DNA of 40,526 bases, from the NCBI GenBank assembly GCA_018711525.1, contig DVIF01000072.1, forward strand, positions 1 to 40,526, given 5' to 3'. Of this stretch, positions 1-40,526 are shown in pieces. The notes under the pieces were generated by a model. It was not told the DNA's origin. It was given only the letters and a program-made list of their open reading frames with translations, and ran no database searches. Position 1 is the first letter of the stretch; the number at the start of each line of letters is the position of its first letter. The stretch is from Candidatus Ornithospirochaeta stercorigallinarum (GTDB lineage Bacteria > Spirochaetota > Spirochaetia > Sphaerochaetales > Sphaerochaetaceae). A program made the translations under genes and the position numbers.

Positions 1-1236
1 GCTTTCCCAAGAGGAAATGGAGGAAAGAATCCCGGCATCCTCCCTCATGCGGTAATAACCGCCGGGCTGAAGCATGTCGGTAGCAACAGTAATCGGTCTG
101 ATTCCAGTCTCGAAAAGCTCCTTTATGTTGAATGCGTTTGCACCACCTGAGTATGAGATAGGAAGCTTACCGTCGAACTCTTTAGAAAGCTTCAATGCAA
201 CAGAGAGCGAAATCGGCATCAAGGCACGACCGGACATGTACATCTCATCCCCTGGAAGAACTCCCTGATTGTTCACAGATCCAAGTGTGTTCGTAAGTTT
301 TACACCAAAACCTCTGCCGTCCTCCTTGGCCTTGGCGACAAGGCGTTTAAGCATCCCTATCGCATCGCTATACTGCAGGTCATGCTCGAAGCTCTCACGT
401 CTGAGCGTAAGATAATCATATCCAAGACCATCAAGAATTCCACGCACATCCTCATAGCCCAAAAGAGTAGGATTGAGCTTGATGAAGGTATCGAGTCCTT
501 TCTCATCAAGCATATAGCTTGCAATGGCTTCAATCTCTGCAGGAGGACAGCCATGCATCGTCGACAATGTCACAGAAGGAGAGATGTTGGCGCTGATTTT
601 ATCGATATTCTTTATTACATCTGCTTCTTTTCCCTCATAGATGGTACCTGAGAATATATCATCCTCCATCATCGCCTTAAGAGATGCCTTGTACTCCTCG
701 AAAAGACCACTCTTCTCTGCATCCATCATCTGGGAGATGAAAGCATCCATCCTCTCACTCTTTATGCCCTCAAGGTTATAGCCTACCGACATGTTGAAGA
801 TGAACCCGGGCTCCTTCCAATTGTCATGTGTTACGATATCCAGGACATGCACGATGAACCATGCCTTCAGATATTCATCAAATGCCTTCTCAAGGCTTAG
901 TTCTGTAGACCACTCCGTGTTATACCCCTCATCCCTGGCATCGATACAGGGTTTTGCAATCTCAAGGGAGTCCATAATCTGAACCGTCTTGAGCTCTATG
1001 AATCTTGCACCCACGAGATAACTTGTGATGATATTCTGAGCAAGCTGGGTATGGGGACCAGCGGCAGGTCCAAGAGGTGTTCTTGCACTCTGATTGAAGA
1101 CTCTTATATTCTTTTTCTCATCATCGGAGAAAAACATCTCCTTCTTAATGTTGAATATGCTCCCCTGGTTACGGAGCTCTCCTGTAATCCTCTCGAGAAG
1201 TTCCTCAAAAGGTACGACTCTCATTATATCTGCCAT
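1..1236 (-). CDS. ygfK: YgfK-like putative selenate reductase/flavin oxidoreductase subunit, partial (C-terminus off the left edge)
   Basis: Reverse-strand translation starts at ATG 1236 (MADIMRVVPFEELLERITGELRNQGSIFNI...ARTPLGPAAGPHTQLAQNIITSYLVGARFIELKTVQIMDSLEIAKPCIDARDEGYNTEWSTELSLEKAFDEYLKAWF...) and is typical of the YgfK N-terminus. RBS-like AGGAGA upstream. Open to base 1, which is why it is absent from the ORF track. Confidence 0.88.
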   Translation of the reverse strand, partial: MADIMRVVPFEELLERITGELRNQGSIFNIKKEMFFSDDEKKNIRVFNQSARTPLGPAAGPHTQLAQNIITSYLVGARFIELKTVQIMDSLEIAKPCIDARDEGYNTEWSTELSLEKAFDEYLKAWFIVHVLDIVTHDNWKEPGFIFNMSVGYNLEGIKSERMDAFISQMMDAEKSGLFEEYKASLKAMMEDDIFSGTIYEGKEADVIKNIDKISANISPSVTLSTMHGCPPAEIEAIASYMLDEKGLDTFIKLNPTLLGYEDVRGILDGLGYDYLTLRRESFEHDLQYSDAIGMLKRLVAKAKEDGRGFGVKLTNTLGSVNNQGVLPGDEMYMSGRALMPISLSVALKLSKEFDGKLPISYSGGANAFNIKELFETGIRPITVATDMLQPGGYYRMREDAGILSSISSWES

Positions 1237-1424
1237 TGGTCTTCTCCTATCTATTTAAATTCTACCTTATCTAAGTGAAGTGTCAATCAAAATATCGCAA
1301 CAAAGTGCAACATGAGAGAGGCGGTTTTAAACCCGTTTGAATTCTATTCTTCTGCAAGCACTTGCTTCATATGCATTATCAAATCTATGGTAAAAATAAT
1401 CTGTTTTTCTAAAATTTTACCAGT

Positions 1425-1547
1425 TTAGTTAATGAGATATAGTTCCATATATCGATGAACTATCTCACCAGCCTCGCCTATCCAGTTGTTTCCAAAGCTA
1501 GAGGAAAGCATGTTGCCATGTTCAAACGCCATCAGCTCTGCAGCCAT
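1425..1547 (-). other. Short orphan ORF, possible 3' remnant of a decayed gene (MAAELMAFEHGNMLSSSFGNNWIGEAGEIVHRYMELYLIN)
   Basis: 40-codon reverse ORF with protein-like composition in an otherwise non-coding gap; no RBS or family recognised. Confidence 0.25.
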
Positions 1548-1568
1548 GAGACTCTCTCATAATATCAA

Positions 1569-1598
1569 TTGTCTTTTTTTTGCAATCTCGAGTATATT
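1569..1598 (+). promoter_or_regulatory. Putative sigma70-like promoter (TTGTCT, 18 nt, TATATT)
   Basis: -35-like TTGTCT at 1569-1574 and -10-like TATATT at 1593-1598; would start transcription near 1605. Confidence 0.4.
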
Positions 1599-1604
1599 GT
1601 AATT

Positions 1605-1706
1605 AAGTCGGGGAGGCATCCAGCCTACTCTGGATGAAGAACCGAACAGGGCACTTTAAATGCAGTCGCCTGACCAGACGCCGAAGGAAGCCTTCGGCAA
1701 TTTTTT
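1605..1706 (+). ncRNA. Putative structured RNA upstream of a DUF3800-like ORF
   Basis: Perfect hairpin CATCCAG-CCTACT-CTGGATG (1617-1636), then a structured stretch ending in a perfect intrinsic terminator. Promoter-like elements upstream; DUF3800-like ATG 15 nt downstream. Confidence 0.45.
1680..1706 (+). terminator. Intrinsic terminator GCCGAAGG-AAG-CCTTCGGC-AATTTTTT
   Basis: 8-bp perfect GC-rich stem followed by AA and six T. Confidence 0.75.
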
Positions 1707-1720
1707 ATCAGGGGCTGTCA

Positions 1721-1935
1721 ATGAATACGCTTTCCATAATGATTGATGAGACTGGCAATTTCAATATGGATCATTACTCATCTCCCTATTATTGTCTAAC
1801 AATGGTTTTTCATGACCAAGATGATGATATCACAGAGAATATTGCCCTTTTTAATGATCTTCTTATTCGTAACGGTTTTTCCGTATCGTCGAAAATCTTG
1901 AATTCTTCCAGTCCTTTGACACACAGATCCTGTAT
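1721..1935 (+). pseudogene. Truncated DUF3800-family protein (N-terminal fragment)
   Basis: MNTLSIMIDETGNFNMDHYSSPYYCLTMVFHDQDDDITENIALFNDLLIRNGF resembles the DUF3800 N-terminus (acidic IDE(S/T)G(D/N)F motif, then YY..T.VFHDQ). Resemblance stops near 1880 and the frame runs into the 3' end of the convergent ATPase gene. Confidence 0.55.
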
Positions 1936-1937
1936 TT

Positions 1938-3227
1938 TCACAGCATACTTTTATTCAACAGAAAGTCAAATAACGGAACAAACTGTATACCTTGCTCATT
2001 CTGCCATGGCTTGTAGTTTCCACCTGTAACAACAATCTTTTTAAATGAATCGGGAATACTATTCAACGAAGCCAGTTCCTGTTGCATTTTCTTATCATCT
2101 GTAATTGCTAGAGCTGATTGAATATAAACCTTTGTGTTGGGACCATTAACAACAAAATCAACTTCAAACTGCCTTCTTTCATGCTTTCCTTCAATTGTTA
2201 CATCTTTCACAACTACCCCAGTATCAACACTTAGGCCTCTGCCAATCAGTTCGTTGAAAATCACATTCTCCATGATATGGCTCTCTTCCTGCTGCCTAAA
2301 ATTCAGCAGGGCATTCCTTAGTCCAACATCCGTATAATAATACTTATTCTGGGATGAAATATATCTACGGCCTTTTACATCGTAACGCTCGGACTTACTT
2401 ACAATGAAAGCTTCTTCAAGATATCCAATGTATTTCTTTATAGTCGGTTCTGTTATCCCTTTTTCTTTGTTTGAAATGAATGTATCTGATATCCTTTTTG
2501 GATTTACAGGAGAGCCGATGGAAGATGCAAGAACCTTCATAAGTTCCTCAATTCTTGAATCGGTTTTAAGGGCGTTGCGTTCAACTAAGTCAGCAAGGTA
2601 GGTCTTCTTATTGAGGGATTTCAGATAATTCATCTTATTGATATCGCCCCTCTCTTCCAATACATGAGGAAGTCCACCGAAAAATATATACTCTCTCCAC
2701 GCATCATATTTATCAAGAGAAGAAGCATGATAATACTCAGAAAATGATAGCGGAGCAATATATATGTCATCTCCCCTATCTCGGAATTCCGTACGTATGT
2801 CACTTGAAAGAAATTTTGAATTGCTGCCTGTGATATATATTTCCGCATTACCTTTTCTGAGAAGACCACTAAGAATACCATACAATCTGATCGGCTTATC
2901 TTTATCAGCCATCTCTTCCTTACTTATAGCAAATTGAGCTTCGTCAATAAATATGAAATACTGCTTATCAGAAGCAGTCATATGCTGCCTTATATAGTCT
3001 TTGAGGTTATCTGGATTACGAAGTTCACTGTAATCATCATCGTCAAGAGGAATCTTTATAATGCAGTCTTCATCAGTTCCATGAGTTAAAAGATAATCAG
3101 AAAAGAGATTGAAAAGCAGATAGGATTTTCCACACCTTCTTATACCGGTAATGACCTTAATCATACCATTTCCTATCTTAGATATAAGTCTGTCCATGTA
3201 TTCCGGCCTATCAATTACCATATTCAC
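1938..3227 (-). CDS. AAA_14-type ATPase with DUF4143 C-terminal domain
   Basis: Walker A-like GIRRCGKS, FIFIDEAQ Walker B, GSNSKFLSSD, EVDFVVN C-terminal nuclease-like motif; typical of the ATP-binding/DUF4143 family. Confidence 0.85.
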   Translation of the reverse strand: MNMVIDRPEYMDRLISKIGNGMIKVITGIRRCGKSYLLFNLFSDYLLTHGTDEDCIIKIPLDDDDYSELRNPDNLKDYIRQHMTASDKQYFIFIDEAQFAISKEEMADKDKPIRLYGILSGLLRKGNAEIYITGSNSKFLSSDIRTEFRDRGDDIYIAPLSFSEYYHASSLDKYDAWREYIFFGGLPHVLEERGDINKMNYLKSLNKKTYLADLVERNALKTDSRIEELMKVLASSIGSPVNPKRISDTFISNKEKGITEPTIKKYIGYLEEAFIVSKSERYDVKGRRYISSQNKYYYTDVGLRNALLNFRQQEESHIMENVIFNELIGRGLSVDTGVVVKDVTIEGKHERRQFEVDFVVNGPNTKVYIQSALAITDDKKMQQELASLNSIPDSFKKIVVTGGNYKPWQNEQGIQFVPLFDFLLNKSML

Positions 3228-3330
3228 TCCATTTTATATTTTTTGAATTTTTACAATTTTTATAAAATACAATGCAACCGTTTTCGTTTGAAATTGTTAT
3301 ATATGGAAAATTTACCAGATTAGACTTATT

Positions 3331-4653
3331 TTACTTTGAGTTTTCCGTCTTTTCATCTTCCTTTGGAAGGATGAGGTTCATTATGATCGCCACAATAGTT
3401 GCAAGCACTACAGGAGAGGAAGCGAACACCATTGTCACCCATGAAGGGAAGCGTGAAAGAGATTCACTTACAAGGCTTACACCCATTCCAAGTGCAGCAG
3501 AAAGTCCTACTATGGATGTGTTGCGGTAGCTCATAGGCTGCATTGCCACAAGCTTCATACCTGTCATTGCGATTGAGGCGAAGACACTTACCGTAGCACC
3601 GCCGAGCACACACTGGGGAATTGTTGTTAAAAGTGCCGAGAATTTTGGAACAAGCCCTGCGAGAAGCAGCATGAGAGCGGTAAGAGCAAGTACTTTCCTA
3701 TTAACGACCTTTGTTGATGACACTATTCCGACATTCTGGGAATATGTGGCATTCGGCAGTCCTCCAAAGAGTGCAGAGATTGTATTTGACAGCCCGAATC
3801 CTATTATTCCACCCCTCAGCTCATCTCCTTCAGGCTCCCTGTCCATGCCTCCTATGGTGGTTGCCGACATATCCCCTATCGCCTGTACTGCGTTTATCGC
3901 AAAGAGCACGGAGATCGCCAAAATCGAAGAGAACTCGAATTCAATTCCAAAGGGGGCAGGACGTGGAAGAGAGAAGAGTCCCGCATCCCCTACTGCACTT
4001 AGATTGACCATACCGAAGAAAGATGAGACGATATACCCGAAGACTATTCCAAGCAGTATTGATGCAAGCTTCAGCATCCCCTTCCCAAAATGGTTTAAGA
4101 GTGTAACCACAGAGAGTGTGATGATGGAGACAAGCCAGTTCTGCCAGCTTCCGAAATCAGGATTCCCGCTTCCTCCCGCCATATATGTTATGGCTGTAGG
4201 ATAGAGAGAAAGCCCTATCGTGAATACGACAGTCCCTGTTATCAGTGGTGGGAAAAGGCGTTGCAGGCGTTTTGCGAATATTCCTATCACCACTGCAACC
4301 AAGCCCCCTATAAGCTGAGCACCGAAGATATGCGCGATTGAAAAGGATGTGGTGATGCTCTGCATGGTAGCTAGATAAGCAAAACTTACTCCCATTATCA
4401 AGGGAAGTCTTGCTCCACAGATGCTCTTTATGCCGAAGAGCTGCAGGAGAGTTGAGATGGCGGCACACACAAGAGATGATTGTATCAACAGTATTCTTGA
4501 TGAGCTATCAAGCCCTGCGACAGTGGAGATTATGATCGCGGGGGTGACACAGCCGACAATCATGGCGACAAGATGCTGCAGCGCCATAGGAAATGAATAT
4601 CTTAAAGATGGAAGCTTCCCATCCATCTCGAACAGCAGTTTTCTATTACTCAT
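3331..4653 (-). CDS. Xanthine/uracil permease (NCS2 family)
   Basis: ALQHLVAMIVGCVTPAIIIS start, multiple TM segments, QNVGIV.STKVVNRKV and QPMSYRNTSIVG motifs; likely start MSNRKLLFEM at 4653 rather than 4695. Confidence 0.9.
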   Translation of the reverse strand: MSNRKLLFEMDGKLPSLRYSFPMALQHLVAMIVGCVTPAIIISTVAGLDSSSRILLIQSSLVCAAISTLLQLFGIKSICGARLPLIMGVSFAYLATMQSITTSFSIAHIFGAQLIGGLVAVVIGIFAKRLQRLFPPLITGTVVFTIGLSLYPTAITYMAGGSGNPDFGSWQNWLVSIITLSVVTLLNHFGKGMLKLASILLGIVFGYIVSSFFGMVNLSAVGDAGLFSLPRPAPFGIEFEFSSILAISVLFAINAVQAIGDMSATTIGGMDREPEGDELRGGIIGFGLSNTISALFGGLPNATYSQNVGIVSSTKVVNRKVLALTALMLLLAGLVPKFSALLTTIPQCVLGGATVSVFASIAMTGMKLVAMQPMSYRNTSIVGLSAALGMGVSLVSESLSRFPSWVTMVFASSPVVLATIVAIIMNLILPKEDEKTENSK

Positions 4654-4734
4654 AGAGGAGAGTATATCATGATTAGTCCAAAAGCTGTGAAACATTAACT
4701 TGCCCTCTCAATAATTCAGAGGTAAACTATTTCC

Positions 4735-5340
4735 ATGATTGAAAAAAGAGCATATGAAAAGGCTGTATTCGATATAATCGAAGCAGACTCTGAAGACTTT
4801 CTGAAAGGCGCATACAAGGATGAAGCCAAAGAGAGGATCCTCAAAATCATCGAGATAGAGGCTCCGATCACAGAAGCTCTTCTTTCAAAAAGGCTAATAA
4901 ACAGCTTCTCCATCAAACGTCTCGGCTCGAGCCTTTCCGAATACTTTGACAGCCTCATGAAAGAACTTGATGAGGAAGGGAAGCTCACGAGCACTCTCAC
5001 CGCAGGAGAGAAGGTCTATTACAATGGAAGTGCTGTGACCTTCTTCCGCCCCACCCCTGACAATCCTGAAGAGATCAGATACTCCTATCAGATTCCAGTA
5101 GAGGAGGCACTCAATGCCATCATCTATATATTCGAGACGAGAGGAAGGAAATTCCTGAAGAAAGACCTTCTCTCAGAGTTCTCAAAAGAACTGGAATACC
5201 AGAGGAAAGGAAGCCAGGTGGTATCATTGTTCAACAAGGCGTTCGAGGAGGGGAAAAAGAAAGGCATCATAATGAAGAACAGCAGTGGGAAGTTTTTTGT
5301 TTCCTCCGATAAAAATACAGAAATACAGGAAACAGAGTGA
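4735..5340 (+). CDS. Stand-alone DUF3320-like protein
   Basis: RILKIIEIEAPITEALLSKRLINSFSIKRLGSSLSEYF resembles the DUF3320 domain normally found at the C-terminus of large DUF4011-type helicases. Confidence 0.5.
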   Translation: MIEKRAYEKAVFDIIEADSEDFLKGAYKDEAKERILKIIEIEAPITEALLSKRLINSFSIKRLGSSLSEYFDSLMKELDEEGKLTSTLTAGEKVYYNGSAVTFFRPTPDNPEEIRYSYQIPVEEALNAIIYIFETRGRKFLKKDLLSEFSKELEYQRKGSQVVSLFNKAFEEGKKKGIIMKNSSGKFFVSSDKNTEIQETE

Positions 5341-5453
5341 TAAAATTTACATTTCACGCATTTTATTCCCCTGGAAAATATCATTTCCATCTTTTTCTTT
5401 ACAAATGACCTTCATCAGCTATACTTAGATTGAAACAGAAAAAGGAGAAAAAT

Positions 5454-6917
5454 ATGCTGATCAACCTTGATGTAAAACCTGAAATCAGAAAAAAGAACAT
5501 CGCAAGATGCAAGGAAAAGGGAATCAAGCTTCCGACCTTCAAGGAGATGATTGATCCAAAGCTCATCAAAAAGGATGTACTGGATAAACTGAAGGTCACA
5601 GGACTATGGGATGTAGATCCTGTAAACCTCTATAGAATCAACTGGCACAACGAGAGAAAAGAGAAAGGAGGTCTCTTCTCTGGTGTAAACTATATTGAGA
5701 TTCCACATGAGATAACAGGAGTAAAGGCACGTGTCTTCGCCCTTGCCGGAAAGTTCTTCCCTTGTGGAGTCCACAAGGTAGGTGCTACATATTCCTGCCT
5801 CGCACCCGCACTTGTCACAGGAAACTTCGATGCCGTAGAGCAGCAGGCCGTATGGCCCAGCACAGGCAACTACTGCCGTGGTGGTGCATACAACTCGGCA
5901 CTCCTTGGATGCAAGAGCATCGCAATCCTTCCTGAGGATATGAGCCAGGAGAGGTTCAACTGGCTCAAGACCGTCGCAGGAGAGATCATCGCAACCCCTG
6001 GATGCGAATCAAACGTAAAGGAAATCTTCGATAAATGCCACGAGCTCAATGCTGAACGCGGCAACCATATCGTCATATTCAACCAGTTCGAACAGTTCGA
6101 GAACTACCTCTGGCATTATGAGGTGACGGGAGCTGCGATTCTTGAAGTGCTCAAGGATCTTGGAATAGCTGCAGATTCCGTAAAGGGTTATGTGTCGAGC
6201 ACAGGAAGTGGTGGAACTCTTGCAGCAGGAGACCATCTGAAAGAGGTATTCCCACATATCAAGATCGGAGCAGGAGAGGCTCTGCAGTGCCCTACCCTCC
6301 TTAGAAACGGATTCGGAGCCCACAGGATCGAGGGAATCGGAGACAAGCACGTCCCATGGATCCACAACGTAAGGAATACGGACATGGTCCTCTCGATTGA
6401 CGATCAGGACTGCATGGACACCTACCGTCTCTTCAACGAGAAGGAAGGACTTGAGTATCTGAAGAAACAGGGACTGAGCGACAAGCAGCTTGAAGACCTC
6501 TCGCTCTTCGGAATCTCAGGCATAGGCAACCTCCTTGGTGCGATTAAGATGGCGAAGTACTACGAGATGGATGAGGATGATGTTGTATTCACAATCCTTA
6601 CAGACAGCTCTGTCATGTATACTTCCCGTCTTAAAGAACTCACAGAGCAGCAGGGAGCCTTCAGCGAGATGGAAGCTGCGAAAGTCCACGCATCGGCACT
6701 CATGCATCAGGGAATCGACAATGCCCTCGAGCTCGGATACTACGACAGGCTCAGGATCCATAACCTCAAGTACTACACATGGGTCGAGCAGCAGGGCAAG
6801 ACCTATGAGGAGCTCAACAGGCAGTGGTACGACAAGAACTACTGGAAGGATATTCCAAAGCTTACAAGTAAGATCGATGAGCTTATCGAATCCTTCAATG
6901 CAGAGATAGATAAATAA
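5454..6917 (+). CDS. PLP-dependent enzyme, fold type II (PLP-dependent protein beta-subunit-like)
   Basis: FFPCGVHKVGATYSCLAPALVTG (candidate Schiff-base Lys), WPSTGNYCRGGAYNSALLGCKSIAILPEDMS phosphate/substrate-binding region, SSTGSGGTLAAGD Gly loop; ATG at 5454 preceded by AAAGGAG. Confidence 0.8.
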   Translation: MLINLDVKPEIRKKNIARCKEKGIKLPTFKEMIDPKLIKKDVLDKLKVTGLWDVDPVNLYRINWHNERKEKGGLFSGVNYIEIPHEITGVKARVFALAGKFFPCGVHKVGATYSCLAPALVTGNFDAVEQQAVWPSTGNYCRGGAYNSALLGCKSIAILPEDMSQERFNWLKTVAGEIIATPGCESNVKEIFDKCHELNAERGNHIVIFNQFEQFENYLWHYEVTGAAILEVLKDLGIAADSVKGYVSSTGSGGTLAAGDHLKEVFPHIKIGAGEALQCPTLLRNGFGAHRIEGIGDKHVPWIHNVRNTDMVLSIDDQDCMDTYRLFNEKEGLEYLKKQGLSDKQLEDLSLFGISGIGNLLGAIKMAKYYEMDEDDVVFTILTDSSVMYTSRLKELTEQQGAFSEMEAAKVHASALMHQGIDNALELGYYDRLRIHNLKYYTWVEQQGKTYEELNRQWYDKNYWKDIPKLTSKIDELIESFNAEIDK

Positions 6918-6921
6918 GATC

Positions 6922-6941
6922 TGATGCCGGGGCTTCCCGGC
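6922..6941 (+). other. Intercistronic hairpin between the two PLP enzyme genes
   Basis: ATGCCGGG-GCTT-CCCGGCAT, perfect stem without a T-tract. Confidence 0.5.
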
Positions 6942-6963
6942 ATTCTTAAAAAAGGAAGAAATT

Positions 6964-8184
6964 ATGAGATTCAGATATGTCTGCTCGGACTGCGGTAGGG
7001 TATACAAGACCGATGATATCATGTACCTCTGTCCCGAGTGCAGCAAAGATAATGACGGCAAGACATTCTCAAAAGGGAACCTTATCGTGGAACTGACTGA
7101 TGAGGTGCTGAAGAAAGCAGGGAAGAAGGAGCATGTGAGAGCGGAGGATTTCTACCCGTATGAGGTCAAACACTCAAAAGAGTTCCCAATAGGCATAACA
7201 CCTCTTGTCGAAGCTAAAAGGCTCAACAGCAGAAGCGGCCTGAAGAACACGCTGTACAAACTCGACAGCCAGCTCATATCAGGCTCGTTCAAAGACAGGG
7301 CGAGCTACCTTGTTGCAGAACAGGCGCTCTGCCACAACGAGAAGAAGATAGCCCTCGCCTCAACAGGAAACGCAGGAGCGGCAATGAGTGCAGTCGGGGC
7401 CGCCCTTGGGCTGGACATCATACTATTCGTCCCTGAGAATGCTCCTATAAACAAGCTGATGCAATCGGTGCTCTATGGGGCGCATGTGGTTCCTGTGAAA
7501 GGAAGCTATGACGATGCTTTCAACCTCTCGATCGAGTACACAAAGAGATTTGGAGGAATCAACCGCAATACTGCATACAACCCGATGACGATTGAGGGGA
7601 AGAAGAGCATCTCGATTGAACTCTTTGAGCAGATGGGAAGGAAAGCCCCCGATGCAATATATGTGCCCGTTGGAGACGGATGCATAATTGCAGGAGTTGC
7701 AAAAGGCTTTATGGACCTAAAAAAAGCAGGACTCATAGATACCCTACCCCATATCATATGTGCACAGAGCGATAAGTCGGATGCGATTACAAAGGCATTT
7801 GAAAGCGGAGAGTATCTTCCTGTGAAAGCAACGACAAGAGCCGACAGCATATCCGTATCCCTTCCTGCAAATGGAAGGATGGCTGTACGCTACATAAAGG
7901 AAAGCGACGGCTGGTGCGTAAGAGTAAGCGACGAAGAGATAATAGATGCCGAGCTAGAGCTGGCAAAAGAGGCTGGAATACTTTCAGAGCCTGCCGCAGC
8001 ATGTGCGTATGCAGCATATAAGAAGGATGCGGAGAACATAAAGAAAAAACTTGGAGAGGATGCATCCGTCGTGGTTCTGCTTACAGGCACAGGCTTTAAG
8101 GATATGGCTGTCTTTGATGGAAAAGTAAAACTTCCCAAAGCAATAGATGCAACAGTTGAAGAAGTAGGGAAACTGGATTTCTGA
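6964..8184 (+). CDS. Threonine-synthase-like PLP enzyme with N-terminal zinc ribbon
   Basis: N-terminal CSDC...CPEC zinc ribbon; LISGSFKDRASYLVAEQAL (PLP Lys), ASTGNAGAAMSAVGAALGL, PVGDGCIIAG. Confidence 0.82.
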   Translation: MRFRYVCSDCGRVYKTDDIMYLCPECSKDNDGKTFSKGNLIVELTDEVLKKAGKKEHVRAEDFYPYEVKHSKEFPIGITPLVEAKRLNSRSGLKNTLYKLDSQLISGSFKDRASYLVAEQALCHNEKKIALASTGNAGAAMSAVGAALGLDIILFVPENAPINKLMQSVLYGAHVVPVKGSYDDAFNLSIEYTKRFGGINRNTAYNPMTIEGKKSISIELFEQMGRKAPDAIYVPVGDGCIIAGVAKGFMDLKKAGLIDTLPHIICAQSDKSDAITKAFESGEYLPVKATTRADSISVSLPANGRMAVRYIKESDGWCVRVSDEEIIDAELELAKEAGILSEPAAACAYAAYKKDAENIKKKLGEDASVVVLLTGTGFKDMAVFDGKVKLPKAIDATVEEVGKLDF

Positions 8185-8192
8185 ATCTGGTG

Positions 8193-8229
8193 ACAGGAGA
8201 TGCTTTACCCATGGCATCTCCTGTATCTT
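8193..8229 (+). terminator. Likely intrinsic terminator after the PLP pair
   Basis: 11-bp perfect stem ACAGGAGATGC / GCATCTCCTGT followed by ATCTTTT. Confidence 0.6.
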
Positions 8230-8406
8230 TTCAAAAACATTACATTGTTCTCTCTATTTTCAGAATATAGGTGGAACTTGTCTGGAAAACAGAGTCTTCT
8301 CACTTATGAATCCGAAGTAATTGATTTTCTAGCAACAATTAACTAGTGAAAAAGTAGCGTTTTCGTCTTTTCAAAACTTGTATAATTCAGTATTTTCTTT
8401 ACTGAT

Positions 8407-11313
8407 ATGTTGAAAATAGGAATTGATGTCGGCTCAACTACGATGAAAGTTGTCGCCATTGACGAGAATCTACAACCGATATACAGCGCCTATGAGCGCC
8501 ATTATTCAGAAATATTCAAGAGAGCGGCGAAGATGCTCTCAGATGCGTTAAATAAACTTGGAGACAAGGAAGTGGAGGTCTCCCTCTCAGGCTCCGCAGG
8601 TATGGGCCTGAGCGAGAAATCCGGAATACCTTTCGTACAGGAAGTGTATGCTACCCGTGTAGCAGTGAACAACTACATTCCGAATACCGATGCTGTCATT
8701 GAGCTTGGAGGAGAGGATGCTAAAATCCTCTTCTTGAAGAACGGACTGGAAGTAAGGATGAACGGATCCTGTGCTGGTGGAACCGGTGCATTCATCGACC
8801 AGATGGCAACACTGCTGGGAATCTCGATGAATGACATCGACCGTCTTGCAGATAAATCAACAGAGATATACACAATCGCATCACGATGCGGAGTATTTGC
8901 AAAATCGGACATCCAGCCTTTGATAAACCAGGGTGCACGCACGGAGGATATCGCGGCCTCCATCCTTGTAGCGGTCGTCAACCAGACGATTGCCGGGCTT
9001 GCCCAGGGAAGGAAGATCGAGGGCAATGTCGTATATCTCGGAGGACCGCTGACATTCATCAAGAATCTGAGAAAGCATTTTGATGAGGCTCTCAATACGA
9101 CGGGCATATGCCCTGAGAACTCTCTTTATTACGTCGCTCTAGGAACTGCACTCTCACCCGGAGGTAGGAAGACCACGCTCTCAGCCCTTATAGATGAGAT
9201 AGGCTCCCTCAAAGGTAGCGGCAACTATACAAAGCTTCCTGCCCTCTTCAAGGACAGGGCTGAGTATGAAAAGTTCATCTTAAGACACAGAAAGGCGACA
9301 GTGGAATCCACGAATCCCCTGACCTACCATGGAGAGGCCTATCTTGGAATAGATGCGGGAAGTACAACGATAAAGTGTGCGCTTATAGACATAAACGAGA
9401 AGATGCTTCTCTCCCGGTATTCCCCGAACAACGGAAACCCTGTCCAGGCGATTGCAAGCTTTCTCAATTCCGTCTATGACGAATACCCTGACATCATAAT
9501 CAGGGCAAGTGCCTCCACCGGATACGGAGAAGAGCTCTTGAAGACCGCATTCAACCTGGACTACGGCCTTGTAGAGACACAGGCGCACTTCCTTGGAGCA
9601 AAGCATTTCAAAAGTGATGTCGATTTCATCATAGATATCGGAGGACAGGATATAAAGTGCTTCAAGATCCGTGATGGAGCGATCGATGACATCTTCCTGA
9701 ATGAGGCATGCTCATCTGGATGCGGCTCATTCCTGCAGACATTCGCAAACGCACTTGGAAAATCGAGTCAGGAGTTCGCAGAGCTTGCAATAGATTCCAA
9801 GGCTCCTGTAGACCTTGGATCAAGATGCACCGTTTTCATGAACAGTTCTGTCAAACAGGCCCAGAAAGACGGGGCAAGCATAGAGGACATCTCTGCAGGA
9901 CTTGCTATAAGCGTAGTCAAGAATGCCCTTTACAAGGTCATCAGGGCTCAAAGCAAGGATGCCCTGGGAAAGAACATCGTAGTACAGGGTGGGACATTCT
10001 TAAACGATGCAGTGCTCAGGGCTTTTGAAATGGAACTTGAGAGAGAGGTCATAAGGCCTGAGATTGCAGGACTGATGGGAGCCTTCGGTGCCGCTTTGTA
10101 TGCAAAGAGGATGAAGGAGAGGGAAAAAACTCCATCTTCCATCATCTCTAAAGAAGAACTGAGGGAGCTGAATCCGAAACTCAGAAGCGTAAGATGCAAC
10201 GGTTGCAACAACCACTGTCTTCTAACAATCAATGATTTCGGCCTTTCCCGCCGTCTTATAAGCGGTAACAAATGTGAAAAACCGATTACAGGTGTGAAGA
10301 AAGCTGAAAGCGATGAATTCAATCTGTACATGTATAAGCAGGAGATTCTCAAGGGCTATATGGACAGAAGGCCGGAGAACAAAAGAGGCCGTATAGGACT
10401 GCCTCTTGCCCTTGGAATGTATGAGCTCCTGCCATTCTACCAGACACTCTTTGAGAACCTGGGATATGAGACTGTCGTATCCCCGTTCTCAGACAGGGAG
10501 CTCTACATCTCAGGACAGGCCTCCATACCATCGGATACCGTGTGCTTCCCTGCGAAACTCATGCATGGGGCGATAGAATACCTGAAAAAGCAGAAAGTGG
10601 ATATGATATTCATCCCTGCATCCTCATACAACGTTGATGAGGAGAAGGGAACGAATCATTTCAACTGCCCTGTCGTCGCCTATTACGGAGAGGTGATCAG
10701 AGCAAATCAGGACCTTGGAGGCATTCCCCTATACCTAGTATACCTCTCACTGGAGAGTCCCAAGTTCTTTACAAAGAGGATTGCCGAGACTTTCTCCTTA
10801 AAGAAGAAGGAAGTCATGAAAGCAACAGAAAAGGCTTTCGAAGCACTCAATGACTATCATAAGAAGGTGCTGAGGAAGGGAGAGGAGATAGTAGCGAAAG
10901 CCGAGGAGGAGAAAAGGCATATCATCGTACTCTCAGGCAGGCCATATCATGTGGACCCTGAGATCAACCACGGCATAGACCGCCTCCTTGTCTCCTTAGG
11001 AGCTGCTGTGATAACAGAAGACAGCATAAGCTATAAGGAAGAGAAGAAGAGCGTAGGCGTACTCAATCAATGGACATACCATGCAAGACTATACGATGCG
11101 GCACACTATATAGGGGACAGGAAGAACATGGATCTTGTCCAGCTCGTATCGTTCGGATGCGGACTGGATGCCGTCACAACCGATGAAGTAAGAGATATCC
11201 TAAGGGAAGAAGATAAGATATACACACAGATAAAGATTGATGAGATTACAAATCTCGGAGCTGTGAAGATCAGGCTCAGAAGCCTCTTTGCTGCAATGGA
11301 GATGAAAGAATAA
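8407..11313 (+). CDS. Acyl-CoA dehydratase activase with tandem BadF/BadG/BcrA/BcrD ASKHA ATPase domains plus DUF2229
   Basis: Two ATPase domains (IGIDVGSTTMKVV...NGSCAGGTGAFIDQM and LGIDAGSTTIKCA...EACSSGCGSFLQTFA), followed by a DUF2229-like region (RSVRCNGCNNHC..., PADTVCFPAKLMHG-like segment). Confidence 0.9.
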   Translation: MLKIGIDVGSTTMKVVAIDENLQPIYSAYERHYSEIFKRAAKMLSDALNKLGDKEVEVSLSGSAGMGLSEKSGIPFVQEVYATRVAVNNYIPNTDAVIELGGEDAKILFLKNGLEVRMNGSCAGGTGAFIDQMATLLGISMNDIDRLADKSTEIYTIASRCGVFAKSDIQPLINQGARTEDIAASILVAVVNQTIAGLAQGRKIEGNVVYLGGPLTFIKNLRKHFDEALNTTGICPENSLYYVALGTALSPGGRKTTLSALIDEIGSLKGSGNYTKLPALFKDRAEYEKFILRHRKATVESTNPLTYHGEAYLGIDAGSTTIKCALIDINEKMLLSRYSPNNGNPVQAIASFLNSVYDEYPDIIIRASASTGYGEELLKTAFNLDYGLVETQAHFLGAKHFKSDVDFIIDIGGQDIKCFKIRDGAIDDIFLNEACSSGCGSFLQTFANALGKSSQEFAELAIDSKAPVDLGSRCTVFMNSSVKQAQKDGASIEDISAGLAISVVKNALYKVIRAQSKDALGKNIVVQGGTFLNDAVLRAFEMELEREVIRPEIAGLMGAFGAALYAKRMKEREKTPSSIISKEELRELNPKLRSVRCNGCNNHCLLTINDFGLSRRLISGNKCEKPITGVKKAESDEFNLYMYKQEILKGYMDRRPENKRGRIGLPLALGMYELLPFYQTLFENLGYETVVSPFSDRELYISGQASIPSDTVCFPAKLMHGAIEYLKKQKVDMIFIPASSYNVDEEKGTNHFNCPVVAYYGEVIRANQDLGGIPLYLVYLSLESPKFFTKRIAETFSLKKKEVMKATEKAFEALNDYHKKVLRKGEEIVAKAEEEKRHIIVLSGRPYHVDPEINHGIDRLLVSLGAAVITEDSISYKEEKKSVGVLNQWTYHARLYDAAHYIGDRKNMDLVQLVSFGCGLDAVTTDEVRDILREEDKIYTQIKIDEITNLGAVKIRLRSLFAAMEMKE

Positions 11314-12572
11314 TGCCCCAGTTTACAAAAGAAATGAAACGGGACGGCTGGACGATAGTCATCCCGAACATGTCGGAGATACATTTCGATATAATCAAAA
11401 GGATTTTCGACAACTATGATTATAAGGTCCTGCTGCTTGAAAACAACGACCCTACCCTGATCGAAGAAGGACTGAAATACGTACATAATGATATGTGCTA
11501 CCCCTGTCTTCTTGTCATAGGACAGATGCTTGATGCTATTAAGCGAGGTCTTGTCGACAAAGACAGATGTGCACTTGCAATCAGCCAGACTGGAGGGGGA
11601 TGCCGTGCATCAAACTACTATTTCCTCCTTCTCAAGGCACTCAAGAGAGCAGGACTTGAGAACATCCCGGTGATTTCATTCAATCTTCAGGGAATGAATT
11701 CCAACCCGGGACTCAAGATCACCAAGGTTATGATCCTCCAGGCATTCACAGCACTCATCTACGGTGATATGCTGATGATGGTATCGAACCAGACAAGACC
11801 TTACGAGGTCAATAAAGGAGATACAGACCGCCTCGTAAGGAAATGGACGGATGAGCTGGGGAGAAGATATGCGAAGAACAGCGGCTATTTCGGTCGCCAT
11901 ATGAGGGAGAATCTCAATAAGATAAGCGATGACTTTGCAGCCATAGAGCAGAAGAGAGAGCCAAAGGTGAAAGTAGGCGTTGTCGGAGAGATATACATGA
12001 AGTACTCGCGCCTTGGAAACAACAACCTCAAGGATTTTCTTGAAAGCCAGGACTGCGAGGTGATGCTTCCTCCTATGCTGGGATTCGTTTTCTACGGATT
12101 TACAAACGGAATCCACGATGCAGAGTTCTATGGAGGGAGGAAGAAATACAGCTTCATCATAAAGAACATCGTAATGCCATATCTGGAGAAGTTCGAACGC
12201 TGGATGATAGAAGCCATAGAGAGACACGGAATCTTCCATCGCCCTGCCACATTCAAAGAACTTGAGCAATACGGAAGGAGCATGATAAGCCCCGGATGCA
12301 AGATGGGAGAAGGATGGCTGTTGACCGCAGAGATGGTTGAGCTTGTAGAGAAAGGCTATGGCAACATCGTATGCACACAGCCTTTCGGATGCCTGCCGAA
12401 CCACATCTGCGGCAAAGGAATGATCCGACCTATAAAAGAAAAATACCCCGATTCCAACATCGTCCCGATAGACTACGACCCGTCTGCGACGAAGGTCAAC
12501 CAGGAGAACAGGATCAAACTGATGCTCTCGATAGCGAGAGAGAATCTTGAAAAAGAGCAGAAAGTGAAATAA
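11313..12572 (+). CDS. 2-hydroxyacyl-CoA dehydratase-like protein, partner of the upstream activase
   Basis: NDMCYPCLLVIGQMLDAI, ISQTGGGCRASNYYFLLLKAL and QPFGCLPNHICGKGM cysteine motifs; TAATG coupling with the upstream gene. Confidence 0.87.
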   Translation: MPQFTKEMKRDGWTIVIPNMSEIHFDIIKRIFDNYDYKVLLLENNDPTLIEEGLKYVHNDMCYPCLLVIGQMLDAIKRGLVDKDRCALAISQTGGGCRASNYYFLLLKALKRAGLENIPVISFNLQGMNSNPGLKITKVMILQAFTALIYGDMLMMVSNQTRPYEVNKGDTDRLVRKWTDELGRRYAKNSGYFGRHMRENLNKISDDFAAIEQKREPKVKVGVVGEIYMKYSRLGNNNLKDFLESQDCEVMLPPMLGFVFYGFTNGIHDAEFYGGRKKYSFIIKNIVMPYLEKFERWMIEAIERHGIFHRPATFKELEQYGRSMISPGCKMGEGWLLTAEMVELVEKGYGNIVCTQPFGCLPNHICGKGMIRPIKEKYPDSNIVPIDYDPSATKVNQENRIKLMLSIARENLEKEQKVK

Positions 12573-12586
12573 GACGACACATTTTC

Positions 12587-12619
12587 ATCCAGAAGGGTTT
12601 CCTTCTGGATTTTCTTTTT
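12587..12619 (+). terminator. Intrinsic terminator
   Basis: ATCCAGAAGG-GTTT-CCTTCTGGAT-TTTCTTTTT, perfect 10-bp stem plus T-rich tail. Confidence 0.85.
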
Positions 12620-12679
12620 CAAATATTTCAAAAGAAACATGTATTCATATGCTAGAATTCATTTAAGGAGAAAAAGCAA

Positions 12680-13111
12680 ATGGATATCTGGCTCATCTGG
12701 TTCATAGCCGGTGCTGTTGCAGCCGTTCTTGAAATAGCAATACCAGGATTCTACATGCTCACAATCAGTGCAGCATGCATTGGTGGATGCATAGCGTCGT
12801 TGTTTTCGCTTTCCCTGGTATGGCAGATGGTTTTCGCCCTCGCCTTCCTTCTTGCTTTCGCCCTACTCTTAAGACCGCTTCTTTACAAAAGTAAAGGTGG
12901 CTACTCTTTAAATGACAAGATAATAGGAAAGACCGTAACAATTACGAAAGATGTAGTTCCTCCGGAAAAAGGAAGAGGAATGCTCTCGGGAGTTGAGTGG
13001 GCGATATCTTCAGCTGCGGAGATAAAGGCAGGGGAAAAAGCAGTTGTGGAATCTGTCGGAGGGGCTGTGCTTCATGTTAAAAAGATCAAGAAGGAGGAGA
13101 GAGGATGCTGA
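12680..13111 (+). CDS. NfeD family membrane protein
   Basis: MDIWLIWFIAGAVAAVLEIAIPGFYMLTISAACIGGCIASL..., TM segments plus C-terminal OB-like domain; directly upstream of stomatin. Confidence 0.82.
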   Translation: MDIWLIWFIAGAVAAVLEIAIPGFYMLTISAACIGGCIASLFSLSLVWQMVFALAFLLAFALLLRPLLYKSKGGYSLNDKIIGKTVTITKDVVPPEKGRGMLSGVEWAISSAAEIKAGEKAVVESVGGAVLHVKKIKKEERGC

Positions 13112-14076
13112 CAGCTATCATCGCATTAATCATCGTAGTCCTGGTTTTCCTGCTTGCAGGAATAAGAATAGTACCGCAGGGCATGACAATGGTCATCGAG
13201 CGTCTCGGCAAATACAGAAGAACGCTTGAGAGCGGGGTGAATATAATAATCCCGTTCTTTGACAGGCCCAGGGTCGTAAGCTGGGATATGCCTTCCCAGG
13301 ATGCGAAAAACAACAGAAGGAGGACGACCCATTGGATCGACCTCAGGGAACAGGTGTATGACTATCCCAAACAGGGAGTCATAACAAAGGACAATGTTAC
13401 GATCTCTATTGACGCCCTGCTCTATTTCCAGATAAACAATGCAGCTGATGCATGCTATGAGGTTGCCAATCTCACAAAAGCAATAGAGATGCTTACACAG
13501 ACGACACTGAGAAACGTCATAGGAAAGCTTACGCTCGATGAGTGTCTCACATCGAGGGATGATATCAACAAGGAGCTATGTCTGATTCTTGATGAGGCCA
13601 CCGACAAATGGGGAGTCAAGGTAAACAGGGTCGAGGTCAAGGATATCGATGTACCAGAATCGATAAGAAACCAGATGGAAAAACAGATGTCCGCTGAACG
13701 CGACCAGAGGGCCATGGTATCGATAGCAGAGGGAGAGAAGAAAGCGAAAATCCTCGAAGCGGAAGGTTTCAAAACATCGGAAATCAACAAAGCTGAGGGT
13801 GATAAACAGGCCTCGATTCTAAGAGCGGAAGGAGAGGCGGAGGCAATGAAACTCAGAGCAGAGGCGGAGGCTGCCGCACTTGAGAAGATAAAGCAAGTGT
13901 TCGGAACGAATGAAGAGTACTACGAATACCTGAAGGCAATAAGATATATCGATACGATGAAGGATGTCTTCGCAGGAAAAGATACAAAGACGATCTTCAT
14001 GCCATATGGGACAGAGAATGTATTTGCATCTTTGGGAGCGGTAGGAGAGATTCTGAAAGACAAAGCAAAGGAATGA
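13105..14076 (+). CDS. SPFH/stomatin-like (band 7) protein
   Basis: RIVPQGMTMVIERLGKYRRTLESGVNIIIPF, VEVKDIDVPESIRNQMEKQMSAERDQRA; 7-nt overlap (ATGCTGA) with the nfeD-like gene. Confidence 0.92.
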   Translation: MLTAIIALIIVVLVFLLAGIRIVPQGMTMVIERLGKYRRTLESGVNIIIPFFDRPRVVSWDMPSQDAKNNRRRTTHWIDLREQVYDYPKQGVITKDNVTISIDALLYFQINNAADACYEVANLTKAIEMLTQTTLRNVIGKLTLDECLTSRDDINKELCLILDEATDKWGVKVNRVEVKDIDVPESIRNQMEKQMSAERDQRAMVSIAEGEKKAKILEAEGFKTSEINKAEGDKQASILRAEGEAEAMKLRAEAEAAALEKIKQVFGTNEEYYEYLKAIRYIDTMKDVFAGKDTKTIFMPYGTENVFASLGAVGEILKDKAKE

Positions 14077-14080
14077 CAAA

Positions 14081-14100
14081 ACCGCTCATCCCTGAGCGGT
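14081..14100 (-). terminator. Hairpin between the stomatin gene and trpS; likely terminator for the trpS operon
   Basis: ACCGCTCA-TCCC-TGAGCGGT perfect stem; on the minus strand it is followed by TTTTG. Confidence 0.6.
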
Positions 14101-14106
14101 CATATG

Positions 14107-15093
14107 TCACATTACAACGTGCATCTTCTCCTTGATCTTAGCGATGTTCTCGTTTCCTATCGCATTGGCTTTCTTCGTGCCTTCGCTTACGATCTCCTTG
14201 ACCTCATCGATATGGCTTTCGTAGTATGCCCTCTTTTCCCTGATAGGATCCAGGATGCTGTTGAGCTTTTCTGCAAGGAGCTTCTTGCATGCCACACATC
14301 CGATCTGTGCGTTCTTACACATACTTGTGATGTTGGGACACTCTTCCGCATTGAATGCCTGATGGTATTTGTAGATTGTGCAGACATCGGGATTTCCCGG
14401 GATCTTGACACTGATCCTGTTTGTATCGGTCACCCCGCTCTTCACCTTTCTTACAATCTCCTCAGGGCTGTCTGAGAGATAGATTGCATTTCCAAGGCTC
14501 TTGCCCATCTTCGCATTACCATCAATTCCACAGAGCCTTCCGACTGAAGAAAGCTTGTATTCCGGCTCTACAATCTCCGTATGATAGAGATCATTGAACT
14601 TACGGACAATCTTACGTGTCATCTCGATATGAGGAATCTGGTCCTCTCCTACGGGAACGAGATGTGCATTGCAGAATGTGATATCAGCACTCTGGGATAC
14701 AGGATAGCCTAAGAAGCCGTATGTCATATCCTTGTAGCCGTAGTTCCTGGCCTCTGTCTTTATCGTAGGATTATGCGAAAGCTGGCTGACTGTGACAAGC
14801 ATGCTGTAGAACATGGTCAGCTCTGCAATCGAAGGAATCATCGACTGCTGTATGATTGTCGTCTTCTCCGGATCAAGACCTACGGACAGATTGTCTATAG
14901 CCACCTGATAGATTGAATCATGAATGAGCTCAGGATGCTCAAAATGCGTAGTCAGAGCCTGCACATCAGCGATGAGGATGAACTCCTCGTACTCGTCCTG
15001 AAGCTCCACCCTGCTTTTAAGCGAGCCCACATAATGGCCAAGGTGAAGGCGTCCTGTCGGCCTGTCCCCTGTAAGAATCCTTTTTTTCATCAC
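14107..15093 (-). CDS. trpS: Tryptophanyl-tRNA synthetase
   Basis: LTGDRPTGRLHLGHYVGSL (HIGH-type motif), KMGKSLGNAIYLSD (KMSKS-type). Confidence 0.95.
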   Translation of the reverse strand: MMKKRILTGDRPTGRLHLGHYVGSLKSRVELQDEYEEFILIADVQALTTHFEHPELIHDSIYQVAIDNLSVGLDPEKTTIIQQSMIPSIAELTMFYSMLVTVSQLSHNPTIKTEARNYGYKDMTYGFLGYPVSQSADITFCNAHLVPVGEDQIPHIEMTRKIVRKFNDLYHTEIVEPEYKLSSVGRLCGIDGNAKMGKSLGNAIYLSDSPEEIVRKVKSGVTDTNRISVKIPGNPDVCTIYKYHQAFNAEECPNITSMCKNAQIGCVACKKLLAEKLNSILDPIREKRAYYESHIDEVKEIVSEGTKKANAIGNENIAKIKEKMHVVM

Positions 15094-15287
15094 TTGCCCT
15101 CCGCACCTTTCTTATGGTCTGTGACATAGAATCCACTTCCATGGAACACGACCTCAGGAGCTTCAAAAACCCTCTTCGCCTGGGCCTTGCAGTCAGGACA
15201 GAGCTCAGGGTCATCAGCTTCATCATAGCTTTTAAAATCTTCAAAATGTTTTCCGCATCTCGTACATACGTAATCATAATACGGCAT
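15090..15287 (-). CDS. FmdB-family zinc ribbon protein
   Basis: MPYYDYVCTRCGKHFEDFKSYDEADDPELCPDCKAQAKRVFEAP. Confidence 0.85.
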   Translation of the reverse strand: MPYYDYVCTRCGKHFEDFKSYDEADDPELCPDCKAQAKRVFEAPEVVFHGSGFYVTDHKKGAEGK

Positions 15288-16160
15288 TTAAATCAAACCT
15301 CCTGAAAGAGACAGAGCCCTTTCCAGATAAAGATCGACTTCCTCCCTCGTCATCTTCCTGTCATTGATGTAGGAGCGGTTTCTCTCACATACAATCATAT
15401 CTGAGAGTGCTTTGAAATCGAGTTTTCCACCTTCCCTTCTTATCTCCTGCACAATCATGTTGCGCATGAGCGTCGTAAATGTCTTCGCATCCCTTTCATC
15501 TTTGAAATCGACTACAGAAGAAAGGAAGAATCCCTCATTCGTCTCATCAACTGTGATAAGGGCGTAGTTCATTCCACTGAGAACCGCGTATGGAAGCTCG
15601 AATCCAAGGTCCATCATGGTCTTCGGCTCGGATACATAGATGGAGAAAAGGTTCTCCGCCATATCTGATGCGAGCTCAGAAGGAATTAGAAGTGAACGGT
15701 TGTCCAGTGTCTTATCCTTTGCCTCCAAGTAGTCCCCTGTGGAGAACAGCAGGATCCCGGTCTCAGGAACACCGACAGAGATAGATCCATTCGAATAGTA
15801 TTTTACGCCATCTTCCTTGATCCTCTCAAAGCCGTCCATGTAGGAGATTGCAGTTGGAACAAGTATTTTACCGAAGTTCCCTTCAGCAGCCCCATAGATG
15901 GTCCAATCAGAAAGAGGCAGAGGATAGAGTGTGCTTCCCTCCGGATTCATGGCGACGCTTATGCGCTCACTTCTCTCCAGAATTGCATTCTCTGGAATAT
16001 CCAGGGAACTCTCTTTCAAGGAGCTGGCATCCATCGTCATTACCAGCTCCCCTGCATCCCCCATCGCCTGGAAGTAGTATTCACTGAGGAATGGGGAATG
16101 ATGCACACAGCCGGACAAAACCAAGATCGAGATGACTGTCAGGAATAAGTATCTTCTCAT
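15288..16160 (-). CDS. Predicted lipoprotein of unknown function
   Basis: MRRYLFLTVISILVLSGC signal peptide with LSGC lipobox; start overlaps the ileS stop (ATGA). Confidence 0.8.
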   Translation of the reverse strand: MRRYLFLTVISILVLSGCVHHSPFLSEYYFQAMGDAGELVMTMDASSLKESSLDIPENAILERSERISVAMNPEGSTLYPLPLSDWTIYGAAEGNFGKILVPTAISYMDGFERIKEDGVKYYSNGSISVGVPETGILLFSTGDYLEAKDKTLDNRSLLIPSELASDMAENLFSIYVSEPKTMMDLGFELPYAVLSGMNYALITVDETNEGFFLSSVVDFKDERDAKTFTTLMRNMIVQEIRREGGKLDFKALSDMIVCERNRSYINDRKMTREEVDLYLERALSLSGGLI

Positions 16161-19100
16161 ACCTTCTCTATCTTCACCTTCACCGGGGAATCGGCAATCT
16201 CTCCGCTCTTTCCGTCATTATCTTCGACTTCAAGGGAATCGGCGAGAGTCTCGTTCGCAATATATGAGGAGTATGCCTTCACAGCATCATCTATCCTGCC
16301 TTCCCCCTTTATCGCAACCTTGATATGATCGGAAACCTCAAATCCGGATTCCTTTCTCTCAGACTGGATGAAGCGTACGATATCCCTTGCGATTCCTTCG
16401 AGAAGAAGCTCCTCTGTGACATTGGTATCATAGCCGACAGTGATGCTTCCTTCATTAAGGACCTTCACATTCTCCTTCTCGCTTCTGTTTACGGCAAGGT
16501 CGTCACTTGTGATTTCGATGCTTCCAGCTGAGTATGTGACACTCTTTGACTTTCCATCAAGAATCGATGCGATATCATCATTGGTGAAGGTCTGGATGAT
16601 TGCGGCAACTTCCTTCATGTTCTTTCCAAGCCTTGAGCCAAGTGCCTTGAAGTTCGCCTTCGCCGAGTATGAGACAAGCTCCGTCTCATCGCTTTCGATA
16701 TGGACTTCTTTTACATTCAGCTCTTCCTTTATGATATCGATGTTGTTCTCAAGGATCTGCCTTTCATCTGCATTCCTGTCCACGATGAAGAAAGATGCAA
16801 GAGGCTGGCGGATCTTGAGGTTCGAGCTGCTTCTAAGAGCACGGCCCATCGTGATTGTCTGCATTACCAGGCTCATCTCCCTCTCAAGTGCCTCATCGCG
16901 CTCATCGCTTCTGTACTCAGGCCAATATGAGAGATGGATGGAAAGAGGCATGTCATCTGTCTTAAGGTTCTGGTAGACTTCTTCAGTGATGAAAGGAATA
17001 AGAGGACATGCCACCTGCATCACAGTCAAAAGGACCTTGTAGAGGGTATCGTATGCCGCCTTCTTATCCGCATCGTTCTCACTGCGCCAGAACCTTCTCC
17101 TGCTTCTCCTGATGTACCAGTTGTTGAGGTCATCTACGAATGAGACGACTGCATTACATGCACCCTGTACGTCATATGTGTCGAAAGAATGCTCCACATC
17201 ATGGATAAGGCGGTTGGTCGCGCTGATGATCCATCTGTCAAGAGGATTCTTCAGGTCCTTGTACTCGGTCTTTCCCGGCTCATAACCATCGATGTTCGCA
17301 TATGTTACGAAGAATGAATATGCATTCCAAAGAGGAATAAGGAGGTTCTTCAGGACATCCTTAACCATATCATCACTGAACTTGAGGTCCTCGGCCTTCA
17401 CAAGGCAGGAGTCGACAAGTGCAAAACGGAGAGCATCCGCTCCATACTGGTTGACCAGTTCCATCGGATCGGTATAGTTATGCTCGCTCTTGCTCATCTT
17501 CCTTCCATCGGAGGCAAGAACGATTCCAGATACGATGCAGTTGTAGAATGCAGGCTTCTCGAAGAGTGCGGCTGCAAGAACCGTAAGGGAATAGAACCAT
17601 CCCCTTGTCTGGTCAAGTCCTTCGTTGATGAAGTTCGCAGGGAAGATCCTCTTGAACCTCTCCTCGTTCTCAAATGGATAATGCTGCTGTGCATACGGCA
17701 TGCTTCCTGATTCAAACCAGCAGTCAAGGACATCGGGGATCCTCCTCATGGTACCCTTTCCGTCCGGGCTTGGCCATGTAAGGTTGTCCACATAGTGCTT
17801 ATGCAGGTCCTCGACCTTCTTTCCACACTTCTCTTCAAGCTCTGCACGACTTCCGATGACTTCGATGTAGTCAGAACCGTCGCACTTCCAGATTGGAATA
17901 GGATTGCCCCAGAAGCGGTTGCGGCTGATTGCCCAGTCCTTCGCTCCTTCCAGCCATTTTCCGAACCTTCCGTGCTTGATATGCTCAGGAACCCATGTAA
18001 TCTCCTCATTGGCCTCGAGCATGTGCTTCTTTATCTTCTGTACATCAACGAACCAGCAGCTCATGGCACGATAGATCAGCGGGCTGTGTGTCCTCCAGCA
18101 GAACGGGTATGAGTGAAGATAGTTCTCCCTCTTTACAAGTTTTCCATTCGCCTTAAGCCACTCGATAATGCTCTTGTCCGCATCCTTTACGAAGACTCCC
18201 TTCCAATCAGGGACCTCATCTGTGAAACGGCATGCCGAATCGATAGGACATACGGTAGGAATGCCTGTACCCTTGAGGACATTGTAATCGTCCTCTCCGA
18301 ATCCAGGAGCGGTATGTACGATGCCGCAACCATCTTCGGTGGTTACATAATCCCCGCAGACTACGATGAACGCACCCTGCTTCTTGAGGTCTGAAAAATA
18401 CGGGAAGAGAGGCTCATATGTCATGCCCTTCATCTCACTTCCCTTAAGCCTCTTGACGATTTTGCATCCCTTGCCGTCCTTGTAATACTTTCCAAGAAGC
18501 TTCTCAGCAAGATAATAGTACTCGCCACCCTCTTCATCCTGAACCTTGACATAGTCGATATCCGGGCCTACTGCGAGTGCGAGGTTCGACGGGAGTGTCC
18601 ATGGTGTGGTCGTCCATGCGAGGAAGTATGAGTCATCCTCACCGTCGACCTTGAATCTTACAGTGACTGCCGGATCGGTGACATCCTTATATCCTCCGAG
18701 GTTGACCTCCATGTTTGAAAGCGGACACTCCAGCTTCGGGGAGTACGGAAGGATGTTGAACCCCTCATAGATGTATCCCTTCTCATAGAGGGACTTGAAT
18801 ACCCACCACACACTCTCCATGAAGCTCGGATCCATCGTCTTGTAATCGTCATCGAAATCGACCCAGCGGCCCATGCGTGTGACGTATTCCCTCCACTCAT
18901 TGGTATACATCTGCACCTTTGAGCGGCATGTCTCATTGAATTTATCTACACCGTAGTCCATGATAGCCTGATGGCCATGGATATTCAGTTCATTCTCTAC
19001 TATACTTTCGATTGGAACGCCGTGGCAATCCCATCCGAAACGACGGATCACCCTCTTTCCTTTCATTGTCTGATAGCGTGGGATTGCATCCTTGATAGTC

Positions 19101-19285
19101 CCCGGAACAAGGTGTCCGAAATGAGGCAGACCTGTTGCGAACGGAGGTCCGTCATAAAACACGAATTCATTATCTGCAGGTCTGGAATCGATAGACTTCT
19201 TGAATACGTCATGCTCTTTCCAGAATTTCAGAATCTCCTTTTCCATCGAAGGGAAATCCACCTTGTTATTTACTGAGTGAAACAT
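16157..19285 (-). CDS. ileS: Isoleucyl-tRNA synthetase (appears eukaryote-like/type 2)
   Basis: [55 protein letters not shown]; likely start [15 protein letters not shown] at 19285 instead of 19336. Confidence 0.95.
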   Translation of the reverse strand: [1042 protein letters not shown]

Positions 19286-19368
19286 CGCAAAAACTCCTAT
19301 CTCGCATATATTAAAGAAAAGAAGTATCATCTTCAAGTATCAAGGAAAAAGGAATAGAATTTAGACGT

Positions 19369-20721
19369 ATGCTCAGATACCCGGTAAACGACAGACTCAA
19401 GGATTTCTCTTCTGTTTTCAGTCATAACGGATTCTCCATCTACCTTGTCGGAGGAGCGGTAAGGGACTTCCTTCTAAAGAAGGAAAACCATGACTACGAC
19501 TTCGCCACAGACGCGGAACCGATGGACATGAAAAGGATGTTCCGCCACACAATAGATACGGGGATCAAACACGGGACGGTGACCATCCTCTACAAGGGTG
19601 GAAGCTATGAGGTGACATCATTCAGGACGGAGGAAGGCTACAGCGATAAACGGCATCCGGAAAGGGTTCAGTTCGTAAAAAGCCTCTCCGAGGACCTCAG
19701 AAGGCGGGACTTCACGATAAACGCACTCGCCTGCTCACTTCCAAAAGGGGAGATCATAGATGAGCATGATGGGATCAGGGACCTGAAGAAGAAGGTCATA
19801 AGGGCCATCGGTGACCCTTATGAGCGTTTCGAGGAAGACGCACTGAGGATGCTCAGGGCATGCCGCTTTGCTTCCAAACTCTCATTCGATATTGAAGAAG
19901 AGACCCTTGATGCGATGAGGAAGATGGGAAAGAACATATCTGCAGTCTCTGCAGAGAGGATAAAAGAAGAGGTATTTTCCCTCATCCTTTCAGAGAGTCC
20001 TGTTAAAGGACTTGAATACATGAGGATCTCGGGGCTCATGGAGACCGTACTTCCAGAGCTCTATGCTACCTATGGCATAGAACAGGGTGGGATTCATACG
20101 GATGACGTGTATCATCACCTGTTGAGAACGCTGTACAGGGCGAAGGAGAACGGACATTCGGATAGAGTCCGTCTTGCAGCTCTTTTCCATGACATCGGGA
20201 AAGTGGATACAAGGAGGAAGGGAAAAGAGAGGGAATATACCTTCTTCGGTCATGATATAAGGAGTGCGGAGCTGTATGAGGGTATTGCAGAGAGGCTGAA
20301 GACCAGCAATGAGGAGAAATACGCAGTCAGCCATCTGATAAGAAACCACATGTTCTCGTACGACCCATCATGGACGGATAGTGCAGTAAGACGCTTCATA
20401 ACCCGTGTGGGGAAAGAGAACATCGATGAACTGATCGACCTGAGGATAGATGATGCAGAAGCAATCTCAGGACGAGTGAATCCATTCATGCTGGTATCCC
20501 TCATCGAAAGGATCAACAAGGAATATGAAAGGAACAGCGCCCTGACACTGAAGGATTTGAAGATAAAGGGAGATGACCTCATCAGGGAGAAGATAATAAA
20601 TCCTTCCCCTGCGATGGGAAGGATTCTGAACACTCTTCTGGATGAAGTGATTGAAAACCCTCAGCTCAATGAGAGGGAAAGTCTTTTGAAAAGGGCTAGT
20701 GAATTAGCCCGAGAGCTGTAA
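19369..20721 (+). CDS. cca: tRNA nucleotidyltransferase (CCA-adding) with HD domain
   Basis: IYLVGGAVRDFLLKKENHDYDFATDAEP, EDALRMLRACRFASKL, AALFHDIGKVDTRR. Confidence 0.88.
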   Translation: MLRYPVNDRLKDFSSVFSHNGFSIYLVGGAVRDFLLKKENHDYDFATDAEPMDMKRMFRHTIDTGIKHGTVTILYKGGSYEVTSFRTEEGYSDKRHPERVQFVKSLSEDLRRRDFTINALACSLPKGEIIDEHDGIRDLKKKVIRAIGDPYERFEEDALRMLRACRFASKLSFDIEEETLDAMRKMGKNISAVSAERIKEEVFSLILSESPVKGLEYMRISGLMETVLPELYATYGIEQGGIHTDDVYHHLLRTLYRAKENGHSDRVRLAALFHDIGKVDTRRKGKEREYTFFGHDIRSAELYEGIAERLKTSNEEKYAVSHLIRNHMFSYDPSWTDSAVRRFITRVGKENIDELIDLRIDDAEAISGRVNPFMLVSLIERINKEYERNSALTLKDLKIKGDDLIREKIINPSPAMGRILNTLLDEVIENPQLNERESLLKRASELAREL

Positions 20722-21436
20722 GCGCAAGTTTCGCAGCCTGCTGCTCTGCGCTTTTCTTGTTCTTCCCCACTGCCGGTCCGTATTCCTTATCAAGGACCTT
20801 CACAGAGACCGAGAACTCCTGGTTGTGGTCTGGTCCGCTCTGGTTCACCAGACGGTACTGAGGAAGCATCTTCCTCCTCTTCTGCAGATATTCCTGGAGT
20901 TGTGTCTTATAATCCTTGAAATCGAGACTGCCTTTAAGATATTTCTCTATCTGGCCACTGATGAAGGAGAGGGTGTATTCCCTGGCTTTATCAAGCCCCT
21001 GATCGAGATAGATGGCGGCGATGACCGCTTCCATCGCATCGGCTAGAACCGCTTTCTTATGCTTTCCTCCCTGAAGCTCCTCCCCATGTCCCATGAGAAG
21101 ATATCTGTCAAAGCCCATCTCAAGAGCAATCTCAGAAAGGCTCTCCTCACTTACGACAGATGCCTTTATCTTCGAAAAGTCACCCTCATGAAGGCTTTTG
21201 AAGGAAGAAAAGAGATACTCGGCGGTAATCATGCCGAGGACGCTGTCCCCAAGGAATTCAAGACGTTCATTGTTGTCCACATCCTCCCTCTGCTCATTCG
21301 CATATGAAGTATGTGTGAACGCAAGATTGAGATATCTCAAGTCGTTGAAATGTAGATTATGTTTTTCCTGAAAAGAGAAAAGCTCCCTCTCACGCTCATG
21401 CGTAATCCTGGGAGCTTTGATAACCTGAGCGTCCAA
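20696..21436 (-). CDS. rnc: Ribonuclease III
   Basis: AFTHTSYANEQ, NNERLEFLGDSVLGMITAEYLF, DAMEAVIAAIYLDQG and C-terminal dsRBD KKSAEQQAAKLAL. Confidence 0.95.
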   Translation of the reverse strand: MDAQVIKAPRITHERERELFSFQEKHNLHFNDLRYLNLAFTHTSYANEQREDVDNNERLEFLGDSVLGMITAEYLFSSFKSLHEGDFSKIKASVVSEESLSEIALEMGFDRYLLMGHGEELQGGKHKKAVLADAMEAVIAAIYLDQGLDKAREYTLSFISGQIEKYLKGSLDFKDYKTQLQEYLQKRRKMLPQYRLVNQSGPDHNQEFSVSVKVLDKEYGPAVGKNKKSAEQQAAKLALTALGLIH

Positions 21437-21437
21437 T

Positions 21438-21680
21438 TCAGCTCAATTCCTTTGCCAGATAGCGTACGGCATCACCGACGGTTTCAAATTCGTTAGCCAT
21501 ATCATCACTGATAGTGACACCGAGTTCTTCTTCAATTGCATAAACGAGCTCGTAGGTATCAAGACTGTCCGCCCCGAGATCCTTTCTGAAATTGGCATCC
21601 ATCGTAATCTTTGCCGGATCGATCGATAACTTCTCTACAACGAGATCCTTAACTTTAGAAAATACTTCGTTTTCTGTCAT
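21438..21680 (-). CDS. acpP: Acyl carrier protein
   Basis: RKDLGADSLDTYELVYAIEEELGVTISDD, phosphopantetheine Ser in DSLD. Confidence 0.97.
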   Translation of the reverse strand: MTENEVFSKVKDLVVEKLSIDPAKITMDANFRKDLGADSLDTYELVYAIEEELGVTISDDMANEFETVGDAVRYLAKELS

Positions 21681-21697
21681 TTCAAACCCTCTTCAGA

Positions 21698-21883
21698 TTA
21701 TTCCTCATCCTTTACAACTACCTGCTTTCCAGCATAGTAACCGCACTTAGGGCAGACGCGGTGTGAAGGAATAAGGTTTCCACATGTCTGGCATTCGCTC
21801 AGATTTGGAGCAGAGAGCTTCATGTTAGCTGCCTTTCTTGACGCAGCCTTTGCTTTTGATGTTTTATACTTAGGAGTTGCCAT
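21698..21883 (-). CDS. rpmF: 50S ribosomal protein L32
   Basis: MATPKYKTSKAKAASRKA...SECQTCGNLIPSHRVCPKCGYYAGKQV. Confidence 0.95.
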   Translation of the reverse strand: MATPKYKTSKAKAASRKAANMKLSAPNLSECQTCGNLIPSHRVCPKCGYYAGKQVVVKDEE

Positions 21884-22184
21884 TTGTAAACCTCTTCTAT
21901 GTTATTTTTTCCGACATCTCACGATATTAACAAAAGTAAAATATCGCGTCAACGGTTTTTAGAAAGAAAGCCTGAATGAAATCCGCTCTTTTCCTGACAC
22001 CAAACACCAAACTGTTGAAATAATTATACACTAAAAGTACAATAATGAAAGAAAAATGTTTAGAAACAGCCTCTATTTTCTCAAATAAAACTTGAACACA
22101 GTCTATAAGTTTTCACTGAACATAAAGCATTCAGATGTCATATTAAGACTATTTGTAAACATACATATTCATTTCCCAGTTTTG

Positions 22185-23510
22185 CTAATTTACAGGAGAA
22201 ATGACGACGGAATCGAATTCAACTGCATTATCTGTGAAATAATATTCACCATTTGGCATGATGTATCCTGAAACAGGAACACCTCCTGCTTTTCCTTGAA
22301 AATTGATGTTTCCTCTACTTCCCTCTGTAAACATAGTGATTGTAACAGAGTCTCCTTTTGGGGTGATGATAGAATAGCTTTTTTCTTCCTTGCTATCAAA
22401 ATCCACTATAGTTACCTTTCCATCTTTGAAATAGTAGAAGTAATCTTCAGTTACTCCATAGACAGAATTATCAGGGAAATATATGGTGCTGTCACATTCA
22501 TATTCAAGCTTCTGATCATCCTTGAAGAGAACTCTTCTGATAGCAGAACCCCACTCAAAATAGAATTCCGACAGCCCCTTCTGTATCGATTCCTCATAAA
22601 GATTCAGATCCTTAAAGGATTCAGGCACATATTCTGCCTCGACGAGTTGTCCGTTTTCCGCAAAAAACTTAGTGCTCTCTCCTTCTTTGAAAAGATAGCT
22701 TATGCCATTGAAACCGATTTTTATTTCATAGCCATCAGAGAATTTAAAAGAATTTTGTTTTCCTTCCGAAGAAATTAACTTTATTTCTGTAAGACTATAT
22801 GCTGTTCCATTAATGGTGAAACCACCGTTCTTGTCCTCTGTGTAATGTTCGTAGAAGATATTGCCGAATCTATCAAGCCATACATAGCCTTGAACATCCC
22901 TAGTCCAATAAGTATCAAGAGTCAAAGTTCCATTGTCATTAAATGTAAATTTGTGAAAGCCGATTGGCATGCTATTATTTTCCCATGATGCTATTTGAGA
23001 AAGGAAAACATTATTATACTCATATGTTCCACTACCATCGGTATACCATTTCTGTGAAGTCGAACCATTGAGAAAATAGAATTTTCCCGTGATCTTATCG
23101 ACAACGAAAAGAAGGGCATCATCATCGTCAGGAGTATGCACCCAGTCATCAAACGGCCAGTAATTGGGATTATCGGGAGATTGAATATTTATGAAGTCAA
23201 AGCGGCTGCGCTGTTTATAATAGGAGACTATTTTCCCTTCAAGAACATTTTCTCCAGTCTCATCAAGCAAAACAATATCTTCTATCTGTCCATCTTCATT
23301 TACTGCTATGAAAACAGCATCATCACTCAATGCTTTTCCTGAAACACTTCTTGCCCGAAAAACTTCTGAATAAGACATAGCACCAACAGCTTTCATCTTG
23401 TCCCAATTATTACCTATAGGCAAAGACCGAGGATAGCCGCTTTTAACACTTCCATCACATGAAAGGAACAGAACGGCAATGCAGAAAAACAATAAAGCCA
23501 GCTTCTTCAT
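22185..23510 (-). CDS. Predicted lipoprotein of unknown function
   Basis: MKKLALLFFCIAVLFLSCDG lipoprotein signal; 441 aa, Tyr/Asn/Asp-rich; no family recognised. Confidence 0.75.
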   Translation of the reverse strand: MKKLALLFFCIAVLFLSCDGSVKSGYPRSLPIGNNWDKMKAVGAMSYSEVFRARSVSGKALSDDAVFIAVNEDGQIEDIVLLDETGENVLEGKIVSYYKQRSRFDFINIQSPDNPNYWPFDDWVHTPDDDDALLFVVDKITGKFYFLNGSTSQKWYTDGSGTYEYNNVFLSQIASWENNSMPIGFHKFTFNDNGTLTLDTYWTRDVQGYVWLDRFGNIFYEHYTEDKNGGFTINGTAYSLTEIKLISSEGKQNSFKFSDGYEIKIGFNGISYLFKEGESTKFFAENGQLVEAEYVPESFKDLNLYEESIQKGLSEFYFEWGSAIRRVLFKDDQKLEYECDSTIYFPDNSVYGVTEDYFYYFKDGKVTIVDFDSKEEKSYSIITPKGDSVTITMFTEGSRGNINFQGKAGGVPVSGYIMPNGEYYFTDNAVEFDSVVISPVN

Positions 23511-23594
23511 AACAACTCCTATATCTAGGATACCCTCTAAAAAATAAAAACTACAAGAGAAAAACTCTTGCCCAGTGAAACAGGAAACAGTATT

Positions 23595-24074
23595 TCAGAG
23601 CTTTACCACATCCTTGAGCTCGGCATTTGCGGCTTTCACAAGATCCTCTACTTTAAGACACACTTGATAGCCCCTCTTTCCAGCACTTACATAGATACGC
23701 TCGAAGATGAGTGCGCTCTCATCGATTATTGTCTTGAACTGTTTCTTCATCCCGATCGGGGAGCAGCCTCCATGCACATAACCTGTAAGCGGCAGGAGCT
23801 CCTTCTGCCTTATCATCTCGATATCCTTCACCCCTGCCGCCTCTGCAGCTTTCTTCAGGTCAAGCTCATAGGCCGAGGGGATGCAGAATACGAAATGCTC
23901 CCTCGCTTTCTCAGAATATGTGACAAGTGTCTTGAAAAGTGCGTCCTCATCCTCACCGAGGGCCTTGGCGACCTCCACTCCTCTTACATATTTCTCAGCA
24001 TCGTATTCAAATGCCTCATAATCTATCTTCGCAGCATCAAGAAGACGCATGACATTGGTTTTCTCACTTTTCAT
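23595..24074 (-). CDS. ybaK: YbaK/EbsC-family aminoacyl-tRNA deacylase (Cys-tRNA(Pro) deacylase-like)
   Basis: EDALFKTLVT, KAAEAAGVKDIEMI, TGYVHGGCSPIGMKKQFKTIIDESAL. Confidence 0.9.
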   Translation of the reverse strand: MKSEKTNVMRLLDAAKIDYEAFEYDAEKYVRGVEVAKALGEDEDALFKTLVTYSEKAREHFVFCIPSAYELDLKKAAEAAGVKDIEMIRQKELLPLTGYVHGGCSPIGMKKQFKTIIDESALIFERIYVSAGKRGYQVCLKVEDLVKAANAELKDVVKL

Positions 24075-24124
24075 AGCTAGATGATATCTTTTGCAAAAGA
24101 TTGAGACAACATATAATCTACCTT

Positions 24125-24415
24125 ATGAATTTGAAAAGGCTTCTAAGGCAGATATTCCTCATCCCTGTATATCTATACAAAGGGCTATTGAGCTCATTCG
24201 GCGGTCCATGTTGCCGTTATACGCCATCATGTTCGACATATTTCGTAGAGGCCGTCCTGAAACACGGGATATTCAAGGGTACGATACTGGGATTTGCAAG
24301 ACTTTTCAGATGCAGCGGCAGATACCTTGGGGGACCAGACCCAGTACCTGATGAGTTCTCCTTCAAAGAGATGAAAGAGAAATACAGGATCTACAGGAAA
24401 CCTAAGGACTACTAA
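24125..24415 (+). CDS. yidD: Membrane protein insertion efficiency factor YidD
   Basis: YLYKGLLSSFGGPCCRYTPSCSTYFVEAVLKHGIFKG...RLFRCSGRYLGGPDPVPD; likely start MNLKRLL at 24125. Confidence 0.92.
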   Translation: MNLKRLLRQIFLIPVYLYKGLLSSFGGPCCRYTPSCSTYFVEAVLKHGIFKGTILGFARLFRCSGRYLGGPDPVPDEFSFKEMKEKYRIYRKPKDY

Positions 24416-25029
24416 CCCTCTTCATGAAGGATGGATGAGACGAAAGAGAAAAGGACCCTCATCGCATTCTCATTGTAACCACCTTCAGGGATTATGATAT
24501 CCGCATACTCCTTCGTCGGCTCGATGAAATTATAGTGTCCTGAGCGTACGACCTCGGTGTATTGCTTTATGACACTCTCCATCGTCCTCCCCCTCTCCGT
24601 GATGTCCCTTTTGAGCCGTCTGATGAATCTGATATCCGCAGGGGTGTCCACATAGATCTTGAGATCGAGAAGGTTACGTATCCTCTCGTCATAGAGCACC
24701 ATGAGCCCATCAAGGATTATTATCTTCTTCGGCTCGAGATGCACCATCTCCTTCTTTCTGGAATGTGTGACGAAATCGTACTGCGGCATCATGACGCTCC
24801 TGCCTTTTTTAAGGTCCATGAGGTTTTCAAGCATCAGATCCATGTCGAATGCATCAGGATGGTCGAAATTGACCGCCGTTATATTCTCATTGTTTACCTG
24901 AGGAGCGCTCTTATAGTAGTTGTCCTGCTCAATGAGAAGGCACTCGGAAGAGATTGCCTCTATCCTTTTGACAACAGTGCTCTTTCCACTTCCCGAACCA
25001 CCTGTTATACCAATGAGCTTGACACTCAT
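24412..25029 (-). CDS. udk: Uridine kinase-like
   Basis: MSVKLIGITGGSGSGKSTVVKRI, NFDHPDAFDMDLM, IILDGLMVLYDERIRNLLDLKIYVDTPADIRFIRRLKRDITERGR. Confidence 0.88.
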   Translation of the reverse strand: MSVKLIGITGGSGSGKSTVVKRIEAISSECLLIEQDNYYKSAPQVNNENITAVNFDHPDAFDMDLMLENLMDLKKGRSVMMPQYDFVTHSRKKEMVHLEPKKIIILDGLMVLYDERIRNLLDLKIYVDTPADIRFIRRLKRDITERGRTMESVIKQYTEVVRSGHYNFIEPTKEYADIIIPEGGYNENAMRVLFSFVSSILHEEG

Positions 25030-25030
25030 G

Positions 25031-25984
25031 CTATATCCTCTCAAGCTTGTAGCTTGTGGTGGACCTCCATGTCAGTCCAGGCTCAAGATAGCATCCCTTG
25101 TATTCTGGATGGTTCACGAAATCCGGATAGTACTCGCTCTCAAGGCAGAAGCCCATGAAAGGACCGACGGGGATGCCGTCATAAGCCTCATAATCGGAAG
25201 AGAGGAACTCTCCCGTATAAAGCTGGACACCTGGCATGGTCGTCTTCATCGTAAGCCTTCTATCCCCTGCCTCTGCAACGACCTCACCCTCAAGGCCAAG
25301 ACAGAAGCAATGGTCATAGGCTCCTCCACGGCGCTCTCCTATCCTATGCGGGGAGAGGAAATCAAAATCCGTCCCTTCTACTTTGTCGATAGAGGCAGGG
25401 ATGAGATTATCATCAACCCTGATGTATTGCTCTGCATCAATCCTGATCAGATGCTCTCTTACATCCCCTCCTCCGTTGAGATTGAAATATGCATGGTTTG
25501 TGACATTCACAGGACATCTCTTATCGCTTCTCACCTGATAGTCGATTGTAAGCACTCCATCGGATGAAAGGAGATAGGTGACCATCACCTCATGGTTTCC
25601 TGGGAATCCCGCCCTCTCTTTCGAAAGAAGAGCAAGGGTGACGGAATCATCTGAAAGTCCTGCGATTTCGAACACCTCATCTCCATAGTTCCTGCTGCCG
25701 GAGTGGAGGCTGTTTTCTCCGTCGTTCTTATCAAGCGTATACACATCACCATCCATAAAGTAGGATGCATTCCTTATCCTATTTGCAAAGGGGCCAACGA
25801 CCTCACCCATATATGATGGTGCGTGGATATACGCCCTGTAGTCATCAAAGCCAAGAATTGCGTTCTTTCCATCCAGTGTGAACCTATTGAGGATCGCACC
25901 CTGCGTAAGCACTGAAAAGGAATATTCTCCGACTGTTATGCTGATTTTCTTCCTTCCCTCTCCAAGATCGACAGTCTCAACCAT
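25031..25984 (-). CDS. galM: Aldose 1-epimerase
   Basis: GPFANRIRNASYFMDG, NDGENSLHSGSRNYG, VTNHAYFNLNG, YDHCFCL. Confidence 0.9.
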   Translation of the reverse strand: MVETVDLGEGRKKISITVGEYSFSVLTQGAILNRFTLDGKNAILGFDDYRAYIHAPSYMGEVVGPFANRIRNASYFMDGDVYTLDKNDGENSLHSGSRNYGDEVFEIAGLSDDSVTLALLSKERAGFPGNHEVMVTYLLSSDGVLTIDYQVRSDKRCPVNVTNHAYFNLNGGGDVREHLIRIDAEQYIRVDDNLIPASIDKVEGTDFDFLSPHRIGERRGGAYDHCFCLGLEGEVVAEAGDRRLTMKTTMPGVQLYTGEFLSSDYEAYDGIPVGPFMGFCLESEYYPDFVNHPEYKGCYLEPGLTWRSTTSYKLERI

Positions 25985-27792
25985 TACTCTTTCTCCTCCG
26001 TTTTCAATACTGCCAGGAATGCAGACTGTGGAATCTCGACATTTCCAACCATCTTCATCCTCTTCTTTCCTTCCTTCTGTTTTTCCAGGAGCTTACGCTT
26101 CCTGGATATGTCACCACCATAGCACTTGGCTGTGACATCCTTTCTATATGCACTTATGGTCTCCCGTGCTATTATGCTCGATCCTATTGCAGCCTGGATT
26201 GGAATCTTGAACTGCTGACGCGGAATCTCATCCTTGAGACGCTCGCAGACTATCCTGCCCCGCTGCTGGGCATTACCTTTGAAAACAAGCTGGCTCAGGG
26301 CATCGACAGGCTCACCGTTCACAAGGATATCCAGCCTTACCAGGTCCGTCCTCTTATGCCCTATCACCTGATAATCGAAGGAGGCATAACCGCGGCTTAC
26401 GCTCTTCAGGCGGTCATAGAACTCGAACAGGACCTCGCTTAGGGGCATATCATACCTCAGCTCCACCCTCTTCTCATCCAGATAGTTCATGGCAGTCTGC
26501 ACACCACGTTTCTCCATCGAGAGGGTGATAATGGGACCGACATACTGGCTAGGCGTTATTATCGAGGCCTCGATATAAGGCTCTTCTGCATAATCGACCC
26601 TGGAGGGATCGGGGTATTCAAGAGGATTGTCTATCTCAAGCGTCTCACCGTTCTTCATGTGGACGATATAACGTACCGAAGGACTTGTAAAAACAATCGA
26701 GAGGTCGAACTCCCTCTCTATCCTCTCCTGAATGACCTCAAGGTGCAATAGTCCGAGGAAGCCGCATCTGAAGCCGAAACCGAGAGCTGCGGAGCTGTCT
26801 TTCTCATAGACAAGGGATGCATCATTGAGCTTAAGGCGCTCGATTGCATCGCATAGCTCCTCGTAATCATTGGTATCCACAGGATATATGGAGGAGAAGA
26901 CCACAGGTTTCACCTCCTTGAACCCTGGAAGAGGCTCTGAGGCGGGATTATCTGAACGTGTAACGGTATCGCCGACCCTGATATCACTTATAGTCTTGAT
27001 TCCTGCAATGAAATAACCTACATCACCAGTAGTAAGCATGGAAGAGGGGGAAAGCGTGAGTTTGAATATGCCCACCTCCTCAACCTTATAAACAGAACCG
27101 GAATGCATGAAACGTATCTCATCGCCGGCTTTGAGTGTCCCTGAGAAAAGACGTGCGTGTACTATGACGCCACGATACGGATCGTAATGGCTGTCGAAAA
27201 TCAGAGCCCTCAGAGGATCGGAATCCTCCCCTGATGGAGATGGAATCAGATTGACAATCGCCTCAAAAAGCTCATCGACCCCCTCTCCCGTCTTTGCACT
27301 TACCTTTACCGCCATATCCGGATCCAGCCCTAGGTCATGGTCTATCTGATGCAGACAGCCATCGATATCGGCACTGGGAAGGTCGATCTTGTTTATCACG
27401 GGAATGATCTCGAGATTATGCTCCATCGCAAGATAGAGGTTTGCAATCGTCTGCGCCTCAACTCCCTGGCTTGCGTCAATCAGCAGGAGAGCACCCTCGC
27501 AGGAGGAGATCGCCCTGCTGACTTCATATGTAAAATCGACATGTCCCGGGGTATCTACGAGATTAAGCTCGTACTCCTTGCCGTCCCTGGCTGTATAAGG
27601 GATTGTGACCGCCTGGCTCTTGATTGTGATTCCCCTCTCCCTCTCGATATCCATGTTATCGAGGATCTGGGTCTGCTGGGGGCCACGTGTAGTGACAAGG
27701 CGGGCCCGCTCTATGAAACGGTCCGCCAAAGTACTCTTTCCATGATCTATATGTGCGATGATACAGAAATTTCTCTTTCTAGATGTCTCCAT
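25984..27792 (-). CDS. lepA: Elongation factor 4
   Basis: RNFCIIAHIDHGKSTLADRFIE, DTPGHVDFTYEVSRA, C-terminal KCYGGDISRKRKLLEKQKEGKKRMK. Confidence 0.97.
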   Translation of the reverse strand: METSRKRNFCIIAHIDHGKSTLADRFIERARLVTTRGPQQTQILDNMDIERERGITIKSQAVTIPYTARDGKEYELNLVDTPGHVDFTYEVSRAISSCEGALLLIDASQGVEAQTIANLYLAMEHNLEIIPVINKIDLPSADIDGCLHQIDHDLGLDPDMAVKVSAKTGEGVDELFEAIVNLIPSPSGEDSDPLRALIFDSHYDPYRGVIVHARLFSGTLKAGDEIRFMHSGSVYKVEEVGIFKLTLSPSSMLTTGDVGYFIAGIKTISDIRVGDTVTRSDNPASEPLPGFKEVKPVVFSSIYPVDTNDYEELCDAIERLKLNDASLVYEKDSSAALGFGFRCGFLGLLHLEVIQERIEREFDLSIVFTSPSVRYIVHMKNGETLEIDNPLEYPDPSRVDYAEEPYIEASIITPSQYVGPIITLSMEKRGVQTAMNYLDEKRVELRYDMPLSEVLFEFYDRLKSVSRGYASFDYQVIGHKRTDLVRLDILVNGEPVDALSQLVFKGNAQQRGRIVCERLKDEIPRQQFKIPIQAAIGSSIIARETISAYRKDVTAKCYGGDISRKRKLLEKQKEGKKRMKMVGNVEIPQSAFLAVLKTEEKE

Positions 27793-27795
27793 ATG

Positions 27796-29835
27796 CTATT
27801 TCAATTCCGTTATGTGCTTTACAGGAGGAAAGCCGAACATCTCCCTGATCTCAGCATCATCCAACGTCTCTTTTCTCACAAGCTCCTCTGTAAGCCTGTC
27901 CAGCTGGTCCCGATGCTCGGTAAGGGTCTTCATTGTGAAGTCCATGCATCTCTTGAGGATCTTCTGAACCTCCTCATCTATCCTCCTTGCAGTCTCTTCC
28001 GAATAATCCTTATGCTGTGCAATCTCACGACCGAGGAATATCGGCTCATCACCATTGCTTGAAAGGTTGATGAATCCAAGATCGCTCATACCCCACTCGG
28101 TGACCATCTTACGTGCGATCTCCGTGGACTTCTGATTGTCATTGCTTGTTCCTGTAGTCGTAACCCCATAGACAATCTTCTCCGCGGCATAACCGCCCAT
28201 GATCATCATTATGAGCTCCTCCAGCATCGTCTGGTTCCTGGAATATATATCCTTTTCAGGAAGGCTCATCGTGATACCAAGCGCCCTTCCGTGAGGAATG
28301 ATAGTCACCTTATGCAGGGGATCGGCAGTCGGAAGATAATAATGCATGAGCGTATGTCCCGCCTCATGATAGGCAGTCGCCCTCTTCTCCTCCTCCGTCA
28401 TGAATCTCGATTCACGTGCCACTCCGAGGATTATCTTGTCCCTTGCCTTCTCGAAGTCGTCCATGCTGACAGTCATCCTGTTGTCCCTTGCCGCGAAGAG
28501 CGCAGCCTCGTTTACAAGGTTTGCGAGGTCCGCACCACTTGTACCAGGGGTTGCACGTGCAATCCTGTCCAAAGATACGGAGGGCTCAAGATGAACCTTT
28601 CTTGTATGGATCCTGAGGACATCAAGCCTTTCCTGTACATCCGGAAGCTCAACCACGACCTGGCGGTCAAACCTGCCCGGCCTCAATAGAGCCGGATCAA
28701 GGACATCCGGACGGTTGGTAGCTGCAATCACTATGATGCCCGGGTCAGAGGAGAATCCATCCATCTCGACAAGCATCTGGTTGAGGGTCTGCTCCCTCTC
28801 ATCGTGACCTCCGCCAAGACCGGTACCACGCGCCCTGCCGACTGCATCAAGCTCGTCTATGAAGAGGATACAAGGTGCGTTCTTCCTTCCTGTTTCAAAA
28901 AGGTCACGCACACGTGCAGCTCCCATACCTACGAACATCTCAACGAAATCAGAGCCTGATGTGTGGAAGAAGTTGACACCCGCCTCTCCTGCAACTGCAC
29001 GTGCAAGGAGGGTCTTTCCCGTTCCCGGAGGGCCGACAAGGAGCACGCCCTTGGGGATGCGGGCCCCTATCTTTACGAATCTATCTGGATGCTTGAGGAA
29101 GTCCACGACCTCTTCAAGCTCATATTTCGCCTCTTTCTGCCCTGCGACATCGGAGAATTTGACGACCTTGTCCTTCTTGTCATACTTCTGTGCATGGGAC
29201 TTTCCGAAGGAACCCATCATCCTTGAGCCACCCTGGGCCCCGGTCTGACGGAAAATCATCATCATCATTGCAATGAAGATTATCCACGGCAGAAGCTGCA
29301 GTATTATGTACCAGAACGGCAGAGGTGCACTCGAGCCGTTCACGTTCACCCCGTTATTCAGCAGAAGCGCCATCAAAGACGGATCGGAGTACGGAATCCT
29401 GCTCTTTCCCGCCATACCGTTGGTATATGTGAACTCTATATTCACATTATCCAGAATCGTGACATCGGCGACAGAACCAGACTCGACGGCATTTACAAAC
29501 TGGCTGTATGAGACACTTGTACTCTGACGGGCGACAGAGGAGTCGGTGAAAATCATATAGACAAAGGATGCTATGAGAAGGATGAAGATGACCAGGGCTA
29601 CACGGTTCGGACGCCCACCCTTGAATCTGGGTCCGCCCGATGACGGCCCGTCTCCATCACTTCCCCAATACCTGTACTGGTCGTATGGATTCTTCCTGTT
29701 TTTCTTCTTTTCCTCTTTTTTCCCTCCATCGGAGTCATCTGGAGGATTAGGGTTCCCATCCCTCTTGTCTTCTGGATTGTCATCAGGGCCAGGTCCCTTT
29801 TTCAAATCATCGTCTTTATTTTCTAGATTATCCAT
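27796..29835 (-). CDS. ftsH: ATP-dependent zinc metalloprotease FtsH with an acidic N-terminal extension
   Basis: [28 protein letters not shown] zinc site; about 80-aa Pro/Gly/Asp/Lys-rich N-terminus before the first TM. Confidence 0.96.
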
Positions 29836-29901
29836 TTACCTGTTAATTCCTTTCTATGAATATAAAGGATTATTTTCAGAACATCAACAAGAGAAAGGGC
29901 C

Positions 29902-31158
29902 TCAGGGCATTGCTCTTTCCAGCTCCCTGAGAGAGCAGGCTTTCCCCTTTCGATTCAATAACCGTCTTGCCAGACGGTCCTTTTTTCCGAACACACGGGC
30001 AAGGACGGCGACTATCGAAGTCCTGTCCTCCAGGACGAAGCAATATGGAACGCCATACTCCTTCTCAAGATCCCTTACCTTCTTCCTCCCCTCCCTGAGT
30101 TCAATTACATCACACTCCCTGCTCTCCCTGAGAAGGAGAGGAAGAGCAAGGGATGAGAAATCTATTATGAGGGTTTTTTCGTCGAAAGCCTCATCGGAGA
30201 CTTCATAGCACAGATTGTTCCATGTAAAGCTCTTTGTGCCATCAAATACGATATTCAAATGTCTCGGATAGAACCTTATCACATCATCTGTAGTCCTTAC
30301 CAGGAAACGCGGCCCAGTATAGTTCAGGTTTTTTTCTACGGCATTCTCCACCTCTAGGCACTGGGAGCGGGAAAGAAGGGAAGAGAAGCCCAGATCCTCA
30401 TTTATTTTGTAAAGAGCCTCCTCCATGCGCATCGGAGAAGATGAAAGGAAAGACTCCTTTTCAATCGAATATGTGAAGCCTTTTTTTATCGGGATTCCAG
30501 CCTCCCTCCCGTTTATCTGCTGCATATTGTCAGCTATGGAGGATATAAGGCGCTTCTCCTTGGAAGAGATGAGCGGGAGGATGTTCTTTCTGATGAAATT
30601 CCTCTTGTATCTGACATCAGAATTAGTCGAGTCGTATGAGCAGGAGAGCCCCGACTCGTCAATATATGCGTTTATCAGTTCCTTCTCAACATGGAGAAAC
30701 GGTCTGAAGATCCTTCCTCTCTCGAGTCTTATACCTTCAAGCCTGTAGAAAGGTGATCCCGAAAGGAGGCGCATCAGAATCGTCTCCACCTGGTCATCCA
30801 TATGATGGGCTGTAAGTACATAGTCGGCATCCTCTTTCTCCAGGATGGCATACCTTAGCTTCCGTGCCGCAGCCTCTATTCCGATACCTTCCTTCAATGA
30901 AAGTGCTTCTACCTGCCCCCTTTCCATCGTGATTATCTTGATAGGGATTGAGAAGGATGATGCATTACGCTTATTGAGAGCAATCTCCTTCTCCAGCTCA
31001 TCAGACGGCCTGATGTTATGATTGATATATACTGCATAGCTCCTTTCTTTTGGAAGGAGCGAAAGAAGAGCAAGGGAATCGGAGCCTCCAGAGAATGCAA
31101 GGCAGAGCCTCCCAGGTGGCAATACGGTCTTAGAAAGTATTTGCTCTCTGTATGACAT
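29902..31158 (-). CDS. tilS: tRNA(Ile)-lysidine synthase
   Basis: LAFSGGSDSLALLSLL PP-loop, AHHMDDQVETILMRLLSGSPFYRLEGI; likely start MSYREQI at 31158. Confidence 0.9.
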   Translation of the reverse strand: MSYREQILSKTVLPPGRLCLAFSGGSDSLALLSLLPKERSYAVYINHNIRPSDELEKEIALNKRNASSFSIPIKIITMERGQVEALSLKEGIGIEAAARKLRYAILEKEDADYVLTAHHMDDQVETILMRLLSGSPFYRLEGIRLERGRIFRPFLHVEKELINAYIDESGLSCSYDSTNSDVRYKRNFIRKNILPLISSKEKRLISSIADNMQQINGREAGIPIKKGFTYSIEKESFLSSSPMRMEEALYKINEDLGFSSLLSRSQCLEVENAVEKNLNYTGPRFLVRTTDDVIRFYPRHLNIVFDGTKSFTWNNLCYEVSDEAFDEKTLIIDFSSLALPLLLRESRECDVIELREGRKKVRDLEKEYGVPYCFVLEDRTSIVAVLARVFGKKDRLARRLLNRKGKACSLRELERAMP

Positions 31159-31669
31159 TTGAAAGCTTCTCTCCTGCAATCAGGGCCTTTACAGCCTCTA
31201 CCGCTTTATCCAGGGATGCATCCAGACGATCCAGATCATCTTCGGGGAAAGCAGAGAGGACATGCTCTGCAACAGCCACCCCCTCATCAGGGCGGCCTAC
31301 CCCGACATATATACGCAGAAAATCCCTGCCGATTCTGCCTATGATGCTTTTTAGTCCGTTATGGCCGGCATCCCCGCCGCCATTCTTGACTCTTATGCGT
31401 CCTACAGGAAGATCCATATTATCCACAATGACAACGACCATATCCTCCCCCTTTACCAGGGATGGGAAGACAAGGCCTGAATTATTCATATATGTCAGAG
31501 GCTCAACCAGAGTAAGAGAACCTTTTCTGGCCCATTTATAAGAGTGAAGGCAGCGCTTTCTCAGGCTAAGCCCTTCCTGCGCTGCCAACTTCTCAATTGC
31601 CATAAATCCTACGTTATGGCGGCTCTTACTGTACTTTGGGCCTGGGTTTCCAAGTCCGAAGACGATCAT
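31130..31669 (-). CDS. pth: Peptidyl-tRNA hydrolase
   Basis: GLGNPGPKYSKSRHNVGFMAIEKLA, PLTYMNNSG, GGGDAGHNGLKSI. Confidence 0.96.
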   Translation of the reverse strand: MIVFGLGNPGPKYSKSRHNVGFMAIEKLAAQEGLSLRKRCLHSYKWARKGSLTLVEPLTYMNNSGLVFPSLVKGEDMVVVIVDNMDLPVGRIRVKNGGGDAGHNGLKSIIGRIGRDFLRIYVGVGRPDEGVAVAEHVLSAFPEDDLDRLDASLDKAVEAVKALIAGEKLSNVIQRANTF

Positions 31670-31672
31670 AGC

Positions 31673-32305
31673 TTACTTTGTCTCTGCTGCTGCATCAGCA
31701 CCAGCTGCATCAGCTGTAGCATCTGCAGTCTCTGCTGGAGCCTCAACCTCAACCTTTACAGGCTTTACAGTTGCAACTGTAGCATCGAGGTCAGCGTGCA
31801 CCTTGATACCCTCTGGAACGTTGATATCGGAAACCTTGAGGCTCTCGTTCATTGCAAGAGAGGAAACATCAAGTGTGAATACCTCTGGAAGATCCTTTGG
31901 AAGACACTCGATCTCGATTTCATGGATGACCTGGTCGAGAACTCCACCTTCCCTGACTCCTGCAGGTGTTCCTGTGAGCTCAATCCTTACGTGGGTCCTT
32001 ACCGCCTGGCCTCTCGTGATCTCATAGAAATCAACATGATGGACAACATTCCTCAGAAGGTCTTCCTGGTATGTCTTTACGAATACCTCGTGTGTCTTCT
32101 CACCCTTTACATCGAGTGTAATGAGTGTCGACTCACCATAACCCTTCTTGTTGTAGTTGAATGTACGTGCATCAACTGTGACGTGAAGAGGCTCACCCTT
32201 GCCATATACGACAGCAGGGATCCTTCCACTTCTCAAAAGCCTTCTGGAACCTCTTGTTCCAAAATCCGATGTCCTGAGTTCTGCTTCAAGCTTTTTCTCG
32301 CTCAT
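31673..32305 (-). CDS. rplY: 50S ribosomal protein L25 (CTC family)
   Basis: RTSDFGTRGSRRLLRSGRIPAVVYGKGEP, VHHVDFYEI; Ala-rich C-terminal tail. Confidence 0.95.
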   Translation of the reverse strand: MSEKKLEAELRTSDFGTRGSRRLLRSGRIPAVVYGKGEPLHVTVDARTFNYNKKGYGESTLITLDVKGEKTHEVFVKTYQEDLLRNVVHHVDFYEITRGQAVRTHVRIELTGTPAGVREGGVLDQVIHEIEIECLPKDLPEVFTLDVSSLAMNESLKVSDINVPEGIKVHADLDATVATVKPVKVEVEAPAETADATADAAGADAAAETK

Positions 32306-32438
32306 TCTCTTCTCCTTATACTCTCATTGGCTATTTTCCAACTACCATGGAGCCGTTTAACTATAATTTATGTATGAAAAAAAGTAAACACTTGAAATGA
32401 AAAAAGGGAACCCCATCATCAATAGAGTTGCCCTTGGA

Positions 32439-32510
32439 CAGGGAAGGCGAGATTCGAACTCACGATGCCGGCACCAAAAACCAGAGCCTTAACCACTTGG
32501 CGACTTCCCT
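32439..32510 (-). tRNA. tRNA-Gln (anticodon TTG); CCA not encoded
   Basis: Cloverleaf read by hand: AGGGAAG/CTTCCCT acceptor, GCC-AAGTGGTTAA-GGC D arm, CTGGT-TTTTGGT-GCCGG anticodon arm, GTGAG-TTCGAAT-CTCGC T arm, G73 followed by TCC. Confidence 0.92.
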
Positions 32511-32547
32511 ACAGACATCGAAAAAATAGCAGATTATCCCCTCATAT

Positions 32548-32799
32548 TCAAGAGTTGTAGTATTGCGAGAGTATCTGACTCGTTATCCTGTCCCTGAACT
32601 CATTGTTTATAGGATGGACATAGTCCTTATAGACCCCGTCCCTGATCTTTTTATTCGGCATGCTAAGCATTATTTTGCCATCCACCTCTACAAGTCTTAT
32701 ATTATGAACCACGAGTTCATCATCAAAAGTAACAGTCACATACGCTTTGAGAAAAGGCTGCCCGTCGACTTTAACAATCCTAACGTCGGTAATATCCAC
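32548..32799 (-). CDS. spoVG: SpoVG family regulatory protein
   Basis: (V)DITDVRIVKVDGQPFLKAYVTVTFDDELVVHNIRLVE...MPNKKIRDGVYKDYVHPINNEFRDRI; likely GTG start at 32799 with AGGTGGT upstream. Confidence 0.9.
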   Translation of the reverse strand: MDITDVRIVKVDGQPFLKAYVTVTFDDELVVHNIRLVEVDGKIMLSMPNKKIRDGVYKDYVHPINNEFRDRITSQILSQYYNS

Positions 32800-32839
32800 T
32801 TTGCACCACCTGCAAGAAATGCTTCTCAGTTTTAGACTC

Positions 32840-33628
32840 TCATATGAGAATAGTACTAATAGTATGGATATTATCACTTTTATATCGCCATGTGCTATCT
32901 TTTTTGCATAACCCGAAATACGTACTTCCGCTCCCGGAGAGTGAGAAATATGAATAATTACTGCTAATGCTTTGAATTACAGAAGAGCGAGGAGTCACAA
33001 GCTCAAAATCATTTGGAAATCTTTCATTTGTCAGTTCGGCAAGTGTATCAGGTAATGAAACATAACTTCTGTCAAAAGTATCCAATTTTGCATAAGCTTC
33101 TGACGTCTCCACGAAGAAGGAAGGCAGGAACAGGTCTACATCGCCTGTTAATAGACCACATGGGGAAATGAGTTCTCCACGCCCCTGCACCCTTGCCGCA
33201 CTCAGCCCGCTTATGAAGAACGGAAGGTCCGAGCCCACGGAGAGTGCGACATCAGCAAGTCCTTTTTCATCCAGAGGATGGGAGAAATACTCATTGAGGT
33301 ATTTAAGTATCGCCGCTCCGTTGCTGCTTCCCCCACCGAGTCCCGCCTTTGACGGAATCCTCTTCTTTATTCTCACATCCAGGCTGAAAACCAGTCCCGT
33401 AGCCTTTGAGAATGCAATTGCCGCCTTCTCCATTATATCAAGACCCCTGTCGAGATACCCGGCATTTCCTTCTATGGCGACAGAAAGACATCTGCTCTCA
33501 GTGGCCGAAGGATATATCTCATCATATAAGTCGATGAGATGGAAATATGAATCTATGTCATGAAAGCCGTCCTTCCGCTTTTCCAAGACCTTGAGACCTA
33601 TGTTGATCTTCGCATATGATTTTATCAT
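32840..33628 (-). CDS. ispE: 4-diphosphocytidyl-2-C-methyl-D-erythritol kinase
   Basis: SYAKINIGLKVLEKRKDGFHDIDSYF, PSKAGLGGGSSNGAAILKYLN, GSDLPFFISG; likely start MIKSYAK at 33628. Confidence 0.92.
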   Translation of the reverse strand: MIKSYAKINIGLKVLEKRKDGFHDIDSYFHLIDLYDEIYPSATESRCLSVAIEGNAGYLDRGLDIMEKAAIAFSKATGLVFSLDVRIKKRIPSKAGLGGGSSNGAAILKYLNEYFSHPLDEKGLADVALSVGSDLPFFISGLSAARVQGRGELISPCGLLTGDVDLFLPSFFVETSEAYAKLDTFDRSYVSLPDTLAELTNERFPNDFELVTPRSSVIQSISSNYSYFSLSGSGSTYFGLCKKDSTWRYKSDNIHTISTILI

Positions 33629-33698
33629 CCGCACCACCAGATTCGATGATAGCACACTTATATGGTCAAAGACAGATATTTCATTTATTATGATGTCG

Positions 33699-34451
33699 AT
33701 GAAAGGAATAATCATAGATAAGGACGGAACACTTTTCAATTATGCATATGTGTGGGGAGGCGTCGTCTCAAAAGCAATCAGAGGAGGATTTTCCGAACTC
33801 GGATTGAAAGGAGACAAGCTGAACAGGATAACCATGCGTTTTGAAGAGCTTTTCGGAATAGACGAGAGAGGGGGCAGCTATAAGAACGGCATCCTCTTCC
33901 GTCCTGACCTCGCTGTGATAACGATAGCGAAGATGGTCCTCGCCTCCCTGGGCGCAGGGCTCAATCCTTTCAAAGTGAAGAACAAGGTCTTCGATAAGAT
34001 CGAGAAGATGGGCTCCTTGATAGAACAGGAGATCGATGCGAAGGAATTTCCCGGGATAAAGGAGCTTTTCAAGAAACTCAAGGACAACGGCTATGTCATC
34101 GGCATAGTCACAAACGACTGCGTGGCGACTACCAGGCTCTTTCTAAAGAAGATGGGTGCGGAGGAATACGTCGACTTCATCAGAGGTGAGGACTCGGGGA
34201 CCAGGAAGAAACCCAATCCAGAGGCATTCAGGCAATTCATCAGTGAGTTCTCATTGAAGCCTGAGGATGTTGCAATCGTAGGGGACTCGAAGGCCGACAT
34301 GAAGTTCGCCTCAAACAGCAATGCGGGCTATAGTATAGCCGTACTCACAGGATCTGGAGACAGAAAGCTCCTTGAAAGGATGGCGGACAAGGTCTACCCC
34401 ACCATCCTGGATATCGCTAAGGATTCAGTCCTCTTCGAAAAGAACACTTGA
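33699..34451 (+). CDS. HAD-superfamily hydrolase (phosphoglycolate phosphatase-like)
   Basis: GIIIDKDGTLFNYAY, GIVTNDCVATTRLFLKKMG, RKKPNPEAFRQF, AIVGDSKADMKFA; alternative in-frame starts at 33690 and 33693. Confidence 0.88.
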   Translation: MKGIIIDKDGTLFNYAYVWGGVVSKAIRGGFSELGLKGDKLNRITMRFEELFGIDERGGSYKNGILFRPDLAVITIAKMVLASLGAGLNPFKVKNKVFDKIEKMGSLIEQEIDAKEFPGIKELFKKLKDNGYVIGIVTNDCVATTRLFLKKMGAEEYVDFIRGEDSGTRKKPNPEAFRQFISEFSLKPEDVAIVGDSKADMKFASNSNAGYSIAVLTGSGDRKLLERMADKVYPTILDIAKDSVLFEKNT

Positions 34452-35333
34452 AAGATAACGCTCTGCAGTGTCTGGAAGAATTGCCAGGACGGTCTTTTCC
34501 TTATTCTCCGCGGCTATCTCCAGAGCGGCCTTCATCGCAGCACCACTGCTGATTCCCGCAAAAATCCCACTTCTTCTCATCATCTTTCTACTCATCATGA
34601 CAGCATCGTCCCCCTTTACCGTCATGAATCTGTCGATGACATCGAAATCGAGTACGGATGGAATGAAGTTAGCCCCTATACCCTGGATCTTATGACTTCC
34701 TGACTTCCCCTTCGTGACAAGGGGACTCTCTTCGGGCTCGACGGCTACGATCTCAACACCCTGCCTCTTTTCCTTCAGATATCTTCCGACTCCAGAGACT
34801 GTGCCGCCGGTGCCGAATGCGGAAACAAAACAGTCTATCTCAGGAAGGTCCCTGAGGATCTCGGGGCCTGTGGTCTCGTAGTGAGCCAGTCTGTTGTCCA
34901 TATTGTTGAACTGGTCAGGTATATAGGCGTTGCCGACCTCTTTTTTAATCTCTTCGGCTTTCCTCACCGATCCTGCGATGCCTAGGGATGCAGGTGTGAG
35001 CACGAGCTTTGCACCAAGGGCCTTGATTATCGCCCTGCGCTCAAGGCTCATGCTTTCAGGCATGACAATCAGGCATTCATACCCCATGGCAGACGCGATT
35101 GCACTCAGGGCGATTCCCGTATTCCCGCTTGTAGGTTCGATTATAAGGGTATCCCTGTCGATCTCCTTCCTCTCCTCGGCTTTCTTTAGCATATAGTAGG
35201 CGACTCTGTCCTTTGCAGAGGAAAAAGGATTGAAATACTCAAGCTTCGCATACAGCTTGATATCCTCGCCGAATCCGTGGACCCTCACAATCGGTGTATT
35301 TCCAATTAAATCTGTTATTTTTTCAGCAATCAT
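34425..35333 (-). CDS. cysK: Cysteine synthase A
   Basis: MIAEKITDLIGNTPIVRV, NPFSSAKDRVAYYML, IIEPTSGNTGIALSAIASAMGY, AFGTGGTVSGVGRYLKE. Confidence 0.92.
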   Translation of the reverse strand: MIAEKITDLIGNTPIVRVHGFGEDIKLYAKLEYFNPFSSAKDRVAYYMLKKAEERKEIDRDTLIIEPTSGNTGIALSAIASAMGYECLIVMPESMSLERRAIIKALGAKLVLTPASLGIAGSVRKAEEIKKEVGNAYIPDQFNNMDNRLAHYETTGPEILRDLPEIDCFVSAFGTGGTVSGVGRYLKEKRQGVEIVAVEPEESPLVTKGKSGSHKIQGIGANFIPSVLDFDVIDRFMTVKGDDAVMMSRKMMRRSGIFAGISSGAAMKAALEIAAENKEKTVLAILPDTAERYLSSVLFEED

Positions 35334-35427
35334 ACCTCGATGATAACAGAAAAACCTCTTTTGCTCCATTTCACACTAACTCTCAGCTCTGGAAAAAATT
35401 GTAAGCATTGAGCGGAGAACGTTATTG

Positions 35428-35447
35428 ACACTTAGGCATCAAAGTGT
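35428..35447 (+). promoter_or_regulatory. Palindrome (possible operator) overlapping a -35-like element upstream of the acyl-CoA synthetase
   Basis: ACACTT-AGGCATCA-AAGTGT inverted repeat; TTGACA at 35425-35430 with a weak -10-like TAAGAAT about 17 nt downstream. Confidence 0.4.
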
Positions 35448-35460
35448 AAGAATAAGGGCC

Positions 35461-37179
35461 ATGAAATACGCATGGGATGAAATAGACGAATTCAGAGGTA
35501 GTTTAGTAGGCGGAGAGTGGCCGACGGTTCCGGAACTCTTTTTGATGAGTGAGTATAGATACAGCAACAATGTTGCATTCAGTGTATTCGAGCCGGATAA
35601 GAAGACGATTACATATAAAGAGGCAAAAGAATACATCTTCAATATCGCTTCATATCTCAGGGACAAGGGAATAAAGAAAGGCGACAAGGTCGCTCTCAAT
35701 GGTAAGAACAGCCCTGAATGGGCGCTCTCTTATTTTGGAATCCTCACAGCAGGTGCTGTTGTGGTACCAATCGACAATCAGATGAAGCCTGAGAGATTCA
35801 TGAGACTCAGTGAATATGCGGATGCGAAATTCGTCATCGCAGATCTAGATGTCCTTGAGAAAATCAAGAGCAGGGCGAACGATTGGTATGACGGACTGCT
35901 TGGACTAGGCATGCTCAAAGGCAACAGCAGCGACTATGTCAAAGTGAAAGAGATGAGGAGTGACAACCCTCTTACAGAGAGAGTACTCGTATCCGATGAT
36001 GATATAGCGGCAATCCTCTTTACAAGTGGAACGACGGGAAATGAGAAAGGGGCGATGCTCACACACCGCAATATCGTGAGCAATGTCTATCAGGCAGCGA
36101 ACGGAATGGGAGTTGATGAGCACGATGTACTCTATGCACTCCTTCCTCTCCACCACTCATATTGCTGTACTGCGGTTCTTCTTGAGACGATCCGCCATGG
36201 CTCCGAATGTCTCTTCGGACATGGCATAATCGTATCCAGGATGATAAACGACCTCAAGATGGGCAAGGTAACCGTATTCATGGGTATCCCTCTCCTGTAC
36301 AACAAGGTCATTGCAGGCATCTTTGCAAAAGTGAAGGAAAAGGGCGCCCTCACATACGCCCTGATCAAAGCTCTGATGGCATTCAATGGATTCTGCAAGA
36401 AATGCTTCGGAAAAGCACCTCTGAGAGGCTTCTTCAACAAGAAGATCCTTTCCCAGGTCGGACTTGACCACTCGAAACTGCTCATCTGCGGTGCAGGACC
36501 TCTCAGTCCGAAGGTGTTCAAGCAGTATCAGCAGCTCGGGCTCAACTTCCTCCAGGGCTATGGGCTTACAGAGACAAGTCCTATCGTAACCCTCAACCCT
36601 CCAGAGCACTTCAAGGTAGACTCGATCGGAAGAGTTCTTCCATTCATCGACCTCCGCATTGCAGATACGGACAGTGAAGGAGTCGGAGAGATCCAGCTCA
36701 AAGGTCCGAACGTATGCAAGGGCTATTATAAGGATGAGGAGAATACAAAGGCGCTCTTTACAGATGATGGCTATCTGAGGACAGGGGACCTTGGATACAA
36801 GGACAGTGAGAACTACGTGTACCTCAAGGGAAGGAAGAAGAACATCATCGTTACAGAAGGTGGAAAGAACGTCTTCCCTGAAGAGATTGAAGACATGTTC
36901 CAGCTCTATGGCCAGGTCGAGCAGATCCTGATCAGAGGTTTCCAGCAGAAGAAGGATGTGCCTTGTGAGTGCATCGAGGCCGTGATCTATCCTAGCAAGG
37001 ACTACTACAAGGACAAGGGCATGAGCACAGAAGAGATCAAGAAGGATATCGAAAAAGTGATCAGCGAGGTCAACAAGGAGCTTGCAGGTTATAAGAAAAT
37101 CGAAAAACTCACGGTTCTGGACCAGCCTATGGAAGAGACGACCACAAGGAAGATCAAAAGAGGTACGGTACAGGCATAA
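35461..37179 (+). CDS. AMP-forming acyl-CoA synthetase (long-chain fatty acid-CoA ligase-like)
   Basis: ILFTSGTTGNEKGAMLTHRNIVSNVYQ, LQGYGLTETSPIVTLNPP, YLRTGDLGYKD, KGRKKNIIVTEGGKNVFPEEIE; likely ATG 35461. Confidence 0.92.
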   Translation: MKYAWDEIDEFRGSLVGGEWPTVPELFLMSEYRYSNNVAFSVFEPDKKTITYKEAKEYIFNIASYLRDKGIKKGDKVALNGKNSPEWALSYFGILTAGAVVVPIDNQMKPERFMRLSEYADAKFVIADLDVLEKIKSRANDWYDGLLGLGMLKGNSSDYVKVKEMRSDNPLTERVLVSDDDIAAILFTSGTTGNEKGAMLTHRNIVSNVYQAANGMGVDEHDVLYALLPLHHSYCCTAVLLETIRHGSECLFGHGIIVSRMINDLKMGKVTVFMGIPLLYNKVIAGIFAKVKEKGALTYALIKALMAFNGFCKKCFGKAPLRGFFNKKILSQVGLDHSKLLICGAGPLSPKVFKQYQQLGLNFLQGYGLTETSPIVTLNPPEHFKVDSIGRVLPFIDLRIADTDSEGVGEIQLKGPNVCKGYYKDEENTKALFTDDGYLRTGDLGYKDSENYVYLKGRKKNIIVTEGGKNVFPEEIEDMFQLYGQVEQILIRGFQQKKDVPCECIEAVIYPSKDYYKDKGMSTEEIKKDIEKVISEVNKELAGYKKIEKLTVLDQPMEETTTRKIKRGTVQA

Positions 37180-37184
37180 GCATA

Positions 37185-37208
37185 AAGGGGCAGCTTGCCC
37201 CTTTTTTA
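37185..37208 (+). terminator. Intrinsic terminator separating the acyl-CoA synthetase from mtaD
   Basis: AAGGGGCA-GCT-TGCCCCTT followed by TTTT. Confidence 0.85.
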
Positions 37209-37237
37209 TTTCCCTCCGAAATTGCTATCATAAGAGC

Positions 37238-38515
37238 ATGAATACTTTGATTAAGAACGCATTGGTAATCCCCATGAAAAACGACGGGGAGTTCTTCTAT
37301 GGAGACATACTCATAAAGAACGGTAAAATCGCAGAGGTAGGAGAAAAGATAGATTTCCCCGCAGATGAGACCATAGATGCGGAAGGGGCAATCGCGCTTC
37401 CTGCATTCATAAACGCGCACACGCATCTAGCAATGATCCTCATGCGCAACTACAAGGATGACAAGGAGAACCTGCAGGAGTGGCTTTCTGAAATCTTCCC
37501 TATCGAGGACAAGCTTGAAGCGGATGACATATTCAAGGCCTCAAGGGCAGGGGTTGCCGAGCTCATCAAAGGTGGTTGTACGACTTTCGCAGACATGTAT
37601 TTCTCCGCAGAAGAGACAGAAAAGGCAGTCATGGAGGCGGGAATCAACGCATCACTCGGTCTGACGATATTCGGAGACGGAGAGGAGACGGAGAGAAGAT
37701 ATCTTGAAAGACTGCCGAAGATGAAGAAAAACGCCGAATCCTATGGCAGGATCACATTCACCATCGCCCCTCACGCGATCTACACGACAGAAAAAGACAG
37801 CTATAAGAAGTCAAAGGAATATGCAGAGAAGGAGGGATTCGTAGTCCATACACATCTTTCAGAGACGAAAAAGGAAGTGGACGACTCTCTGGCGGAAAAC
37901 GGAAAAAGCCCCCTTACCTACCTTAAGGAAATCGGTGCGCTGAGCAGGAACAATATGATTCTTGCCCACGGGGTTCATCTGACCGATGAAGAGCTGGAAG
38001 TGGTGAAGGAATACGGGCTGAGTGTAATAAACAACCCATCAAGCAACATGAAGCTTACATCCGGGGCGCTGAATGTCGAAAAACTGATTGAGATGGGAAT
38101 AAATGTCGCACTTGGAACAGACGGGGCCAGCAGCAACAACAACCTCAACATGCTTGAAGAGATGCATGTTGCAGCACTCTCTGCATCCCTGAGAGGAGGA
38201 AAGCCCATAAAAGCCTACGACATTCTTAAAATGGCAACCATCAATGGAGCAAAGGCCCTCTCACTCGAGAGCAGGCTCGGCACCATTGAAAGCGGAAAGG
38301 ATGCCGATATAATCCTCATAAGCACAAAAGGCCTTAACATGAACCCTCTGAACAATCCGTTCTCTGCAATAGTATATTCAGCTTCCAGCGAGGACATAAC
38401 CACAGTCTTCTCAAACGGTGTGAAAGTATTGGATGACAGAAAGATCACCTATGCCGATGAGAGTGAAATAATAAAAGATGTGAACGCTGCATGGAGCGCT
38501 GTCACCAGGAGGTAG
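37238..38515 (+). CDS. mtaD: 5-methylthioadenosine/S-adenosylhomocysteine deaminase-like amidohydrolase
   Basis: ALPAFINAHTHLAMILMRNYKDDKENLQEWL, CTTFADMYF, VVHTHLSETKKEV, ILAHGVHLTDEE, NNPSSNMKLTSG, ALGTDGASSNNNLNMLEEM. Confidence 0.87.
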   Translation: MNTLIKNALVIPMKNDGEFFYGDILIKNGKIAEVGEKIDFPADETIDAEGAIALPAFINAHTHLAMILMRNYKDDKENLQEWLSEIFPIEDKLEADDIFKASRAGVAELIKGGCTTFADMYFSAEETEKAVMEAGINASLGLTIFGDGEETERRYLERLPKMKKNAESYGRITFTIAPHAIYTTEKDSYKKSKEYAEKEGFVVHTHLSETKKEVDDSLAENGKSPLTYLKEIGALSRNNMILAHGVHLTDEELEVVKEYGLSVINNPSSNMKLTSGALNVEKLIEMGINVALGTDGASSNNNLNMLEEMHVAALSASLRGGKPIKAYDILKMATINGAKALSLESRLGTIESGKDADIILISTKGLNMNPLNNPFSAIVYSASSEDITTVFSNGVKVLDDRKITYADESEIIKDVNAAWSAVTRR

Positions 38516-38519
38516 AGAG

Positions 38520-38840
38520 ATGTTTTTCGTAGACAAAGATATAAGCACGGACATCATCGATGAGAGGACAAAGCGCAAGGTCCTTGCCCATGATGATGAG
38601 ATGATGGCATGCCATCTCTATTTCAAGACCGGATCCATAGGAAGAAAGCACTCACACTCAAACACCCAGATATGCTACATAATCAAAGGCAGGTTCGAGT
38701 TCGATCTCGAAGGAGACACCAGAGTCCTGACATCAGGCGACAGTGTATACATCCCATCGGACGCAGAACATGGCCTCGTATGTCTTGAAGAGGGGGAAGT
38801 ACTTGATGTCTTTACCCCGGAAAGGAAGGATTTCCTATGA
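38520..38840 (+). CDS. Small single-domain cupin (KdgF-like)
   Basis: HDDEMMACHLYFKTGSIGRKHSHSNTQICYIIKGRFEFDLEGDTRVLTSGDSVYIPSDAEHGLVCLEEGEVLDVFTPERKDFL; cupin metal-site His/Gln/His pattern. Confidence 0.87.
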   Translation: MFFVDKDISTDIIDERTKRKVLAHDDEMMACHLYFKTGSIGRKHSHSNTQICYIIKGRFEFDLEGDTRVLTSGDSVYIPSDAEHGLVCLEEGEVLDVFTPERKDFL

Positions 38841-39874
38841 TGAAGGAATCATTTGAGACGATCAGGATGGAAGGAGATGATCTTATTCTCCTAGACCAGA
38901 GGAGACTTCCATCCTCCATGGAATATATCAGGGCAAAGACAGTGGACGACGTATATCGGGCAATCAAGGACATGGCTGTCAGAGGAGCACCGTTGATCGG
39001 AAGCACTGCAGGATATGGGGTGTATTTCGCAGCAAAAGAAAGCCGAAGCAAAGAAGAATTCCTGAAAAAGTGTACATTCCTCGCATCTGCAAGACCTACG
39101 GCAGTGAACCTCATGTGGGCTGTAGACAGGATGAAAAGGACGGCATTCGAATACGATTTCTCGCTCGAAAAGCTTTTAAAGGAAGCAGATAGGATAAAAG
39201 AGGAGGACATTGAAACCAACCATGCACTGAGCATCTACGGCTCTTCACTGCTGGAAAAAGGATCCACGGTCCTGACGCACTGCAATGCAGGAGCACTTGC
39301 AACTTCAGGATGGGGAACGGCACTTGGAGTTATCAAGCAGGCCTTCCTGGACGGCAGGATCAAGCATGTCTATGCCGATGAGACAAGGCCGAGGCTGCAG
39401 GGAGCACGGCTTACTGCATTCGAGCTCGTAGACTTCAAAATCCCTTCAACCCTTATCCCTGACAGCGTGGCTGCAACACTTATAAGGGACAAGAGAATCG
39501 ATGCGATAATAGTGGGAGCGGACAGGATTGCCCTCAACGGGGATACAGCAAACAAAATCGGAACGTTCTCTCTTTCTGTTGTTGCAAAGGCATATGGCGT
39601 TCCAATGTATATTGCAGCTCCAATCAGCACCATAGATTTCAACACTAGAAGCGGTAAAGACATCCCCATAGAGGAAAGAGATAAGAGTGAGGTAATCGAC
39701 CCGCTGGATAACGGGATGCTCATAGCACCGGAGGGGATGGATGTCTATAACCCATCATTTGATGTGACTCCGCATGAGAATATTACAGCGATCATAACAG
39801 AAAAAGGAATCATAGAAGAACCTTTTGAAGAGAATATCAGGAAACTGAAAGAATGCTGCTGCAGTCACACCTGA
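38837..39874 (+). CDS. mtnA: S-methyl-5-thioribose-1-phosphate isomerase
   Basis: MAVRGAPLIGSTAGYGVY, YADETRPRLQGARLTAFEL, IVGADRIALNGDTANKIGTFSL. Confidence 0.95.
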   Translation: MMKESFETIRMEGDDLILLDQRRLPSSMEYIRAKTVDDVYRAIKDMAVRGAPLIGSTAGYGVYFAAKESRSKEEFLKKCTFLASARPTAVNLMWAVDRMKRTAFEYDFSLEKLLKEADRIKEEDIETNHALSIYGSSLLEKGSTVLTHCNAGALATSGWGTALGVIKQAFLDGRIKHVYADETRPRLQGARLTAFELVDFKIPSTLIPDSVAATLIRDKRIDAIIVGADRIALNGDTANKIGTFSLSVVAKAYGVPMYIAAPISTIDFNTRSGKDIPIEERDKSEVIDPLDNGMLIAPEGMDVYNPSFDVTPHENITAIITEKGIIEEPFEENIRKLKECCCSHT

Positions 39875-39911
39875 CTGCAGTACAGCTGCCTATTCTACAA
39901 GTTTCCTACCT

Positions 39912-40400
39912 TCAGAATGCTCTGGCGACCTTGTTTCCAAGGGCGACATAATTAAAATGCACCGGGTCATAGGTAACAGGACGGATCAGAGTGTAATCAG
40001 GCTTGCCATCCTCTCCAAGGACAGACTCATCAACGCTGACATTAACTATCTTCCCGATGATATGCTCCTCGGCATCAATGCGTACCAGCTCACATTCCAT
40101 CACAAGAGGAAGCTCCTCTATTATCGGGGCATTTACACGTGTGCTCATTTTAACAGTCCATCCTGCCTTTCCTATCTTATCCTGTTCTTTATTTCCACTG
40201 ACAATGCCGACATAATCTGCAGATGTGACGGTATCGACTGTGGCGAAAGAGAGCGTGAATGCCTTTGATGAGATGATATTCCTCGTCGTCTTATGGCTCT
40301 TATCAAGGCAGAGAACCACCTGGTCGTTATCATAGATTGCACCCCATGCGGCATTCATCGCATCGGGGCGCCCAGCCTCATCATAGCTTCCAACTGTGAA
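39912..40400 (-). pseudogene. Flavin reductase/flavoredoxin family protein with its N-terminus replaced by IS-derived sequence
   Basis: RFTVGSYDEAGRPDAMNAAWGAIYDNDQVVLCLDKSHKTTRNI... matches the family from about residue 15 onward; the ORF to 40484 (MEGKSPLPKGASAGDRVEGSSRFYKRA) reads through IS605-like end sequence. Confidence 0.65.
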
Positions 40401-40403
40401 CCT

Positions 40404-40526
40404 CGCCCGCTTATAGAAGCGGGAGCTTCCCTCTACGCGGTCTCCCGCGCTTGCTCCTTTAGGGAGCGGGGACTTCCCTTCCACCGCTCGGTCTTCCCTC
40501 AGCTCAGGCCGAAGCCGTCACCGCAA
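40404..40526 (-). mobile_element. Right end of an IS200/IS605-type (TnpB-encoding) element, with possible omegaRNA-like 3' region
   Basis: Minus strand reads GTCCCCGCTCCCTAAAGGAGC-AAGCGCGGGAGACCGCGTAGAGGGAAGCTCCCGCTTCTATAAGCGGG; the terminal CCCGCTTCTATAAGCGGG hairpin preceded by GGAAGCT resembles IS605-type RE hairpins. A frame ending ...CGDGFGLS* (40499-40526) could be the TnpB C-terminus. Confidence 0.6.

Follow-up and report, generated by a model that had tools for sequence, protein, structure and literature searches.

The locus analysed here raises the question of what a small cupin gene is doing between two genes of methylthioadenosine (MTA) salvage, and whether its product takes part in that pathway or only travels with it. 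The window, a stretch of 40,526 nt from Candidatus Ornithospirochaeta stercorigallinarum, is contig 60 of a 1.93-Mb genome that is 83% complete, and our statements about this genome rest on family searches and on individually fetched stretches of it. The first-pass annotation had described an mtaD-cupin-mtnA trio behind a terminator, with a 4-nt gap and an ATGA overlap, which was correct in every detail checked, and had placed ispE in the same window, where an IspE-type gene was indeed found. The features are as follows.

About 32840-33619, minus strand: IspE-type gene (TIGR00154, 128.9 bits, below the cut-off of 138.7)
34425-35330, minus strand: cysteine synthase gene cysK, a conserved neighbour of the ligase gene (TIGR01139, 384 bits; cut-off 351)
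35464-37179, plus strand: acyl-CoA ligase (AMP-binding) gene, which keeps its place ahead of mtaD throughout the genus (family match and neighbourhood comparison)
37184-37204, plus strand: intrinsic terminator of the acyl-CoA ligase gene that precedes it (stem of 9 pairs with a 3-nt loop and a T tail)
37238-38515, plus strand: mtaD, for an MTA/SAH (5'-deoxyadenosine) deaminase-type amidohydrolase of 425 aa (PF01979, E=2e-72; 4f0r, E=1.6e-78)
38507-38512, plus strand: Shine-Dalgarno-like AGGAGG for the cupin gene, within the last mtaD codons (sequence reading)
38520-38840, plus strand: gene for a KdgF-like cupin of 106 aa, with intact H44, H46, Q50 and H84 (metal) and D96, F98 and R102 (catalytic)
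38837-39874, plus strand: mtnA, for a methylthioribose-1-phosphate isomerase of 345 aa (TIGR00512, 426.9 bits; 1t9k, E=8e-101)

As read from the sequence, mtaD starts with ATG at 37238 and ends with a TAG at 38515, 4 nt separate this stop codon from the cupin ATG at 38520, and the cupin TGA (38838-38840) overlaps the mtnA ATG (38837-38839). The order acyl-CoA ligase-mtaD-cupin is shared by some 30 members of the genus, with mtnA immediately 3' of the cupin gene in 16 of them, and a gene order that recurs to this extent is not a matter of chance. Named relatives of this locus belong to uncultured gut Spirochaetaceae/Spirochaetales, among them Candidatus Ornithospirochaeta and Candidatus Aphodenecus. 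What the data show directly is the order of the genes, the families to which they belong, which residues are conserved and in what pattern across genomes, and that each gene is present.

The flanking genes agree with the proposed tightly coupled MTA-salvage operon, whose order recurs in the genus. MtnA passes the curated TIGR00512 model (cut-off 279), can be aligned over its length to MtnA proteins of known structure, 1t9k being the best, and conserves the motifs THCNAGALAT and GADRIALNGD; by sequence, it is a canonical MtnA. MtaD is of the deaminase type, its best solved relative being the MTA/SAH deaminase 4f0r, and among the NCBIfam equivalog models it reached none of the cut-offs, so that SAH or 5'-deoxyadenosine are still possible substrates. 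In one relative (G055), the main cluster has lost mtnA and a second, divergent mtaD-mtnA pair is present (L161, positions 3581-5874), which suggests a horizontal replacement.

The annotation had also noted that the cupin resembles KdgF, and this was borne out by the closest solved structures, the active-site residues and the position in a tree. By sequence, the top solved relative was BeKdgF (7zyb, E=2e-23), ahead of 2pfw and the KdgFs of Yersinia and Halomonas. A profile of the cupin family, run against cupins of known structure, gave 1.8e-31 to 3e-24 (88-112 bits) for the KdgF structures and at most 53 bits for any other cupin, the next ones falling short of the KdgFs by some 35 bits or more. 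BeKdgF holds its metal through H50, H52, E56 and H90 and relies on D102, F104 and R108 for catalysis (PMC11381880). All seven positions have their counterparts in the window cupin, the third metal ligand of a KdgF being either Gln or Glu, and the cupin matches KdgF over its full length as a single cupin domain. It thus resembles YeKdgF, HaKdgF and BeKdgF (5fpx/5fpz, 5fq0 and 7zyb) in its single domain of about 106-134 aa, its metal ligands, its D/F/R catalytic residues and its full-length best match. Unlike these proteins, which belong to uronate clusters, it is encoded between mtaD and mtnA, outside any uronate or pectin cluster (the usual KdgF setting, although not a strictly defining one), and some cluster cupins of the genus have lost the active site. 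A literature search found no paper connecting KdgF with MTA genes.

When 62 KdgF-like proteins were placed in a tree, the 30 cupins of the clusters grouped as a single clade (93/82), sister (99/96) to stand-alone KdgF genes of Ca. Aphodenecus-type genomes; G013, the only genome of that type examined for this, has mtaD and mtnA adjacent with no cupin between them. More distant homologues adjoin uronate-type genes, labelled by eye as heparinase-like proteins and KduD-like reductases. The window genome itself has three GH88/105 (PF07470) matches, and GH28 polygalacturonase-type and GH105-type genes stand side by side on contig 87, so a KdgF has work to do there. It also carries a second intact KdgF on contig 84, adjoining an aldose epimerase gene. 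In several species this second gene (L153, positions 1786-2956; also L167 and L169) follows the aldose 1-epimerase family gene, with a MetN/MetI-like ABC transporter downstream of it.

We consider it probable that the cupin is a KdgF carried as a passenger in the MTA operon, with no action on MTA sugars, and that MTA is handled by a deaminase-entry DHAP shunt. The cupin would speed the ring opening of the 4,5-unsaturated uronate freed from pectin by GH28/GH105-type enzymes. In an ancestor of the genus (Candidatus Ornithospirochaeta-type), genome rearrangement may have brought its gene between mtaD and mtnA, with which it would since have been co-transcribed without acting on MTA sugars. MtaD would deaminate MTA to give methylthioinosine, an MTIP/MTAP-family phosphorylase encoded elsewhere in the genome would yield MTR-1-P, MtnA would form MTRu-1-P, and a class II aldolase would split the latter into DHAP and methylthioacetaldehyde. 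The substrates, the order of the steps and the passenger effect of the cupin's placement are what we infer from the gene data.

An MTA-to-C3 route, one of the two outlets proposed by the annotation, gained plausibility from genes found outside the window. Neither an MTI phosphorylase nor a RuBisCO-like protein had been visible locally; a search of the 83% complete genome turned up a phosphorylase-like gene on contig 44 and no PF00016 match, that is, no RuBisCO-like protein. The phosphorylase is best matched by MTIP (148 bits, cut-off 223) and MTAP (143 bits, cut-off 275), below both cut-offs. Its gene (L154, positions 4626-6317, minus strand) adjoins that of a divergent second MtnA-like protein of the IF-2B family, 32% identical to the MtnA of the window. 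On contig 81 (L206, positions 6863-10021), a class II aldolase gene is followed by a split transketolase pair and a DUF6062 gene in one operon. The aldolase, a candidate for the MTRu-1-P step, is 54-56% identical to aldolases adjoining mtnA in two relatives, with the orders mtnA-pfkB-aldolase-DUF6062 (G038) and mtnA-aldolase-split transketolase-DUF6062 (G051; L172, positions 4561-7707), the aldolase directly following mtnA in the latter. Other relatives have mtnK-mtnA, with an MTR kinase scoring 407 bits (cut-off 275). The aldolase and split transketolase operon possibly reflects a transketolase step in MTA or 5-deoxyribose salvage.

The logic of the DHAP shunt is already known (PMC10986504), as is deaminase entry through MTA deaminase and MTI phosphorylase in Pseudomonas (PMC6302742). 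The window genome shares MtnA and a candidate class II aldolase with the former (Pfs/MtnK or MtnP, MtnA, Ald2), and an MtaD-type deaminase and an MTIP/MTAP-like phosphorylase with the Pseudomonas aeruginosa route. Relatives match the DHAP shunt with mtnA-pfkB-aldolase or mtnK-mtnA, whereas the window genome has its genes dispersed on contigs 44, 60 and 81, the candidate aldolase sits with a split transketolase and the phosphorylase falls under the curated MTIP cut-off. Judged from these genes, MTA handling is most likely a deaminase-entry, DHAP-type shunt from MTA to C3, a route of known type.

The distribution of the cupin bears on which pathway it belongs to. Clusters of the genus comprised 16 with mtaD-cupin-mtnA, 14 with mtaD-cupin without mtnA and eight with mtaD-mtnA without the cupin; most of the 14 genomes lacking mtnA in the cluster carry a different mtnA elsewhere. 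The annotation had thought it worth checking whether the trio is conserved as neighbours, and such conservation is confined to a portion of a single genus. The 14 clusters without mtnA and the eight pairs without a cupin mean that the cupin is not tied to mtnA, and they rule out an obligatory coupling to MtnA. The seven KdgF residues were complete in 22 and broken in eight of the 30 cluster cupins, and the full site was kept in 13 of the 14 without a neighbouring mtnA. Another KdgF was present, or strong GH88/105 matches were lacking, in 13 of the 16 genomes that have a broken cluster cupin or none, as compared with 6 of the 22 with an intact one (Fisher p=0.0025), and in 7 of 8 as compared with 6 of 22 when only broken cupins were counted (p=0.009); both comparisons are post hoc, with categories drawn up after the data had been seen, and the genomes are related to each other. 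Phylogenetically independent pairs of intact and degenerate copies gave 2.9 for and 0.2 against, which, at about four pairs, is underpowered and not significant. Two genomes are exceptions to the pattern, G070 (82% complete), where the cupin is degenerate in spite of a GH88 match and a second KdgF was not seen, and G035 (83% complete), where it is intact and GH88 was not seen. On this post hoc evidence, cupins have lost the site chiefly in genomes in which a KdgF would be redundant or unnecessary, and the active site tracks pectin use rather than MTA genes.

These observations speak against the cupin-catalysed step downstream of MtnA that the annotation had proposed, as do the full KdgF site and the stand-alone KdgF sisters. 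One form of that proposal, in which the cupin aids the tautomerisation of an MTA sugar (the MTR-1-P anomer, or the keto and enol forms of MTRu-1-P) immediately ahead of or behind the MtnA reaction, draws on the translational coupling to mtnA in 16 genomes and on the ring-to-open-chain chemistry of KdgF (PMC11381880). MTRu-1-P, however, is acyclic; as it has no free 5-OH, no furanose is possible, and by this reasoning a ring-opening enzyme has nothing to open after MtnA. With the full site kept where mtnA is gone and many mtaD-mtnA pairs lacking a cupin, we regard this role as very unlikely. A cupin of KdgF origin that now serves the MTA cluster in part of the genus, by binding sugar phosphates, by regulation or as a partner of MtaD, is an unlikely explanation with more in its favour, since it would account for the retention of the gene between mtaD and mtnA even where the KdgF chemistry is gone. 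Seven genomes (G029, G063, G041, G062, G067, G054 and G069) still have, between the two genes, an in-frame but degenerate copy that lacks metal residues, catalytic residues or both, and the cupin gene has been a neighbour of mtaD since early in the history of the genus. The cupins of G029 and G063 (L155, positions 3781-4083, and L156, positions 3647-3949), which are small genomes with hardly any GH88/105 signal, have lost one metal His and all three catalytic residues, and their dN/dS of 0.066 (0.115 for MtaD and 0.132 for MtnA) indicates that the degenerate copy is under purifying selection, which, with GH88/105 nearly absent, hints at a role other than that of KdgF. The second intact KdgF on contig 84 could likewise free the cluster copy for another task, an argument against the passenger reading. 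On the other side, the degenerate lineages are long branches in the tree of 62 proteins, i.e. they change fast; between G041 and G062 the cupin has a dN of 0.31 and the adjacent genes one of 0.08-0.11, a three- to fourfold difference in rate, the selection ratio of this pair being uninformative because synonymous sites are saturated. Moreover, eight genomes keep mtaD-mtnA without any cupin, and the KdgF site is complete in most copies, that of the window included. In some lineages the cupin may have a second role; that some pectin-poor gut spirochaetes keep a site-less KdgF under selection for a new MTA-linked job, binding MTA sugars or regulating MtaD or MtnA, seems doubtful.

The other outlet proposed by the annotation was isoprenoid synthesis. 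The MTA-isoprenoid shunt of R. rubrum and Rhodopseudomonas palustris consists of MtnP, MtnA, a RuBisCO-like protein (DeepYkr-type isomerase) and a cupin methylsulfurylase. As a variant of it, the cupin would convert MTXu-5-P to DXP and methanethiol and so feed the MEP pathway, and the likeness lies in MtnA and a cupin encoded with an MTA-processing enzyme in a genome with MEP genes. MtnA is present and coupled, and DXP does need another source here, because DXR is found without a canonical DXS. The best PF13292 match in the window genome was 30 bits, and canonical DXS (PF13292, E<=1e-20) was found in 0 of 139 Sphaerochaetales-type genomes, the whole order in the genome collection, while the same search was positive in 10 of 14 control genomes; a loose search gave transketolase-like matches only, up to 58 bits. 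DXR was found in 134 of the 139 genomes, including all 75 of good quality (301 bits in the window genome, cut-off 316), in the order frr-uppS-cdsA-dxr-rseP, as labelled by eye, in all loci examined. The shunt differs in proceeding by direct MTA phosphorolysis where the window cluster has a deaminase, in its RuBisCO-like protein, which the search of the window genome did not find, and in its cupin, since that of the window groups with KdgF, far closer to it than to other cupins of known structure. The methylsulfurylase reading of the cupin was rejected on the missing RuBisCO-like protein and the KdgF site. Several genomes without a detected MtnA are DXR-positive (G004, G006, G017, G023, G024 and G025, among others); they share the DXS gap yet keep DXR, so MTA is not a general source of DXP, and MtnA with the cupin was rejected in that capacity. 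A cupin-dependent MTA-isoprenoid route therefore appears exceedingly improbable.

A published survey listed 181 species lacking only Dxs, of which 172 were unexplained, and its main text makes no mention of spirochaetes (PMC10663253); a literature search found no paper on DXS in Sphaerochaeta. In three species examined, a stand-alone fused PDH-E1 alpha/beta gene (product of about 655 aa) immediately precedes pheS-pheT, and the neighbourhood has no genes for E2/E3.

L204, 4271-6235 (contig 23 of the window genome): PDH-E1 alpha/beta fusion
L211, 3892-5898: PDH-E1 alpha/beta fusion
L212, 3869-5812: PDH-E1 alpha/beta fusion

This fusion and the split transketolase may be candidates for the missing DXS activity.

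Taken together, the locus is an operon of known enzymes, and the cupin is most likely a KdgF rather than a new MTA enzyme. Tight operon coupling, here a 4-nt gap and an ATGA overlap, need not imply a shared pathway, and a passenger can be told from a partner by asking whether the active site follows pectin use or the MTA genes. MTA salvage in these gut spirochaetes is narrowed to a deaminase-entry, DHAP-type route. The presence of DXR without a canonical DXS across the whole order is a more valuable lead than the cupin; MTA is disfavoured as a general DXP source there, and the order includes cultured members that can be used to hunt for the DXS replacement.
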